Shown here: positions 1 through 64,000 of the stretch, one piece after another
Numbering within the stretch: position 1 is the stretch's first letter
Layout: every line of letters begins with the position of its first letter
Source of the DNA: Desulfobacterales bacterium
GTDB taxonomy: Bacteria > Desulfobacterota > Desulfobacteria > Desulfobacterales > JAHDSC01
Reading direction: 5' to 3'
Length of the DNA: 64,000 nucleotides
Assembly (NCBI GenBank): GCA_018432925.1
Contig: JAHDSC010000035.1
Coordinates: 1 to 64,000, forward strand
Notes under the pieces: model-generated
What the model was told of the DNA's origin: nothing
The model's database searches: none
The model's input: the letters and a program-made list of their open reading frames with translations, nothing else
Position numbers and translations under genes: made by a program

Positions 1-617
1 ATCGCTTCTTTCAGTTCTTCATAGGTAATATCCGGTTTGTGTTGCGCTGCGATGACGATGGCGTCAACCCGCTTTGGAAGGCCGTTTTCATATTCGATCG
101 TTACCTGGGATTTTCCATCCGGCCTCAGGAAATCCAAAGCGCCGTTTTTGCGCACGGCCGCAAGACGCTGGCACAACCTGTGTGCATATATGATGGGCAT
201 GGGCATCAGCTCCGGCGTTTCATCCGTTGCAAACCCGAACATCAAACCCTGGTCGCCTGCTCCCTGCTCCTTGAACAGCCCCTTTCCGTTGACGCCCTGT
301 GCGATATCGGAAGACTGACGGCCGATGCTGGTCAGCACCGAGCAGGTCTGCCAGTCAAAGCCCATCTGGGAGGAATGGTATCCGATTTCACGGATGGTAT
401 CCCGAACGACCTGGGGCATATCGACGTAGCAATCGGTTGTAATTTCGCCCGCGATGATTGCAAGGCCGGTTGCGACAAGCGTTTCGCAGGCAACCCGACA
501 TCTTTTGTCCTGCGCCATGATAGCGTCCAATATGGAATCCGATATGGCATCCGCAATCTTGTCGGGATGGCCTTCGGTGACGGATTCAGAGGTAAAGAGA
601 GTTTTTTCTGTATTCAT
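1..617 (-). CDS. metK: S-adenosylmethionine synthetase, N-terminal part
   Basis: Makes S-adenosylmethionine from methionine and ATP in the cytoplasm. The minus-strand translation starts [20 protein letters not shown] and runs about 205 residues to the window edge, so the C-terminal half is missing. The HPDK substrate-binding motif near residue 17-20 and the flexible active-site loop GAGDQG near residue 140-145 are intact. The ATG at 617 follows a good AAAGGAG site. The next gene on this strand upstream (panC) is about 180 bp away, with no clear hairpin between them. Identification is firm; only the truncation by the window is odd. Confidence 0.97.
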
Positions 618-798
618 CAACGGCTCCTTTTTCTTTTTTTTTCTTGGATTCGGGACGGCTTCGCGGAAGACCGCTCGACTGTATTTCGTCTCATTCATGG
701 ATCATTGCATCCCCGCTTCCGGGCCGAGTTTCATGGGGCTGCGGAGGAGCAGACATGCCGGTGAAGGATCTCCTGAGTTTTTCACGAAACCGTTGCGT

Positions 799-1677
799 TC
801 AATAAGCGGAAGGATCATCGGTCATGCCCTCCGACGGGTTCAGCATCATATTGTCTATCAGACGGGTTTTCCCCACCTTGACGGCCAGTGCCATGATCGC
901 CGGCCGGTCGATGATTTCCATTTCGACCAGGGTCTCGGGATCACAGATGGAGATATAATCGATATCGGTTTCCTTATGGGAATTTATGAGTTTTGATGCG
1001 GAATCAATAATTCTTGAGGAATTTTTGATTCCGCTTTTCACCAGTTTCCGTCCTTCGATTAAAGACCGGTAAAGGGAAAGAGCACTGCGCCGCTGCTCCG
1101 GCGTCAGGTAACTGTTGCGGGAACTCATGGCAAGACCGTCCGATTCTCGAACCGTTGGAAATCCCACGATCTCGATGTCAAAATTAAGATCAATCGCCAT
1201 CCGCCGTATCAAAACGAACTGCTGGTAATCCTTCCGGCCGAAAACGGCGGTATCCGGTTTGACGATGTTGAAAAGTTTTGCAACCACGGTCGCCACACCC
1301 CTGAAATGAGTGGGCCTGGATATGCCGCAAAGGTGTTTCGGGATTTTTTCCAGGACGACATAGGTCTGGAATTCCTTTGTGTATAATTCCGTTTCAACGG
1401 GAGCGAAAATTACATCCACCCCTTCCTTTTCCGCACGTGCCGCGTCCCTTTCAAATGCGCGGGGATAAGCGTCGAAGTCTTCCCCCGGTCCGAACTGCGT
1501 GGGGTTGACGAAGATGCTCACAACCAGATGTTCCGTCCGTTTTCGCGCCTCCCGCATCAGGGATAAATGCCCCTCATGGAGAAAGCCCATCGTCGGGACC
1601 AGGCCGATTGTTTTGCCGAGGCGCCGGACGGAATCGGCATGTTCTTGCATTTTTTTTGTTGTTGAAATAATTTCCAT
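799..1677 (-). CDS. panC: Pantothenate synthetase
   Basis: Joins pantoate and beta-alanine using ATP to form pantothenate, the precursor of CoA. About 292 residues, normal for the family. It has the nucleotidyltransferase signature PTMGFLHEGHLSL near the N terminus (HEGH is the HIGH-like motif), FVNPTQFGPGEDFDAYPR, FGRKDYQQ and the KMSKS-like MSSRN. I chose the ATG at 1677 over the GTG at 1686 (three codons upstream) because GGGGTG lies at a normal distance and PanC proteins usually start this close to the EII segment. panB and panD are not in the window. The gene precedes metK on the same strand. Confidence 0.96.
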   Translation of the reverse strand: MEIISTTKKMQEHADSVRRLGKTIGLVPTMGFLHEGHLSLMREARKRTEHLVVSIFVNPTQFGPGEDFDAYPRAFERDAARAEKEGVDVIFAPVETELYTKEFQTYVVLEKIPKHLCGISRPTHFRGVATVVAKLFNIVKPDTAVFGRKDYQQFVLIRRMAIDLNFDIEIVGFPTVRESDGLAMSSRNSYLTPEQRRSALSLYRSLIEGRKLVKSGIKNSSRIIDSASKLINSHKETDIDYISICDPETLVEMEIIDRPAIMALAVKVGKTRLIDNMMLNPSEGMTDDPSAY

Positions 1678-1765
1678 AATGTTCACCCCAGAGGATGTTG
1701 GAAAAATTACAACCCGGATCTTTTTACAAGCCCGCGTAAAAAATTAGAGATAAAACAACAAAGGC

Positions 1766-4159
1766 GTGTTGTCAACAGGAGCTGATATTTTATTCGAAAT
1801 TAAAAATCCCGGCGAAAGAAAATTGAAACAAAAAATTCAGATCGCCGTGCGGGAACTGGTCGAGCACGTGTGCCGTTCCGGAAATTTAGAGCTTGATTTT
1901 CTATCCGTAAACCGAGCGGTGGAGGCGATCCGCGCGCACCAGAGAATTCAGAAATCACGGCCTGACACATATATTGCCGAATTGCCGGTTTCCCTGGAGA
2001 TAGAAGTTCCGAAGTTTATTCTGCGGATCAGCGGCCGGATCGATGGAGTCTATCAGGATGGCGGTCGGGTTGTCATCGAAGAAATCAAGACGACTTCAAA
2101 GGCGCTGGATTCTTTCGAGAACGCGGAAAATCGACTGCACTGGGGGCAGCTGAAGAGTTATGCTTATATTTACGCGGTCGAAAACGGCCTTGAGACGATC
2201 GAGGGCCGACTGACTTACTATCAGCTTGACACCGGAGATACCCGGGAGTTTTGTCGCTGTTTTTCCCGAAAGGCCCTGGAGGTTTTTTTCCGGGAACTTG
2301 TTTCCCATTATCTGGATTGGGCGGAAACCATCGTAAACTGGGGCTGTTTGCGGGACGGGTCCATCCGGGGGCTGGAATTCCCTTTTATTTCCTACCGTGA
2401 GGGACAACGACGAATGGCTGTGGAGGTCTATAAGACAATAAAAAATGGAGGTCAACTGATTGCTCAGGCTCCTACCGGGATCGGTAAGACCATGGCCGCC
2501 GTTTTCCCCGCGATCAGAGCGATCGGTGAAGGACTCACCTCGAAGATTTTTTACCTGACTGCCAGAACGACCGGCAAGACGGTAGCGGAAAAGGCACTGG
2601 ATGATTTGAGGGCCAAAGGGCTTCGAATGAAATCCCTTACCCTCACTGCCAAGGACAGGATTTGTTTTCTTCCCGGAAGCGCCTGCAATGCCGTCGAATG
2701 CAGTTTTGCGGAAGGGCACTTCGACCGGATCAATGAGGCCGTTAAAGAGGTTTTCCAGTACGACGCCTTTACCCGGGAAACGATCGAACAGGCGGCCCGG
2801 AAACACCGGGTATGTCCTTTTGAATTCTCGCTGGAACTTTCTCTCCGGGCCGATTGCATCATCTGTGATTATAACTATGCCTTCGATCCGAAAGTTTATC
2901 TCAGGCGTCATTTCACCGAAGAGAAGAGTAATTGTACTTTTTTAATCGACGAGGCTCACAATCTGGTGGACCGGGCCAGGGAGATGTTTTCCGGCGAGAT
3001 TCGAAAGGAGTCTTTTTTAGAACTAAGACGCGCGATCGGGCATGAGCTCCCCTCCGTACGCAAAAGCATCGGAAGGATTCATTCCTGGTTGGTCAAGGCC
3101 GGAAAAAGATTTCAAAAAGCGGAAAATTTTTTGTCGGAAAAAGAAGCGCCACAGGATCTATACCCGCTTCTAAGATCGTTTCTAAGGGCTTCGGAACGAT
3201 GGCTGACGCTCAATCTCAAGGTTTCCTTCCGCGAAAAACTGCTGGATCTGTATTTTGCGGTCAATGGTTTTATCCGGGTGACGGAACGATTCGATGATAG
3301 TTATGTCACCTGTTTCGAAAAGCTGGGAAAGGATTTGAGACTCAAACTTTTTTGTGTGAACCCTTCCGAAAATATGAAACAGGCGCTTTGTCGGTGTCGG
3401 TCCTCCGTGTTTTTTTCTGCGACGATGATTCCCGCCGGGTATTTCCTGAACCTGCTTGGCTGCGGAGCGACCGCATCCCTGCTGACGCTCCCCTCTCCTT
3501 TTCCCGAGGAAAATCTCTGTGTCGTGGTTTCAAACAGGATTTCAACGCTTTACCGGCAGCGGGATCATACAAAAAGCGATGTCGCCTCGGCGATACGGAT
3601 GCTGGTAAAACAAAAAAAGGGCAACTATCTTCTTTTTTTCCCATCCTATGAATATATGATGATGGTCCATGACTCCTTCGCCGTACGAGTCCAGGAGATA
3701 GAGACCATCTTTCAAACACCCGGCATGTCGGAAGAGGAGAGAGAACGGTTTCTGGAGAGGTTCGGGAAGGAAAACCCGAATACCTTGGTGGGTTTTGCCG
3801 TTATGGGCGGCGTATTCGGGGAGGGGATCGATCTTTTCGGAGATCGGCTCTGCGGCGCTGTCATCGTGGGCGTCGGACTCCCCGGGGTCTGTCCGGAAAG
3901 AGAATTGATCCGGGAATATTTTGATCATCATTATCACGCGGGGTTTGAATTTTCTTACATGTATCCCGGTCTCAACCGGGTGCTTCAGGCCGCCGGCCGG
4001 GTCATTCGTTCCGAGCGCGACCGGGGGGCGGTGTTATTGATCGATAAACGCTTTTCCACATCCCGGTACAGATCCCTGTTTCCAGTGACGTGGCATCCGT
4101 TCCATGTGAAAGACGATCAAGAGCTTCAAAACGTTCTGAAACGATTCTGGAAAACTTGA
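1766..4159 (+). CDS. PD-(D/E)XK nuclease-Rad3/XPD-type helicase fusion
   Basis: Predicted ATP-dependent DNA helicase of the DinG/Rad3 group with an N-terminal nuclease-like domain, 797 residues. Residues about 85-110 carry the D...EXK pattern (D93 in GRIDG, then EEIKTT ending in K108). The helicase core has Walker A APTGIGKT (about 235-242), DEAH box (about 395-398), a cysteine-rich segment between them (C300, C307, C312, C350, C364, C367) fitting the 4Fe-4S domain of XPD-like helicases, and motif VI QAAGRVIRSERDRG near residue 740. Family knowledge suggests a DNA-repair role; the substrate is unknown. The GTG at 1766 is the longest start and has a poor ribosome site. It stands alone between panC (divergent) and the efflux operon. 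Confidence 0.85.
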   Translation: MLSTGADILFEIKNPGERKLKQKIQIAVRELVEHVCRSGNLELDFLSVNRAVEAIRAHQRIQKSRPDTYIAELPVSLEIEVPKFILRISGRIDGVYQDGGRVVIEEIKTTSKALDSFENAENRLHWGQLKSYAYIYAVENGLETIEGRLTYYQLDTGDTREFCRCFSRKALEVFFRELVSHYLDWAETIVNWGCLRDGSIRGLEFPFISYREGQRRMAVEVYKTIKNGGQLIAQAPTGIGKTMAAVFPAIRAIGEGLTSKIFYLTARTTGKTVAEKALDDLRAKGLRMKSLTLTAKDRICFLPGSACNAVECSFAEGHFDRINEAVKEVFQYDAFTRETIEQAARKHRVCPFEFSLELSLRADCIICDYNYAFDPKVYLRRHFTEEKSNCTFLIDEAHNLVDRAREMFSGEIRKESFLELRRAIGHELPSVRKSIGRIHSWLVKAGKRFQKAENFLSEKEAPQDLYPLLRSFLRASERWLTLNLKVSFREKLLDLYFAVNGFIRVTERFDDSYVTCFEKLGKDLRLKLFCVNPSENMKQALCRCRSSVFFSATMIPAGYFLNLLGCGATASLLTLPSPFPEENLCVVVSNRISTLYRQRDHTKSDVASAIRMLVKQKKGNYLLFFPSYEYMMMVHDSFAVRVQEIETIFQTPGMSEEERERFLERFGKENPNTLVGFAVMGGVFGEGIDLFGDRLCGAVIVGVGLPGVCPERELIREYFDHHYHAGFEFSYMYPGLNRVLQAAGRVIRSERDRGAVLLIDKRFSTSRYRSLFPVTWHPFHVKDDQELQNVLKRFWKT

Positions 4160-4555
4160 TTCCGGAAGTCACCTGGAGCGGCGGAAGCCGACACCCGGCA
4201 GGGTTATCCGTGAATAAACGATTCCGCTTTTTCGAAACCCGGCTTGTAACGTTTCACCGTTAAAAAGTTGCGGAACCTGCATAAAATATTTTCGACCGCT
4301 TGAAGGCCGGACCCGCCACAAAAGACTTGTAAATAAAAGATTTGTTTTATAAAAACGTTTTGCTTCCATAAGGAACCGGGCTGTGAGGGGAACCATCCAA
4401 TCGAAAAAGAACAGCAAAACACCACTATGATTTAACACTCGTCGGCGTTCGGAAAACGAGAACAGGGTATGCGTTTTTGGGGATTCGGCGCCTACGCTCG
4501 ATCCTCGAATTTTCCGGCCCAAAACGGAGCGGGCCGGCAAAAGAAAGGAGTCTTC
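4160..4555. other. Intergenic region before the efflux operon
   Basis: About 400 bases with no convincing gene. It holds one copy of a 38-bp repeat (4240-4277) also found at 12084. The open frame from 4469 is only an upstream extension of the outer-membrane factor gene. The operon promoter probably lies here, but I cannot name a clear -35/-10 pair. Confidence 0.5.
4240..4277 (+). repeat. 38-bp repeat, copy 1
   Basis: Matches 12084-12121 at 34 of 38 positions by direct reading; the shared core is TTGTAACGTTTCAC followed by GTTAAAAAG. Both copies lie in gene-free DNA upstream of a plus-strand gene for a membrane-associated protein. It could be a regulator-binding site, a small RNA element or a mobile-element remnant. 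Confidence 0.6.
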
Positions 4556-6019
4556 GTGAGGGCCGGATTTTTACTTGTTTTTATCATTCCCCTGATCGCG
4601 GGCGCCTGTTTCAAGGTCGGTCCGAAATATCACCGACCGGATATCGGCACCCCGGTGCCGGATCGATTCGAGCAGGCTTCCTCTGAAATACCTTTAGCGG
4701 TGCCCGACGGCCGGTGGTGGGAGGGGTTCGGCAACCCGGAATTAAACCAAATGGTCGATGAAGTACTAAAGAACAACCTGGATATTCGAAAAGCAGTCGC
4801 CCGGATATTGGAACTCAGGGCCGAGGTCCTTCAAACCAGGGCCGACCGGTTTCCTTTTTTGAATTTTCAGGGCGAGATTCAAAAACAAGGCCTCGGTCGG
4901 AAAAAAACCATCGACAGCTACAGCCTTACATTTCCCGCCTCCTTCGAGGTGGATCTGTGGGGACGTCTGGCGATGCTACAGGATGCCGCGGCCTCGGATC
5001 TGCTGGAAGCGGAGGAAAACCGACGTACGCTGGCACAAACGGTAGTTGCCGATACAATTACCCTGTACCTGGAGATGGAATCTTCAGAGCGTAGAATACA
5101 GGTTATCAAACAGAGTATCGATACTTACCGCCGGAGCCTGAACCTGGTCCAAAGACGCTATGAAAGGGGGCTTGCCCCCCTACTGGATCTGGTTCAGGCC
5201 CGCCGTGTTTTGGCGGAGGCGAAATCATTTCTTCCCGCCCTGCGCCAGGAATTGGGAATCACCCAACAGAATCTGGCTGTGCTTCTCGGGCGTTATCCCG
5301 AAACCCGTCCTGCGCGAAGGCTGCCGGAAGACTATTATAAACGGATGGACCCGGTGCCGACCGGCCTCCCTTCCGATCTTCTGCTGAGCCGACCGGATAT
5401 CCGGGCTGCGGAGAATCGATTGAAGGCGCTGAACTCGAGGATAGGCGCGGCTAAAGCCGGCCGTTTTCCGAATATAACCCTGACGGGCGGCTTCGGCTAT
5501 TCCAGCGATGAACTGGACAGCCTCTTACGCTCGGAGAGCGAACTGCGCAACTTGGCTCTGGGTCTTGTGCAACCGTTGTTTGACGCCGGGAAATTGAAGG
5601 CCGGCCAGAAAGCGGCGGAAGCAAGATATGCCGAGGGTGTGGCGGAATACGCCAAAACGGTGTTGACGGCGTTTGCCGAGGTGGAAGGCGCCCTGTTGAC
5701 TCGTAAGGAACAATTGGAACGAAGGGAAAGGGTCATGAATTTTTTAAATGAGGCCCGCGCAACTCAGAAAGTGGCTCAAAGCCGTTATGAAAGAGGCTTG
5801 GAGGAGTATCTAAATGTTCTGGATGCCCTGCAAACCCGGTTCCAGGCAGAAGAGGATCTCGTGTTGGTAGATCTGTCGATTATGACGAACCGGGTTACTC
5901 TCCACCGGGTTCTGGGAGGAGGTTGGGCTCAACCGCCGCCGGTTGTGATCGAAAAGGAGGATAAAATTTTCGATGCGATTCCCATGTTTCCCTTAAGCCG
6001 ATTTTCGGACGGATTGTAA
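4556..6019 (+). CDS. Outer-membrane efflux factor (OprM/NodT-type lipoprotein)
   Basis: Outer-membrane channel of a tripartite efflux pump, 487 residues. The GTG at 4556 follows AAAGGAG and gives a short hydrophobic signal ending in IAGAC, so the protein is probably a lipoprotein, followed by the family motif VGPKYHRP. Two OEP repeats follow, each with the typical long coiled-coil helices; LLSRPDIRAAENRL and the TLTGGFGY strand are recognisable. The open frame extends 29 codons upstream, but that stretch has no signal peptide and no good ribosome site. It is the first gene of a three-gene efflux operon with the adaptor 141 bp downstream. The substrate cannot be told from sequence. Confidence 0.93.
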   Translation: MRAGFLLVFIIPLIAGACFKVGPKYHRPDIGTPVPDRFEQASSEIPLAVPDGRWWEGFGNPELNQMVDEVLKNNLDIRKAVARILELRAEVLQTRADRFPFLNFQGEIQKQGLGRKKTIDSYSLTFPASFEVDLWGRLAMLQDAAASDLLEAEENRRTLAQTVVADTITLYLEMESSERRIQVIKQSIDTYRRSLNLVQRRYERGLAPLLDLVQARRVLAEAKSFLPALRQELGITQQNLAVLLGRYPETRPARRLPEDYYKRMDPVPTGLPSDLLLSRPDIRAAENRLKALNSRIGAAKAGRFPNITLTGGFGYSSDELDSLLRSESELRNLALGLVQPLFDAGKLKAGQKAAEARYAEGVAEYAKTVLTAFAEVEGALLTRKEQLERRERVMNFLNEARATQKVAQSRYERGLEEYLNVLDALQTRFQAEEDLVLVDLSIMTNRVTLHRVLGGGWAQPPPVVIEKEDKIFDAIPMFPLSRFSDGL

Positions 6020-6160
6020 AACCGGGCGGCATGGGGCAACAAAATTCTCCAAGCGTATTTCAGTTCGAATGAGGCCGGCAGGATCTATGGAAATCTGTAA
6101 CGTTGGAACGGCAACAGCGAACGAAGTGGTTTAATCGGTATATTTAAAGAATGTTGAAAG

Positions 6161-7348
6161 ATGAACAATACTCGGAAAAAAATAATCCATTTTTGCATCA
6201 CGGTTATTCTGCTGGCTTTTGGTATCGCGGGAATGCGAACCTTATCGGCCAGCAAGCCCGAACTGGAAAAGCATGATTTCGCCCCATCCGTTCCCATGGT
6301 TCGGACCGTAAAAATTAAGACCGGGTCTCAACCGGTTCATATTCCGGCCCAGGGAACGGTAAGACCGTTACAGCAAATTCAATTCGTGCCACAAGTGGGT
6401 GGAAAAATCATCCATATTTCCGCTGCTCTGGTGGACGGCGGGGCTTTTCACAAGGGAGATCGCCTCCTTCAAATCGATCCGGTCGATTACCATCTGGCGG
6501 TGACCCTGGCTGAATCCAAGGTCAAAGACGCCGAAAGCGAGCTGAAACTGGCCGAAGAAGAGGCAGCGGCGGCAAGAGAAGAATGGTTCGAGCACTGCGT
6601 GGATGGTTCCGGAAAAGACCGGGAGCCACCCCCCTTGGTGGCAAAAGAACCTCAGCTGGCAGCAGCGCAAGCCAAACTTGAGGCCGAGCGTGCCGAGTTG
6701 AAAATAGCGCTTTTGAATCTGGAGCGGACCGAGTTAAGGGCACCGTTTAATGGTCGAGTGAGTGAAGAGAACGTGGATATGGGCCAATATGTTTCACCGG
6801 GTCAAACTTTGGCCACCCTTTTCTCGACGGATGCGGTGGAAATCGTGGTGCCCCTTGAAAATGAAGAGTTATTCTGGTTCCATGTGCCCGGTTTTACCCC
6901 CTGGAATGCACCCGGCTCTCCGGCTGAGGTTCGAGCGAAAATCGCGGGTCAGGCGCTTTCCTGGAGGGGCAAAGTGGTTCGCGCCGAAGGAAAGCTCGAC
7001 GAGCGAACCCGCATGATCCATGTTGTCGTGCGGGTAATCGATCCTTATGCCAAAAAACCGCCGCTGGCACCGGGTCTCTTCGTTACGGTGGATATTGAGG
7101 GGCGAAGACTTGAAAATGTCTCGGTCATTCCACGATCCGCTTTGCATCAAGACAATGTCGTCTGGGTTGTAAACGAAGAAGGGAGACTTTGGTTCCGTAA
7201 GGTTCATGTGGCCCGGATCTCCACCGAGAGTATTATTGTTGAATCCGGACTTGCAGATGGTGAAACGGTGGTTGTTTCTCCGTTGAATGCGGTCACCGAT
7301 GGAATGAAGGTAAGCGTGACATTGCCTGACGAGGTAATGGAATCATGA
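6161..7348 (+). CDS. RND efflux periplasmic adaptor (HlyD/MFP family)
   Basis: Periplasmic adaptor that bridges the RND pump and the outer-membrane factor. 395 residues: N-terminal membrane anchor (about 10-28), a lipoyl-like half (GTVRPLQQIQFVPQVGGKI), a helical hairpin (about 115-185, rich in Glu/Ala/Lys), the second lipoyl half (LRAPFNGRVSEENVDMGQYV) and a C-terminal beta-barrel region. No lipobox cysteine is seen, so it is probably anchored by its N-terminal helix. The stop overlaps the pump gene start by four bases (ATGA), which implies translational coupling. Confidence 0.94.
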   Translation: MNNTRKKIIHFCITVILLAFGIAGMRTLSASKPELEKHDFAPSVPMVRTVKIKTGSQPVHIPAQGTVRPLQQIQFVPQVGGKIIHISAALVDGGAFHKGDRLLQIDPVDYHLAVTLAESKVKDAESELKLAEEEAAAAREEWFEHCVDGSGKDREPPPLVAKEPQLAAAQAKLEAERAELKIALLNLERTELRAPFNGRVSEENVDMGQYVSPGQTLATLFSTDAVEIVVPLENEELFWFHVPGFTPWNAPGSPAEVRAKIAGQALSWRGKVVRAEGKLDERTRMIHVVVRVIDPYAKKPPLAPGLFVTVDIEGRRLENVSVIPRSALHQDNVVWVVNEEGRLWFRKVHVARISTESIIVESGLADGETVVVSPLNAVTDGMKVSVTLPDEVMES

Positions 7349-10300
7349 AGCACGTGATCGCCTGGTTCGCCGAAAATCATGTTGCTGCAAACCTGTTGAT
7401 GATATTTTTGCTGTTGGGGGGTATCCTAACCGGTTTGGGTATCAAGCTGGAGGTTTTTCCGGAAACATCCCTGGATAAAATTTCAATCACCATTGAATAT
7501 CCCGGCGCTTCTCCGGCCGAGGTGGAGGAAGGCGCTATTCGACGGGTTGAGGAGAAAATAGCCGGTCTTGCCGGTATTAAACGGATCGATTCCATCGCCC
7601 GGGAAGGGTTGGGTACGGTGATGGTCGAAGTGATAAAAGACTGGGACTTGAAAACTCTCCTGGACGAAGTGAAAGCCGAGGTGGATCGAATCGTCACCTT
7701 TCCGGAAGAAGCTGAAAAACCGGTAATCAGAGAGGTGACACAGCAGATTCAAGTAATTAATATCGCGGTTTATGGTGATGCGCCGGAGTCGACCATCAAG
7801 CATCTGGCTGAAAGGCTCAAAGACGATATTACCAATCTGCCGGGAATTACCCTGGCTGATATTTTTGGTGTTCGGAACGGCGAGGTGCATATTGAAATAT
7901 CCGAGGAAACACTTCGACGATACGGGATTACCTTGGAGCAGGTGGCTGAAATCGTTAAAAAAGCCAGCCTCGATCTTCCTGCCGGAAGCGTAAAGACGGC
8001 AGGAGGTGAAATTCTCCTTCGGACCAAGGGGCGACGCTACTTTGCCGAGGATTACCGAGATGTTGCCGTGATCACCCGCTCCGACGGCAGTCGGGTTACC
8101 CTGGGGCAGATTGCCTGGCTGATCGATGGATTCGAGGACGTCGATCTTTTCGCTCGTTTCCAGGGCAAGCCCGCGGCTTTGATTCAGGTTTTTCGGGTTG
8201 CCGACCAGAATTCGCTTCATGTGGCCGACACGGTGAAAGATTACATTAAAAAAATACGCTCCGGTTTGCCGGAGGGGATAGACATTGCCTTTTTTTCGGA
8301 CATGTCGGGGATATTGAGAAGCCGCATCGATCTGCTGCTGAAAAACATGGCCATGGGACTTCTGCTCGTGGGCGGCCTGCTGGGGCTTTTTCTTAACCTG
8401 CGATTGGCTTTCTGGGTCATGCTCGGAATTCCGGTCTCCTTCATGGCGGCGCTTATGGGGTTGCCGCGTTTCGGCATATCCATCAATATGATTTCGCTGT
8501 TTGCCTTCATTATGGTTTTGGGAATTGTTGTGGATGATGCCATCGTCATCGGAGAGAATATTTTTCGCAAACAGGAGCAGGGCCTGAGTCCCATGAAAGC
8601 AGCGGTTGAGGGCACCCTGGAAGTCGGCCGTCCGGTTGTATTTTCCGTCCTGACCACGATGGCGGCTTTCTGGCCGCTGCTTCTCGGAGGGGGGACCATG
8701 GGTAAAATCATGTGGAATCTGCCTATCGTTGTGATTTTGGTATTGCTCGGTTCTCTGATAGAGTCCCTGTTTATTTTGCCGGCTCATCTGGCAAGGAAAA
8801 AATATTCAGTATTCACCCGGTCATCGAAAGACGGAAACAGGTTGGCCCGATGGATGGAATGGGTCATACATGGCCCGTATGCCGCCTTGATTGATTTGGG
8901 TGTCCGGTGGCGCTATGCCACCGTGGCTTTGGGAGTTGCCGTCTTGCTTTTGACCCTTGGGGTGTGGAAAGGCGGTCTGATCAAGTTTACCTTTTTCCCC
9001 AAGGTGGAAGGAGATGTCCTGCAATGTTACGTGACCATGCCTGCCGGAACTTCCGCGGATCGCACCGCCGAGATTGTGCGCCGTCTCGAAGAAACCGCCC
9101 GCCGGACCCTGGAGCAGGCGGATCGCAAACGTTCCAAAGACACGGTTCCGCTTTTTGAGCACAGCATTGCGCTGATCGGGGCTCATATGGGAGGACACAA
9201 TGATGCCGGGGATTCAGGGGGGCATCTGGGACAAGTCATGATCCAGTTGATCGGAGAGGAAGAGCGGAATATCGGTGCAACTGAATTGACGGGGCTGTGG
9301 CGAAATAATGTCGGAGTCATCCCCGACGTCGAGTCGATTACCTTTAAAAGCGATCTGCACAGCGCGGGAAATGCCATAGAGGTCCACCTGTCGCTGGAGG
9401 ATCATCAGGATCTCCCGGCTGCGGCAAACGAACTCAAGCGTGAACTGGAGGATTACCCGGGGGTATTCGATGTCGGTGACAGTTTTCTGCCGGGGAAAAA
9501 AGAAATGCAGCTGAAATTAAAACCGGTCGCCCAGAGCCTCGGACTGTCTCTGAACGACTTGGCGCGCCAGGTTCGACATGCATTTTACGGAGCGGAGGCG
9601 CTTCGCTTGCAGCGGGACAAAGACGAAATCAAGGTGATGGTCCGGTATCCGGAGTCCGAGAGGAAGTCGCTGCAATATTTAGAGGAAATGCGAATCCGCA
9701 CCCAGGATGGATCCGAGGTTCCCTTTGGACAGGTGGCCCAGGTGAAGATGGAGCAGGGATATTCATCGATCCAGCGTGCGCAGCGTCTTCGGGTGATCAA
9801 GGTAACGGCCGATGTGGATGAAACGGTCACCAATGCCAACGAGGTCCGGTTGATGCTGACTAAACGTTTCTTGCCGCACCTGAAAAGTCTTTACCCCGGC
9901 TTAAGATACACCATCGAAGGTGAAGGAAAAGAGCAGAAGGATTCGCTCAATGATATGCTCAAAGGCTTTATCATGGCCCTTTTCTGCATTTACGCCTTGC
10001 TGGCCATTCCATTCCGATCGTTTTCCCAGCCGCTCATCGTTATGTCGGCCATACCTTTCGGTTTGGTCGGAGCTGTGGCGGGGCATCTCATCATGGGGTT
10101 TAATCTCAGCATTATCAGCCTGTTCGGCATGGTGGGCCTGGCCGGAGTGGTGGTCAATGATTCTCTGGTTTTAATCGATGCCGCCAATCGATTCCGCCGG
10201 GAGGGGGCCAATGCGCATGATGCGGTCACTCGGGCCGCAGCCAAACGCTTCCGGGCAATTATTCTTACTTCTTTAACTACCTTTGCCGGTTTAACCCCGA

Positions 10301-10473
10301 TACTTCTGGAACGGAGCATTCAGGCCAAATTCTTAATTCCCATGGCTGTAAGCCTTGGTTTTGGGGTCCTCTTCGCGACCGGTATCACGCTTTTATTGAT
10401 ACCATGCGGATATATGATTCTGGAGGATATCAACAGCGGATACGATCGGATAAAAGCCGGGCTGTTTTTTTAA
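7345..10473 (+). CDS. RND family efflux transporter permease
   Basis: Inner-membrane proton-driven efflux pump of the AcrB superfamily, 1042 residues, the usual length. TM1 lies at about 12-30, followed by the porter motif VFPETSLDKISITIEYPGAS. The TM4 proton-relay motif GIVVDDAIVIGENIFR holds the paired aspartates. The second half repeats the layout (TM7 near the middle; MVGLAGVVVNDSLVLIDAAN toward the end). Divergence from AcrB suggests a branch with unknown substrate. It is the last gene of the operon with the outer-membrane factor and adaptor. A long minus-strand open frame opposite its first half is a codon-bias shadow. Confidence 0.95.
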   Translation: MKHVIAWFAENHVAANLLMIFLLLGGILTGLGIKLEVFPETSLDKISITIEYPGASPAEVEEGAIRRVEEKIAGLAGIKRIDSIAREGLGTVMVEVIKDWDLKTLLDEVKAEVDRIVTFPEEAEKPVIREVTQQIQVINIAVYGDAPESTIKHLAERLKDDITNLPGITLADIFGVRNGEVHIEISEETLRRYGITLEQVAEIVKKASLDLPAGSVKTAGGEILLRTKGRRYFAEDYRDVAVITRSDGSRVTLGQIAWLIDGFEDVDLFARFQGKPAALIQVFRVADQNSLHVADTVKDYIKKIRSGLPEGIDIAFFSDMSGILRSRIDLLLKNMAMGLLLVGGLLGLFLNLRLAFWVMLGIPVSFMAALMGLPRFGISINMISLFAFIMVLGIVVDDAIVIGENIFRKQEQGLSPMKAAVEGTLEVGRPVVFSVLTTMAAFWPLLLGGGTMGKIMWNLPIVVILVLLGSLIESLFILPAHLARKKYSVFTRSSKDGNRLARWMEWVIHGPYAALIDLGVRWRYATVALGVAVLLLTLGVWKGGLIKFTFFPKVEGDVLQCYVTMPAGTSADRTAEIVRRLEETARRTLEQADRKRSKDTVPLFEHSIALIGAHMGGHNDAGDSGGHLGQVMIQLIGEEERNIGATELTGLWRNNVGVIPDVESITFKSDLHSAGNAIEVHLSLEDHQDLPAAANELKRELEDYPGVFDVGDSFLPGKKEMQLKLKPVAQSLGLSLNDLARQVRHAFYGAEALRLQRDKDEIKVMVRYPESERKSLQYLEEMRIRTQDGSEVPFGQVAQVKMEQGYSSIQRAQRLRVIKVTADVDETVTNANEVRLMLTKRFLPHLKSLYPGLRYTIEGEGKEQKDSLNDMLKGFIMALFCIYALLAIPFRSFSQPLIVMSAIPFGLVGAVAGHLIMGFNLSIISLFGMVGLAGVVVNDSLVLIDAANRFRREGANAHDAVTRAAAKRFRAIILTSLTTFAGLTPILLERSIQAKFLIPMAVSLGFGVLFATGITLLLIPCGYMILEDINSGYDRIKAGLFF

Positions 10474-10547
10474 TTCCGAGTCTTCTCTCGCTGTTTTTGG
10501 CTTTGTATCCGTCATTTTATTGTTCTTATTCATATTATTTCGCCCGG

Positions 10548-10668
10548 CCGTTTCAGCCTGCGGTTCTGAATTCTGGCATACCAATGATGTTTGGGAATTT
10601 CCGCTTTCGATTCAACGCCGGAACGCCGGAAGCCGATAGGCTCCATTCCGTTGGGAGTTCATGAAAAC
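10548..10668 (+). repeat. Possible decayed copy of the ~140-bp hairpin repeat
   Basis: Resembles the six clearer copies in its 5' half (GTTTCAG, then CGGTTCTGAATTCTGG against the family CGGGTCTGATTTCTGTG) and has a 3' end with GGGAGTTCATGAAAAC. It is shorter and poorly conserved in the middle. It lies upstream of and in sense with the YqeY gene, as most copies do relative to their neighbours. Low confidence. Confidence 0.25.
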
Positions 10669-10720
10669 GAAAGGATCGGGCAACGGAAGAAACTTTCTCA
10701 TCTTAAAGGGAGACCCAAGA

Positions 10721-11119
10721 ATGAAACTTCAGGAGACAATCAAAAAAGACCTGGTATCGGCTATGAAAGCCAGGGATGAAGAAAAAAAAGCCGCGCTTCG
10801 AGTAATTTTAGGAGAGTTTGGAAGATCTGATACAAAAGAGCTATCAGATGACGAGGTCGTAAAGGTTTTGAGAAAATTAATGAAATCCGAAAAAGAAGTC
10901 TTGGAAAAAAAAGGTGCGGAAAGGGATTCCGAATTTCTTAAAATCATCGAAAGCTATTTGCCCGGGATGGCATCGGAGGAGGAGATCATCGCTTGGATTA
11001 ATGAACATATCGATTTTTCTCGATTTAAAAATAAAATGCAGGCAATGGGTTCGATCATGAAGCATTTCGGATCAATGGCCGATGGCGATACGGTAAAACA
11101 GATTCTGCAGAAACTTTGA
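10721..11119 (+). CDS. GatB/YqeY family protein
   Basis: 132-residue cytoplasmic protein of the YqeY family, related to the tRNA-binding tail of the GatB amidotransferase subunit; its exact role is unsettled. Recognisable by the N-terminal KLQETIKKDLVSAMKARDEEK segment, the ALRVILGEF helix and the C-terminal MGSIMKHFGSMADGDTVKQI. The ATG at 10721 follows AAAGGGAG. The open frame runs 20 codons further upstream without a better ribosome site. Usually this gene sits near rpsU or dnaG, which are not here. Confidence 0.9.
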   Translation: MKLQETIKKDLVSAMKARDEEKKAALRVILGEFGRSDTKELSDDEVVKVLRKLMKSEKEVLEKKGAERDSEFLKIIESYLPGMASEEEIIAWINEHIDFSRFKNKMQAMGSIMKHFGSMADGDTVKQILQKL

Positions 11120-11320
11120 TATTTCGCCATTTTTTTATCGAGAGAGACCGATCCTCATTAAACGAACGTCATGGGAGCGTTTTTATGGAAGGAATGAATC
11201 GCCGGCAGGTTACAACGAGCGGGAACCCCGCACGCAGGCCTGAATTCGATTCAAAAAAAGATCGATGAATGCCCTCGGACGCGGAAGATACCTGCCGGTC
11301 CATTGATAACCACTAAAATG

Positions 11321-11803
11321 CTATCCTCTCAACTTTTTTGCCAGTTCCGCAACCCTCCGGCCAAGTTTTTCTCCATTCATTTTCGCGTGATTCTCCGGAG
11401 CGCCGGTACAGGCCACGCCGTAATGTCCGGTTGCCGACATGGGATCGCCTGCGATCACCATGCCGTAAATCATCAGGGCCTGGATAATGGACATCATGGT
11501 TGTTTCTTTCCCCCCGGATGGATCCGCCGAGGTTGCAAACGCTGCTCCAACCTTTCCTTCCATTTTGTTCCTTACCCTCACGAATTGATCAAAAACCTTT
11601 TTCAGTGCGGCGGCCATCCCGCCGAAATATACCGGAGAGCCGGCAATGATGCCGTCAGCGGATACAAAATCATCCTCCTCCACCTCATCGGTGCTTTTCA
11701 AAATCGCATTTACGCCTTCAACGGATTCAACGCCTCCGGCAATCGCTTCCGCCAGCTTACGGGTATTTCCGGTTTGAGAATAATAAAGAACCAAGATCTG
11801 CAT
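11321..11803 (-). CDS. Flavodoxin/WrbA-like flavoprotein
   Basis: 160-residue predicted FMN-binding protein. The phosphate loop YYSQTGNTRKLAEAI is at the N terminus, and ADGIIAGSPVYFGGMAAALK (about residues 50-69) fits the WrbA/NADPH-dependent FMN reductase group. This suggests a quinone or electron-transfer role, but the substrate is not visible. It is a lone minus-strand gene between plus-strand neighbours. Confidence 0.88.
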   Translation of the reverse strand: MQILVLYYSQTGNTRKLAEAIAGGVESVEGVNAILKSTDEVEEDDFVSADGIIAGSPVYFGGMAAALKKVFDQFVRVRNKMEGKVGAAFATSADPSGGKETTMMSIIQALMIYGMVIAGDPMSATGHYGVACTGAPENHAKMNGEKLGRRVAELAKKLRG

Positions 11804-12560
11804 TTCGGGCCTCCATGGTGGTATGATTTTACTCGGGTTTCGAACCTCTAATTTCTCTGGGGTACGGATTGAACCGTGGGTCGAATAAAATTTTTCGAGG
11901 CAAAATCATGATGTCGAGCCGTTCATCGGCACTCGATTCCAAACGCCTCGGCCCGGCACACAGGCGGTGTTGTAGATACCTGAAACATTTTTGTTTTGCC
12001 TGACCGTCCGTGTCAAAATCGTGTGGGCCGCTGTCGAAGTCTTTAGGAAAATGTTTTGTCTCCTAAAAAATTTTATTCGACGCCGGTTTGTAACGTTTCA
12101 CTGTTAAAAAGGTGCGAAACCCGGAGCTTGATTTTTTTTATTCTTACCTCAAGGTTATGCATATATCAAGAGGCACTTGGACATGGTCCACATGCCTTTC
12201 CTTTTCCGGAGATCGGTGCCTGATTTTGGGATGGGGTTCGGAAAGAAAAGCGAGTGATAGGGGCAAGTGGAGGTAACGGGAACCGGCACGGACGGTAACA
12301 ATTTCCGATTGTTGCCGCGGGCGGCGTGTTTCCGGTTTGCCGATTAAAGATAAAGGCTTTTTTGCCCGATAACATAAAGAAGAAAAACTTTTCGTGTAAA
12401 AGTTCCATTCCGATGTGGCAATTTTTTTCAATAAGGAATGGGGATTGCAGCCGAAAAAAGATGAAAATCCGGAAAACATCCCCTTTATTCCCGGAGAGGG
12501 ATGGATGGCCGAATGAATAGGCTGCCCGGGATAAACGGCGGGCGAAGAGGTCCTGAAAAT
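11804..12560. other. Gene-poor region
   Basis: About 750 bases in which I support no gene. Open frames on both strands lack family resemblance and ribosome sites. It contains the second copy of the 38-bp repeat. The rest, including T- and A-rich runs near 12130, is unassigned. Confidence 0.5.
12084..12121 (+). repeat. 38-bp repeat, copy 2
   Basis: Pairs with 4240-4277 (34 of 38 positions identical). It is followed about 15 bases later by a T-rich run. No third copy was seen in intergenic DNA here. Confidence 0.6.
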
Positions 12561-12836
12561 ATGTCCAAACTTGCTGGTATCGGTTTATTTTTATGCGGCG
12601 GTGCGCTTGTTTTGCTCCTTTTCCAAGCGATATCTTCTTTAATGAAAATTGAGATCTCTTATGAGAATTTAAGTCTTGTCGATTGCTTCGGAGCGGATTC
12701 TTTCGCATGGCTGGAAGGGCTCTCGTGGTTCGGCATGGAGAAAATTCTAAATCATATGGTTACCATGCCTTTATTTGTTTTGTTGCTTTGTGTCGGAATT
12801 TTTTTTCTGGTTCTGAGTGGTTTTGTGAAGAAATAA
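12561..12836 (+). CDS. Small two-TM membrane protein, function unknown
   Basis: 91-residue hypothetical protein. Starting at the ATG at 12561 (AGAGG about ten bases upstream) it begins MSKLAGIGLF. Two strongly hydrophobic segments, about residues 4-25 and 65-87, flank a polar loop of about 40 residues with one cysteine; the tail is short and basic (KK). I do not recognise the family. It stands alone upstream of uvrA, separated by 600 bases. An upstream in-frame ATG at 12501 would add 20 residues. Confidence 0.55.
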   Translation: MSKLAGIGLFLCGGALVLLLFQAISSLMKIEISYENLSLVDCFGADSFAWLEGLSWFGMEKILNHMVTMPLFVLLLCVGIFFLVLSGFVKK

Positions 12837-13279
12837 TCCGCAGTGAAACTTTATCTCTATGCGTCCGGCCGACAACCTTTCACAGACAAAGGAAGTGCGT
12901 CCCGCAGTTTGCCTGATGATTGTCACCGAGTGAATTCCTTCGAACAAATGGATTGTTTGCCCGATCCGAATCCATTGAAAATTTCAAGCCCGACCTCCAT
13001 GACTCATCCAGCCAATTCTTCCGGCCGGATATGCCTGAATTACGAATGGGCACATCCTGAAATCGAACCGGAAAGATAATCTCCGCTGAAAATAGCGAAC
13101 AGAAATCCTTTTTAATCTCGATTTTGTCCCATCCGGTCGAAGCGGATGGTTCGAATTTTAAAATTTCCTCATCATCCACAATTTTACGAAGCATCCCGTC
13201 ATTTCGTTTCCCGTGTTTCGGACAGGTCGTTGAACCGTTCTCTCAATTATTTTTCATAATAAAATCAGGCAGCTGTGGA

Positions 13280-13308
13280 TTGAAACGATTCGATCGCTTT
13301 TATATTTT
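13280..13308 (+). promoter_or_regulatory. Candidate sigma-70 promoter for uvrA
   Basis: TTGAAA at 13280-13285 and TATTTT at 13303-13308 with a 17-base spacer, about 140 bases before the uvrA start. Prediction from sequence only. Confidence 0.4.
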
Positions 13309-13325
13309 CAGAGGATCTTTCCGTC

Positions 13326-13342
13326 AAAAGCGCGGCGCTTTT
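13326..13342 (+). terminator. Small T-tailed hairpin in the uvrA leader
   Basis: AAAAGC pairs with GCTTTT around a GCGGC loop, followed by further Ts. It sits just after the candidate promoter, so it might act as an attenuator, or the promoter or hairpin call may be wrong. Confidence 0.25.
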
Positions 13343-13447
13343 TTTCGTTGCCACCCCCTTTCGGGCTTTATATGATATGATGAACCGGATATCGAAGGGG
13401 CAAACCGATTAGGAAATTTCAAAATTATTTTTTAGCGGTAATGAAGA

Positions 13448-16400
13448 ATGATGAAGAACCAGGCTATCGTAATCAAGGGGGCCAGGCAGAATAATCTTAA
13501 AAACCTGGATCTTGAAATTCCCTTAAACCGGATGACCGTGGTCACCGGTGTAAGCGGTTCGGGAAAGTCATCACTGGCATTTGAAACGCTTTATGCCGAG
13601 GGCCAGCGCCGGTATATCGAAACATTCTCCCCGTATGCCCGTCAATTCATGGAACGAATGGACCGTCCCCGGGTCGATAAAATCGAAGGGATTCCGCCGG
13701 CCATTGCCATTGATCGCAAGGAACCGGTTCGTACTTCCCGCTCGACCGTAGGCACGATGACCGAGATCACGGATTATGTGAAACTTCTTTATCCGCGTCT
13801 CGGGCAATTGCATTGCAGACAATGCGGAAAACCGGTTATCCCCGCGACGCCGGATCGAGTGTGGAATGTTTTGAAGGATTTTCCGTCCGGAACCGAGTTG
13901 GTCATCACCTTTCCTTTTCCCACACGCGGTTTTTCCACCCTCCAGTTGAAAGCATATCTGGCACGAATGGGTTTTGATCGTCAGTTTTCATACCATCACA
14001 TTCATTCGTTGGACGGTTTGGACATTGAAGGAATTGCCGAAGAAATTCAGGTAGTGGCGGACCGGGTGATGTTTCGGCAACAGGATCGAAAGCGGGTGGT
14101 GGATTCCATCGAGCAGGCATTTTATTTCGGAAACGGACGGTTGGATGTATGGATTCCGCCGGACCGGCATATCGCTTTCAGTAAGGCCCTTGAATGCGCG
14201 GACTGCCGAATTCATTACAGACCGCCGCAACCGAATCTTTTTTCTTTCAACAGCCCTGTCGGAGCCTGTGAAACCTGCCGGGGGTTTGGAAGAATAATTG
14301 ATATGGATCCGGATTTGATCATTCCGGATTCCGAACGTTCTCTCGAAGAAGGAGCGATCAAACCATGGGGAGGGCCGAAGGAACAAAGGGTCGAATATAC
14401 CGACCTGATTGCCTTTTGCCGGAGAAACAAAATTCCGACGGATTTGCCTTTTCGGCGGCTGGCAGAGGATCAGAAGAAGGCGATTATCGATGGTACCGAC
14501 GACTATTATGGGATACGCGGCTTTTTCCGGTGGCTTGAATCCAAAACCTATAAAATGCACGTTCGGGTCTACCTGTCGCGGTACCGAACCTACCGCATTT
14601 GCCCGGATTGCAGGGGTACGCGGTTTCGGGAGGATACGCTGCTTTATCGATTGATCGGGCTCAACATCGCCGAAATCTATGCGTTGAATGTGAATCAGGC
14701 GCTTGATTTTTTTCAGACGTTCGATGCAAAAAGCTCAGTGGTAGCTATCGATGAGGCCGGCCAGGTTGTCTTGAAAGAGGTCCGCAGCCGTCTCGCCTAT
14801 CTCCGGGATGTCGGGTTGGGCTATTTAACACTGGACCGGCAGTCCCGGACACTTTCCGGCGGAGAGGTACAACGCGTGGCACTGGCTTCGGCCCTCGGTT
14901 CATCTCTGGTCAATACGCTCTATGTTCTGGATGAGCCCAGCATCGGTCTTCATCCGAGCGACACCCACCGTCTGATCCGAATTCTGAAAGGGCTTAAGGA
15001 ATTATCCAATACAATTGTTGTTGTGGAACACGATCCGGAGATCATCCGCGAAAGTGATTACATGCTGGATCTTGGACCCGGAGCCGGAGAGAACGGTGGA
15101 CAAGTGATGTACTTCGGACCCGTATCCGGTGTAAACGGCTCTCTGACCGGTCAATACCTGAAAGGTAGGCGTCGGATTTCCATACCCGATGAGCGCCGTA
15201 AACCCGAACGGTGGAACCGGCTGGTGATCGAGGCGGCTTCAGAGAATAATTTAAAGCAAATCGACGTTGAAATCCCCCTGGGTCTGTTTGTCTGCCTGGC
15301 AGGTGTATCCGGCTCGGGAAAATCCACCCTGGCCGAAGAGATCCTCTACAAAACCGTCAAATGGGCCAAAGGAGACCCACAGGGCAGACCGGGCACTCAC
15401 AAAACCGTCAAAGGGCTTGAAAAAATCTCCGATGCGGTGCTGGTTGATCAGAAACCTGTCGGACGAACACCCAGAGGCAACCCCTTGACTTATACCCAGG
15501 CCATGGGTCCCGTTCGTTGTCTGCTGGCCGATACCGCCGCGGCAAAAGCAAACGGTTTCGGGCCCGGTTATTTTTCTTTTAATGTGGCTGGCGGACGATG
15601 CGAAACCTGCCGGGGCGAGGGATTTGAAAAAGTAGAAATGCAGTTTCTTTCCGATGTTTTCATCACCTGCCCGGATTGCAACGGCAAGCGTTTTAAAAAA
15701 GAGGCATTGGAAATTCGACTGAACGGAAGGAATATCCATGACATCCTTTCGATGACGGTCGATCAGGCATTGTCATTTTTTACGGATCATCAAAATATTT
15801 ATACTCTCTTAGTCCCTCTGCGCGATGTCGGTCTCGGTTATATCCGGCTCGGTCAGCCGATCAATACGCTTTCAGGAGGAGAGGCTCAGCGCCTCAAGCT
15901 GTCGAGATATCTGAAAACCGTGGATGGGAAGAAGCGGCTTTTTATTTTTGATGAACCGACCACCGGGCTTCATTTCGATGATATCGCAAAGCTCCTGGCT
16001 GCATTGCAACGCCTTGTTGATGGCGGCAATACGGTGCTGGTGATCGAACACAACATGGATGTGCTGAAGACCGCGGACTGGGTGATTGAGCTGGGTCCCG
16101 AGGGGGGAGAGGCAGGCGGCCGACTCGTTGTTGCGGGTCCGCCGGAAAAGGTGGCAAAACATCGGGGCTCTCCCACCGGCCGGTTTTTAAAGACCTGCCT
16201 GGCCGGCCACGACCGGTTGCGCGCGCAAACGACGCAGTCCTCCGGTGTTTCCGAACCACTTCTACCTTATTCCAACGCCATTTCCATTGTGGGGGCCAGA
16301 GAACATAACCTTGGGAACATAAGCCTTTCGATTCCACGAAATGAACTGGTGGTGCTCACGGGCGTTTCCGGTTCAGGTAAATCCAGTTTGGCCTTTGATG

Positions 16401-18778
16401 TCCTGTTTGCCGAGGGGCAGCGCCGCTATCTGGAAAGTTTGGCCCCCTATATTCGACAATATATGAGAGTGCTGGAACGACCCGAGGTGGATCACGTATC
16501 CGGGCTTCCCCCGACGGTTGCGATCGAGCAACGGATCAGCCGTGCCGGTCGGCGCTCGACCGTAGCCACGCTTACCGAAATTTACCATTTTCTCAGGCTG
16601 TTATACAGCAAGATCGGAACTTCGTACTGTCCGATCTGCGGACGCAGGCTGACAGCCCTGAGCCGCGCTGCAATCGTGGAACGGATTCTGCGGCGTTACG
16701 GTGAGAATGACGTTCTGATCCTGGCTCCGAAAGTGTTCGCGCGGAAAGGCTTTCACAAAGATATTTTTTCCCAGGCACTTCGCAAGGGTTATGATGAAGC
16801 TCGAATTGACGGGGATTTCATGGCCATTTCAAAGGGTATGGCCTTAAGTCGATACCATGAGCACACCATTGAGATCGTTGTGGGGCGGCTGCCGGCAAAA
16901 AGCTCGGAAACCCCTTCGGCATTGCTTGAAAATGCCCTTAAAGAAGGACACGGGGCTCTTATTGTCATGGATAAACAAAGCAAGGAGGAGGAAATCTTCA
17001 GCCTGAAAGGTGTCTGTCCATTCTGCGGAGTTGGATCGGCGAATCCGGATCCGAGGTTGTTTTCCTTCAACAGCAAGCAGGGGGCATGCAGCATGTGCGG
17101 AGGACTCGGAGAAATCGATGATGCCATCCATTCCGGCGAAGAGGGAAAAAATGAAACCCGGGTATGCGAGGCGTGCGGCGGAAGCAGGCTCAGACCCGAA
17201 GCCCTCTCCGTCAAGATCGACGATTATTCCATTTGGGACCTGGTGAAGCAACCGGCTGATCAGGCTCAGAGGATACTCGAATCCTTTTCGTTGGATCGCC
17301 GGGTTACTCCGGTAGCCGAGCCGATATTGGCGGAGATTTTTTCGCGGATTTCCCTTCTGAACCGGCTCGGTTTATCATATCTTTCCCTGGGCCGGAGCGG
17401 TGATACGCTCTCCGGCGGCGAGGCCCAGAGGGTGAGACTGGCCGCACAGCTCGGATCGAATCTGACCGGTGTCTGCTATATTCTGGATGAACCGACCATC
17501 GGTCTCCATCCCAGGGACAACCGGATTCTTCTGGAGGCGATCAAAGCCCTCAGGGATCGAGGAAACACGGCGCTGGTCGTAGAACATGATGAAGAGACCA
17601 TTCGTGAGGCAGACACGATTATCGATCTGGGTCCCGGTGCGGGCCGGGAAGGGGGGAGGGTGGTTGCATCCGGAAAGCTCCGAGATTTGAAAAAAGTATC
17701 CGAGTCGGTCACAGGGGCATTTATTGATGGACGCCCTCACCGAATTACCTCGCGTTTGAGACCTTACAAGAGCCTCCCCAGCATTCGGATTCGAGGCGCT
17801 TCCCAACACAATCTGAAGGGAATTGATGTGAATTTTCCGATGGGAACCCTGATATGTCTGACGGGAGTTTCCGGTTCCGGCAAATCCACCCTTCTCAAGG
17901 AAACCCTGTATAAGGGGGTTCGCAATCGACTTTTGAACCAGTTCCATCCGTCCGGGCGGTGCAAAAGCATAGAGGGTTGGGAGGCTCTTGAACGAATCCT
18001 GGAAGTGGATCACAGCCCGATCGGGCGCACCCCTCGCTCTATTCCTGCCTCTTACATCGGATTTCTGGCGGACATTCGGAAGCTGTTCGCAATGACGCCC
18101 GAAGCCAGAGCCCGGGGATACAAGCCGGGCCGGTTTTCGTTCAACGTGGCGGGAGGGCGTTGTGAGGCATGCAAAGGACACGGAAGCTTAAAAACCTCCA
18201 TGAGCTTTCTTCCCGATGTATACATCCACTGTGAGGTTTGCGACGGCAGGCGGTTTAACCGGGAGACTTTGGATGTCAGGTACAAGCACAAGAACATGGC
18301 AGAAGTCCTGGAACTCACTTTTGAGGAGGCGGTGGATTTTTTTTCCCCCGTTCCTTCCATCCGGCGATGCGTTCAATTTGTATGCGATATCGGACTGGGT
18401 TATTTACGCTTGGGACAGCCCAGTCCGACGTTATCGGGTGGCGAGGCCCAGCGGATCAAGCTGGCCGAGGAACTGGTCAAAACTTCCAAAGGAAAGGCGT
18501 TGATTATTTTGGATGAACCGACTACCGGTCTGCATCTGTATGATATTCAGAAGCTTATTCAGGTTCTTCAGGCACTGGTGGAGGACGGAAAAACAGTGGC
18601 CGTTATTGAGCACAATATGGAGATGATCAAGGAGGCCGATTATATTATTGATCTGGGACCCGAAGGCGGGGATGCGGGTGGGAGTGTTGTTGCATGCGGA
18701 TCACCTGAGGAACTGATCCTGGAGTCGAAAAAGTCTCACACCGCGGAATATCTCAGAAAATATCTTCAGGCAGGTTAG
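13448..18778 (+). CDS. uvrA: Double-length excinuclease ABC subunit A (tandem UvrA)
   Basis: DNA-damage recognition ATPase of nucleotide excision repair. At 1776 residues it is nearly twice the usual UvrA (about 940), because two complete UvrA units are fused. Four Walker A motifs GVSGSGKS occur near residues 34, 618, 971 and 1473, and four LSGGE signatures near 467, 807, 1320 and 1661. Each unit carries its own CxxC zinc-binding pairs (for example [32 protein letters not shown]). The halves join near residues 910-950 and have diverged. Double-length UvrA is known in Chlamydiae. Since UvrA normally dimerises, one chain may form a pseudo-dimer (inference). No uvrB or uvrC in the window. The ribosome site is weak; a second ATG follows at once. 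Confidence 0.95.
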
Positions 18779-18850
18779 ATCCGGGAGGAAACCGTCCTTG
18801 CGTCCAATTCCATTTCACCCCAAAGGCAAGACAAAAAAAGTATTTTTCGT

Positions 18851-19750
18851 ATGATGAAGCATTCACATCGGAGGCCCGATAGCACCCGAGATATCCGGGT
18901 GGCGTTTTTCTTGAATCTGGGTTTTACTCTTCTGGAAATCATCGGCGGTTTATGGACCAACAGCATGGCGATTTTTTCCGATGCACTGCATGATTTGGGA
19001 GACAGTTTTTCCCTGGGTTTATCATGGTATCTGGATAAGTATTCAAAAAAAGGAATGGATAAACATTACTCGTTCGGATATCGCCGGTTTTCGCTCATGG
19101 GGGCCTTTGCCAACGGGATCGTGATTATCGCAGGATCCCTGGTAATCCTTTCCGAAGCCGTTCCGAGACTCTTGCACCCGGAATCACCCAATGCAAAGGG
19201 GATGCTTTTTTTTGCGATTGCGGGAATTACCATTAACGGCCTTGCGGTATTGCGGTTGAAAGGAGGCAAATCATTCAACGTCAAAATGGTCGCCTGGCAC
19301 CTGCTGGAGGATGTGCTGGGCTGGTCGGCCATACTGATTGTGAGCATCATCCTGCTGTTTAAAGAAATTCCCGTTCTGGACTCGATTCTTTCCATATTGA
19401 TTACCCTTTATGTTTTATACAATGTGGCTCGGAATTTGAGGAAGACATCGGCTGTTTTTCTTCAAGCCGTTCCGGATGACATTGAAATCGGTTCAATCGA
19501 AAAAAAATTGCAGATGGTCGACGGTGTTCAATCGATCCACCATACGCAGATCTGGTCTTTGGATGGAGAGTATCATGTATTAAGCACACATGTCGTGGTT
19601 GATGAAAATTCGACCAAAGAAGAGGTGACTCAAATAAAATGTGAAATCAATGAATTGACAAGGCAATTGGGTTTTGAACATATCACGGTGGAAATTGAAT
19701 ATGAATATGAGGAATGCAGGATAAAAAAAGCGGAACCATCAGATGATTGA
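18851..19750 (+). CDS. Cation diffusion facilitator transporter
   Basis: Inner-membrane exporter of divalent metals (zinc, iron, cobalt or similar) by proton exchange, 299 residues. Six TM segments lie in the first 200 residues. Metal-site residues appear in TM2 (FSDALHDLGDS) and TM5 (HLLEDVLGW, the HxxxD pattern). The cytoplasmic C-terminal domain follows (VPDDIEIGSIEKKLQMVDGV). It lacks the long His loop of ZitB. It is 72 bp downstream of uvrA on the same strand and may be cotranscribed. The metal cannot be deduced. Confidence 0.92.
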   Translation: MMKHSHRRPDSTRDIRVAFFLNLGFTLLEIIGGLWTNSMAIFSDALHDLGDSFSLGLSWYLDKYSKKGMDKHYSFGYRRFSLMGAFANGIVIIAGSLVILSEAVPRLLHPESPNAKGMLFFAIAGITINGLAVLRLKGGKSFNVKMVAWHLLEDVLGWSAILIVSIILLFKEIPVLDSILSILITLYVLYNVARNLRKTSAVFLQAVPDDIEIGSIEKKLQMVDGVQSIHHTQIWSLDGEYHVLSTHVVVDENSTKEEVTQIKCEINELTRQLGFEHITVEIEYEYEECRIKKAEPSDD

Positions 19751-19921
19751 TAATGAACAACTCAAGTTCCGCTACAGTTATGAACAATGAAACACAGCAG
19801 GCCGTACACTGAATGAATTGGTACTCCGGAGAAGAAAGAGTGAGGAAATCGGAGCAACAAAAAAGGCGTTTTAAAGAATCGAGGAACCAACCCGGCCGCC
19901 GAATCGAAAACGCTTATCATC

Positions 19922-19950
19922 TTGACATGTCAGGTAAATTTTCTTATACC
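19922..19950 (+). promoter_or_regulatory. Candidate sigma-70 promoter upstream of the ferritin-like gene
   Basis: TTGACA at 19922-19927, a 17-base spacer, then TATACC at 19945-19950. It implies a leader of nearly 300 bases before the start at 20247, containing repeat 19984-20119 and a short hairpin. Confidence 0.5.
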
Positions 19951-19983
19951 ATAACAAGACCATCACCAATACTTGGATCGAAT

Positions 19984-20119
19984 AGAAGCGGTTTCAAAAT
20001 CCGCCGCGGTCCCAATTTGTGTGGGGAGGGACTTTAATCTTCAAACCATCGGTTTGTTCCAAGAGTTGAACGTTTCCTCCCTGCCTTGGCTCAAACCCGG
20101 TTCAAGGTTTCCAGGCCGC
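19984..20119 (+). repeat. ~140-bp hairpin repeat, copy 1
   Basis: Starts AGAAGCGGTTTCAAAATC and ends with AAACCCGG...GGTTTCC, near-inverse sequences. Internal arms GGGGAGG (20023-20029) and CCTCCC (20076-20081) can pair, and CAAACC/GGTTTG forms a tip hairpin around ATC. Clearly related to copies at 21200, 42733 (minus), 50417, 53034 and 60892. It lies in the presumed leader of the ferritin-like gene, in sense. Confidence 0.75.
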
Positions 20120-20152
20120 TTCCAGTCGTTACGTGAAAGAACTTTCCTTTCC

Positions 20153-20172
20153 GCAGGGCTTTATAACCCTGC
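20153..20172 (+). other. Short hairpin in the ferritin-like gene leader
   Basis: GCAGGG pairs with CCCTGC across an eight-base AT-rich loop. There is no T-tail, so it is not a standard terminator. Function unknown. Confidence 0.35.
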
Positions 20173-20246
20173 CGCCTTCATCACCGAAACCTGATTTTTG
20201 ATCAACGGATTGATTTCTCCATCCAACCGCAAACAGGAGGCTTACC

Positions 20247-21092
20247 ATGGATAAGCAAAATTTGATCGAGATGTTGAACAGGGATATCGCAGACGAACAT
20301 GCCGCAATCATCCGGTACCTTATACACGGTTACCTGGAAGGGGAAGACACCGCTCTGGGTTCGAAATTGCTTTCCCGGTCACGGGAAGAGATGTGGCACA
20401 TGCACTGGCTGGGAATGATCATCGGGAAGCTGGGCGGGGAACCCGACATGGTGCCGGCCCCATATCCCTATGATCCTTCAAACCGGGCCAGTATATTTGA
20501 ATCTTACGTGAAATACGAAAAAAATCTGATCGGGCATTACAATAGCGAGGCAGACAAGGTTGAAGATCCGCATATCAAGAGAGTCCTCCAGAGAGAAGGA
20601 TGGGAATCCGATATTCATGCCCGGAAGTTTCAGCGGATACTGGATAAGCTGACGCCGAAAGAGGCTGCGGGTCTTCCCGGAGCGGAAAGTGAACTGCCGG
20701 CGGAATTTATCGATAGGATTCAGAAACTTGTAGAAAACAAATACAATCAGATGCTTCACCACCTTCGAAATGCTTGGGTTTTTCAACGGGAAGGAATGAC
20801 GGCCTGGCAACTGATGGATTTTTCCATGACCAAGATGAAACAGCTCGCCCACCTTGCCGAACCGGTTGCGGAAAACGGTATCACTCCCAACTTTACGATC
20901 GGCGGAATCAAAAAGAGCACTTCGATTGGAGATGCGCTGAAAGATGCGGTAGAAAATGTGCGGGCCTCTCGTGAACGGCATCTGAAACTCAGACAGGACA
21001 GTGAGACGCAGAAGCATGCCGGGATGATCATCAATCTGGATCTTACCTTAAAGCAGGAGAGATACGAAGAGGAAGAGATCGGGGAATGGTAA
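20247..21092 (+). CDS. Ferritin-like diiron domain protein
   Basis: 281-residue cytoplasmic protein of the ferritin/bacterioferritin-like superfamily. The N-terminal half has the diiron pattern: DEHAAIIRY (about 16-24) and SREEMWHMHWLG (about 49-60), then later E and H residues in EGWESDIHARKF. The second half resembles a repeat of the same four-helix layout (NKYNQMLHHLRNAWVF, MKQLAHLAEP) with metal ligands largely replaced, so it looks like a duplicated domain with one degenerate unit (inference). AGGAGG precedes the ATG. Possible roles are iron storage, peroxide defence or an oxidase; none is proven. The leader carries a ~140-bp repeat. Confidence 0.8.
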   Translation: MDKQNLIEMLNRDIADEHAAIIRYLIHGYLEGEDTALGSKLLSRSREEMWHMHWLGMIIGKLGGEPDMVPAPYPYDPSNRASIFESYVKYEKNLIGHYNSEADKVEDPHIKRVLQREGWESDIHARKFQRILDKLTPKEAAGLPGAESELPAEFIDRIQKLVENKYNQMLHHLRNAWVFQREGMTAWQLMDFSMTKMKQLAHLAEPVAENGITPNFTIGGIKKSTSIGDALKDAVENVRASRERHLKLRQDSETQKHAGMIINLDLTLKQERYEEEEIGEW

Positions 21093-21199
21093 AACGGTTC
21101 GATGGGTCTCGCCGGGCTGAGGAATGTTTTCCGCTTGGGACAAAGAGGCAAGACGATCGAACCGTGCCGTTAAGCGGCGGCATCGTGCATCGCTTCTAT

Positions 21200-21340
21200 A
21201 GAAGTTTCAAGACCCGCTCTCGGGTCTGATTTTTATGTCAGGGGCGGGACGCTCAATCCTGAAAATTATAATTGAATTCCAGCGATTTGACGTCTCGCCC
21301 TATCTTGGTCTGAAACTCCATGGGAAGTTTCTAAACCGCT
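21200..21340 (+). repeat. ~140-bp hairpin repeat, copy 2
   Basis: Starts GAAGTTTCAAGACCC and ends GGGAAGTTTCTAAACCGC. Internal arms GGGCGGGACG (21242-21251) and CGTCTCGCCC (21291-21300) pair with one G-T. It fills most of the gap between the ferritin-like gene and the antiporter pair and is in sense with both. Confidence 0.75.
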
Positions 21341-21389
21341 ATCGTTATCCCTGCGGAATCGTATTTCTCCGATAAAACAAGCTTTTCCC

Positions 21390-22583
21390 ATGAAAATTTT
21401 TTTTGCGCTCCTGATCATCGTTTTCCTTGCCTTCAGCGGATATCATCTGACCTTTCGAGGGATTCGCCTGCCGCTTTTTGCCCGCACCTTTTATCTCACC
21501 GGAACCGAGTTTCTTTTTCTCGGGCTTCTACTGGGGCCACAATTCCTGAATCTTTTGGATGAAGAAACGACAAGGGGGCTGGAACCGCTCGGTACGCTCC
21601 TGCTTGGCTGGATCGGTCTTATTTTCGGGTTTCAATTTGAAATGGCCAAACTTCGGCGATTTCCGTTTGAATTTCTTCTCGCAGCGATCATGGAAGGGCT
21701 TCTTACCCTGACGCTGGTCTTTTTGGGTGTATATTTGGTGCTTTTCCCTTTTCTAAGCATCGCCGGACCTATGAAAATCGTGGCTGCACTGGTACTTGCA
21801 TCTGCCGCCGCTTGCACCGCGCAGACCGGATTGGCGATCCTGGCGCCTAAGATCGCTGACCGGCCGAGAAATACCGTGACGATCTTACGATACATTTCAA
21901 GTATCGACGGTCTGTGCGCCTTGATGTTTTTTGGGCTGGTATTTTTATTCCGTCCGCTTCTGTATGCAGAGGCATCGTGGATCGGAGAAGTGCAGTGGGG
22001 CGTTTCCGTCAGCCTTGGAACCTTGGCGGGTCTCTTTTTGTATAACCTGTTTATCATGCAACGACGACCGGAAAGTGAACTGATTCTTCTGGTTATCGGG
22101 ATGGCGGTGCTTCTCAGCGGAATGGCGTCGGTGCTGAACTTCTCTCCTCTTCTTACCAATTTCGTGGTCGGATTTTGTCTGGTCAATTTTTCCAGGGAAA
22201 AGGAACGGGTTTTTGAGATGTTGATCCGTGTCGAGAAGCCTTTTTACTTGTTGCTGCTGGTAATTTTAGGGGTAAACTGGCGGCTGGACACCGCGTGTGT
22301 CTTTTTGTCGGCCGCCGCTTACTGCCTGTTCCGGTGCTTAGGCAAATTTTCCGGCGGTTTTCTGGTTACCCGCTTGAGTCCGGGACTCAGGCAATATCCT
22401 TCTAACCTGGGCTTCGGGCTGCTGGATCCCGGGGGGCTTCCATTGGCTATCCTGCTGGATTTCCAGAAAGGATTTCCGTCGGATATTACCAACGGGGTCA
22501 GCAGTATCGTGCTGATAGCGGTGATCTTGAATAATTTTCTGAGCCTCCCTCTGCTCAATCGCTTGTTGAAAGCGAAGAACTGA
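21390..22583 (+). CDS. CPA2-like cation/proton antiporter membrane protein
   Basis: 397-residue polytopic membrane protein with about 12 predicted TM helices. The TGTEFLFLGLLLGP segment near residues 37-50 and the AACTAQTGLAILAPK segment fit the sodium/proton exchanger (CPA2/Kef-like) superfamily. There is no C-terminal TrkA/RCK domain. The stop overlaps the next antiporter start by one base (TGATG), so the two are translated together and may form a heteromeric exchanger (inference). Ion specificity is unknown. Confidence 0.75.
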   Translation: MKIFFALLIIVFLAFSGYHLTFRGIRLPLFARTFYLTGTEFLFLGLLLGPQFLNLLDEETTRGLEPLGTLLLGWIGLIFGFQFEMAKLRRFPFEFLLAAIMEGLLTLTLVFLGVYLVLFPFLSIAGPMKIVAALVLASAAACTAQTGLAILAPKIADRPRNTVTILRYISSIDGLCALMFFGLVFLFRPLLYAEASWIGEVQWGVSVSLGTLAGLFLYNLFIMQRRPESELILLVIGMAVLLSGMASVLNFSPLLTNFVVGFCLVNFSREKERVFEMLIRVEKPFYLLLLVILGVNWRLDTACVFLSAAAYCLFRCLGKFSGGFLVTRLSPGLRQYPSNLGFGLLDPGGLPLAILLDFQKGFPSDITNGVSSIVLIAVILNNFLSLPLLNRLLKAKN

Positions 22584-23935
22584 TGGCCGACCTTTTTCAG
22601 CAAAGACGAAATCTCATAATTTATTTTTTGACGCTTGTCCTGATGGGCGGTTTCGCGGCATGGATCCGGGGTCTTGATGTCCCAACGAGCTGGCAACGAT
22701 CGGGTATGGTCGATTTTTGTCTGGGTTTCGTATTGCTGGCGGCCTATATCATCGGTCAGGTCTTTCGAATGGTTCGTCTTCCATTAATCAGTGGATACAT
22801 CTTTGCCGGCATTGCACTTGGACCTTATATCAGCGGTTTTCTAACCCGTGACATGGTTCACGATCTTCGGCTGGTCGACGACCTGGCCCTAAGCTTTATC
22901 GCACTAACCGCAGGGGGTGCACTCCGCCTGCCGTTTTTGAAACAACACGGAAAAGGGATCATGCTGAACATCGTTCTGCAGACCAAGGTTATTTTCGGGG
23001 CGATGTCCGTGTTCGTGATACTCACGCGGAACTGTTTCAGCCTGACGAAGAATCTGCCCTTCCATCTGGCAACTTCCCTGGCCGTTCTGGTAGGTACGAT
23101 CGCAGTGGCGCGCTCTCCCTCCGCTGCCATTGCCGTTATCAATGAATGTCGTGCTTCCGGTCCCTTTTCGGACAGGATATTAGGGGTCACGGTCGCCCTG
23201 GATGTGTTAATCATCGTGCTGTTCACACTGACTCTGACTGCAATCAAGATTATCCTGACCAGTGCCGGCGCGCTGGATTCACAAGTGTTCCTGGCCCTGT
23301 TTCTGGAGATGTCGGTTTCCATCGTCGTCGGTATTGTTCTGGGAAAGGGGATTGCATGTTACATTCACTGGATCGGGCATGATTTGCCGTTATTTCTGCT
23401 ATTCCTGGCTTTCGGAGCAACCAAAGCCTCATTTTGGCTGAGTCATTTCATGGAAAGTCATTTTGATTTTTACCTGCATCTGGAGCCGCTGTTGATCTGC
23501 ATGAGCGCTGGGTTTACCGTTCAGAATTTCAGTCAAGCAGGCCCTTTTTTCATGGAAAACCTGCAACGGATCGCACTCCCGGTATATGTTCTTTTTTTTT
23601 CGCTGGCCGGAGCATCCTTGAACTTAGACGCTTTGCGTTCCTGCTGGCCCATGGCAATGTGCCTGGTTGTGATTCGAGCAATGGGGATCATGGGTGGTTC
23701 ATGGCTGGCGGGAACCATTAACAGGGATCCGCCAGAGCACAATCGAAATGCATGGATGGGCTATCTGACCCAGGCGGGGATATCCATCGGATTGGCTCAA
23801 CTGGCTCAACGACAGTTTCCTGAAATCGGCGTCCATCTGACAACACTGGTTATGGCGATAATCTCAGTTAATGAGATGGTGGGCCCGATCACTTTTAAGT
23901 GGGCTCTGAACCGGGTGGGAGAAGCAAAAAAATAA
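22583..23935 (+). CDS. Second CPA2-like cation/proton antiporter
   Basis: 450-residue membrane protein with about 12-13 TM helices; IRLPLISGYIFAGIALGPY-like packing (here VRLPLISGYIFAGIALGPY near residues 68-86) is typical of Kef/Nha-type exchangers. No RCK domain. It overlaps the preceding antiporter and shares its architecture, suggesting an old duplication. The convergent minus-strand genes just downstream encode a PII-like and a PTS EIIA-like protein, both possible regulators (inference). Confidence 0.8.
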   Translation: MADLFQQRRNLIIYFLTLVLMGGFAAWIRGLDVPTSWQRSGMVDFCLGFVLLAAYIIGQVFRMVRLPLISGYIFAGIALGPYISGFLTRDMVHDLRLVDDLALSFIALTAGGALRLPFLKQHGKGIMLNIVLQTKVIFGAMSVFVILTRNCFSLTKNLPFHLATSLAVLVGTIAVARSPSAAIAVINECRASGPFSDRILGVTVALDVLIIVLFTLTLTAIKIILTSAGALDSQVFLALFLEMSVSIVVGIVLGKGIACYIHWIGHDLPLFLLFLAFGATKASFWLSHFMESHFDFYLHLEPLLICMSAGFTVQNFSQAGPFFMENLQRIALPVYVLFFSLAGASLNLDALRSCWPMAMCLVVIRAMGIMGGSWLAGTINRDPPEHNRNAWMGYLTQAGISIGLAQLAQRQFPEIGVHLTTLVMAIISVNEMVGPITFKWALNRVGEAKK

Positions 23936-23974
23936 CCGGAGGATCGGTTAATTTTTTCTTACATTCTTTTTTTG

Positions 23975-24358
23975 TTAACCCGCCAATTTTTTTTCCAGAT
24001 CTTGTTTTCGTTGGTCCATATTTACCTCCTTACCGAGATGCCCGAAATTGGTGAGCGGTGCAACGAAGTAGACACCCTGATGGGTTTTTCCGGTTTCCCG
24101 GCAAAGGGATTCGAGATAAGCAACCGCCTGATCGAGGATTTCCGGATCTCTGATGGCGGTAAAAAGCGTGCGGTTGTGGCGCATTCCTCCACTGGTAAGG
24201 GTCCGGAAGCCCGCGAAGATGGGGACATGCTGACTGATCAGTTGTATAAAGTCAGTGCTTTCCACGACGGTTGCGCCTGTAATTCCGATATCCAGCCAGC
24301 CCGTTATGAGATCATCAATGAGTTCTTCATTATTAATTACAGCGATCAGAAGGTACAT
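23975..24358 (-). CDS. PII-like small regulatory protein
   Basis: 127-residue cytoplasmic protein. The N-terminal beta strand MYLLIAVIN and GITGATVVES near residues 26-35 fit the ferredoxin-like PII/GlnB fold, but the T-loop tyrosine and the GlnB signatures are absent, so it belongs to a divergent PII-like group. Such proteins often regulate transporters by binding nucleotides. It faces the antiporter pair and lies 160 bases after the EIIA-like gene on the same strand, suggesting a joint regulatory role (inference). Confidence 0.65.
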   Translation of the reverse strand: MYLLIAVINNEELIDDLITGWLDIGITGATVVESTDFIQLISQHVPIFAGFRTLTSGGMRHNRTLFTAIRDPEILDQAVAYLESLCRETGKTHQGVYFVAPLTNFGHLGKEVNMDQRKQDLEKKLAG

Positions 24359-24517
24359 GTTTCCCTCACTACGCTGATGATCCGATGAACCCGAAAGCCC
24401 GTCTGATTCGCCTTTCTGAGGAGATTTCCGGCGGGATTACAGCATCGTTAAACCACTTGAAGCAGATGGCAACGAGGGGAATCCGGTTCGCAAACCATGC
24501 AGGGCAAATCAATGATT

Positions 24518-24988
24518 TCAATGAAAGGCCATTTTGTCTTCCAGGCGTTGGATTTCATTCCATAGCATTTTCGAGTTTTCGGCTCTTCTTACCGCTTCCA
24601 TAAATTCAGGATGTTGGCAAAGCCGGGAGGCTCCTGCAAGCAGTTGCAAGTGCAGATGCGTTTTGTTTTCCGGAATGACCATGGCCAGTATGACGTCTAC
24701 AGGCAAAGCGTCCAGTGCTTCGAAATCAATTGCTTTTGCCAGACGGATCAAGAGCACGGCCGGTTTTTTTGTTTCCCAACTGGTGGCATGAGGAAAACCA
24801 ATCCCATTTCCCACGCCTGTGCTCATGGTTTGCTCCCGCTTCCGCATGCCCCCATAGAGCATTTCAGCATCCTCCACCACCCCGTCTCGCATACAGGTTT
24901 CGGCGATGAAACGCAGCACCGATTCTTTGTCCGGAATTCGCGTGTTCAAAAAAATATGTTCGACCGGAAGATACTTACAGATTTTCAT
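24518..24988 (-). CDS. PTS EIIA (fructose/nitrogen type) family protein
   Basis: 156 residues matching the type 2 EIIA domain, as in PtsN. The active-site region GVGNGIGFPHATSWETKKP holds the phosphorylatable histidine (in PHA, near residue 67). LHLQLLAGASRL and the C-terminal helix are also typical. No sugar permease genes lie nearby, so a regulatory PtsN-like role is likelier than sugar uptake. PtsN is known to control K+ handling in Enterobacteria; proximity to two antiporters and a PII-like gene makes a similar role plausible here (inference). Confidence 0.85.
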   Translation of the reverse strand: MKICKYLPVEHIFLNTRIPDKESVLRFIAETCMRDGVVEDAEMLYGGMRKREQTMSTGVGNGIGFPHATSWETKKPAVLLIRLAKAIDFEALDALPVDVILAMVIPENKTHLHLQLLAGASRLCQHPEFMEAVRRAENSKMLWNEIQRLEDKMAFH

Positions 24989-25292
24989 AATCGCTTGCGT
25001 TGTTCTAGGATAGCGGGTAAATAGTCCCTGTCGGTTGGCGCTGGATCGGTAAATGCGATATTAAGTCAAAGGATCTGATGTGTCAACAGAAAGCACGGGA
25101 GCAGAAGACGCTTGATCCCGAGTGTTAATTTGCTTATGAAACAATCGGAACAAGAAAAAATAAAATTTTGAAGCTTTTCCGGTCCTTCCATGGAAACAGA
25201 AGGAACACAAATGCTTGGTGGTTTAAAGCAGTAATGAACAAAAACAGATTTTATAGCCGTCTTGTCGGTAACGATATCTGGAAGAGATAAAA
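24989..25292. other. Divergent intergenic region
   Basis: About 300 bases between the EIIA-like gene and rlpA, which are transcribed apart. Promoters for both should be here, but I see no convincing -35/-10 pair, repeat or hairpin. Confidence 0.4.
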
Positions 25293-26027
25293 ATGTATCG
25301 ATGGAAGCCGGGAATAAAGGTCAAAAAGTTCTGGATTTTCCTATTGTTCGGGTGCCTGTTTTTTTCGGCCTGCAGCATCATAAAGGGAGGCTGCGATGTG
25401 GCCACGGGAACGGTGAAAACAACCTATCAGTTGACCAAGGGCGCGGTGAAAACCACCGGTTATGTCGCCAGTGTCGTCACAAAGACAACCGTCGGAACCG
25501 GAAAATTCGCCTATAAAATTGGAGCCTTCACTTTCAATGTGGCAATGGCTCCGTTGAGCTGGCCTCTGACCCACCAAGAAATCGAATCGATTGACGATTT
25601 GTCTCCGAAAGAGGCGATTCTTCAAGGGCGTGTCAAGAGATCGCCTTATGTAGTAAACGGTAAACGGTATGTACCCATGTCCACAGAACAGGCGAGCCGG
25701 TACCGGGAAACAGGAACGGCTTCATGGTATGGTTATGAGACTTTTCGCCAAAAAGGCGGACACATGACGGCAAACGGTGAAGCTTTCCATCCGGACGGAT
25801 TAAACGCCGCACATAAATATTTACCGCTTCCTACCCATGTTCGGGTAACAAACCTTGAAAATCAACGATCGATCATTGTTCGGGTGAATGATCGCGGTCC
25901 GTTTGTTAAAGGTCGAATTATCGATCTGAGTGCCGGTGCAGCTCGAAAATTGGGTTTTTACGAAAACGGAACGGCAAAGGTTCTGGTGGAAACCGTTCCG
26001 ATCGAAGGGCTTGACCAGGTGTCATGA
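25293..26027 (+). CDS. rlpA: RlpA-like septal-ring lipoprotein
   Basis: 244-residue predicted outer-membrane lipoprotein. The signal peptide (about 12-26) ends in a lipobox FFSAC. A low-complexity Thr/Val/Gly stretch follows (about 35-75) and then the RlpA double-psi beta-barrel: GTASWYGYETFRQKGGHMTA, VRVTNLENQRSIIVRVNDRG and DLSAGAARKLGF. The RVNDRGP and SAGAA motifs are characteristic. RlpA is a lytic transglycosylase acting on naked peptidoglycan glycans at septa in some bacteria. There is no C-terminal SPOR domain. Its stop overlaps the convergent smr gene by six bases. Confidence 0.9.
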   Translation: MYRWKPGIKVKKFWIFLLFGCLFFSACSIIKGGCDVATGTVKTTYQLTKGAVKTTGYVASVVTKTTVGTGKFAYKIGAFTFNVAMAPLSWPLTHQEIESIDDLSPKEAILQGRVKRSPYVVNGKRYVPMSTEQASRYRETGTASWYGYETFRQKGGHMTANGEAFHPDGLNAAHKYLPLPTHVRVTNLENQRSIIVRVNDRGPFVKGRIIDLSAGAARKLGFYENGTAKVLVETVPIEGLDQVS

Positions 26028-26318
26028 GTTGTTTTTTTTCAATTCCACCAGAGTGGCGCCCCATCCCCCGGCATCGGCGGGCGCGTTTTTGAAAGATTCC
26101 ACGATAGGATTTTTGTTCAAAAGCTTCTGAACCTTTCTGCGAAGGAATCCCTGCCCCTTGCCGTGAATGACGCGAACCGAATAGATTCCTTTCTCCGTGC
26201 AGGCGGTAAAGTAGTCACTGAGAAGGTCCGGAACCTCCTCCGGCTGGAAGGTGTGCAGGTCAATGACGTCTTCAATCGGTATTTTCACTGGATTCAAAAA
26301 TTCCTCCTGTTTGAACAT
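26022..26318 (-). CDS. Smr-domain protein
   Basis: 98-residue stand-alone Smr domain, related to the C-terminal endonuclease domain of MutS2. The motifs IDLHTF (about 19-24) and RVIHGKGQGFLRRKV (about 49-63) are complete. The Smr domain nicks DNA or cleaves RNA in several proteins; what this short form does is unknown. Start ATG at 26318. It is convergent with rlpA and divergent from plsY. Confidence 0.88.
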   Translation of the reverse strand: MFKQEEFLNPVKIPIEDVIDLHTFQPEEVPDLLSDYFTACTEKGIYSVRVIHGKGQGFLRRKVQKLLNKNPIVESFKNAPADAGGWGATLVELKKNNS

Positions 26319-26327
26319 TTTAAGAAC

Positions 26328-26368
26328 TTGATATGTCTTTTATGATGATATATTGCACCAAAGTGCAA
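26328..26368 (+). promoter_or_regulatory. Candidate plsY promoter with short palindrome
   Basis: TTGATA at 26328-26333 and TATTGC at 26351-26356 with a 17-base spacer. Overlapping the -10 is the perfect inverted repeat TTGCAC-CAAA-GTGCAA (26353-26368), which could be an operator or a leader hairpin. Confidence 0.3.
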
Positions 26369-26398
26369 GGCTTTTTAAGGGGGGGCACGAAAATCCAA

Positions 26399-27028
26399 AT
26401 GGCACTTTTGAAGATATATAAAATTTCTGCTCTTCTCCTTCTGGCATACTTGCTCGGTTCCATCCCATGGGGTCTGATTCTGTCCCGGATATTTTCTTCG
26501 ATAGACATCCGGCAAAAGGGAAGCGGAAATATCGGCACGGCCAACGTATTCCGGGTGGCGGGAATTGTCCCGGGTATTCTCACGCTTGCAGGAGATTTCT
26601 TAAAAGGCGCTTTTCCGGTTTATCTCGCCGGTTTCATAACAGGGGGGGACAGTTTCTGGGGTCAGTTCAATATTTGTCTTGTGGCCCTTTCCGCCTTCTG
26701 GGGTCACCTTTATCCTGTTTTTCTGAAATTCAAAAAAGGGGGCAAAGGTGTGGCTACGGCTGCCGGATGCTTTTTTGTGCTTTCACCGGTTGCCTTTTTG
26801 ATCGCTATGCTGGTCTTTATCCTGTGCGTTTGCTGGTTTAATCGTTCTTCCGTGGGATCGCTGGCCGCCGGTGCTGTTTTGCCGATTGTCGTCTGGCAGG
26901 TGAATCATTCCATTCCTTTGCTGGGATGTTCCGTTATCATGGTCATTTTTATTTATTATCGGCATATGGGCAACATCAAAAGACTCCTTTCCGGTAAAGA
27001 GCCCGTGATCTGGAAGAAGAAAAGATAA
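26399..27028 (+). CDS. plsY: Acyl-phosphate glycerol-3-phosphate acyltransferase
   Basis: Inner-membrane enzyme that transfers an acyl group from acyl-phosphate to glycerol-3-phosphate, the first step of phospholipid synthesis. 209 residues from the ATG at 26399; about five TM helices. The three PlsY motifs are present: LLGSIPWG, GSGNIGTANVFR and FKKGGKGVATAAG. The open frame extends 22 codons upstream over the palindrome, but those codons are not membrane-like, so I start at 26399; a poly-G ribosome site lies about 14 bases upstream. Confidence 0.93.
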   Translation: MALLKIYKISALLLLAYLLGSIPWGLILSRIFSSIDIRQKGSGNIGTANVFRVAGIVPGILTLAGDFLKGAFPVYLAGFITGGDSFWGQFNICLVALSAFWGHLYPVFLKFKKGGKGVATAAGCFFVLSPVAFLIAMLVFILCVCWFNRSSVGSLAAGAVLPIVVWQVNHSIPLLGCSVIMVIFIYYRHMGNIKRLLSGKEPVIWKKKR

Positions 27029-27032
27029 GTCT

Positions 27033-27049
27033 TTCCGCACTTCGCGGAA
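27033..27049 (+). terminator. Probable terminator after plsY
   Basis: TTCCGC pairs with GCGGAA across a five-base loop, followed by TTTT, five bases after the plsY stop. Confidence 0.45.
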
Positions 27050-27280
27050 TTTTCCAAATTTCAATATATGTAATATTTAAAACAGCCATACCACTGAAAA
27101 CCGTAGAATGCTCCGAAGCATTCGGTGTAAGGGTTCCGAATGCCGGTGGGTATCTGATGAAATGCAGGTATGCCCGGAAAAGGTTTCCTTTTGTTGAGTA
27201 ACGTTTAATGGATGTTCCGTTTTAGGAAATAAGACCGGATATGGAGCGAACCGATCAAATTTTGTAGAATCGACATCACG

Positions 27281-29191
27281 TCAGAAACGCGCCGAAACGG
27301 TCATGTAATGATGATTGAAGGGATTCAGCAGTTTTTCGGCTGTATGGACGATGGCCAATGCATCGATACTGTATTTGGATCGGATAAGGCGTTGCGGGCC
27401 GTGCTCAACAAAGAGATCCGGAATACCGAGACGCTCCATGCAAAAGTTCGTTATGCCTTGATCGCTTAAGCATTCGAGAACCGCGCTTCCAAACCCTCCC
27501 TGGCGGACATTTTCTTCCATTGTAATTACTCGCGGGATTTTTTTGACAAGAGAACCGATCAGATCCGCATCAAGGGGCTTGACAAAACGGCAGTTGACAA
27601 CCGTGGAGGATATGCCCCGCTTTAATAACGTTTCATGCGCGATAAGTGCTTCACCCACGGACCTGCCGATGGCCAGAATGAGGAGGTCGTCGCCGCCGGT
27701 AAGGATTTCACCTTTTCCGATGGGAATCGGTATAATTTCATTTTCAACTTTTACTCCGGCCGCAATTCCCCGTGGATACCGAAAGGCGATCGGGCCATTA
27801 TGTGCAAGGGCCGTGGCGAGCATTCGAACCAGCTCGTTTTCATCCTTGGGTGCCATGACTACCATGTTGGGAAGGCTTCTCAAATAGGAGAAATCAAACA
27901 GTCCATTATGGGTGGCGCCGTCTTCTCCTACGATTCCGCCCCGGTCGATGGCAAAGATAACCGGAAGTCCTTCAAGGCATACGTCATGCAATATCTGGTC
28001 GTAAGCCCGCTGCAAAAAGGTAGAGTAAATGGCGACAACAGGTCTGAAACCCTCGGTGGCCATCCCCGCCGCGAAAGTGACTCCATGTTGCTCCGCGATG
28101 CCGACATCAAAAAATCGGTCCGGATAGGTCTCGGCAAATTTAACAAGTCCGGTTCCTTCGGGCATTGCCGCCGTGACCGCGATGATCCGGTCATCATCTT
28201 TTGCCAGTTGAACCATTGCGTCTCCGAAAACTTGCGTATAACTGGGGATTGAATTTCTTTTCTTTTTACAGTTTCCCGTTTTTACTTCAAAGCACCCGAT
28301 GCCATGAAAAAATACGGGATTTTTTTCGGCCGGTGGATACCCTTTTCCTTTTTTCGTCAAGACGTGAAGCAGAACCGGTTCGTTCAGGTTTTTGATATTA
28401 TTCAATATGCTAATGAGATGGTTCAGATTGTGACCGTCTATCGGACCAAAATATTCAAAACCGAAAGCTTCAAACAGCATGCCGGGAGTGACGAAGGTCT
28501 TAAAGGAATCTTCGGTCCGTTTTGCAAATTGATAGATATCATCACCGATTTTAGGGAGCGACTTAAGAAACTCTCCGAACTCTTTCTTGAAATCCAGAAG
28601 ATATTTTGCGGAGAAGGTTCGGCTGAGAAAAGAGGATAGGGCACCCACGTTTCGGGAAATCGACAGCTCATTGTCATTCAGTATAACAATGAGATCCTTG
28701 TGAATGTCTCCCGCCTGATTAAGCCCTTCATAGGCAATTCCTCCGGTCATCGAACCATCGCCTATCACCACGATGACTTTTGCCTTCTCTTTTTTTAAAC
28801 GCTGGGCGCAGGCGATTCCGAGCCCGGAAGATATGGATGTGCTGCTGTGGCCGGTTGAAAACGCATCGTAAGGGCTTTCGCTGATTCTTGAAAAGCCGCA
28901 GAGCCCCTGATATCGGCGCAGGGTATGAAACTGTTCTCTACGCCCGGTCAGCAGTTTGTGGGCATAAGACTGGTGGCCTACATCCCAGATAATTTTGTCT
29001 CTCGGCGCGTCAAAGACATAGTGAATGGCAATGGCCAGTTCAACAACTCCGAGACTGGATGCCAAATGGCCGCCGTTTTTGGACACAACATCAACGACAA
29101 CTTTTCGAATCTCGTCGGCCAGAACCGGGAGATTATTTCGCGAAAGTCTTTTCAAGTCGGCCGGGGAATCGATTTTTTCCAAAAAGCTCAA
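27281..29191 (-). CDS. dxs: 1-deoxy-D-xylulose-5-phosphate synthase
   Basis: First enzyme of the MEP isoprenoid pathway: pyruvate plus glyceraldehyde-3-phosphate to DXP, using thiamine diphosphate. 636 residues, full length. The TPP-binding segment GDGSMTGGIAYEGLNQAG...LNDNELSIS and the second-half motifs GIAEQHGVTFAAGMA and DRGGIVGEDGATHNGLFD are intact. It starts with TTG at 29191, with AAAGGAT upstream; no in-frame ATG lies upstream. Last gene of the minus-strand run that begins with parA; 207 bases separate it from ispA, so it may also have its own promoter. Confidence 0.97.
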   Translation of the reverse strand: MSFLEKIDSPADLKRLSRNNLPVLADEIRKVVVDVVSKNGGHLASSLGVVELAIAIHYVFDAPRDKIIWDVGHQSYAHKLLTGRREQFHTLRRYQGLCGFSRISESPYDAFSTGHSSTSISSGLGIACAQRLKKEKAKVIVVIGDGSMTGGIAYEGLNQAGDIHKDLIVILNDNELSISRNVGALSSFLSRTFSAKYLLDFKKEFGEFLKSLPKIGDDIYQFAKRTEDSFKTFVTPGMLFEAFGFEYFGPIDGHNLNHLISILNNIKNLNEPVLLHVLTKKGKGYPPAEKNPVFFHGIGCFEVKTGNCKKKRNSIPSYTQVFGDAMVQLAKDDDRIIAVTAAMPEGTGLVKFAETYPDRFFDVGIAEQHGVTFAAGMATEGFRPVVAIYSTFLQRAYDQILHDVCLEGLPVIFAIDRGGIVGEDGATHNGLFDFSYLRSLPNMVVMAPKDENELVRMLATALAHNGPIAFRYPRGIAAGVKVENEIIPIPIGKGEILTGGDDLLILAIGRSVGEALIAHETLLKRGISSTVVNCRFVKPLDADLIGSLVKKIPRVITMEENVRQGGFGSAVLECLSDQGITNFCMERLGIPDLFVEHGPQRLIRSKYSIDALAIVHTAEKLLNPFNHHYMTVSARF

Positions 29192-29397
29192 GTTAATGAA
29201 ATCCTTTATTTAATTGTTTGATGCCTTTCAAGTAACTGCGAGAGGCGTTACGGGTTCTTCAACTCACCTCAATACAGCATCTTTTTGCTTATGATTTTGC
29301 CGGAGGCAAAGGATGAATGATTTGATCCACTGCCTTCAACGTTTAATCTCCATGCATGCAAAGCCGATTCAAGCCTTCGTTCCGGCAGCGAATCTTT

Positions 29398-30300
29398 TTA
29401 CCGTTTTCTTTTAATCACATATCCGGCAATCGCCCGCAACGGGTCCGATCGGTTATCAAAACCCTCAAGGGCCTGCAATGCATTGTTGACAAGTCTTTCG
29501 GCAAATATTTTGGATTTTTCAATACCCAGTATCGATGGATAGGTGCTTTTCTTGCGGGTTTTATCCGTACCGGCAGCCTTGCCCATAATCGAAGGATTGC
29601 CTTCGACATTGAGGATATCATCGGCCACCTGAAAGGCCAGGCCGATATTTTTCGCATAGATTTCAAGCTGCTCCACCTGTTCGTAGCTTCCATCCGCCAA
29701 AATGGCTCCGGAACATATTGCGGCTTCGATAAGAGCCCCTGTTTTCAGGGAATGCATTGCTTCAAGTTCATTTAACGAAAGACGGGTGCCTTCAAAGGCA
29801 ATATCTCTCATTTGTCCCTCAATTAAACCCTTATATCCGGCGGCGAAAGAAATTTTATGGACCACGCCGAGCCATTTTGAAGCTTGATTTTTGATGCAAC
29901 AACCATCGGCTGATGAAAGGGTCTGAAACGCGAGGGTAAGCAGGGCATCACCGGCGAGAATGGCCGTTGCCTCGTCAAATGCCACGTGACAAGTCGGTTT
30001 GCCTCTTCGCAGATCATCGTCGTCCATTGCGGGAAGATCGTCATGAATCAGAGAATATGTGTGGATCATTTCAAATGCACAGGCAGCGGGCAGTACATCC
30101 GTTGCTCTGCCGCCAACTGCTTCAGCGGCAGCGATGCACAGCACCGGTCTTAATCGTTTTCCGTCTCCCATAAGCGAATATCGCATTGCATTTTCAAGTC
30201 GGCTGGCACCCGGAAAATCTCCGAGTATCTTATCCAGTGCGGAATTGATCTTCTCACGTTTTGAAACCAGATAAGCGTTTAGATTAAACATAATATCCAT
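29398..30300 (-). CDS. ispA: Short-chain trans-prenyl diphosphate synthase (farnesyl/geranylgeranyl)
   Basis: Condenses IPP with allylic diphosphates to make FPP and perhaps GGPP, 300 residues. Both aspartate-rich motifs are present: DDLPAMDDDDLRRGKPT (first DDxxxxD) and DDILNVEG (second DDxxD). KTGALIEAAICSGA is also typical. It lies six bases after the IspH-UbiA gene and upstream of dxs, so three isoprenoid steps are clustered. Product chain length cannot be decided from sequence alone. An ATG three codons downstream is an alternative start. Confidence 0.93.
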   Translation of the reverse strand: MDIMFNLNAYLVSKREKINSALDKILGDFPGASRLENAMRYSLMGDGKRLRPVLCIAAAEAVGGRATDVLPAACAFEMIHTYSLIHDDLPAMDDDDLRRGKPTCHVAFDEATAILAGDALLTLAFQTLSSADGCCIKNQASKWLGVVHKISFAAGYKGLIEGQMRDIAFEGTRLSLNELEAMHSLKTGALIEAAICSGAILADGSYEQVEQLEIYAKNIGLAFQVADDILNVEGNPSIMGKAAGTDKTRKKSTYPSILGIEKSKIFAERLVNNALQALEGFDNRSDPLRAIAGYVIKRKR

Positions 30301-30306
30301 TTCAAG

Positions 30307-32034
30307 CTAAGCCAGACTGTAAACGAACGTGATAATACCCGCCAGGACAAATTGAGTCTCCACCAGGAACTCAAGCCGAATTCCAGGAGGCATATCGCCC
30401 CGTTCATGGAAAGAAAGAATCATAAACAGGAAAATCGGACAGATTGCAAGTGCAAAACCAAGATTTGGAAAGATATGGGAGACTGCCGACAAACATAACA
30501 AAAAAAAACTGATCCCCATGACGAATTTTAAAAGACGTGTTGTCTTTTTTTCACCGAGCAGTGTGGGAATTGTTTCCTTACCGACAATCCGGTCACCCTG
30601 CATGTCGAGAATGTCGAAAAATGACGTTCGCACAAAAACCATGGAAGCGGACCAAAAAAAAACCAATGCAGTGCCCAGGCCGATTTTGCCCGGCACGGAA
30701 ATGGCCGGCAAAACCGAAGTGAGAATTCCCCAAGCCGCGGCGATAAGGATTGTTTTTGAAGCCGGTATATCTCTGATTCTACGATACTTGGTTTTAAAAA
30801 AATGGGTCGGCAGGAGTTCAAAATTATAAGAAAGGCCGGTGGCGATCATTGATAGAAGAAGTAAAAAGGGAATCATCCCCATAAAATAAGCGATAGACAG
30901 ACCTGCTGCGCCGGTAATAATTGAAAGCAGTGCGAGAGAGTCTTTATGTTTCAAATAAAAAGAAGCCTTGTCGGGATCATTATAGCGATCCGCTTTTCTT
31001 GCCGTTAAATGGTTAAATATATGCATGGACTGGACATAAAGTGTGGAAACAAGTAAATTTGGAAGTGAAAATTCAATTCCCTGAAGACCGATACAGGCAT
31101 AGCACAGGCATCCTGCCCCAATGGATAGATAGACATTCGAAAGCAAAAGTGCCCGCTGTATTTTAAAAAGGATTTCCCGCCAACTTTGATCCTTTCGTAA
31201 AAGTAAGGCTTCAAGCGCCCGGTAAACCCTTTTGATTGTCCAGTTCGGAGTGGAAGCACCGGCTGTGATCCCGATACATTTTGCCGCAACCAGCATTCCG
31301 GCATCCAGTTCCGTTTCTCCTTCGATATGATAAGCCGGTTTTCCGCATCGGTTTGCGACCTCTACAAGGCGCTGTGTATTGGCACTATTACGGCCGCCTA
31401 CGACGAGGACCACATCGACCAGGTTTGCCAAGCGTTTGACATCAGCCTGGCGCTTTTCGGTGGAATCACATACGGTATTAAAAACTTCGTAGTGAGGGAA
31501 GTGGGTTTTTGCCCAGGTCTTAACCTGCTCGAAGAAAAGAACATTTTGGGTGGTCTGGGCAACGATGATTGCCTGATCAAATGGAGGGAGGTTTTTTAGT
31601 TCATCGAGGCTGCTGGCGATATACCCGTTTTTGCCTGCGTGGCCTAGCAGGCCGACGACCTCCGAATGATCTTTGTCTCCCACGATAATGGATGTATATC
31701 CTTGCCGGGAGTATTTTCGGATAATGGTCTGCACCTTAAGAACACGCGGGCATGTGGCATCGACAATATTGAAACCGGCTTTTACAAGGTTTTTTTTTAT
31801 TTCCGGAGGAACCCCGTGGGCTCGGATCAGAACGGTGCCTGACCCCTGAGCCGGAATATCTTTCATGGTCGATATTCCTTTTTCCTCCAATACCGTGAGC
31901 ACCTGTGGATTATGAATCAGCGGACCAAGGGTATAGATAGGCCCTTCATAATTATTTGGTGCATCCAAGGCCATCTCGACAGCCCTCCGCACGCCCATAC
32001 AGAAACCCGCGTTTTTTGCGATTATTATTTTCAT
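30307..32034 (-). CDS. ispH: IspH (HMBPP reductase) fused to a UbiA-family prenyltransferase
   Basis: 575 residues. The N-terminal ~280 residues are a complete IspH/LytB, which reduces HMBPP to IPP and DMAPP in the last MEP step. The three 4Fe-4S cysteines are C12 (AGFCMGVRRA), C95 (DATCPRV) and C189 (NTVCDSTEKRQ), and GITAGASTPNW is intact. From about residue 290 follows a polytopic UbiA-type domain (eight or nine TM helices). Its second Asp motif is canonical (DILDMQGDRIVGKETIP, 474-490). Its first is partly degenerate (N341...D349, with the usual middle aspartates replaced). One continuous frame joins them with no stop or internal start. The membrane half may use prenyl diphosphates made by the neighbouring IspA (inference). 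Confidence 0.93.
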   Translation of the reverse strand: MKIIIAKNAGFCMGVRRAVEMALDAPNNYEGPIYTLGPLIHNPQVLTVLEEKGISTMKDIPAQGSGTVLIRAHGVPPEIKKNLVKAGFNIVDATCPRVLKVQTIIRKYSRQGYTSIIVGDKDHSEVVGLLGHAGKNGYIASSLDELKNLPPFDQAIIVAQTTQNVLFFEQVKTWAKTHFPHYEVFNTVCDSTEKRQADVKRLANLVDVVLVVGGRNSANTQRLVEVANRCGKPAYHIEGETELDAGMLVAAKCIGITAGASTPNWTIKRVYRALEALLLRKDQSWREILFKIQRALLLSNVYLSIGAGCLCYACIGLQGIEFSLPNLLVSTLYVQSMHIFNHLTARKADRYNDPDKASFYLKHKDSLALLSIITGAAGLSIAYFMGMIPFLLLLSMIATGLSYNFELLPTHFFKTKYRRIRDIPASKTILIAAAWGILTSVLPAISVPGKIGLGTALVFFWSASMVFVRTSFFDILDMQGDRIVGKETIPTLLGEKKTTRLLKFVMGISFFLLCLSAVSHIFPNLGFALAICPIFLFMILSFHERGDMPPGIRLEFLVETQFVLAGIITFVYSLA

Positions 32035-32076
32035 ATGTTTTCGTAAAACTTTCCGGCAAACGACAGAATGGGAGAA

Positions 32077-32592
32077 TCAAAGTTTTTTTATTTTGATTCG
32101 ATCCCGTCGTTTTCTTTTAGATAACCGCTTGGCAGGACCTTTCTTTTTTGTTGTAGGCATCCACCCCGTTTCATCATCGAAGCCCGTGAGATTTTTATAT
32201 CCGGCCGTCGCCATTTTTTCTTCAAAAACCGGAGATTCTATGATCGCACATCCCTGGCATGCCGCGAAGTGCAAAACCTGACGATCGGAGCTGACGACCA
32301 GGGCCTTTTCCTTTTCTACGACGGTCATTTTCTTTATAACGGTATCGGCAGTTTCTCCGTTGCGGGAAAACCGGATCGAGATTCCTTTGATACGATCTTT
32401 ATTCGGGGAAAAGGCGGGAGCGTTGATTCCGTCAAATACGACGGTAATTTTGTGTTGCTTCATTTTTCTGTAAACGGCAAGCGCGTCAATCAGGGCTTCT
32501 CTTCCCCTCTGTATATCTTCCCGGTCAAGTGCGCTGAATACGGATGATTGACGGATCAGGTTGTAGCCGTCGATGATGATATGGATCGACAT
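32077..32592 (-). CDS. YacP-like NYN-domain nuclease
   Basis: 171-residue protein of the NYN/YacP family, PIN-like RNases. N-terminal IIIDGYNLIR holds the first acidic residue; VVFDGIN, ADTVIKKM and VVSSDRQVLHFAA supply the other conserved aspartates. The tail is strongly basic (KRLSKRKRRDRIKIKKL-like), suggesting RNA binding. YacP (Rae1) cleaves mRNA on ribosomes in Bacillus; function here is unproven. I start at the ATG at 32592; the TTG three codons earlier gives no better ribosome site. Located between parB and the IspH-UbiA gene on the same strand. Confidence 0.87.
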   Translation of the reverse strand: MSIHIIIDGYNLIRQSSVFSALDREDIQRGREALIDALAVYRKMKQHKITVVFDGINAPAFSPNKDRIKGISIRFSRNGETADTVIKKMTVVEKEKALVVSSDRQVLHFAACQGCAIIESPVFEEKMATAGYKNLTGFDDETGWMPTTKKKGPAKRLSKRKRRDRIKIKKL

Positions 32593-32652
32593 CTGAAGCA
32601 AGCAATCGATTTTTATGTGAAACGTTACTACAAATCGTGTTTTGATGGAATG

Positions 32653-33555
32653 CTATATCTTTTTAAGAAGGTCGATCAACCGGTCAAGATCATCATTATT
32701 AAAAAATTCAATTTCGACCTTCCCTCTTTTTCCTCGTCTTTTAATCCGGACTCTCGTGCCGAAGCTGCGGGATAATTCCTCTGCAAGATTCAAAAGATGA
32801 ATCTCTTCCGAGCTTGATGGAGATGCCTTTGGTTTTTTCTTCTCCGCTTTTAATCGCTTGATCAGATTTTCCGCTTCTCTGACGGACAACCCTTTTGTAG
32901 CGATGGCCCGCCATGCCGCGGTTTGTTGAGCTGACGAGTCAGCCCCCAGCAATGCTCTTGCGTGTCCCATGCTTAAAGTTCCATCGACGATGGCCTCTTT
33001 GATGGGCTCGGGCAATTGTCGAAGCCTCAAAAAATTGGCTACGGCAGACCTGCTCTTTCCCACACGTTTTGCCGCGTTGTCCTGAGTAAGATGAAATTCG
33101 GTGATCAGGCGATGGTAAGCTTCTGCCTTTTCCATTGGATTTAAGTCTTCACGCTGTATGTTTTCGACAATGGACATCTCCAGCAGTTCGGCATCTGTTA
33201 TATTTTTTATTATGACCGGAACCCGCTCCAACCCGGCCATTTTAGCTGCCCGCAGTCTTCTCTCTCCCGCAACGAGTTCAAAGCCGCTATTGTATTTTCT
33301 AACTAATAGGGGCTGAATGATTCCCTGCTCCTTGATGGATTGGCTCAACTCCTCAAGCTCGTTTTCGGAAAAGCGCAAACGGGGCTGGTAACGGTTTGGA
33401 AAAATTTGATCGACTGCGCAATGAAAATAGTCGTTTGAGTTCTTTTCGGTCATTTCAAAATCAGGAATAAGGGCATCCAAGCCTCGTCCCAAGGCCAGTT
33501 TTTTCCGTTTTTTTGATGTGGATCCGGGTTCTTTTTTAATTTTTTCTTTCCGCAT
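32653..33555 (-). CDS. parB: Chromosome partitioning protein ParB
   Basis: CTP-dependent clamp that binds parS and directs chromosome segregation with ParA. 300 residues from the ATG at 33555. Motifs: LGRGLDALIP at the N terminus, PNRYQPR, the CTP-binding ELVAGERRLRAAKMAG, then the helix-turn-helix LTQDNAAKRVGKSRSAVANFLRL, and a C-terminal dimerisation region. The open frame has ten extra upstream codons without a ribosome site. It lies 112 bases after parA. Confidence 0.95.
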   Translation of the reverse strand: MRKEKIKKEPGSTSKKRKKLALGRGLDALIPDFEMTEKNSNDYFHCAVDQIFPNRYQPRLRFSENELEELSQSIKEQGIIQPLLVRKYNSGFELVAGERRLRAAKMAGLERVPVIIKNITDAELLEMSIVENIQREDLNPMEKAEAYHRLITEFHLTQDNAAKRVGKSRSAVANFLRLRQLPEPIKEAIVDGTLSMGHARALLGADSSAQQTAAWRAIATKGLSVREAENLIKRLKAEKKKPKASPSSSEEIHLLNLAEELSRSFGTRVRIKRRGKRGKVEIEFFNNDDLDRLIDLLKKI

Positions 33556-33667
33556 TTTGCACACTTCGGTTAGAAATTTTAGCAAGCGTCATCTTCTATG
33601 TTACTTTTTGCCTTTTTGGGGATTCCCGCCGTTACTTCAGCTTATATTCAACAAATCACCAGCCTTG

Positions 33668-34435
33668 TCAATTGATAACGACGTTCATGACTTCCTCGGC
33701 CAGATTCGAATAGCTTTTTGCTCCTACCGAGGTTGCATCATAGAGCAGAATAGGTTTTCCGAAACTCGGCGCTTCACTCAAGCGAACGTTTCGAGGGATC
33801 ATGGTTTTAAATACCAGATCCTTAAAGTATTTTTCAGCATCCTCGGCGACTTGGAAAGAAAGGTTCGTTCTTTTGTCAAACATGGTAAGGAGGATGCCGG
33901 CAATCTTCAAATTCGGGTTCAGGCTGCGTTTGATACGTTTCACTGTTTGTAAAAGTTGCCCGAGCCCTTCAAGTGCATAAAATTCGCATTGAAGAGGAAT
34001 CAATATGAAGTCGGATGCGGTTATTGCATTCACTGTCAGAAGGCTTAAGGATGGTGGACAGTCCAAGATAATGTATTCAAATGAATCTTGCACTTCGGAA
34101 AGAAGGTTTTTTAGGGCTTTTTCTCGATCGGGGTTTGACATCATCTCAACTTCAAATCCGATCAGTTCCAATCGGGAAGGAATGATTTCCAGTTCGTTTA
34201 CCGCGCTGGGCATAATCAGGCTTTTCGCGGGAGATTTTCCAATCAGCCCATGATAAAGAGTCTTATCAACAAGAGTCTTGTCGATACCGATGCCGGTTGT
34301 TGCATTTGCCTGCGGGTCACAGTCCACGAGAAGGGTTTTTCTACTCAACACCGCGAGCGCTGCTGAAAGATTGATTGCCGTCGTTGTTTTACCGACGCCG
34401 CCTTTCTGATTTGCGATACATATCGTATTGGCCAT
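33668..34435 (-). CDS. parA: Chromosome partitioning ATPase ParA (Soj)
   Basis: Deviant Walker A ATPase of the ParA/MinD family, 255 residues, start ATG at 34435 (MANTICIANQKGGVGKTTT). KGGVGKTT, DCDPQANAT and IILDCPPSLSLLTVNA are complete. It works with ParB; in many bacteria the pair lies near the origin and mnmG/rsmG, but those genes are not in this window. The open frame extends 30 codons upstream; that part is not ParA-like. Confidence 0.96.
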   Translation of the reverse strand: MANTICIANQKGGVGKTTTAINLSAALAVLSRKTLLVDCDPQANATTGIGIDKTLVDKTLYHGLIGKSPAKSLIMPSAVNELEIIPSRLELIGFEVEMMSNPDREKALKNLLSEVQDSFEYIILDCPPSLSLLTVNAITASDFILIPLQCEFYALEGLGQLLQTVKRIKRSLNPNLKIAGILLTMFDKRTNLSFQVAEDAEKYFKDLVFKTMIPRNVRLSEAPSFGKPILLYDATSVGAKSYSNLAEEVMNVVIN

Positions 34436-34892
34436 TTTCGGAATGTAGCATAAAACCTGATAATTGAAAAGGGCATAAGAAATTGAAATTTCAAATCGGA
34501 TGTAACCGTTTAGATAACACCTCATCCATTGTAAGGTCGCTTCTTTTTCCTTGACATTTGAATCAATCCTTCTGTATTTTTAAATCAAATAATTTGTTTT
34601 TCCGCAGGTTCTTTAATTTTCCCGGATCGAATTTCAAGCCTTTGTCCTAAGCGATGTCCATTGGATTCCTAACATGGATATCGCATTTTTCCGGTTCATA
34701 AGCGGGTCAATAAGACCGTTTGCGAATGGAAACTGTCTTAATTTCTTTCATCACTCGTAAGTGTCTTAAAAAATTTAACGACAAACTTTTCATAAGCACA
34801 CTCTGCCGTTCGGCATTTGAGACGGGTATTCTGCTCATAAGACACAAACTTATTATTGGTGAATTGACAATCATTACAAAAAGGAGGGCAAA
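34436..34892. other. Divergent region between parA and the ABM gene
   Basis: About 460 bases without a gene. It contains a promoter-like pair (34551-34580), three TCATAAG words (near 34696, 34791, 34837), and AAGTGTCTTA with TAAGACACAA roughly 80 bases apart in inverted orientation. Their meaning is unknown. Confidence 0.4.
34551..34580 (+). promoter_or_regulatory. Candidate sigma-70 promoter for the ABM-domain gene
   Basis: TTGACA at 34551-34556 and TATTTT at 34575-34580 with an 18-base spacer; it would give a leader of about 305 bases before the gene at 34893. Confidence 0.4.
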
Positions 34893-35180
34893 ATGGCGGT
34901 AAAAATTATTATCAAACGGATTGTACCGGTGGATAAGATTTCGATTTTGGCACCCTTGCTCAGACAACTCAGAGCCCTTGCAACCGATCAACGTGGTTAT
35001 ATTTCCGGCGAAACTTTAAAAAACCTGGATGATCCGGGAGAGCACCTTGTCATCAGTACCTGGAATTCGGTCGAGGATTGGAAGAAATGGGAGCATAATA
35101 AAGAGAGGACCGAGATTCAGCACAAGATTGATGCCATTCTCAAGCAAAAAACCGAGTATGGTATCTATGTCCATGATTAA
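34893..35180 (+). CDS. Antibiotic biosynthesis monooxygenase (ABM/YgiN-like) domain protein
   Basis: 95-residue protein with the dimeric ferredoxin-like ABM fold. VKIIIKRIVPVDKI leads into the LLRQLRALATDQRGYISGET helix-strand and VISTWNSVEDWKKW, which closely follow the family pattern. Members include quinol and polyketide monooxygenases and haem-degrading enzymes, but most are of unknown role; no haem or quinone partner gene lies next to it. A strong AAGGAGG precedes the ATG. A 74-bp palindrome lies about 90 bases after the stop. Confidence 0.82.
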   Translation: MAVKIIIKRIVPVDKISILAPLLRQLRALATDQRGYISGETLKNLDDPGEHLVISTWNSVEDWKKWEHNKERTEIQHKIDAILKQKTEYGIYVHD

Positions 35181-35270
35181 AGGGCATTAAATCCTTATGC
35201 CCCATGAAAGACATGAGGCTTGCCGTTTTCGGTAAAATTCCTGATCATTCTTTATTTTTTTGAAGATTCG

Positions 35271-35344
35271 ATGGCTGTACCCCTTTTTGATTTTTTTCGT
35301 CTAACCTGCTATCAGGTTAGATGAATCAAAAGGAGTATAGCCAT
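35271..35344. repeat. 74-bp imperfect palindrome
   Basis: Outer arms read ATGGCTGTAC... and, inverted, ATGGCTATAC..., matching at about 19 of 21 positions plus one indel (35271-35292 against 35324-35344). An inner perfect nine-base stem TCTAACCTG/CAGGTTAGA (35300-35308 and 35313-35321) closes on a CTAT loop. A short T-run follows at 35345. It may end transcription of the ABM gene or be a relic of a hairpin-forming mobile element. Confidence 0.75.
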
Positions 35345-35450
35345 TTTTGTTGAAATGCCGTAGTATTTTCAATGTATCCGGTTTTTTCGGTATTCGAACG
35401 GAAATGGATCTTTTTCTGCGGAATGAAATAGAAATATGGAAGAGAGGCTT

Positions 35451-36860
35451 ATGAAATTTGTTCGGAAATTTTTTGCCATATGTGCCGCTTTTTTTTTCAT
35501 CAGCGGCGTAATTTTTCCACCGGATACACTCGGCATCACGGTGAAAGAAGAAGAGGAGCTGTCTCGCGAGTTCCTAAAAGTGGTTTTGAGGAATTTTAAA
35601 CTGATTGAAGATTCGCTTACAACCAGTTATGTCAATAAAATCGGGGCGAAAATCGTCTCCGTGCTGCCTTCCCAGCCATTTGCGTATCAATTTTATATCG
35701 TCGATGAATATGTTTACAATGCCTTTGCCACACCGGCAGGCCATATATTTATAAATCGAGGGCTGCTTGAGGCAATGGAGAACGAGGAGGAGCTTGCAGG
35801 GATACTTTCTCATGAAATCGCACACGTTTTGTGCCGTCATATTTCTCAAAAAATAGAGAGATCAAAAAAAATTGCTATTGCTACGCTTGCGGGCTTGGCG
35901 GCCGGTATATTTCTCGGGGCTGCGGCAGGGTCTGGAGCAGCCAGCGCGGTTACCGTAGGGTCAATGGCAGCCGGCCAATCCGCTGAACTCGCTTACAGCC
36001 GGGAAGACGAAATGCAGGCTGACCAGATCGGACTAAGATACCTGGCAAAGGCCGGATACGAGGGGACCGGATTACTGACAATACTTAAGAAAATCAGAGG
36101 GCAAGAATGGTTTGGCTCCGATCAGATTCCTCACTACGTGAAAACGCATCCTGCGATAGAAGATCGAATTGCATACATAGACAGCTGGATTGAAGCCAAT
36201 CTGAAAGAGGCTGATAAAAACCGCCGTGTTCCGTCTTATGATTTTGACAGGTTCCATACCCGACTTATTTCAAATTACGGGGAAAAGGAGGTGGCTATTG
36301 GTCGTTTTAAGGCGGAAGTAAATGGGTCTCCTTCCGATCAAATGGCGAACTATGGTTACGGATTGGCATTGGCCAGAATGGGTAATCGCAAGGATGCGGT
36401 CTTTTATCTTAAAACCGCGTTGGAAAAGAATGCATTTGATTATTATTTGTTGACGGATCTTGGTAGAATTTATTTTCTCGACGGTCGATACCGGGAGGCC
36501 ACCAGGACTCTTGAAAATGCTATCAGCGTTGTTCCAAACAATCTGGACGGCCTTTTTTACCTGGGCCGCAGTCAGATGGGACTTGGAAAATTTGCCGAAG
36601 CCGAATCGACGTTTGAGTCACTATTAACGATAAACGGTCGATACGCCCCGGCATTTTACTTCCTTGGGGAAGCCTGCGGGAGGCAAGGCAAGATGGCAGA
36701 TGCTCATTTTTATCTCGGAATTTATTACAAAAACAAGGGGGAATGGAAAACCGCCGCTTTTCACCTGAACCGGGCCCTGCGGGACATGAAAGACCCGGAA
36801 AAGGAACTCAGGATAAAGGAAATATTAAAAGAAATTCACAAGGAGTCTCCGAAAAGTTGA
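35451..36860 (+). CDS. M48-family zinc metalloprotease with TPR repeats (BepA-like)
   Basis: 470-residue exported protease. An N-terminal signal peptide (about 1-25) is followed by a peptidase domain with LSHEIAHVLCRH (HExxH near residues 121-125) and the downstream glutamate region SREDEMQADQIGLRYL. A Gly/Ala-rich hydrophobic segment (GLAAGIFLGAAAGSG) lies between. From about residue 280 to the end there are several TPR-like repeats. BepA-type proteins watch over outer-membrane protein assembly in the periplasm. The ATG at 35451 is preferred over 35436 because GAGAGG precedes it and the signal peptide starts there. Confidence 0.9.
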   Translation: MKFVRKFFAICAAFFFISGVIFPPDTLGITVKEEEELSREFLKVVLRNFKLIEDSLTTSYVNKIGAKIVSVLPSQPFAYQFYIVDEYVYNAFATPAGHIFINRGLLEAMENEEELAGILSHEIAHVLCRHISQKIERSKKIAIATLAGLAAGIFLGAAAGSGAASAVTVGSMAAGQSAELAYSREDEMQADQIGLRYLAKAGYEGTGLLTILKKIRGQEWFGSDQIPHYVKTHPAIEDRIAYIDSWIEANLKEADKNRRVPSYDFDRFHTRLISNYGEKEVAIGRFKAEVNGSPSDQMANYGYGLALARMGNRKDAVFYLKTALEKNAFDYYLLTDLGRIYFLDGRYREATRTLENAISVVPNNLDGLFYLGRSQMGLGKFAEAESTFESLLTINGRYAPAFYFLGEACGRQGKMADAHFYLGIYYKNKGEWKTAAFHLNRALRDMKDPEKELRIKEILKEIHKESPKS

Positions 36861-36877
36861 TGGGAAGCGTAAAGGTT

Positions 36878-38911
36878 TCAGATTCGATCAAAATGTGAAA
36901 ACCGCATAGTAAAAGTTCCTCTCCCCTGAGTGGCCGACCTTAATGAAGTTGAATAGCCGAACATTTTTGCCAACGGCACACGTGCCTTTATAACCTGGGT
37001 TCCCATTTGAGGCTTGATTGCTTCAATTTTTCCGTTGCGGGCGCTGAGGTCACCGATAACATCTCCCATGAAAGACTCCGGAACAATTACCTCTACATCC
37101 ATGACGGGATCCAAAAGATATGAGCCCCCTTTTAAAAGTGCTTCCTTGCACGCCATGGATGCGCTGACCTTATACGCAAGTTCCGTACTCAGCGAATCTC
37201 TGTACGTTCCCCCTGTGAGAACGGCTTCGACGTCGATAACCGGATAGCCCATGAGCACACCGCTTTCCAGGGATTCCAGTACACCCTTTTCAATTGCTGA
37301 TATGAAAATTTCCGGTATGGTTTCCTCCGTAACCGCTGAAATGAATTTGATGCCGGTGCCCCGTGGGAGGGGTTTTAATTTCAAGCGGACTCCGGCATTG
37401 TGGTGCTGACCGGATACCTCCTTGTCAAATGTCGCAGAGGCCTCAACCTCGTTCTCGATGGTTTCTCTGTAAACGACTTGAGGTTTTCCCACATTTACAT
37501 TGGTATTGAATTCACGTTTCATACGACTGATGATGACTTCCAGGTGAAGTTCACCCATGCCGGACAGAATGGTTTGCCCGGTATCCTCATCCGTTTTTAC
37601 TTTCAATGTGGGATCTTCCGCCAGAAATTTTTCAATTACCTCGTCAAATTTTTCCTGATCGGCGTGTGTCTTCGGTTCAACGGCGACGGAGATGACGGGT
37701 TCGTAAAATTCAATTTTTTCAAGCAAGACGGGATAATCGGAAGAACAAAGGGTTTCTCCAGTTGAGGATTCTTTTAATCCGACAACCCCCACAATATGCC
37801 CGGCGCTGGTTTCATCAATCCGTTCTCTCTTATTGGCATGCATATTCAATATGCGGGAGATTTTTTCTTTTTTACGGAGGGAAGGATTATATACCTCCTC
37901 TCCGGCATGCATTTTTCCGCTATAAACTCGGAGGAAGCTCAGTTTTCTTCCCTCCATCATTGACACCTTGAATATGAGAGCTGCGAGAGGTTCTGTTATT
38001 TTGGCTCTGCACACGATTTTTTCTCCGGTTTCTGGGTTTGTCCCTTTGATCGGAGGGATATCATGCGGGCTTGGAAGGAACCGGACAATTGCATCTAGGA
38101 GTGGTTGAATCCCTTTGTTTTTAAGTGCACTTCCGCATAAAATTGGAACGAGTTTAAGATCAATGGTGGCCCTTCGGATGGCGTTCAGGATGCTTTCAGT
38201 TGGAATCGGCGCTTCCGAAAAATAGGCCTCCATAATCCCGTCGTCTATTTCAGCGACTTTTTCGATAAGTTTTTCATGGTATTCCTCCGCTTTTTCCTGA
38301 TACTCCCGGGATATGTTCTCGATGGAGTATGTAGCTCCGAGAGTGTCATCATCCCAGATGATCTGTTTCATATCAATCAGATCGATAATGCCGGAAAAGG
38401 ATTCTTCAGAGCCGACAGGGAGTTGCAAAACAAGAGGACTCGCACGAAGCCTTTCTTTCATCATTTCAATCGTCTCAAAAAAATCTGCGCCAATCCGGTC
38501 CAGTTTATTGATGAAGGCGATTTTGGGAACACGATATTTGTCGGCCTGACGCCATACGGTTTCAGACTGGGGTTCTACTCCTTCAACCGCGCTAAAAATA
38601 CCGATTGCGCCATCCAGTACACGCAACGAACGCTCCACTTCGATGGTAAAATCAACATGCCCCGGTGTATCAATGATATGGATTTCGTTCCCTTTCCATT
38701 GGCAGGTAGTGACGGCAGAGGTGATGGTTATACCACGCTCCTGTTCGTCGGGCATCCAGTCCATTACCGCTTCGCCGTCATGCACTTCTCCCATTTTATA
38801 AGAGCGGCCGGTATAGTACAATATTCGCTCGGTAACTGTTGTCTTTCCTGCATCAATGTGCGCAATGATGCCGATATTTCTTATCTGATCGATTCTATTG
38901 TTTTTTTTCAT
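36878..38911 (-). CDS. fusA: Elongation factor G paralogue
   Basis: GTPase that drives ribosome translocation or recycling, 677 residues. The G motifs are intact: AHIDAGKTT (G1), RGITITSA (G2), DTPGHVDF (G3) and NKLDR (G4), followed by domains II-V with LPRGTGIKF and RVPLAKMFGYSTSLRS. It is outside an rpsL-rpsG-tuf operon, so it may be a second EF-G copy of the EF-G2 or recycling type (inference; the rest of the genome is needed). The start overlaps the GerMN gene by four bases, so the two are translationally coupled. Confidence 0.92.
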   Translation of the reverse strand: MKKNNRIDQIRNIGIIAHIDAGKTTVTERILYYTGRSYKMGEVHDGEAVMDWMPDEQERGITITSAVTTCQWKGNEIHIIDTPGHVDFTIEVERSLRVLDGAIGIFSAVEGVEPQSETVWRQADKYRVPKIAFINKLDRIGADFFETIEMMKERLRASPLVLQLPVGSEESFSGIIDLIDMKQIIWDDDTLGATYSIENISREYQEKAEEYHEKLIEKVAEIDDGIMEAYFSEAPIPTESILNAIRRATIDLKLVPILCGSALKNKGIQPLLDAIVRFLPSPHDIPPIKGTNPETGEKIVCRAKITEPLAALIFKVSMMEGRKLSFLRVYSGKMHAGEEVYNPSLRKKEKISRILNMHANKRERIDETSAGHIVGVVGLKESSTGETLCSSDYPVLLEKIEFYEPVISVAVEPKTHADQEKFDEVIEKFLAEDPTLKVKTDEDTGQTILSGMGELHLEVIISRMKREFNTNVNVGKPQVVYRETIENEVEASATFDKEVSGQHHNAGVRLKLKPLPRGTGIKFISAVTEETIPEIFISAIEKGVLESLESGVLMGYPVIDVEAVLTGGTYRDSLSTELAYKVSASMACKEALLKGGSYLLDPVMDVEVIVPESFMGDVIGDLSARNGKIEAIKPQMGTQVIKARVPLAKMFGYSTSLRSATQGRGTFTMRFSHFDRI

Positions 38912-39477
38912 CTTATCAGGAGCATGTTGGCGCGGAACGGAAGTTTCAGATCAATATGACCTGCCAAGGTATTAGATTCGAGACCTTCAAGCAGAATTTT
39001 TACCGCTTCGATCTCAGGAATATTCAAGATTAATGAATTAACAATTGAATAGATGGTTATCAATTCTGATTTACATCCACCGGGATGCTGTTCTGTAATT
39101 ACATTTGAAAAGTCCAGATAGGCAGTCCCGTCTTGCGCAATATAGAAAGCCCGAAGAGTTGTACCTTCGGGTATGGTACGCATTAACTCTTCCTTCGGTC
39201 CGTCGACCAGAGCCTTAACGATAAGGGTTCCAAGTTCTGCCGGATTATCGGAATTAGAAAAGACTCGTTTTTCTGCGATCAGAAAGGAGTTTCCCTTGTC
39301 GGCGAAATATAAATACACGGTCGATTGTTTTAAGGATGACGGCATTGTCGCCGGATCTTTTGAATCCATTCGATTGTCGGCTGATGCCTTTCCGATTAAG
39401 AGGAAAGAAATGATACAGAGTGCGCCTCCGCTTAGAATTGCGATAGCGGCAAATAGTGGACGATTGAAAGCCGTCAT
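38908..39477 (-). CDS. GerMN-domain protein
   Basis: 189-residue exported or membrane-anchored protein. The N-terminal hydrophobic segment (about 8-28) is followed by a GerMN domain: STVYLYFADKGNSFLIAEKR, LIVKALVDGPKEELMRTIPE and TAYLDFSNVI. GerMN was named from spore germination proteins but is widespread in non-sporeformers, so no sporulation is implied. It overlaps the EF-G gene by four bases; why these two are coupled is unknown. Confidence 0.85.
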   Translation of the reverse strand: MTAFNRPLFAAIAILSGGALCIISFLLIGKASADNRMDSKDPATMPSSLKQSTVYLYFADKGNSFLIAEKRVFSNSDNPAELGTLIVKALVDGPKEELMRTIPEGTTLRAFYIAQDGTAYLDFSNVITEQHPGGCKSELITIYSIVNSLILNIPEIEAVKILLEGLESNTLAGHIDLKLPFRANMLLIR

Positions 39478-39988
39478 CGGGTTATCACCAAGTGGATGTT
39501 GGGTTTTTGGAACGTTTTAATAACCTTTTTTCTTATCCGGAAAGAATCCTGCGAATTCCGCCGCATTCCCAAGATTGCCGGGACTTTTTTTTCATCAAAG
39601 AAACTGATTTTTATGCCAATCCGCTTCTTCTGTCAAGGATTGAAGCATAAATTATTGGATTCTTTTGGGGATGGGCCATTGCGATCACGGAAACGGTACG
39701 AAAACCGATAAAACTGAATTTAATTCAAAAAATAGATTCATAAATAAATATTTAATTAAATTTTATTTTTTTCTTGACTTTGAATAAATAGTTTGAAAGT
39801 TAATGAAATGAAAAGATTCATTCCGAAGGAATTGTAGAAATTTTTTCTTAAAGGGACAGACGGTAAAAAACAAAAAAATATAATTCATTTAAATTAAGGG
39901 AGGTGAGAAACGAAACCAAAGTTCTGAAATAGGGAAAAGGATAAGATGACAACGGGTCATTAATAACGGCAGTGAAAGGAGGCATATA
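39478..39988. other. AT-rich divergent region upstream of the CoA-transferase genes
   Basis: About 510 bases without a gene between the GerMN gene (minus) and the CoA-transferase alpha gene (plus). It is notably AT-rich from 39715 to 39900. TTGACT at about 39775 could be a -35 element, but no good -10 is at 16-18 bases. AGGAGG just before 39989 is the ribosome site. Confidence 0.4.
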
Positions 39989-41065
39989 ATGACGGAAAAA
40001 GCTGCTTCGTATGTAAAAAAAGTTTCTTCTCTAAGTATCGATGAAATCAAGAAAAAAGAAGAGCGTACGTTTCAGTATTGGGGACCCACTCCTGACGAAG
40101 CAAGAAAAGCAGCGGTGGCAAAGAAAAAGGGACTACATGACAAGCGGACCACCATAAAAGAAGCGGTGGCAAAGTATGTTAAAGATGGAATCAACCTCGG
40201 TATCGGGGGATTCGTCAACACCCGGGTACCGGTTGCCATTATCCATGAAATCGTTCGACAAGGTGCGAGAGATTTGACATTATCCTTTCAATCCAACTCG
40301 ATTTGCTGTGAATTGCTCGCGGGTGCGATGATTGTGAATCCGAATCACGTGTCCATCAAAAGGGTTGAGCTGGCCTGGTGGGGTTATGAAGTAATTGGTA
40401 TCGCACCGCTTTTGCGTTACCTGGCGGGTAATAGCATGATTCAGCTCGATGATTATACCAACTATGGAATGTCGGCAAGGTTCAAAGCCGGAGCGATGGG
40501 AATCCCCTTCATCCCGACGCGGGATCACGGGGGTTCGGATATGGAACTGGTCAACAGGGGACGAATGATTGAATGCCCGTTTACCAAGAAAAACGTTTAC
40601 CTAGTTTCAGCCTGCCATCCGGATGTAGGTATCGTACATGTGCCGGCCGCTGACAAGTATGGCAATGCGCGTATATTCGGGGCCCTTTGCACATGTCCTG
40701 AAATTGCTCAGGCAGCCAGTCATACGATCATGACGACTGAACAGATCATTCCAACGGAAAGCATTCGACAATACCCGAACCTTACCGAAATCCCATGGGT
40801 TTGTGTCGATGCTTTGATTGAACAGCCTTTTGGCGGTTACCCAGGAGCGGTCTACGGGTATTACTGGTTTGATATGCCGGAATTTTTGTCATTCAGAAGC
40901 ATCTGCGATGAATTCAGAAAAACGGGGAACAAGGACAAGCTGAAGGAATGGTATGATAAATACATATTCGGTTGTGAAACGTTTGACGATTTCATGGCCA
41001 CCCGGCCGTACAGTAAAATTAAACAACTCAGGCAGATGGATCAAGGACAACCAATCATTGTATAA
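39989..41065 (+). CDS. Family I CoA-transferase, subunit A (glutaconate CoA-transferase-like)
   Basis: Alpha subunit of a two-subunit CoA-transferase that swaps CoA between acyl groups, 358 residues. It has the GIGGFVNTRVPVAIIHEI nucleotide-like loop (about 70-87), LTLSFQSNS and GMSARFKAGAMGIPFIPTRD, as in GctA-type enzymes. It has about 60 more N-terminal residues than the classical GctA, rich in Lys/Glu. AGGAGG precedes the ATG. It is followed 61 bases later by the beta subunit, and a SatP-like acetate permease lies convergent downstream, so an acetate or short-chain acid substrate is possible (inference). Confidence 0.87.
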   Translation: MTEKAASYVKKVSSLSIDEIKKKEERTFQYWGPTPDEARKAAVAKKKGLHDKRTTIKEAVAKYVKDGINLGIGGFVNTRVPVAIIHEIVRQGARDLTLSFQSNSICCELLAGAMIVNPNHVSIKRVELAWWGYEVIGIAPLLRYLAGNSMIQLDDYTNYGMSARFKAGAMGIPFIPTRDHGGSDMELVNRGRMIECPFTKKNVYLVSACHPDVGIVHVPAADKYGNARIFGALCTCPEIAQAASHTIMTTEQIIPTESIRQYPNLTEIPWVCVDALIEQPFGGYPGAVYGYYWFDMPEFLSFRSICDEFRKTGNKDKLKEWYDKYIFGCETFDDFMATRPYSKIKQLRQMDQGQPIIV

Positions 41066-41126
41066 ATGAGAGGGTTGGGCCATCAAACAGAAATTAATCC
41101 ATTGAAAAATAGCTAAAGGAGGGAAT

Positions 41127-41912
41127 ATGCCTGAATATGGACCATTTGAAATGATTGCTTATACCGGATCAAGAGTCCTGGAAGACGAAAGCATCGTGTT
41201 CGTCGGAACGGGTTTGCCGATTATTGCTGCAATGCATGCACAACTTACCCATGCACCAAGTCTTAATATGATATTTGAGGCCGGGTCTGTGGCGGCGATT
41301 TTAGAGCAAGGGATGCCATTATCCGTTGGGGATACCCGGGCATTTCGTAAGGCCTGCTTTGCTAAGGGGCTTTGCGGTGCATTTGAGCTGACCCAGAGAG
41401 GATATGCGGATTACGCCTTTATCGGGGGCGCTCAGGTAGACATGTTTGGAAATATCTGCTCAACATACGAGGGTGGCACCTATTCCAAACCCAGGGTACG
41501 ATTCCCTGGAAGCGGAGGTGCGGGTGCAATGGCGGCCAACTGTGAAAAAACCATTGCCATTATGGCTCTCGAAGCGAGACGGTTTGTCCCGAAAGTTGAA
41601 TTTATCACAAGCATCGGATTCGGCGATGGCAGCCCGGAATACAGGGAAAAAGCCGGGGTGATGGGTTCCGGCCCCTACCGGGTCATTACCAATCAAGCGC
41701 TGTTCGGGTTTGATGAAAAGACCCGCCGGATGACGCTGCTGGAAGTCCTGCCGGGAAAAACCGCGGCCGATATCCAGGAACTGGTCAGCTTTGAATTGAT
41801 TATCTCGCCGGATCTAAAGGACATGAGAGAACCCAGCGAGGAGGATCTGGCACTGCTGAGAAACGTTTGTGATCCGGACGGATATTTTCTGAAACGAAAG
41901 GTCGCCAAGTAG
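41127..41912 (+). CDS. Family I CoA-transferase, subunit B (glutaconate CoA-transferase-like)
   Basis: Beta subunit carrying the catalytic glutamate, 261 residues. E51 in LNMIFEAGSVAAIL corresponds to the GctB active-site glutamate that forms the CoA thioester (family knowledge). GGAQVDMFGNICST and RFPGSGGAGAMAANCEKT are also characteristic. AAGGAGGG precedes the ATG. The substrate could be glutaconate, acetoacetate or another acid; the window does not decide. A strong hairpin ends the operon. Confidence 0.9.
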   Translation: MPEYGPFEMIAYTGSRVLEDESIVFVGTGLPIIAAMHAQLTHAPSLNMIFEAGSVAAILEQGMPLSVGDTRAFRKACFAKGLCGAFELTQRGYADYAFIGGAQVDMFGNICSTYEGGTYSKPRVRFPGSGGAGAMAANCEKTIAIMALEARRFVPKVEFITSIGFGDGSPEYREKAGVMGSGPYRVITNQALFGFDEKTRRMTLLEVLPGKTAADIQELVSFELIISPDLKDMREPSEEDLALLRNVCDPDGYFLKRKVAK

Positions 41913-41953
41913 TGTTGATCCGGAAATTTTGATTTCCGCGAAGTCGTCGATAG

Positions 41954-41994
41954 CAATTAAAAAGCCGGGCTTTCAGGGTCCGGCTTTTTAATTG
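41954..41994. terminator. Strong bidirectional terminator
   Basis: CAATTAAAAAGCCGG and its exact inverse CCGGCTTTTTAATTG form a 15-bp stem around an 11-base loop, about 40 bases after the CoA-transferase genes. A and T runs on both sides allow it to work from either strand. Confidence 0.88.
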
Positions 41995-42070
41995 TGAGCC
42001 ACTCAAGTAATTTTTCAGCCGTTATAATAAAATATCGGAACAAGAAACAAAACCATACCTTCCATATAAA

Positions 42071-42099
42071 AAACCCTGGGGCTTGCGCACCCAGGGTTT
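42071..42099 (-). terminator. Terminator of the SatP-like gene
   Basis: AAACCCTGGG/CCCAGGGTTT, a perfect 10-bp stem with a nine-base loop. On the minus strand it is followed by TTTTTTATA, giving a standard intrinsic terminator about 37 bases after the permease stop. Confidence 0.85.
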
Positions 42100-42135
42100 G
42101 GTCGAATCAGTATGCCCGAATCAGGCTCGAAGAAT

Positions 42136-42693
42136 CTATTTAATCCACGGTTTGCCTACCGGAAGATTGATGCCTAAGTCCGCGAAAATGACATGTGCCA
42201 TGACATACCAGGCGAGGCAGGCACAAATGATGAGATCCCATGCGGCAATTTTGGTAAAAGCAGGCATACCCATATGTGCCAGATCCAAAAATATGAATCC
42301 AAGCAAAAGCGTCAGGAAGGTCCAAGCCAGGGCGTTACTTACCTTCATTGAGCCGATCCACATGATGGCTGTATAGATCGTCCACACGAAAAGAAAAGCG
42401 AGCAGCTCATTGTTGCTAGATTTATAGATGTTGAAGTGGTTGAGAAGAAAAATTACGCCCAGTGCGATCCAGAAAGCTCCATAGGACGTGAACGCGCAGT
42501 AACCGAAGTTGTTTCCGGTCTTTTGCTCTTGAAGCCCGGCGATCAATTGCGCCAGTCCGCCATAAATCAACCCGCATGCCACAATCGGGCCGACACCGAT
42601 CCAGCCTAAGTTGTGGAGTTGTAAAATAAAAGTTGTTAATGCAAAACCTCCCAATCCCACTGCCGCCGGATTTCCCAATTTTGCTTCTGCCAT
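42136..42693 (-). CDS. SatP/GPR1/FUN34/YaaH-family acetate-type transporter
   Basis: 185-residue inner-membrane protein with six TM helices, predicted to import acetate or succinate with protons. The N-terminal signature GNPAAVGLGGFALTT matches the family NPxPxGL motif in modified form (NPAAVGL). The start at 42693 follows a strong AAGGAGG. A continuous frame runs 38 codons further upstream, but those codons come from a dispersed ~140-bp repeat and are unlikely to be translated. It is convergent with the CoA-transferase genes, which could process the imported acid. Confidence 0.9.
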   Translation of the reverse strand: MAEAKLGNPAAVGLGGFALTTFILQLHNLGWIGVGPIVACGLIYGGLAQLIAGLQEQKTGNNFGYCAFTSYGAFWIALGVIFLLNHFNIYKSSNNELLAFLFVWTIYTAIMWIGSMKVSNALAWTFLTLLLGFIFLDLAHMGMPAFTKIAAWDLIICACLAWYVMAHVIFADLGINLPVGKPWIK

Positions 42694-42732
42694 GAATTCC
42701 TCCTTAAGATTATATGATGTTAAAACTTTATT

Positions 42733-42875
42733 GGAAGGGGGTTTTAAAACCTCCCATCGGGTTTCAAAATCAAAGTATTCAGCGTCTTGAATGCTTTGAG
42801 AATTCATAAATAGGATTTAATACCTGCCCAAAACACAGAGATTTGGCCTATCGGAAGGTTTTGAAATCCTTTCTG
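42733..42875 (-). repeat. ~140-bp hairpin repeat, copy 3 (inverted)
   Basis: Read on the minus strand it starts GAAAGGATTTCAAAACC, continues GGCCAAATCTCTGTG (family GGGTCTGATTTCTGTG) and ends AAACCCGATGGGAGGTTTTAAAACC. It lies in the presumed leader of the SatP-like gene in sense, 40 bases before its start. Confidence 0.7.
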
Positions 42876-42939
42876 TGAATCCCTTAAAAAAAAGGTATGA
42901 TTTAGTGAAAATTTTTTATTATAAAAAAAATATAAATAT

Positions 42940-42956
42940 TCTGAATACAATTCAGA
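42940..42956. promoter_or_regulatory. Palindrome at the presumed SatP transcription start
   Basis: TCTGAAT-ACA-ATTCAGA, perfect seven-base arms. It lies just downstream of the candidate minus-strand -10, where a repressor would block initiation. Its protein partner is unknown. Confidence 0.4.
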
Positions 42957-42962
42957 TTATTC

Positions 42963-42990
42963 ACCTTATCAATCAATTTTATATTGTCAA
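42963..42990 (-). promoter_or_regulatory. Candidate promoter for the SatP-like gene
   Basis: On the minus strand, TTGACA (42990-42985), a 16-base AT-rich spacer and TAAGGT (42968-42963). It would give a leader of about 260 bases that includes repeat copy 3. Confidence 0.4.
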
Positions 42991-43502
42991 GAACAAAATA
43001 AAATTTTCTGCGGCCGGGAATTTCGGTGGTTACGATTCGAGTAGAAATTTCATTTAACGTACTTGAAAGATTTGAATATTTCATCAACCGGGTAGAGCGG
43101 GTAGTGGAGATGCCCGCGCATTTTTTGTCGACATGAATAAATCCAAAATATTTAATAATTCAGAAATTGATTCATTTTGATTTCGTGAGGGACTATAGAA
43201 GGCATGATGGGGTCAAATTGGATTCTGCTTATTTTAAATCTTCAATAGGAAACGCAACGAAGAAAAAAAATGATTTCCTCAAGAGTTGTTCGCGAAGATG
43301 ACTTGACAGGAGTTAAAAATCAGGATTTACATAAATTGAAATTTTAATGAGAATTTCATATTCTACCCGAACAGGATCCCGGACGAATCGGAAACGATGC
43401 AGGGAATTGTATCGAAGAGATTCTATTGGTGTAGCAATTGTTCAGGCTTTTAAAGACCATGTCTTTTAAAAATGTTATATCCCTCAAATCAGGTCCATTG
43501 AA

Positions 43503-44288
43503 ATGATCGGAGTGTTTGATTCAGGAATCGGCGGTCTTACGGTTGTCCGGGAGCTTATGAAACAGCTTGTCGGTTACGATATCATTTATTTTGGTGATAC
43601 CGCGCGCACCCCTTACGGAAACAAAAGCCCCGGAACCGTAACCGCATATGCTCGCCAGGATATAGATTTTCTTCTAAACAAGGGAGCAAAAATCATTGTG
43701 ATCGCCTGCAACACCGCTTCAAGCGTTGCGAGCGAAGATTTTATCGGAAGTTACGATGTCCCGATATTCGAAGTAATTACTCCAGCTGTGGAGCTTTCCG
43801 TCATGGCTTCCAAAATATTCAGAATCGGGGTTATCGGAACGAGGGCCACAATAAAAAGTGGTATCTACGAAAAAAAGATCAAGGAAATCGAGCCAAATGC
43901 AGCGGTTTATTCAGTTGCCTGTCCACTTCTTGTCCCATTAGTGGAAGAAGGGTGGCTCAAGAAACCGGAAACGAGGATGATCGTCAAAAAGTATTTGCAT
44001 TCCCTGAAATGCAGTCAAATCGATACTCTGATTCTGGGCTGTACGCATTATCCTTTTTTAAAAGAAATCATACAAAGAAAAATCGGCAGGAGAGTCAAAA
44101 TCATAGACTCCTCAGTTGCCATCGCCGAAAGAGTGAAGCGATTTTTGGAAAAGCATCCTGAAGTTGACGGGGGACTCGGTAAAGAAGCTATATCCAGATT
44201 GTTTGTTTCCGATGTGACGGATCATTTTGAGAAAATTGCCAGAGCCACCCTAAAAAGAAATTTATCGCTTGAGAATGTAACCCTTTAA
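43503..44288 (+). CDS. murI: Glutamate racemase
   Basis: Makes D-glutamate for peptidoglycan from L-glutamate without cofactor, 261 residues. The two catalytic cysteines are in VIACNTASS (about residue 70) and LGCTHYPFL (about residue 180); FDSGIGGLTV and YFGDTARTPYGNKS are diagnostic. The start is the ATG at 43503 with AGGTCC upstream, a weak site. It is convergent with the GT9 gene and seems monocistronic. Confidence 0.96.
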   Translation: MIGVFDSGIGGLTVVRELMKQLVGYDIIYFGDTARTPYGNKSPGTVTAYARQDIDFLLNKGAKIIVIACNTASSVASEDFIGSYDVPIFEVITPAVELSVMASKIFRIGVIGTRATIKSGIYEKKIKEIEPNAAVYSVACPLLVPLVEEGWLKKPETRMIVKKYLHSLKCSQIDTLILGCTHYPFLKEIIQRKIGRRVKIIDSSVAIAERVKRFLEKHPEVDGGLGKEAISRLFVSDVTDHFEKIARATLKRNLSLENVTL

Positions 44289-44363
44289 TCTATAGCGGCA
44301 TCTTAGGGAAATAGGGGCGTTTTCATCAGGATTTCCATCATTGAAACATGGAAAGAAGAAATG

Positions 44364-45359
44364 TTAGGACAAGTTTGTAAGCTTTCTCCTGCAGGTGTAA
44401 AAAGCATTCACAACCATTTCAGGCGTTGTTTTATTGAAGCAACTCATTTCGGCGCAGGGTTCGGTTTTTTCAAAACATGGACTGCATTTCAGTTCCGGTC
44501 GCAAAATTTCCACTGAAGGTCCTAACGGTTTCCACCTCTCAGGATCCGATGGGCCGAATACAGCTACGGTCGGCAAGCCTGAGAATGCGGCCAGATGAGT
44601 GACACCCGAATCATTTCCGATAAAGCCTCCCGCTTTTTCCAATAACAAAAGAAGTTCGTCCGGTTCGGAAATAATATTGACTCCGCTGTTTTCATAGCCG
44701 TTCGCTTTCAGTTCTCTCGCAAGGAACCGCTCAGCAGGTCCCAGAATAAATTCCGGATGGAGCCCGGCTGATCTCAGAGCCGCTTCTGTTTTTATAAAAT
44801 TTAAAATCGGCCAAAATTTTTTTTTGCTTCCGGATCCGGGATGGATCAATATCCGTTTCGATTTGTTTATCCGTTCCCATTGTTGGGCAGGATTCACCGG
44901 TAAAAAAACATTCTCGTTTATTCGACTGTTCGCTTCCAACAGGCCGCATTTTCTCAGATTGCGTGTGATATATTCGCCGACATGTAGTTTTTGGTTTAAC
45001 TCAGATCGAGGTATGATTCGGTGAGGTTTTTTTGTGGTAATTTCAGCGATCGCATCCTCAAGAAACTTTGAAAATGAGAATAAAACAATTTCTTGGTATG
45101 AGCGCAGTATATTTTTAATTCTGGAATCGATCGAATTGGAATAGAGGGATGAAAAAGAAGCAGATTCCAATGGGTAGAATTTACTAAAAACACCCAGCGC
45201 ACAGCCCAGTTTTCCTGAACTGCTCTGGCAAATCACATCAATCGGGTGGAAAAAATTTTTTAATTGAATTACGGAAGGAAAAGAGACCACCAGATCGCCG
45301 AGTGCCCCTTGGTGGATGATTAGAAGGTTTTTTTTGGTTGAGGGGTTGCAACGCTTCAT
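44364..45359 (-). CDS. GT9 glycosyltransferase (heptosyltransferase-like)
   Basis: 331-residue cytoplasmic glycosyltransferase of family 9, which adds heptose to the lipopolysaccharide core in relatives. Features: N-terminal LIIHQGALGDLVVSFPSVI, ILIHPGSGSKKKFWP (about 170-184), GGFIGNDSGVTHLAAFSGLPTVAVFGPSDPERW (nucleotide-sugar site, about 255-288) and a cysteine-rich tail with CSPCFEKTEPCAEMSC. No other LPS genes lie close by. The exact sugar is unknown. Confidence 0.88.
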   Translation of the reverse strand: MKRCNPSTKKNLLIIHQGALGDLVVSFPSVIQLKNFFHPIDVICQSSSGKLGCALGVFSKFYPLESASFSSLYSNSIDSRIKNILRSYQEIVLFSFSKFLEDAIAEITTKKPHRIIPRSELNQKLHVGEYITRNLRKCGLLEANSRINENVFLPVNPAQQWERINKSKRILIHPGSGSKKKFWPILNFIKTEAALRSAGLHPEFILGPAERFLARELKANGYENSGVNIISEPDELLLLLEKAGGFIGNDSGVTHLAAFSGLPTVAVFGPSDPERWKPLGPSVEILRPELKCSPCFEKTEPCAEMSCFNKTTPEMVVNAFYTCRRKLTNLS

Positions 45360-45481
45360 TTTTCCGGTAAATTCCCTTTAAGGATAATCAGAAAAAACTG
45401 TGGATCAAATTATTCGATCACGGAAAGGATAAATTTTTCGGGCAGCCGGAGGTTTTGAGTTGATAAGGAATTCGGGAAAAA

Positions 45482-45519
45482 AACAGACAGTCAGGCGATT
45501 ATCCGCCTGACTGTCTGTT
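45482..45519 (-). terminator. Terminator of the sdhCAB operon
   Basis: A 16-bp perfect stem (AACAGACAGTCAGGCG and its inverse) with a six-base loop; on the minus strand it is followed by TTTTT. It lies about 36 bases after the sdhB stop. Confidence 0.88.
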
Positions 45520-45554
45520 GGATTTGGAAAATAAAATGGCTTTGTTAAACCGGA

Positions 45555-46319
45555 TTACATTACATCTGAACCGATACTTGCTTTTATATACTCACGGTTC
45601 AGTCGGGCAATGTTGGTGATCTTGATTTCCTTCGGGCAAACTGCTTCGCATTCTCTTTCGTTGGAGCAGTTTCCAAATCCGCAGGCATCATGAGTTCTCA
45701 TCATGTTGATTGCCCGTTTGGCTGCTTCCGGTCTACCCTGCGGCAACAAGGCCAGTTGTGAGACCTTGGCGCTTGTAAAAAGCATGGCCGAGGCATTGGG
45801 GCAGGCTGCCACACAGGCACCGCATCCGATGCAGGCGGCAGCATCCATTGCCTTTTCGGCGATTTCCATTGGAATCGGGAGGCCATTGGCATCGGGAGCG
45901 CCTCCTGTGTTTGCCGATATATAGCCACCGGCCTGGATAATTTTATCCAATGCACTTCGATCGACGGCAAGATCCTTGACAACCTTGAACGCTCTTGCCC
46001 GCCACGGTTCAACGGCTATGGTATCGCCATTTGAGAATTTTCTCATGTGAAGCTGGCAAAGGGTCATTGCTTTCATCGGTCCGTGGGCGATGCCGTTCAC
46101 CAGGCAGCCGCACATACCGCAGATTCCTTCCCTGCAGTCATTATCGAAAGCGATCGCATCTTTTCCCTCAAGGGCGAGTTGCTCATTCACAGTATCGAGC
46201 ATTTCCAGGAAAGACATGTGAGTTACTACATCCTTGACGGGAATTGTTTCAAAATGACCCTTGTCGCCGGGACCTTTTTGACGCCAGACCTTTAACGTTA
46301 TATTGATGGTATCACTCAC
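45555..46319 (-). CDS. sdhB: Succinate dehydrogenase/fumarate reductase iron-sulfur subunit
   Basis: Electron-transfer subunit of complex II, 254 residues. The N-terminal 2Fe-2S ferredoxin domain has [11 protein letters not shown] and a further cysteine in TLCQLH. The C-terminal domain has [15 protein letters not shown] and [18 protein letters not shown] for the 4Fe-4S and 3Fe-4S clusters. It overlaps sdhA by four bases and is the last operon gene. Direction (succinate oxidation or fumarate reduction) cannot be told from sequence. Confidence 0.95.
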
Positions 46320-48235
46320 TTGTAACTCCTTTGTGTTAGTTGGACATTTTCAAAAACCAATGGTTCTTTGTGTAATTCGGGCTTCTGATTAAAACCTTTA
46401 TACTCCCACGCGGCGACATAGCAGTATTTGTCGTCTTTACGCAGCGCCTCACCCTCTTCGCTTTGAGATTCTTCTCGTAAATGACAGCCGCAGGATTCTG
46501 CGCGTTCCAGTGCATCGATGGCCAATGTTTCGGCAAATTCCAGGTAATCCGCAACCCGGTGGGCTTTTTCAACATTCTTATTGTAATCGTTCAGTGAGCC
46601 GGGAACCCGAAGGTTTTTCCAGAATTCCTCGCGAAGTTCGCGAATCTTATCGATGGCCTTTTTGAGACCTGCTTCGTTTCGAGACATACCGACTTCATCG
46701 ACCATTACCTTCCCCAGCTCCCGGTGTATGCTGTCCGGGGTACGGGTTCCGTTGATGGACGTCAGTTTCTTAAAGAGTGCATCCACCTGTTTTGTCGTTT
46801 CTTTAAAAGCCGGATGATCTTCGGTTACGCTTCCTGCTTCCCCGTAAATCGATGCCAGGTAGGGGGCAATGGTATATGGGATCACAAAATATCCATCTGC
46901 GAGTCCTTGCATGAGGGCGCTGGCGCCCAGACGGTTTGCCCCGTGGTCCGAGAAATTGCATTCACCCAGCGCGAAAAGACCCGGAATCGTGGTTTGAAGT
47001 TCGTAATCGACCCACAGTCCTCCCATGGCGTAATGAGAAGCCGGATAAATCATCATGGGTGTTTCATAGGGATTGTCGTCAACGATGTTTAAATACATGT
47101 CAAAGAGGTTGCCGTATTTGCGTTGTACGACATCCTTGCCGTCTCTTTGAATGGCTTGGCTAAAGTCCAGGTAAACGGCATAACCGGTGGGGCCAACGCC
47201 GTGTCCCGCGTCACAAACGTACTTGGCATTACGGGATGCCACATCCCGAGGAACCAGATTGCCGAAACTCGGATACTTTTCTTCAAGGTAATACCAGCGT
47301 TCGGATTCCGGAATATCGTTGGGACGGCGCGTGTCCCCTTTCTTTTTGGGTACCCATACCCGTCCGTCGTTTCTCAAACTCTCGCTCATCAATGTGAGTT
47401 TTGCCTGGAAGTCCCCGGAGTTCGGGATGCAGGTGGGGTGAATCTGGGTAAAACACGGATTGGCCATAAGGGCCCCTTTTCTCCAGCATTTAACGGCTGC
47501 TCCCACGTTGCAGGATTCGGCATTGGTGGAAAGGTAAAAAACGTTGCCGTAACCGCCCGTGCACAGGAGAACCGCATCCCCTGCATGACTTTCATATTCG
47601 CCGGTGATCAGGTTCCGAACGATGATTCCCCTGGCTTTTCCGTTGACGATGACCAGATCCATCATTTCCCGCCGTGGATACATCTTAACCTTTCCGGTTG
47701 CGATCTGACGAGATAAGGAGCTGTATGCGCCCAACAGAAGCTGCTGACCTGTCTGACCCCTGGCGTAAAATGTTCTGGATACCTGGGCACCGCCGAAGCT
47801 TCGGTTGGCAAGGAGGCCGCCGTAGTCTCGCGCAAACGGAATTCCTTGCGCAACGCCCTGATCGATGATGTCGGCACTGACCTCGGCGAGGCGGTAGACA
47901 TTGCCTTCTCTGGCCCTGAAATCACCGCCCTTGATGGTGTCATAAAACAATCGCCATATGCTGTCTCCGTCATTCGGGTAGTTTTTTGCCGCGTTGATTC
48001 CGCCCTGGGCTGCGATACTGTGCGCCCGGCGTGGACTATCCTGAATGCAGAAGGTTTTTACGTTATAGCCAAGTTCTGCGAGGGATGCGGATGCCGCGGA
48101 TCCGGCAAGCCCGGTACCCACACAGATCAGTGTGTACTTTCTCTTGTTGGCAGGATTTACCAGTTTTTGATCCCCACGATATTTGGTCCATTTCTGTGTT
48201 AGGGGGCCGGCGGGGATTTTTGATTCAAGCTGCAT
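46316..48235 (-). CDS. sdhA: Succinate dehydrogenase/fumarate reductase flavoprotein subunit
   Basis: Catalytic FAD subunit of complex II, 639 residues. The dinucleotide fold ([19 protein letters not shown]), the FAD-linked histidine region [18 protein letters not shown] and the active-site HPTCIPNSG and [16 protein letters not shown] segments are complete. The start at 48235 follows AAGGAGGTG; seven upstream codons in frame are rejected. It lies 13 bases after sdhC. The order C-A-B with one anchor gene is that of Bacillus- and Wolinella-type enzymes. Confidence 0.96.
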
Positions 48236-48248
48236 ATTCAACACCTCC

Positions 48249-48899
48249 TTATGCAATTATCGAAGCATAAATCGGGATAAAGCCAAAGCCTATACCGACA
48301 ATTATAGCGAACACGACACTCAGGGCCATGATAAACGGCATGTATTTGGAATGGCTGAGGCCCAGGGTCTGGAATCCGCTCCAAAGACCATGACTGACAT
48401 GAATTGCCACAATGATCACCGCGACAATGTAAAAAAGAACCCAGCCGATCTGGGAGAATGTTGCCGCCAGGATTGTAAAGTCATTTACATCTACTGGGGT
48501 CTTGTCGACGAACCGGAATTTAACAAGATGAAAAATGATAAAAAGCAGAATAAGAATGCCGGTATACGGCATAGTTGACGAGCCGATGGTACGCCCGCCC
48601 GCCGCTTTTTTAACTTCGTACCGGACCGGTCTGGCTTTCAGGTTCTGGAGAAAAAGGGTTAATCCCATCACGATGTGAACAAGAGCCAGGAACACCAGGC
48701 CAAATTCCGCCACCGTGACGAGTGCGCCTAGTGCATGGAGGTGTTCGACATAGGACAAGAAGAGCTCTTTTCCTCCATAAATGGTAAGATTGCCGATGAG
48801 GTGTACCGCCAGGAAACCAATGAAGCATAGGCCGGTGAAGGCCATCAGCAACTTTTTTCCAATGGAAGTACTGAACGCGTTTGTCAACCAGTTGCTCAT
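48249..48899 (-). CDS. sdhC: Succinate dehydrogenase/fumarate reductase cytochrome b subunit
   Basis: Membrane anchor that binds haem b and quinone, 216 residues, five TM helices. Histidines in predicted helices ([39 protein letters not shown]) suit a two-haem cytochrome b. It is the first gene of sdhCAB; its size fits the single-subunit anchor class (no separate sdhD). Confidence 0.92.
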
Positions 48900-48975
48900 T
48901 TTATCCTCCGTTTTTAAATTTTTATAAATAAAAAATTATCCAAAGGTGATTTTTTAGAAAGTTTTACATGGCTTG

Positions 48976-49545
48976 TCAACATATTTTGTTTAGCTCATCA
49001 ACATAATTTTTAAGCCACCAGGCATCTCGATTTGTTTTCATAATACTTTCATAAAGTTTTTTCCCTGCTTCCGTTCTCAAACGATTCGATACCGAGGATA
49101 ACCATTTTCCTGAAGGCTTGAATCCCATATCCATTAAAGATTTCAATTCCAGGCATAGAGCCAGTTGGTCGGCATCCCTCGCCAGCCTGGCCTCCAAAGA
49201 TTCGCCTTCCTTAAAATCACCGATCAGATCGGCAAGCGACGGTCCGAACGGCAGATCTTCAATGGCATCCTTTACCGCCTGATTTTCATCAGCGGTTACA
49301 TATTTTTTCTGAACATAATTCAGATCGCCGGTTCTTGCCTCCGGAAAGTCATGCACCAGGCACATGGTGATCAATCGGGATGCATCCACATCCGGTATTG
49401 TTTCTGACATCATATACGCAATGAAAGTGACCATAAAGGAATGTTCGGCGACCGATTCCTTTCCTTTACCCAAAAAATGAAAACCGGATCTGGGAATTTC
49501 TTTTAATATTTTGGCTTCAAAAAGAAGATCGGCAATGTTTTTCAT
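48976..49545 (-). CDS. HD-domain hydrolase (YfbR-like)
   Basis: 189-residue HD-superfamily phosphohydrolase; YfbR relatives are 5'-deoxynucleotidases. The metal motif is visible as AEHSFMV (about 34-40), VHDFPEARTGD (about 68-78) and a later D in ARDADQLALCLELKSL. A good AAAGGAAAT site precedes the ATG at 49545. It lies upstream of sdhC on the same strand with a 76-base gap. Confidence 0.87.
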   Translation of the reverse strand: MKNIADLLFEAKILKEIPRSGFHFLGKGKESVAEHSFMVTFIAYMMSETIPDVDASRLITMCLVHDFPEARTGDLNYVQKKYVTADENQAVKDAIEDLPFGPSLADLIGDFKEGESLEARLARDADQLALCLELKSLMDMGFKPSGKWLSSVSNRLRTEAGKKLYESIMKTNRDAWWLKNYVDELNKIC

Positions 49546-49610
49546 AGGATTTCCTTTGCCGGAAAATCAGTTTTGTGTCAATTTTTCCACCGCTTTATAC
49601 TTTTTAATGA

Positions 49611-49662
49611 TTGAAGAACCCCGCGGCAAACCGGGGGGTTGGCGAGCGCTGTCGCGGTTCAA
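49611..49662. other. GC-rich imperfect hairpin
   Basis: TTGAA at the left end pairs with TTCAA at the right; inside are AACCCC/GGGGTT (49617-49622, 49635-49640) and GCGA/TCGC. There is no T-tail. It could be a small RNA, a recombination site or chance. Confidence 0.3.
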
Positions 49663-50135
49663 AATGATTCGATAGGAATCCATCGCAATCATTATAGCAA
49701 AGAAGACGATAAAACAAGTTCGACTTCAAACATCAGACTCTTTTCAAAACGGCATCCCATTCCGGGATCCTTCATTTCGGAGCGTTGATTCACTTGATTG
49801 TTCCGAATGATTCCCTTTCGGTCACCCGTTGAACCTGTCGTTTAAATTGCCGAGAATGGTTCCAAAATCGTAACCGTTCGTGCAAGATTTGTACGGAGAA
49901 AAGAATCGATCCGGAGGAAACGTTGAAGGAAAGCCACAATTTGCCGAAAAGCGGCATGTTTTTTTAGTTTGAACGTTTGGTACAATTGTTGCTATATTTT
50001 ACAGGGTTCGGAGGTTTTTTTGTTGAAAACGTCGCGTAAAAATCAGGCGGTATTCTTTTTTTTCAGGCGGCATGATTGAAAGGATGTTTCCGGAAATAAT
50101 AAAAAAACAACGAATCACCCGGGGCATCAAACCTC

Positions 50136-50164
50136 TTGACACTGTCATTGAATTCGGATAATTT
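50136..50164 (+). promoter_or_regulatory. Good sigma-70-type promoter upstream of the tol operon
   Basis: TTGACA at 50136-50141, a 17-base spacer, TAATTT at 50159-50164. The first supported gene (tolQ) starts 666 bases later. It therefore either drives a long leader with repeat copy 4 or serves an RNA or small gene I could not identify. Confidence 0.5.
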
Positions 50165-50416
50165 TATCGACTCGAAAAACAGCTTTATCGGCAAGTTATT
50201 AACTTTTTTTGCGGCTTCATACAAATTCCATATGTTATGCATTATCTCCTGCCATGTTAAATTGAAAACACCGAGTCTGGATGAGATCGGACATGGTACT
50301 TGCCTGATAATCCGTTCCGATACCCAACTGCGTCGATCCCTGCGTGTACCTATTTAAATGCCTTTTATAAGGATTCTCGGAATTATGATCCAAAGTCTTA
50401 TGCATTACATTTATTA

Positions 50417-50553
50417 GAAATTGATTCAAAACCTCCACCCAGGCCGATCGCTGTATTCGGACGAGGCGTTCAATCTTCATACTTAATATTTTCAAGTCGT
50501 TGAACTTCTTGTCCCGTCTGGATCGTAAACCCGATGGAAGAATTTGAAACCAT
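50417..50553 (+). repeat. ~140-bp hairpin repeat, copy 4
   Basis: Closest to copy 5 (53034): both contain CGAGGCG followed by TCAAT, GTTGAACTT and AAACCCGA.GGAAG.TTTGAAACC-like ends. Lies 277 bases upstream of tolQ, in sense. Confidence 0.75.
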
Positions 50554-50829
50554 TTCTAATGATTTTGCTTAAAACCGGGTCGGCTTGGTGAGGCTGGGAA
50601 TTGCATGCAATTCCTGAAATTGAATTTGAGGACATAGAAAAAAGTTTGATACGGCACGGCAAAGAAAAAATCCGGTTTCAAGGCATGCAGAAACGGAGAA
50701 ATTCGGCATACTTAACCGTACCTTGGAATGCCCCCGAATGGGTGCGACGCACAGGGATGCGATGGATATTACACACTGCGGGAACCGGGCATTCTTTTTT
50801 TTCGTAAAATTTAAAACTGGGGTGCTTTT

Positions 50830-51570
50830 ATGATCTCTGGACAAATGGATTTAATTCACATCATCCGTAACGCAAGCCTGATGGTTCAATTTGTATTGTT
50901 GCTTCTGCTGTTTTTTTCCGTTACATCATGGGCCATCATTTTTATTAAGTATCGTTACATCAAAAGGGCTTGCAAAGAGTCCGCATTTTTTACCGATTTT
51001 TTTTGGAAAAGCCGGGATCTTTCCGCTGCTTTTACGAAGGCGAAACAGCTTCAGGGCAGTCCCCTGGCCCGACTTTTTCGAGTCGGATACGTGGAACTGA
51101 AAAAAATGACCCAGTCCGGATTTCCGAACCTATCTTCGTCTTCTTCCTCTTTTGAGGGGGAAAACCTATGTCAAAATAATCCATTCACCGGAACCGACCA
51201 AGTCAAACGGGCATTGGGCCGAGCCATGAATGCAGAAGCAACCGGGATGACGCAGATGGTTCCTTTCCTAGCAACGACGGGGAATACAACGCCCTTTATC
51301 GGCCTCTTCGGGACCGTATGGGGCATCATGAATTCTTTTCATGGCATCGGCCAGAGAGGTTCCGCCAGCCTCGCCGTCGTGGCACCGGGCATTTCCGAGG
51401 CCCTGATCGCGACCGCCGCCGGATTGGCTGTAGCCATACCGTCGGTCATCGCGTTCAATTATTTTATGCATAAGATCCGAATCATTGAGTCCGAAATGCA
51501 GAGTTTTTCAGCGGATCTCCTCAATATCATTGAACGGGATCTGATACCGGTGGAGGGAGGTAAAGAATGA
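50830..51570 (+). CDS. tolQ: TolQ (MotA/TolQ/ExbB proton-channel protein)
   Basis: Inner-membrane proton-channel subunit of the Tol-Pal envelope system, 246 residues. Three TM helices: about 12-35, and two in the second half (TTGNTTPFIGLFGTVWGIMNSF and EALIATAAGLAVAIPSVIAFNYF). A Ser-rich segment (about 100-115) in the cytoplasmic loop looks lineage specific. It overlaps tolR by four bases. Naming as TolQ rather than ExbB rests on the tolB-pal-cpoB context. Confidence 0.93.
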   Translation: MISGQMDLIHIIRNASLMVQFVLLLLLFFSVTSWAIIFIKYRYIKRACKESAFFTDFFWKSRDLSAAFTKAKQLQGSPLARLFRVGYVELKKMTQSGFPNLSSSSSSFEGENLCQNNPFTGTDQVKRALGRAMNAEATGMTQMVPFLATTGNTTPFIGLFGTVWGIMNSFHGIGQRGSASLAVVAPGISEALIATAAGLAVAIPSVIAFNYFMHKIRIIESEMQSFSADLLNIIERDLIPVEGGKE

Positions 51571-52007
51571 TGATCGGCGGAAAAAACGACAGCCTTTTGT
51601 CTGATATCAACGTCACCCCGTTCGTCGATGTGATGCTTGTTCTTCTGATCATTTTTATGGTGACTGCGCCGATGATGATGCAGGGAGTCGATGTGGCATT
51701 GCCGGAAGCAACCTCGGATCCGCTTCCTTCGGATCAGGAACAGCTAATGGTCACTATTGATAAAAACAATCAATTGTATATTAACGACTACCAGGTAGGC
51801 CTCGATTTTCTGCAGGAAAAACTAAAGAAAATTCTTGAAGGGCGTAAGGACCGCGAAGTTTTTTTGCGAGCCGACAAGGAAATTTCATATGGCATGGTGG
51901 TCCGCGTGATGGCGGAGATAAAAGGGGCCGGGATCGAGAAACTGGGCATGGTAACAGAGCCGGTTTCCAGCGATAAAAAAGAAAGTAAGAAAACATCAAA
52001 AGGTTGA
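51567..52007 (+). CDS. tolR: TolR (ExbD/TolR family)
   Basis: 146-residue inner-membrane protein with one N-terminal TM helix containing the proton-relay aspartate (DINVTPFVDVMLVLLIIFMV) and a periplasmic domain. It works with TolQ to energise TolA. A charged tail (SDKKESKKTSKG) ends the protein. The stop overlaps the proposed TTG start of tolA. Confidence 0.94.
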   Translation: MMIGGKNDSLLSDINVTPFVDVMLVLLIIFMVTAPMMMQGVDVALPEATSDPLPSDQEQLMVTIDKNNQLYINDYQVGLDFLQEKLKKILEGRKDREVFLRADKEISYGMVVRVMAEIKGAGIEKLGMVTEPVSSDKKESKKTSKG

Positions 52008-52905
52008 TTGAAAACAAGATTCATGTTCACGATTATTTGCTTGACGGGACGAAAAACGAGTTCCGCTCACGGTTCCCGTTTTTTGCCGTTTCGGCGATTT
52101 GTCCTTTAATTTTTTTTTAATTCTGGTCGCATCGCCCGTCTCTAAACCGGACAGAAAGTTTTCACCTTCCGTCATCCATGTGGATTTGGTTGCATCCGCT
52201 CAGAAAGAAAACAAACCGAATGCGTCGCAACCATCTTCAGCCAAGCTCGAAAAACAGGAATCGGAAACACCGAAAACTTCCGTTAAAAAGCCTCCGGTCC
52301 AAGAAATAAAAAAAACGGCCCCGGTACCCGAAAAGACGGTTTCTCTGGAACCGAGGGAAACAAAGAGAAAAGAATCTCTCAAAAAAAAGACCTTCAAGCC
52401 CTCCGAGGTTGTTAAAAGCGCTATCAAACGGATTGAAAAACAGTCCGAAGAATCAAGACCCAAGCAAATTGAGGAGGCAATTGCCAGTTTGAAGCAGAAA
52501 GTCGGAAAGGCGGAGGCCATCGACCGACTGAAAGAAAAAGTAGAGGGCGACGAAACGGGCAGAGGGCAAGGGATCGCCCCGGGATCGGAGGCGGGGGGAA
52601 AGGATGTTTTAAAACTTGCTGATATCTATCGATTGGAAATCGCCTACCGGATCCAAAAGAACTGGGCTTTTTCCGAGCAATTGGCGGGCAGGGGCGCCGA
52701 TTTGCAAGTCAGCCTGGTATTCAGGGTCATGCCAAGCGGAGAGATAAGGGATGTCTGGTTCACCGACAGATCCGGAAACAGCTACTTGGATGATTCCGCC
52801 TACAAAGCGGTGATGAAATCCAATCCGGTTGATCCGCATCCCGCCGGTCTTTCGTTGCCTTATGTCGAGGTCGGTCTCAGATTCGGGCCGGAAGGAATTA
52901 ATTAG
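52004..52905 (+). CDS. tolA: TolA/TonB-like protein with apparent -1 frameshift
   Basis: Periplasm-spanning link between TolQR and TolB/Pal. The intact frame from about 52099 (TTG) encodes a Lys/Glu-rich middle (about 25-150) and a TonB-type C-terminal domain (YRIQKNWAFSEQL, VMPSGEIRDVWF), but lacks a proper N terminus. In another frame, 52004-52117 starts at TTG overlapping the tolR stop and encodes a basic head plus hydrophobic FFAVSAICPLIFF, then meets TAA. The two frames join through nine Ts (52110-52118). One more T, or a -1 slip, gives a continuous TM helix ...PLIFFLILVASP. Causes could be sequence error, mutation or programmed slippage. Confidence 0.75.
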
Positions 52906-52960
52906 ACACTTTTTGCCGTCGGTCTTGTAATCTCCCGCCGGCCGTGGGTGCCACCTTTTT

Positions 52961-52982
52961 TATCTTGGCAATGCACAAGATA
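52961..52982. other. Hairpin between tolA and tolB
   Basis: TATCTTG/CAAGATA with an eight-base loop. On the minus strand it would be followed by an A-run rather than Ts; on the plus strand it has no T-tail, so its role is unclear. Confidence 0.35.
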
Positions 52983-53033
52983 CCTTGGATGCCGGAGTGA
53001 AATAAAAACAGCGGCTTTTTCCGGATTCTTTTC

Positions 53034-53173
53034 GGAAGTGATTTAACAACATTCCCTTGGGCCTGATTTCTGTGCCCGGGCGAGGCGGTCAATTTTTAAA
53101 ATATTCAATGTATTCGTAGAGTTGAACTTTTGCCACGCCTTGCTCCAAAACCCGAAGGAAGGTTTTGAAACCG
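53034..53173 (+). repeat. ~140-bp hairpin repeat, copy 5
   Basis: Starts GGAAGTGATTTAACAAC and ends GGAAGGTTTTGAAACCG. Internal arms GCGAGGCG (53080-53087) and CGCCTTGC (53136-53143) pair; ATTTT.AAAAT forms the tip. Lies 46 bases upstream of tolB in sense. Confidence 0.78.
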
Positions 53174-53219
53174 TTTCGATCGGGGATGTTTCATGCCATT
53201 ACCTTGAGAGGATGCCATA

Positions 53220-54545
53220 ATGGCGAGGTTTCGTTTAAAACTTTTTTGTGTTGTTGCGATACTGGCTTTTTATGTTCCGCTGAATCTTTGCCGGGCGGAA
53301 TATAATTATATCGATATCAGCAATCCTTTTCTTCACCAAATTCCGATTGCAATTCCTCTGTTCAAGGCGGTGTCCGGCAGCGCCGCCGAGGCCCAACTGT
53401 CTGAAGAGTTATCGGGTCTTCTCTCTGAATCCCTCCGGTTTACCGGTTATTTCAAGATGCTGGATCATAGCACCTTTCTCTTTGACCCCCAAAAATCCGG
53501 CATTATTGCTCCCGATATCTCCTTTCGGAACTGGACGGCAGTCGGTGCCGAACTTCTCATCACCGGCGGTCTTCTTGTCAAAGAAGATAAAATTGATATG
53601 GAACTCCGGTTGTTTGATACGTTCAAGGAGCAATTGCTGATCGGAAAGCGATACAAAGGATGGAAAACGGATCATAGAAAAATGGTCCGCCGTTTCTGTG
53701 GCGAAGTCATTTTATGTCTGACCGGCACCCGGGGGGTTTTCGACAGCAAAATCGCATTCGTATCGACCGGTTCGGGCAACAAGGAAATATATATATGTGA
53801 ATTCGACGGTTACAATCCCAAGCAGGTGACGCATTCCAAAAGCATTTGCCTTTCCCCGGCCTGGTCAACGGACGCCGGATATATTGCATATACGTCCTAC
53901 GCAAAAGGGAAGCCGGACCTCTATATTCGGCATTTGGAGCAAAATCGTGGTGCGGTCGTTGCTTCAAAAGGAGTGAATATAACACCCGCATGGGTTCCGG
54001 GAAAATTTGAACTGGCTGCCACCCTTTCATTTGAAGGAAATCCGGAAATTTATCTGTTGACCGGGGAGGGGAAGATTATTAAAAGATTGACGAATAACGG
54101 CGGGATTGACGTATCGCCTTCATGGTCTCCGGACGGCAGAGAAATGGCTTTTGTCTCAAACCGGGCGGGTTCCCCTCAAATTTATGTCATGGATGTCGAT
54201 TCCGGCCGGGTTGAACGAATAACATTCGAGGGGCGATACAACACATCCCCGAGCTGGTCGCCCAGGGGAGACCGGATCGCTTACTGTGGCCTGAAAGATG
54301 GGCGTTTCAATATTTTCACAGTCAGCCGTGACGGCCGAAAACTTCAGCAATTGACCCAAAATTCAGGGGATAATGAATCCCCCTCATGGTCTCCGGACGG
54401 GAGTCTGATTGTTTTCAGTTCGACACGCGAAGGCCCATCCAGGATTTATGTTATGACTGCTTATGGAACGGACCAGAAACGTTTGCTTGCTTTGCCGGGT
54501 GAACAGACAAATCCGAAATGGTCACCCAACGGCATCGATAAATAA
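53220..54545 (+). CDS. tolB: TolB
   Basis: Periplasmic beta-propeller of the Tol-Pal system, which binds Pal and TolA, 441 residues. A signal peptide (about 1-23) is followed by the TolB N-terminal domain and a propeller with repeated PSWSPDGREMAFVSNRAGSP-type blades. The last blade ends close to the C terminus. It is followed after 31 bases by pal. It may be read from its own promoter, as 314 bases and a repeat separate it from tolA. Confidence 0.95.
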   Translation: MARFRLKLFCVVAILAFYVPLNLCRAEYNYIDISNPFLHQIPIAIPLFKAVSGSAAEAQLSEELSGLLSESLRFTGYFKMLDHSTFLFDPQKSGIIAPDISFRNWTAVGAELLITGGLLVKEDKIDMELRLFDTFKEQLLIGKRYKGWKTDHRKMVRRFCGEVILCLTGTRGVFDSKIAFVSTGSGNKEIYICEFDGYNPKQVTHSKSICLSPAWSTDAGYIAYTSYAKGKPDLYIRHLEQNRGAVVASKGVNITPAWVPGKFELAATLSFEGNPEIYLLTGEGKIIKRLTNNGGIDVSPSWSPDGREMAFVSNRAGSPQIYVMDVDSGRVERITFEGRYNTSPSWSPRGDRIAYCGLKDGRFNIFTVSRDGRKLQQLTQNSGDNESPSWSPDGSLIVFSSTREGPSRIYVMTAYGTDQKRLLALPGEQTNPKWSPNGIDK

Positions 54546-54576
54546 AAAAATGACAATTTACTTTGAAGGAGGAGGT

Positions 54577-55170
54577 ATGCGGAAGAAGATTTGGATCATT
54601 TTGGCTCTGTTACTTGTCGTTCCTGGTTTGCTGTTTACGGTTTCCTGTGCGAAAAAGAAAGTCGTCGCTGAACCTTCCTTGGCTGAAATGCCGGGTGATG
54701 AAGCTGAAAGACTGGCTGCTGAAAGAGCCAGACAGGAAGAACTGGCCGCAAGACAGCGGGCTTTTGAAGAGGATCGTCTCATGGAACAACGGGCTCGAGC
54801 GCAAGCCGAAGAGGGTGAGATGAGTGCCGCCAGGAGCAGCTTTGTTAATGAAGATATCTATTTTGATTTTGACAGCTCCATCCTTCGGTCGGATGCGCAG
54901 GATATTTTGAGAAAAAAGGCGGAATTTCTACAGACCTACCCCGGGGTGTCCATCGTGGTTGAAGGGCATTGTGATGAGCGCGGTACGAGTGAGTACAACC
55001 TCGCTCTGGGAGATCGGCGTGCTGAAAGCGTAAAAAACTTTCTTGTTAATCTCGGAATCTCCCCGTCCCGACTGACAACCGTAAGTTACGGGGAGGAACG
55101 TCCGGCAAACCCGGCCCAAAATGAAGACGCATGGGCGCAAAACCGCCGGGCAAGCTTTGTGATTCGGTAA
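54577..55170 (+). CDS. pal: Peptidoglycan-associated lipoprotein Pal
   Basis: Outer-membrane lipoprotein that grips peptidoglycan, 197 residues. The ATG at 54577 follows AAGGAGGAGG; the signal peptide ends with the lipobox TVSC (Cys about 22). A charged coiled region rich in Glu/Arg (about 35-80) precedes the OmpA-like domain: IYFDFDSSILRSDAQDIL, VEGHCDERGTSEYN and LGDRRAESVKNFL (diaminopimelate-binding residues). The coiled linker is longer than in E. coli Pal. Confidence 0.96.
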   Translation: MRKKIWIILALLLVVPGLLFTVSCAKKKVVAEPSLAEMPGDEAERLAAERARQEELAARQRAFEEDRLMEQRARAQAEEGEMSAARSSFVNEDIYFDFDSSILRSDAQDILRKKAEFLQTYPGVSIVVEGHCDERGTSEYNLALGDRRAESVKNFLVNLGISPSRLTTVSYGEERPANPAQNEDAWAQNRRASFVIR

Positions 55171-55193
55171 TCCCAACCAAAAAGTCAGCCTGT

Positions 55194-55220
55194 TCCCCGC
55201 CCCATCCAAAGGGGCGGGGA
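55194..55220 (+). terminator. GC-rich hairpin between pal and cpoB
   Basis: TCCCCGCCCC/GGGGCGGGGA, a perfect 10-bp stem with a seven-base loop, 24 bases after the pal stop. Only a short T-tail follows (GTTCTT), so it may partially stop transcription or protect the upstream mRNA. Confidence 0.55.
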
Positions 55221-55262
55221 GTTCTTACTATCGATTACTTACAAACAATCGGCTTTTCAGAC

Positions 55263-56144
55263 ATGAAAACATCAGCTTTCGTTTCATTAATTTTTGTTTG
55301 TGTTCTGTGCGGATGTGCGATGCAAGAAGATGTAATTATACTCGAAGATCGTTTGGTTGCTTTGCAGCATCGAAACACGGAGCTTGAACGTCGGCTCTTG
55401 GATTTGGAAAAAAAGAGAGTGGATCTCAAATCCCAAATGGATGAATATAGCCAGGCCCACCAACAAAGTGACCAGTCATTCCGAAGCCGGTATGCGGAGA
55501 TGGTGGTCGGCTTCGATGAAATCAGGGAAGAAATTCGAGCCTTATCCGGAAGACTTGAAGAAAATGAACATCTGATTAAGGATAAGATCCATAACGACGA
55601 TTCTAACCCGGAGAGAAATAACCGGCTGAACAGAGTGGAGGAATCCTTACGTTCGAATAACGATCGAATTGCGGACATCGAGCGATACCTTAATCTTGAA
55701 TCATCCGCACCGGATCTGAAAAAAAAGAAACAACCAGGATCTTCATCCAATGTTCAACCGGGACAAGAGCTTACCGAAGATCAGCTTTACATAACAGCAA
55801 AACAGGCCTTCGATCAGGGGAATTTCGCGGCATCCCGTGAAACATTCAAAACGTTTTTAACAAAATATCCCGCATCGGGCCGTGCCGATAATGCTCAGTT
55901 TTGGATCGGAGAGACCTACTACCTGGAAAAATGGTATGAAAAGGCCATATTGGAATACCAGAATGTGATAGAAAAATATCCAAAAGGCAATAAAGTGGAG
56001 GCCTCGCTTTTGAAGCAGGGATTTGCTTTTTTAAACCTCGGGGACAAAGCGAACGCCCGGCTTATCCTGAAAGAATTGGTTGATAAACATCCCAAATCCA
56101 ACGAAGCAGCTATTGCCAGAAAAAAACTGGAATCAATTAAATAA
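55263..56144 (+). CDS. cpoB: CpoB/YbgF-like TPR lipoprotein
   Basis: 293-residue envelope protein that coordinates cell-wall synthesis with Tol in relatives. The start at 55263 gives a signal peptide ending in a lipobox LCGC (Cys about 17), so a lipoprotein here. A coiled-coil (about 25-110) precedes three TPRs: DQLYITAKQAFDQGNFAASRE, DNAQFWIGETYYLEKWYEKA and VEASLLKQGFAFLNLGDKA. The ribosome site is weak; the open frame extends upstream through the pal hairpin and is rejected as coding. Confidence 0.92.
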   Translation: MKTSAFVSLIFVCVLCGCAMQEDVIILEDRLVALQHRNTELERRLLDLEKKRVDLKSQMDEYSQAHQQSDQSFRSRYAEMVVGFDEIREEIRALSGRLEENEHLIKDKIHNDDSNPERNNRLNRVEESLRSNNDRIADIERYLNLESSAPDLKKKKQPGSSSNVQPGQELTEDQLYITAKQAFDQGNFAASRETFKTFLTKYPASGRADNAQFWIGETYYLEKWYEKAILEYQNVIEKYPKGNKVEASLLKQGFAFLNLGDKANARLILKELVDKHPKSNEAAIARKKLESIK

Positions 56145-56177
56145 CTGCTTCTTTCCCGAACCGTCCGAGTGCGCAGA

Positions 56178-56651
56178 ATGATAAAGACCATCGGTATCGA
56201 TCCGGGGTTGGCCGCAACCGGTATCGGAATTGTAAAAGGGACCTCGGTAAGGGTTGAAGGTTATTCCTACGGTTGCATTCATACTTCGAAACAGTATGGA
56301 TTGCCCGTGCGTCTCGAACAAATCTTTTCAAAAACACTGCATGTTTTGAAGAATGAAAAACCCGATCTCATGATTGTCGAAGATGTGTTTTCCTTGGATA
56401 CGTACCCAAAATCAGGTATAACGCTCGGAAAAGTGATCGGGGTGATTTTGCTTGCCGGTTGCCAGGTTGAGGTGCCGATCATCGAGGTGCCGGTCCGTGA
56501 GGCCAAGCAGGTTTTGACCGGAAACGGAAAGGCCGGCAAACCGCAGCTGGAGATGGCGGTCCGCCATTTTTTAAAATCGGACGTTCCCATAAAGCCATAT
56601 CACGCCTCCGACGCAATGGCCCTGGCAATTATCGGTTTGTCCCGGTATTGA
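56178..56651 (+). CDS. ruvC: Holliday junction resolvase RuvC
   Basis: Dimeric endonuclease that cuts Holliday junctions at the end of recombination, 157 residues. Acidic active-site residues appear in IGIDPGLAATG, MIVEDVFSL and HASDAMALAI. The ATG at 56178 is three codons after an in-frame GTG. It is the first of ruvC-ruvA-ruvB. The usual neighbour yebC is absent. Confidence 0.94.
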   Translation: MIKTIGIDPGLAATGIGIVKGTSVRVEGYSYGCIHTSKQYGLPVRLEQIFSKTLHVLKNEKPDLMIVEDVFSLDTYPKSGITLGKVIGVILLAGCQVEVPIIEVPVREAKQVLTGNGKAGKPQLEMAVRHFLKSDVPIKPYHASDAMALAIIGLSRY

Positions 56652-56742
56652 AGCACCGGGACAAGGAAACACGGGGGGAAAGTTTGGATTCATTTTATCC
56701 GCTTTAATTTTTTCGTTATTTTCTCCGGGACAGAGATGCCTC

Positions 56743-57360
56743 ATGATAGGGTATATCGAAGGTAAGATATTAAAAAAAGAAGAAGACCGAGTACTTGTTC
56801 TTGCCAATCAGATCGGATACGAAATTCTTCTGCCCACGGTTGTAATGGAAACGCTCAAGACGAAAAAACTCGGAGACCAGATCTGCCTTTATATATATTA
56901 TCAGCAAACCGAGCGACAGCCGAAGCCGGTGTTAATCGGTTTTAATTCAGAGGCCGAAAAAGAATTTTTCCAGCGCTTTATTTCAGTGGAAGATATCGGG
57001 CCGCTTAAGGCGGTCAAAGCCTTAAATATTCCGATCCGCGATATTGCAAGGGCAATAGAAACAAAGAATATGGAGGTGCTGAATCGGCTTAAGGGAATCG
57101 GAAACCGAACGGCCCAGAAAATTATTGCAACCCTGGAAGGCAGGATGGGCAAATATGCGTTGATCCCGAGAGAGGAGCATGCTCCGGACTTTCCGCCGGA
57201 GGATTTTTCAAAACAGGTCTTGGATGTTCTTACCAGTCAGCTCGGTTATAAGATGAAAGATGCAAGTCAAATGATTATAGAGGCGATGCGACGCAACGAT
57301 TCCATTTCTTCCCCGGAAGAGCTTTTTGAAGAAGTATATCGTGGTGTGCAAAACTCGTGA
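56743..57360 (+). CDS. ruvA: Holliday junction DNA helicase RuvA
   Basis: Junction-binding subunit that loads RuvB, 205 residues. The OB-fold domain starts MIGYIEGKI; two helix-hairpin-helix motifs follow (EDIGPLKAVKAL near 83-94, LKGIGNRTAQKI near 118-129); domain III (about 150-200) contacts RuvB. It lies 91 bases after ruvC. Confidence 0.96.
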   Translation: MIGYIEGKILKKEEDRVLVLANQIGYEILLPTVVMETLKTKKLGDQICLYIYYQQTERQPKPVLIGFNSEAEKEFFQRFISVEDIGPLKAVKALNIPIRDIARAIETKNMEVLNRLKGIGNRTAQKIIATLEGRMGKYALIPREEHAPDFPPEDFSKQVLDVLTSQLGYKMKDASQMIIEAMRRNDSISSPEELFEEVYRGVQNS

Positions 57361-57544
57361 CGAATTTTTTCTGAAAACGAATCAGTGAAATCATCGAAGC
57401 CTGCCGCATCGGTTCGGGATTTTTTTCGCATCAAAGCTCAAAATTCCGGAATCCGGAATGATCAAAACAGGAAATCCGGTTGTCTGTCTGAGGGATGGAC
57501 CTGCGTTTCGGTTGCAAAAATGAAGTTTAAAATGGATATCTGAA

Positions 57545-58588
57545 ATGGCGGATCATATTCTGAAATATTCCTCTGAGGAAAAGAGGATAATTTCCGGGTC
57601 TCTCTTGCCTGAAGATCAGGAACCCGAAATCCTGTCTTTACGACCGAAACGCCTTGCAGATTATACCGGGCAGTCCGAAGTGGTTGAAACCCTTCAAATT
57701 GCAATCGAGGCGGCCAAGCAGCGAAAAGAGCCACTTGACCACGTTTTGTTTCACGGGCCGCCGGGGCTGGGTAAAACAACCTTGGCGCATATCATTGCAA
57801 ATGAAATGGGCAGTCATCTGACCATCACATCCGGCCCCGCTCTTGAAAAAGGCGGGGATTTGATCGGCATACTCACCCATCTGGAAGAAGGGGATGTCCT
57901 GTTTGTGGATGAGATTCACCGGACGCCTAAAACAGTAGAGGAATTTCTGTACCCGGCGATGGAGGATTTTGCTGTTGATTTTGTTTTTGATAAAGGGGTT
58001 CATGCCAGAAGCCACCGGTATGCGTTAAAGCGCTTTGTTCTGGTGGGGGCTACGACCCGCGTTGGACTGCTCTCCGCACCTTTGCGGGATCGTTTTGGAA
58101 TCTTCAGGAGCCTGGATTTTTATAACGAAAAGGATCTTGTACAGATTACCATGCGTTCAGCCAAGTTGTTGAAAGTGGCGATTGATGAAGAAGGTGCGCT
58201 TGAGCTTTCAAAAAGATCCAGAGGAACCCCGAGGATTGTCAACAGGCTGCTTAAACGGGTGAGAGATTACAGCCAGGTCCGGGGGGACGGCACAATTTCG
58301 AAGAAGACGGTACAAACGGCCCTTGCTTTGGAGGGCGTTGATGAAAAAGGGCTGACACGGCTTGATCGGCGTTATTTGAAGGCAATTATCGAGTTTTATA
58401 AGGGAGGGCCGGCTGGTATCGAGGCAATTGCCGCGACACTTCAGGAAGAGACGGACACGCTGGTAGACGTTGTTGAGCCTTATCTTTTGAAGATCGGGCT
58501 GATTACAAGGACTTCCTCGGGTAGAAGAGCATCGGAATCGGCTTTCGAACATCTGGGTTTTCGCCCGCAGAAGAAAATAACCTGGTAA
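57545..58588 (+). CDS. ruvB: Holliday junction DNA helicase RuvB
   Basis: AAA+ motor of branch migration, 347 residues. Walker [13 protein letters not shown] (about 77-88), Walker B FVDEIHR (about 122-128), sensor [17 protein letters not shown] (about 172-188) and the C-terminal winged-helix region ([10 protein letters not shown]...[11 protein letters not shown]). It follows ruvA after 184 bases with no clear terminator between. Confidence 0.97.
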
Positions 58589-58719
58589 CCCGATGATCGC
58601 AAGAATCGTTAATTTTTTTCAAATATCCGGCTATCATCCTGTCTGAAGAGCCGATATACGGATTCGGCGGGGTGACAGGAATTCCTGAAGAGGAGCCGGC
58701 CTGAATTAACTCCCTGATC

Positions 58720-59526
58720 ATGTCAATCATAACGCTGCTTACCGATTTTGGTGTCGAGGACGAATATGTGGGGATAATGAAGGGTGTCATTCTTTCGATC
58801 GCCCCTTCCGCACGGATTATTGATATCACCCATCAGATTGAACCCCAGGACCTGGTCCGGGCGGCATACATCACTAAATATTCTTATCGATATTTTCCAA
58901 GGGGCGCAGTGCATGCGGTGGTGGTTGATCCGGGAGTCGGAACCTCTCGTTCCATACTTGCACTGGAAATAAAAGGGCATATTTTTCTTGCGCCGGACAA
59001 CGGCATTTTGACTCTTTTAATGGACTCGGAAACGGTTGACACGATGATACGTGTTGATAACAGGGAGTATTTTTTAGAATCCGTGAGCCGGACATTTCAC
59101 GGACGGGATATTTTCGCTCCGGTCGCAGCCCATCTGGCCAATGGCGTTGCCATTAAAAAGTTGGGACCGCCGGCTGATCCGAAACAATTGGCGCGCCTGC
59201 CGATCCAATATCCCACCGTTTCAAACAGGGGGGAATTGATTGGATTCATCGTATCGATTGATCGTTTTGGAAACCTGATCACCAATATCGATTGGGAAAG
59301 CCTCGAAAAATTTTGCCGTACCGGAACCGGAAAAACACCTGAAATTACAATCGCCGGAAGAAAAATTACCGGATTGTCCCGCAGTTATGAAAACGTGAAA
59401 CCAAAAAATCCCTTGATGATTATCGGCAGTCGGGGATGTATCGAGATTGCCGTCAATCGTGGCAGCGCAAGACTCCATTTCATGGCGGAAAAAGGGGACA
59501 AGGTCAAATTGACTTTTTCCGGTTAA
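58720..59526 (+). CDS. SAM hydroxide adenosyltransferase family protein (DUF62)
   Basis: 268 residues, related to SAM-dependent fluorinase/chlorinase; ordinary members hydrolyse S-adenosylmethionine to adenosine and methionine. ITLLTDFGVEDEYVG at the start, VVVDPGVGTSRSIL (about 66-79), LAPDNGILTL and the C-terminal SIDRFGNLITNI are diagnostic. The halogenase-specific insertion seen in fluorinases is not evident. Its biological role is unclear; it is possibly cotranscribed with ruvCAB (132-base gap). Confidence 0.88.
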   Translation: MSIITLLTDFGVEDEYVGIMKGVILSIAPSARIIDITHQIEPQDLVRAAYITKYSYRYFPRGAVHAVVVDPGVGTSRSILALEIKGHIFLAPDNGILTLLMDSETVDTMIRVDNREYFLESVSRTFHGRDIFAPVAAHLANGVAIKKLGPPADPKQLARLPIQYPTVSNRGELIGFIVSIDRFGNLITNIDWESLEKFCRTGTGKTPEITIAGRKITGLSRSYENVKPKNPLMIIGSRGCIEIAVNRGSARLHFMAEKGDKVKLTFSG

Positions 59527-59578
59527 ATTTTATCTTGAAACGAACACGCTCCTTCATTGAACGGTAAAATCGGATTGA

Positions 59579-60418
59579 ATGAAATTCTTCAGAAAACTTA
59601 TGGAAAATCTCCAGGAAAACAAGCAAGAGGGTAAAAATCCGAAAAAAGCGAAAAACGCCGGCAAATGGACGGTTCTGTTCATTGGGGATAAAGGAAAAAT
59701 TATACCGGTTACGGGCTTTAAAGGAATTACGATTGCCGCGGCGCTGATGCTGCTGGTATCATTAAGCGTTGCCGTTTATTTTTATATTTTCTATCAAAGA
59801 GAAAGGGAAAAGAATGAGATTCTGCGGAGCGAACTATCGAACAAACAGGAACAGGTGATTGCGCTTCGCGACAAAAGGGATATGATCCTGGCCCGCCTGA
59901 TTGCGGCTGAATCCAGAATTGCGGACGGTTTCAACGGCAAGGGTTTCAACGAAATGTCGGGCGGAAAAGCAACCGGAAATGTTCCCTACGAATTCAAGTC
60001 AAACGGGGCGGATCTCGCCCCAAAAGAAGGCCCCGAGAATCCCGAGTCTTGCGGATATATCGTGATTAAAGCGTTTGGAATTTTTAACAACCCTGAAACC
60101 GGAGGTTGGACGGCACAGTTCAAATTGATCAACAACCGTGTTAATTTTCAACCTGTCTCAGGATACGCATTTGTAATATTAAAACCCGATGAAATTGATC
60201 CGGGAAAATGGTGTACGGTTCCGTCGACGGATCTCGTCATGGGGAAACCCCCCCTAATTCAAAGAGGTTATCATTTTTCCGTTGCCCGATATAAGACTTT
60301 AAAATTAGAATCGCAAGCCGATGCGGATCTAAAAGAATTTGTAAATGCCAGTGTGGTGGTGTATGCAGAAACAGGGGAATTACTGATCGAAAAAAACTTT
60401 GCGCTCCACTTATCATAG
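59579..60418 (+). CDS. Membrane-anchored coiled-coil protein, function unknown
   Basis: 279 residues, family not recognised. A basic N terminus (many Lys, about 1-45) is followed by one TM helix (about 49-71), a coiled-coil (about 72-110, RSELSNKQEQVIALRDKRD-like) and a probably periplasmic domain (about 155-279) with YIVIKAFGIFNNPETGGW and FQPVSGYAFVILKPDEID. The layout suggests a scaffold that links the cytoplasm and the wall. It lies 86 bases before a bactofilin gene on the same strand, so a joint envelope or shape function is likely (inference). Confidence 0.65.
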   Translation: MKFFRKLMENLQENKQEGKNPKKAKNAGKWTVLFIGDKGKIIPVTGFKGITIAAALMLLVSLSVAVYFYIFYQREREKNEILRSELSNKQEQVIALRDKRDMILARLIAAESRIADGFNGKGFNEMSGGKATGNVPYEFKSNGADLAPKEGPENPESCGYIVIKAFGIFNNPETGGWTAQFKLINNRVNFQPVSGYAFVILKPDEIDPGKWCTVPSTDLVMGKPPLIQRGYHFSVARYKTLKLESQADADLKEFVNASVVVYAETGELLIEKNFALHLS

Positions 60419-60503
60419 GAAAGGGAGGCATTCAGACCGAACATGACATGGAATTTTCGGGTTAAGCGTTTTGCATTTTAAATTTTTTTCCGGGAGAAAA
60501 AGC

Positions 60504-60875
60504 GTGAAGAATGAATCGGAGAATTTTTCTATTATCGACAAAGGGCTCACTGTAAATGGTGAGATTTCCACGGATGGAAAATTGATTGTCAAAGGGACCG
60601 TGAAGGGGAAGTTGACCGGTGAAACGGTTATTATAGCGAAAGAAGGATCCGTTCAAGCAGACACGAAGGTCGGCACCATGACCGTCGGTGGAAAATTCGA
60701 AGGGGAAGTCAGAGCCATGAACGAGTTGATCATTCTTTCCACCGGAAACTGTTCCGGCAAAGTTGCATGCAAAGATCTTGTGGTGGAGGCGGGGGGAATT
60801 TTAAACGCCGAGGTAATCAGCCTGAAAATTCAGGATTCCAAATCCGGTGAAGAATTTTCACTCTCCTTCGGATAA
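60504..60875 (+). CDS. Bactofilin (polymer-forming cytoskeletal protein)
   Basis: 123-residue bactofilin-domain protein (DUF583), which self-assembles into filaments without nucleotide. The beta-helical core has regular Gly/Val-rich turns: LTVNGEISTDGKLIVKGTVK, TMTVGGKFEGEVRA and GGILNAEVISLKI. The GTG at 60504 with GGGAG upstream is chosen over the TTG at 60471. It lies after the membrane coiled-coil gene; bactofilins often recruit wall enzymes at defined sites. Confidence 0.88.
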   Translation: MKNESENFSIIDKGLTVNGEISTDGKLIVKGTVKGKLTGETVIIAKEGSVQADTKVGTMTVGGKFEGEVRAMNELIILSTGNCSGKVACKDLVVEAGGILNAEVISLKIQDSKSGEEFSLSFG

Positions 60876-60891
60876 TTCCGAGAAAAAGATT

Positions 60892-61030
60892 GGAAGTTTC
60901 AAAACTGTCCCCGGGTCCAATACCTGTCTTGGATCGAGAAATTCAATCCTCAGGATACTCAATGTGGTCCCTGCGGTTGAACACCTCGCTTCACTTGGAT
61001 CTTACACCCGGCCGGGAGTTTTGAAACCGC
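60892..61030 (+). repeat. ~140-bp hairpin repeat, copy 6
   Basis: Starts GGAAGTTTCAAAACTG and ends GGGAGTTTTGAAACCGC. CGAGAAATTCAA (60945 region) can pair with TTGAACACCTCG, and AATCC-TCA-GGAT forms the tip. It lies just after the bactofilin gene (sense) and 13 bases from the end of the convergent EEP gene, so unlike the others it is a 3' element. Confidence 0.75.
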
Positions 61031-61043
61031 CCATACCCATTCG

Positions 61044-61808
61044 TTATTTCTCTTTTTTCCATTCAAATCTTGCATAAATCGGAAAATGATCGGACAGGTA
61101 AATGCCGTCAATGGTTTCCTGAATGACTTGGCAGTCTTTTGGAATAATTCGTCCTCGATAAAGAATCCAGTCGATGTAATTTCCGTTTTTATTCCCGGTA
61201 AATCCATGATGGGTCCCCGGATAAGGCTTTTTGAATATATTTTTCAAACAAATCTCGTTTTTTCTTCCGTGCCCGGTGAATATCTCATGACAGGGACAGG
61301 ATGGCGTTGCGTTGAAGTCGCCAAAGAGAATTACGGGCAGATCACAAGGCAGATGGGAAAGCCGTTCCATGATTATCCTGGCGCTCTCGATTTGAACCGA
61401 GATATCAAAATCAAAGTGTGTGTTGACGCATATCAGTTTGCGGCTTCTATTTTCGAATAAACCCATTGTACATTGCCGGGCCCAACGGCTTTCCGGTGGA
61501 CGGCTGGGTATCTCCGGTGTCGGACTCAGATAGAAGTGTTCCTGGTGAATGCATCTCCAGGCTTTCTTATGGAAAATAATGTTATCCTGCCAAAAATAGG
61601 GAGCGGGTTCTCTTTTCCCGATGTAGTTGTAATCATTTAGGATTTTTGAAAGAAATTCAATCTGGAAGTTATTTGCTTCCTGTAGCCCGATGAAATCAAA
61701 GATACGCGTTTTGAAAAAAGAAGGAAACGCTTTTTTGCGGTGTTGCCAGCTGTTCGGACCGTCATCTGCCAAACCAAAACGCAGGTTGAGTGTTAAGACC
61801 GAAAGCAT
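61044..61808 (-). CDS. Endonuclease/exonuclease/phosphatase (EEP) family protein
   Basis: 254-residue metal-dependent hydrolase of the EEP fold, which includes DNA repair nucleases, sphingomyelinases and phosphatases. Catalytic signatures: LTLNLRFGLAD, FIGLQEANNF (Glu), VILFGDFNATPSCP (Asp-Asn) and YLSDHFPI (Asp-His). The start at 61808 follows AAGGA. Upstream in-frame ATGs are likelier to be read-through. No signal peptide. Substrate unknown. It follows the CYTH gene on the same strand. Confidence 0.88.
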   Translation of the reverse strand: MLSVLTLNLRFGLADDGPNSWQHRKKAFPSFFKTRIFDFIGLQEANNFQIEFLSKILNDYNYIGKREPAPYFWQDNIIFHKKAWRCIHQEHFYLSPTPEIPSRPPESRWARQCTMGLFENRSRKLICVNTHFDFDISVQIESARIIMERLSHLPCDLPVILFGDFNATPSCPCHEIFTGHGRKNEICLKNIFKKPYPGTHHGFTGNKNGNYIDWILYRGRIIPKDCQVIQETIDGIYLSDHFPIYARFEWKKEK

Positions 61809-61925
61809 GTCGACGTCCTTATTATGAATTTCCTTACCGTTCATTTTTGTAAGCCGTGTTCTGTTCGTCCGGACGGTTGGGAAAATTGACATTGTGAAAA
61901 GAGTCTATTTCCCGATAAGCCGCCA

Positions 61926-62534
61926 TTAAACCGCACTCCGGAAAAGATCAAGATATTGTTTACAGTCAATCCGGATGTTCTTAAAGTTATCAAAAGTGAC
62001 ATCCGAAAAGGGGAGATCCGATTTATCTTTGATAATCTGGAAGAGGTGAAGGTAATTGGTGAGAATTCTTTTGCTCCATTCCAGGCCAATGCTGCCCGAT
62101 ATTTCTTTGATATTATGCTTTTCGCCTTCGATTTCCAGAAAATCGCCATACGGCAGGGTGTCTATGCAAAGGATGGTGCGATTCAAGATAAAGGTTTCCC
62201 GCCATTTTTCGTATGTCTGCTCTTTGTGAAATCCAATCGATTCAAGGATCTGTTTCATGATATGAAAATCACTGACTTCGACCTCAAGCTCTTTTAATAT
62301 TTTGAACTCATGATCCTCGGATCGGGGTTCGGATTTAAAGGTGAGACGCGTTTTCGTGTCTTTGCGAAGCCGCAGGAGAGATTTTTGTTTAATCAGCGAA
62401 TTGTTCGCATCTTCAAACCGTATGTTCGTTTCAAAAGCTCGTCCGAGACGCTGAGCGCCCAGTTTCATAATTCGACTGTGAATGGCTTCCACATTCGCCA
62501 GATAAAATTTTACTTCTATTTCTAAAGGTTGCAT
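61926..62534 (-). CDS. CYTH-domain protein (class IV adenylate cyclase-like)
   Basis: 202 residues of the CYTH superfamily, which forms a tunnel for triphosphates (class IV adenylate cyclase, thiamine triphosphatase). The N-terminal EIEVKF matches the ExExK signature; LLRLRKDTKTRLTFK, KELEVEVSDF and YGDFLEIEGE supply the other charged strands. AAAGGA precedes the ATG at 62534; the frame extends 68 codons upstream without support. Without assay it could be a cyclase or a phosphatase. Located 117 bases before the EEP gene. Confidence 0.86.
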   Translation of the reverse strand: MQPLEIEVKFYLANVEAIHSRIMKLGAQRLGRAFETNIRFEDANNSLIKQKSLLRLRKDTKTRLTFKSEPRSEDHEFKILKELEVEVSDFHIMKQILESIGFHKEQTYEKWRETFILNRTILCIDTLPYGDFLEIEGEKHNIKEISGSIGLEWSKRILTNYLHLFQIIKDKSDLPFSDVTFDNFKNIRIDCKQYLDLFRSAV

Positions 62535-63182
62535 TTGCAAATCCTTTGAAATGGATCGATGGATGGAAATTTTATGAGATCTTAACGGCCTTCCGAGCGA
62601 ACGGGGACGACATTTTCTTGGGAAAAAAGCCGGTCGTTGGGTTTTTTCAATTGGTCGGTTCGAAACCGTATCCCGCGCTGTTTTTTCAAAAACCGTGTTA
62701 TTAAAGTTGCTTGTATTAGAAATAGAATCCGATGTCAATGAGAAGCAAAATTCGAATCCGGGGAAAAGACGGGCAACCGGTTTCCATTCACGCTGATAAA
62801 AGGGCGCATGTATTTCTCGGCCTTAAGCAAACCGTAAACCAACCTCGGGGAGTCGGCGAGGTATTGATGTTTTTCTACCGCAGCTGAAAAATCCCGGGAA
62901 AACATGGATTCCGGCATAAGGGGTTATTTATGGACGGAAAACGATGGATGATAATTTTTTGCAAAATTTAGGATATTCATCTCCCTCTGAAGAGCTTGTA
63001 TGGCTGCGGCGACGAGTGAATCGAAAAACCGCCGAAAAGTTCTTACGCTCGAAGAATTCCCGTTGCAGGCAGCGCGTGGTTTCAATTTTCGTTGTTTGAT
63101 CTCGGTCGATGTTTTTTTTGCTTGACACATACTCAATAATTATTTAAATAATTCAAATTCTTTTTTATGGGAGCGACTAATC
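62535..63182. other. Region between CYTH and rplM genes
   Basis: About 650 bases with no supported gene. A 51-codon frame at 62944-63099 is possible but has only a weak ribosome site. The end holds the rplM promoter. Confidence 0.45.
63122..63150 (+). promoter_or_regulatory. Sigma-70-type promoter of rplM-rpsI
   Basis: TTGACA at 63122-63127, 17-base AT-rich spacer, TAAATA at 63145-63150; transcription would begin about 25 bases before the rplM start at 63183. Confidence 0.7.
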
Positions 63183-63617
63183 GTGAAAAAATATACTTAT
63201 AGCGCCAGACAATTTGACAACCCCGGTAAATGGTACATGGTGGACGCAGAAGGAGCGGTTCTGGGAAGACTTGCAAGCTCCATCGCCGCCCGCCTGAGGG
63301 GGAAAAGCAATCCATTGTTCACCCCTCACGTTGATACCGGAGATTGGATCGTGGTTATCAATGCCGATAAGATTGTCCTTACAGGCAAAAAATGGGACAA
63401 GAAAAATTATTATCGACACAGTGGTTATACGGGTGGGCTCAAAACGACTTCCGCGAAGGAGTTGTTGGAAAAAAGACCGACGGATCTCCTTCGTTTTGCA
63501 GTCAAAGGGATGTTGCCCAAGAACAGGCTTGGGAGAAAACTTTTCAAAAAATTAAAGGTTTATGCGGGAGATCAGCATCCTCACCAGGCCCAGCAACCGG
63601 AAGTTATGGAGTTCTGA
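63183..63617 (+). CDS. rplM: Large ribosomal subunit protein uL13
   Basis: 144-residue ribosomal protein, normal length. WYMVDAEGAVLGRLASSIAARLRGK and VVINADKIVLTGKKWDKKNYYRHSGYTGGLK are conserved throughout bacteria; VKGMLPKNRLGRKLFKKLKVYAGD is the typical C-terminal motif. It starts with GTG at 63183 after GGGAG. rpsI follows after 43 bases, the normal order. Confidence 0.98.
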   Translation: MKKYTYSARQFDNPGKWYMVDAEGAVLGRLASSIAARLRGKSNPLFTPHVDTGDWIVVINADKIVLTGKKWDKKNYYRHSGYTGGLKTTSAKELLEKRPTDLLRFAVKGMLPKNRLGRKLFKKLKVYAGDQHPHQAQQPEVMEF

Positions 63618-63660
63618 ATAAATTCAGCACCCGACAATTTCGTTGATTACCGGAGTATTT

Positions 63661-64000
63661 ATGAATAAAGAAAACGTATTTTACGCCACAGGAAAAAGAA
63701 AGACCGCAATTGCACGAACTTGGCTGAAACCAGGAAATGGTGAAATTATTGTCAATGATCGACCGGTGAACGATTATTTCAAGTATGAATCGGCAAGAAC
63801 GCTGGCCATTCAGCCCTTTAAAATTACAAATACCAGCGGTTCATATGATGTGAAAATCCACGTGATGGGGGGAGGTATTGCAGGGCAGGCCGGAGCGGTA
63901 CGGCACGGCATTACCCGAGCCCTATTACAGGTCAATCCTGACTTTCGGCAGGTTCTGAAAAAAGCCGGTTTCGTCAAACGGGATCCCAGAAGGAAAGAAA
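63661..64000 (+). CDS. rpsI: Small ribosomal subunit protein uS9, N-terminal part
   Basis: Second gene of the rplM-rpsI operon. Translation from the ATG at 63661 gives MNKENVFYATGKRKTAIART, and further along GGGIAGQAGAVRHGITRALL and the C-terminal KKAGFVKRDPRRKE. The window ends about 113 codons in, so only the last residues, with the rRNA-contacting tail, are missing. Confidence 0.97.
   Translation, partial: MNKENVFYATGKRKTAIARTWLKPGNGEIIVNDRPVNDYFKYESARTLAIQPFKITNTSGSYDVKIHVMGGGIAGQAGAVRHGITRALLQVNPDFRQVLKKAGFVKRDPRRKE

Follow-up and report, generated by a model that had tools for sequence, protein, structure and literature searches.

We asked what a UbiA-type membrane domain does on the C-terminus of IspH, the enzyme of the last MEP-pathway step, and whether that domain still transfers prenyl groups. 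The question is raised by a gene of a Desulfobacterales bacterium lying within the 64,000-nucleotide stretch analysed here (hereafter the window; contig JAHDSC010000035.1, positions 1 to 64,000). The fusion frame runs uninterrupted for 575 codons from 32034 to 30307 in tandem with ispA and dxs. An original prediction made from the DNA alone, of a single 575-residue frame with IspH followed by a UbiA-like domain, was borne out on the minus strand, with both domains above their Pfam cut-offs. The features of the locus are as follows.

30307..32034, minus strand: IspH-UbiA fusion gene, 575 aa, ATG start, stop codon included
31213..32028, minus strand: IspH (LYTB, PF02401) domain, residues 3-274, by Pfam
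31183..31212, minus strand: short, stop-free linker between the domains, residues 275-284
30403..31059, minus strand: UbiA (PF01040) domain, residues 326-544, by Pfam
30988..31014, minus strand: altered motif 1, residues 341-349 (NHLTARKAD), with Ala345 at the first Asp of NxxxDxxxD
30754..30756, minus strand: Lys427 in a conserved P(G/A)SK loop, by fold position the probable counterpart of the diphosphate-binding K146 of AfUbiA
30592..30615, minus strand: intact motif 2, residues 474-481 (DILDMQGD)
29398..30300, minus strand: ispA-type gene of the farnesyl diphosphate synthase family, starting 6 bases past the fusion stop
27281..29191, minus strand: dxs, downstream of ispA
32077..32601, minus strand: NYN/YacP-domain gene upstream of the fusion, which relatives also have

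The N-terminal half matched LYTB (PF02401) over residues 3-274 (E = 1.4e-91, 306.9 bits against a cut-off of 24.5) and TIGR00216 ispH_lytB with 285 bits against a curated cut-off of 187.85. The expectation of a complete IspH with cluster cysteines C12, C95 and C189 held, these residues being invariant in 107/107 fusions of the phylum and in 23/23 Elusimicrobiota fusions. H41, H73, H123, E125, S217, N219 and S261 were all present in the window and invariant across the 107 fusions, and a Foldseek search with the AlphaFold2 model returned E. coli IspH (3ke8/3f7t; TM 0.86 by target, rmsd 1.6), with the IspH trefoil fold. No PF02401 match other than the fusion gene was present in the genome (3.38 Mb, 97.8% complete), so that any IspH activity needed for a running MEP pathway has to come from the fused protein. 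The closest named relative was Desulfobacterales MAG bin589 (CP070697.1), with 62% identity over the full length. In one genus (f12 g16; L063-L066, L070, L072, L074, L075), inserts within the IspH half extend the frames to 635-665 aa.

The adjoining ispA and dxs genes had also been anticipated correctly, both on the same strand as the fusion and ispA 6 bases downstream of it. Directly upstream of the NYN-ispH-ispA-dxs cluster, parB- and parA-like genes occupy positions 32653-34525 of the window (minus strand). When the neighbourhoods of 99 fusion loci were compared, the commonest neighbours were a short upstream gene (29 loci), the NYN gene, plsY, parB and a glycosyltransferase-like gene, and the parB cluster lay near the fusion again in 13 loci. 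In 28 of the 99 loci (e.g. L038 636-1094) a gene for a ~150-aa protein that reads like DUF3842 lay on the fusion's strand, upstream of it. No acceptor-pathway gene recurred beside the fusion in these 99 loci.

That the fusion is unusual is not supported: IspH-UbiA fusions have been known since 2015, and the window gene is a member of this published group (Rao et al. 2015, Chem Sci; PMC4746011). Those authors described 47 hybrids, mainly from Desulfobacterales and assigned to subgroup PT_UbiA_5, left their function and prenyl acceptor open, and could not express an active full-length hybrid protein. In their reading the hybrids had two DXXXD sites and probably carried out prenyl transfer, and all of them came from sulfate reducers (PMC4746011). 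The prediction that the acceptor is unknown agrees with this account, and the one later paper in which a full-text search of the literature covered met the term does no more than cite it.

We searched related genomes for the same fusion and found it across the class, the phylum and also Elusimicrobiota. Matches occurred in 280 of 291 class genomes, and ~149 of the ~150 matches listed were full-length, single frames spanning both domains stop-free, the one exception being ended by a contig end. The fusion is thus the normal form of IspH in the class. At the phylum level the UbiA half was present in 114/297 genomes, nearly all strong matches falling in open frames of ~480-900 aa and hence fused, and one short match (G558) had a contig end 44 bases beyond it. 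A stop or frameshift between the halves, looked for specifically among relatives, appeared in a single genome, G202 (L059 710-2331), where the halves lie in overlapping different frames and ~50 residues are missing at the junction, a pattern suggestive of a deletion in this copy. In the IspH-domain tree, IspH-only rows of the order were nested inside fused ones, which suggests that the UbiA half was probably lost several times in Desulfobacterales while IspH was kept. No UbiA remnants were found behind IspH in the IspH-only lineages, and in two IspH-only genomes IspH was followed directly by ispA. In some IspH-only lineages of the order (L057, L060-L062), IspH is followed by a small gene whose product resembles an Smr domain on reading.

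The UbiA half scored 54.6 bits with PF01040 (residues 326-544; gathering score 34.2), and approximately nine membrane helices were predicted between residues 285 and 574. AlphaFold2, run on an alignment of 68 sequences, modelled the whole chain with a pLDDT of 91.2 and a pTM of 0.83; structure prediction of the UbiA half itself recovered the UbiA fold (pLDDT 93.2, pTM 0.91), with Foldseek matches to the ApUbiA, AfUbiA and MjDGGGPS structures 4od4 (TM 0.70/0.74), 6m31 and 4tq4. A phmmer search of the PDB with the UbiA half alone gave no match, and a profile search found MjDGGGPS. The genome holds two further UbiA proteins, the first of which has a MenA-like motif (NDVWDYRKGID) and the second of which is adjoined by a UbiD-like gene, names that we presume from how the sequences read. 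Where the fused domain is absent, a canonical UbiA was mostly kept, G067 having only a weak, partial match. Because of these two other genes and the canonical UbiA in fusion-less lineages, we rejected the idea that the fused domain is the quinone prenyltransferase of the cell as unlikely. A possible other UbiA fusion was seen in an IspH-only genome, where the domain lies in a 1218-aa open frame (G053:C47:119759-120403).

Of the two aspartate motifs, the first had been described as degenerate and the second as canonical, and both descriptions were correct. Motif 2 (DxxDxxxD) is complete in the window (D474, D477, D481), and motif 1 (NxxxDxxxD) is incomplete (N341, A345, D349). Profile alignment with the M. 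jannaschii DGGGP synthase set NDIFDIEIDRIN of that enzyme against NHLTARKADRYN in the window, and at motif 1 the canonical NDIFDIEIDRINKPSRP stood opposite NHLTARKADRYNDPDKA, such that the Asn (N341) and the second Asp (D349) of the motif are retained and Ala (A345) takes the place of the first Asp. We accordingly class the domain as UbiA-fold rather than as an established prenyltransferase. Position 345 is equivalent to D72 of AfUbiA, in which N68 and D72 contact magnesium directly and D76 does not (PMC4106721). Four of six AfUbiA mutants (N68A, D72A, R22A and K146A, not D198A or D202A) abolished GPP binding, and E. coli MenA lost its function when the D72 equivalent was mutated (PMC4106721). 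The doubt about catalysis that the altered motif had raised is supported by the D72A result (PMC4106721), and classical prenyl transfer in the window copy appears doubtful.

Degeneracy of the first motif is a trait of the fusions family-wide. Among 68 non-redundant fusions, both motif 1 acids were present in 5, the first only in 33, the second only in 19 and neither in 11, and across the 107 fusions the first position was Asp in 51 and Gly in 36, with the window and 55 others non-Asp. We considered whether possession of exactly one motif 1 acid is itself a constraint and rejected this, as the state with only residue 349 acidic needs just 4 changes on the tree and occurs mostly in one group of relatives around the window, pointing largely to shared ancestry. 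Motif 2 read DDD or EDD in 47/68 non-redundant fusions, and D481 was present in 105/107. K427, probably equivalent to K146 of AfUbiA given its position, was kept in 96/107, and R294, by position a candidate for the TM1 arginine, in 75/107 and in few of the Elusimicrobiota fusions. The intact motif 2 of the window, together with the 47/68 fusions reading DDD or EDD, suggests that the Desulfobacterota fusions still make use of a metal or carry out a reaction, and D349 could partly substitute for the residue lost at 345.

Loss of the acids went further in a phylum that we call Elusimicrobiota after the title of an Elusimicrobia record matched by the window protein, and of which we searched 150 genomes. 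The fusion was found in 39 of these, in open frames of 557-800 aa. In 23 of the Elusimicrobiota fusions motif 1 was broken or partly deleted, with Glu at 345 in 19; position 474 was Gly or Ser, and 477 was mostly Ser, His or Ala and non-acidic in those tallied. N341, K427, W435, P443, R469, D481, E487 and G494 were identical in 23/23. Most metal-binding acids are gone in this phylum while the fusion persists, which speaks against prenyl transfer as the reason why the two domains stay together. Stand-alone relatives of the UbiA half (281-354 aa) occurred in 38/198 Bacteroidota genomes, overturning the notion that the domain exists solely as a fusion, and 199 Bacillota genomes gave no match at E 1e-15. 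The nearest Bacteroidota relatives (L183-L193, ~291-319 aa) had both motifs intact, NRLTDDVED and DMRDRHGD (general form NRLTDD.ED ... DMRDRxGD), so that, as we infer the direction, it was probably an ordinary prenyltransferase that gave rise to the fused domain.

The reading we favour, with confidence and doubt about evenly balanced, is that the UbiA half serves as a membrane tether for IspH and retains a prenyl phosphate or diphosphate pocket, with weak or no transfer in this copy. The gene would make the only IspH of the cell as a membrane-bound protein. Its N-terminal half, to judge from its complete conservation, would convert HMBPP to IPP and DMAPP through the 4Fe-4S cluster, and its C-terminal half, a predicted nine-helix UbiA fold of the PT_UbiA_5 kind, would tether IspH to the inner membrane beside polyprenyl pools derived from the product of the neighbouring ispA. 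The pocket keeps Asn341, Lys427, Arg469 and the motif 2 acids, and has probably retained the ability to bind a prenyl phosphate or diphosphate. Since the first-magnesium acid is replaced by Ala, ordinary magnesium-driven prenyl transfer is likely to be weak, changed or absent.

A bifunctional enzyme is possible but in our judgement unlikely. The UbiA half would then be an active prenyltransferase working with motif 2 and the remaining motif 1 acid, IspH feeding its donor pathway, as has been proposed in print (Rao et al. 2015; PMC4746011). The complete motif 2 of the window, the single motif 1 acid retained in 52/68 fusions, a UbiA domain above the Pfam gathering score and stand-alone Bacteroidota relatives with both full motifs are all consistent with this proposal. 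However, the counterpart of D72 is non-Asp in the window and 55 further fusions of 107, and mutating this Asp stops AfUbiA from binding GPP and E. coli MenA from functioning (PMC4106721). In the Elusimicrobiota fusions most of the acids that would bind metal are gone, the C5 products of IspH do not directly serve as the long-chain donor, and the 99 loci show no recurrent acceptor-pathway gene near the fusion. As for the original claim that the last MEP step is joined to membrane prenyl transfer, the conserved fusion within an isoprenoid operon upholds the joining, and motif degeneracy across the family counts against the transfer.

It is improbable, in our estimation, that the UbiA half has ceased to be a prenyltransferase and instead senses prenyl phosphates or diphosphates in the membrane and thereby controls IspH, in Desulfobacterota-type bacteria and Elusimicrobiota alike. 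This possibility draws on human UBIAD1, a GGPP sensor bound to HMGCR (PMC9314443), whose complex was a weak fold match by Foldseek (8djk_B). As there, a UbiA fold is joined to an isoprenoid-pathway reductase, and in Elusimicrobiota ligand-type residues have outlasted catalytic ones; yet the case is one of analogy only, and the fused half has been cleanly lost in several lineages that keep IspH. That the half is a pure, ligand-free membrane anchor seems more improbable still: eroded metal motifs and its dispensability in some lineages would fit, but the polar pocket residues are invariant in two phyla, beyond what an anchor needs. An assembly error, a frameshift artefact or two proteins made from one locus, for which only the split halves of G202 speak, we reject with near certainty against ~149 full-length one-frame class relatives among the matches listed and many more across the phylum.

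Compared with the 2015 description, it is new that the catalytic acids of the membrane half are lost family-wide, and more completely in a second phylum, Elusimicrobiota, whose fusions that description did not contain. Given that the other pocket residues are invariant, the question moves from the identity of the acceptor to whether the UbiA half is an enzyme. Should the half bind or sense prenyl phosphates, this would reveal post-translational control where the MEP pathway ends, and if the sensor reading were true, the bacterial MEP pathway would have a built-in feedback device paralleling UBIAD1-HMGCR.

Among known systems, the window gene resembles the hybrids of Rao et al. in domain order, size, Desulfobacterales host and UbiA-type partner (PT_UbiA_5), but lacks the first Mg-binding Asp, and its family extends to Elusimicrobiota. 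IspH-RPS1 hybrids (e.g. Clostridium thermocellum) likewise occur in anaerobes and carry a C-terminal partner on IspH, although theirs is ribosomal protein S1, which is soluble. With AfUbiA, ApUbiA and MjDGGGPS the UbiA half shares the nine-helix fold, motif 2, the motif 1 Asn and probably the Lys of the 4-5 loop, whereas identity in the structural matches is 13-19%, Ala replaces the first motif 1 Asp and no RPxPSG stretch follows motif 1. Human UBIAD1-HMGCR, by analogy only, also physically joins a UbiA fold to an isoprenoid-pathway reductase, but as two separate proteins of the mevalonate pathway in which UBIAD1 is catalytically active.
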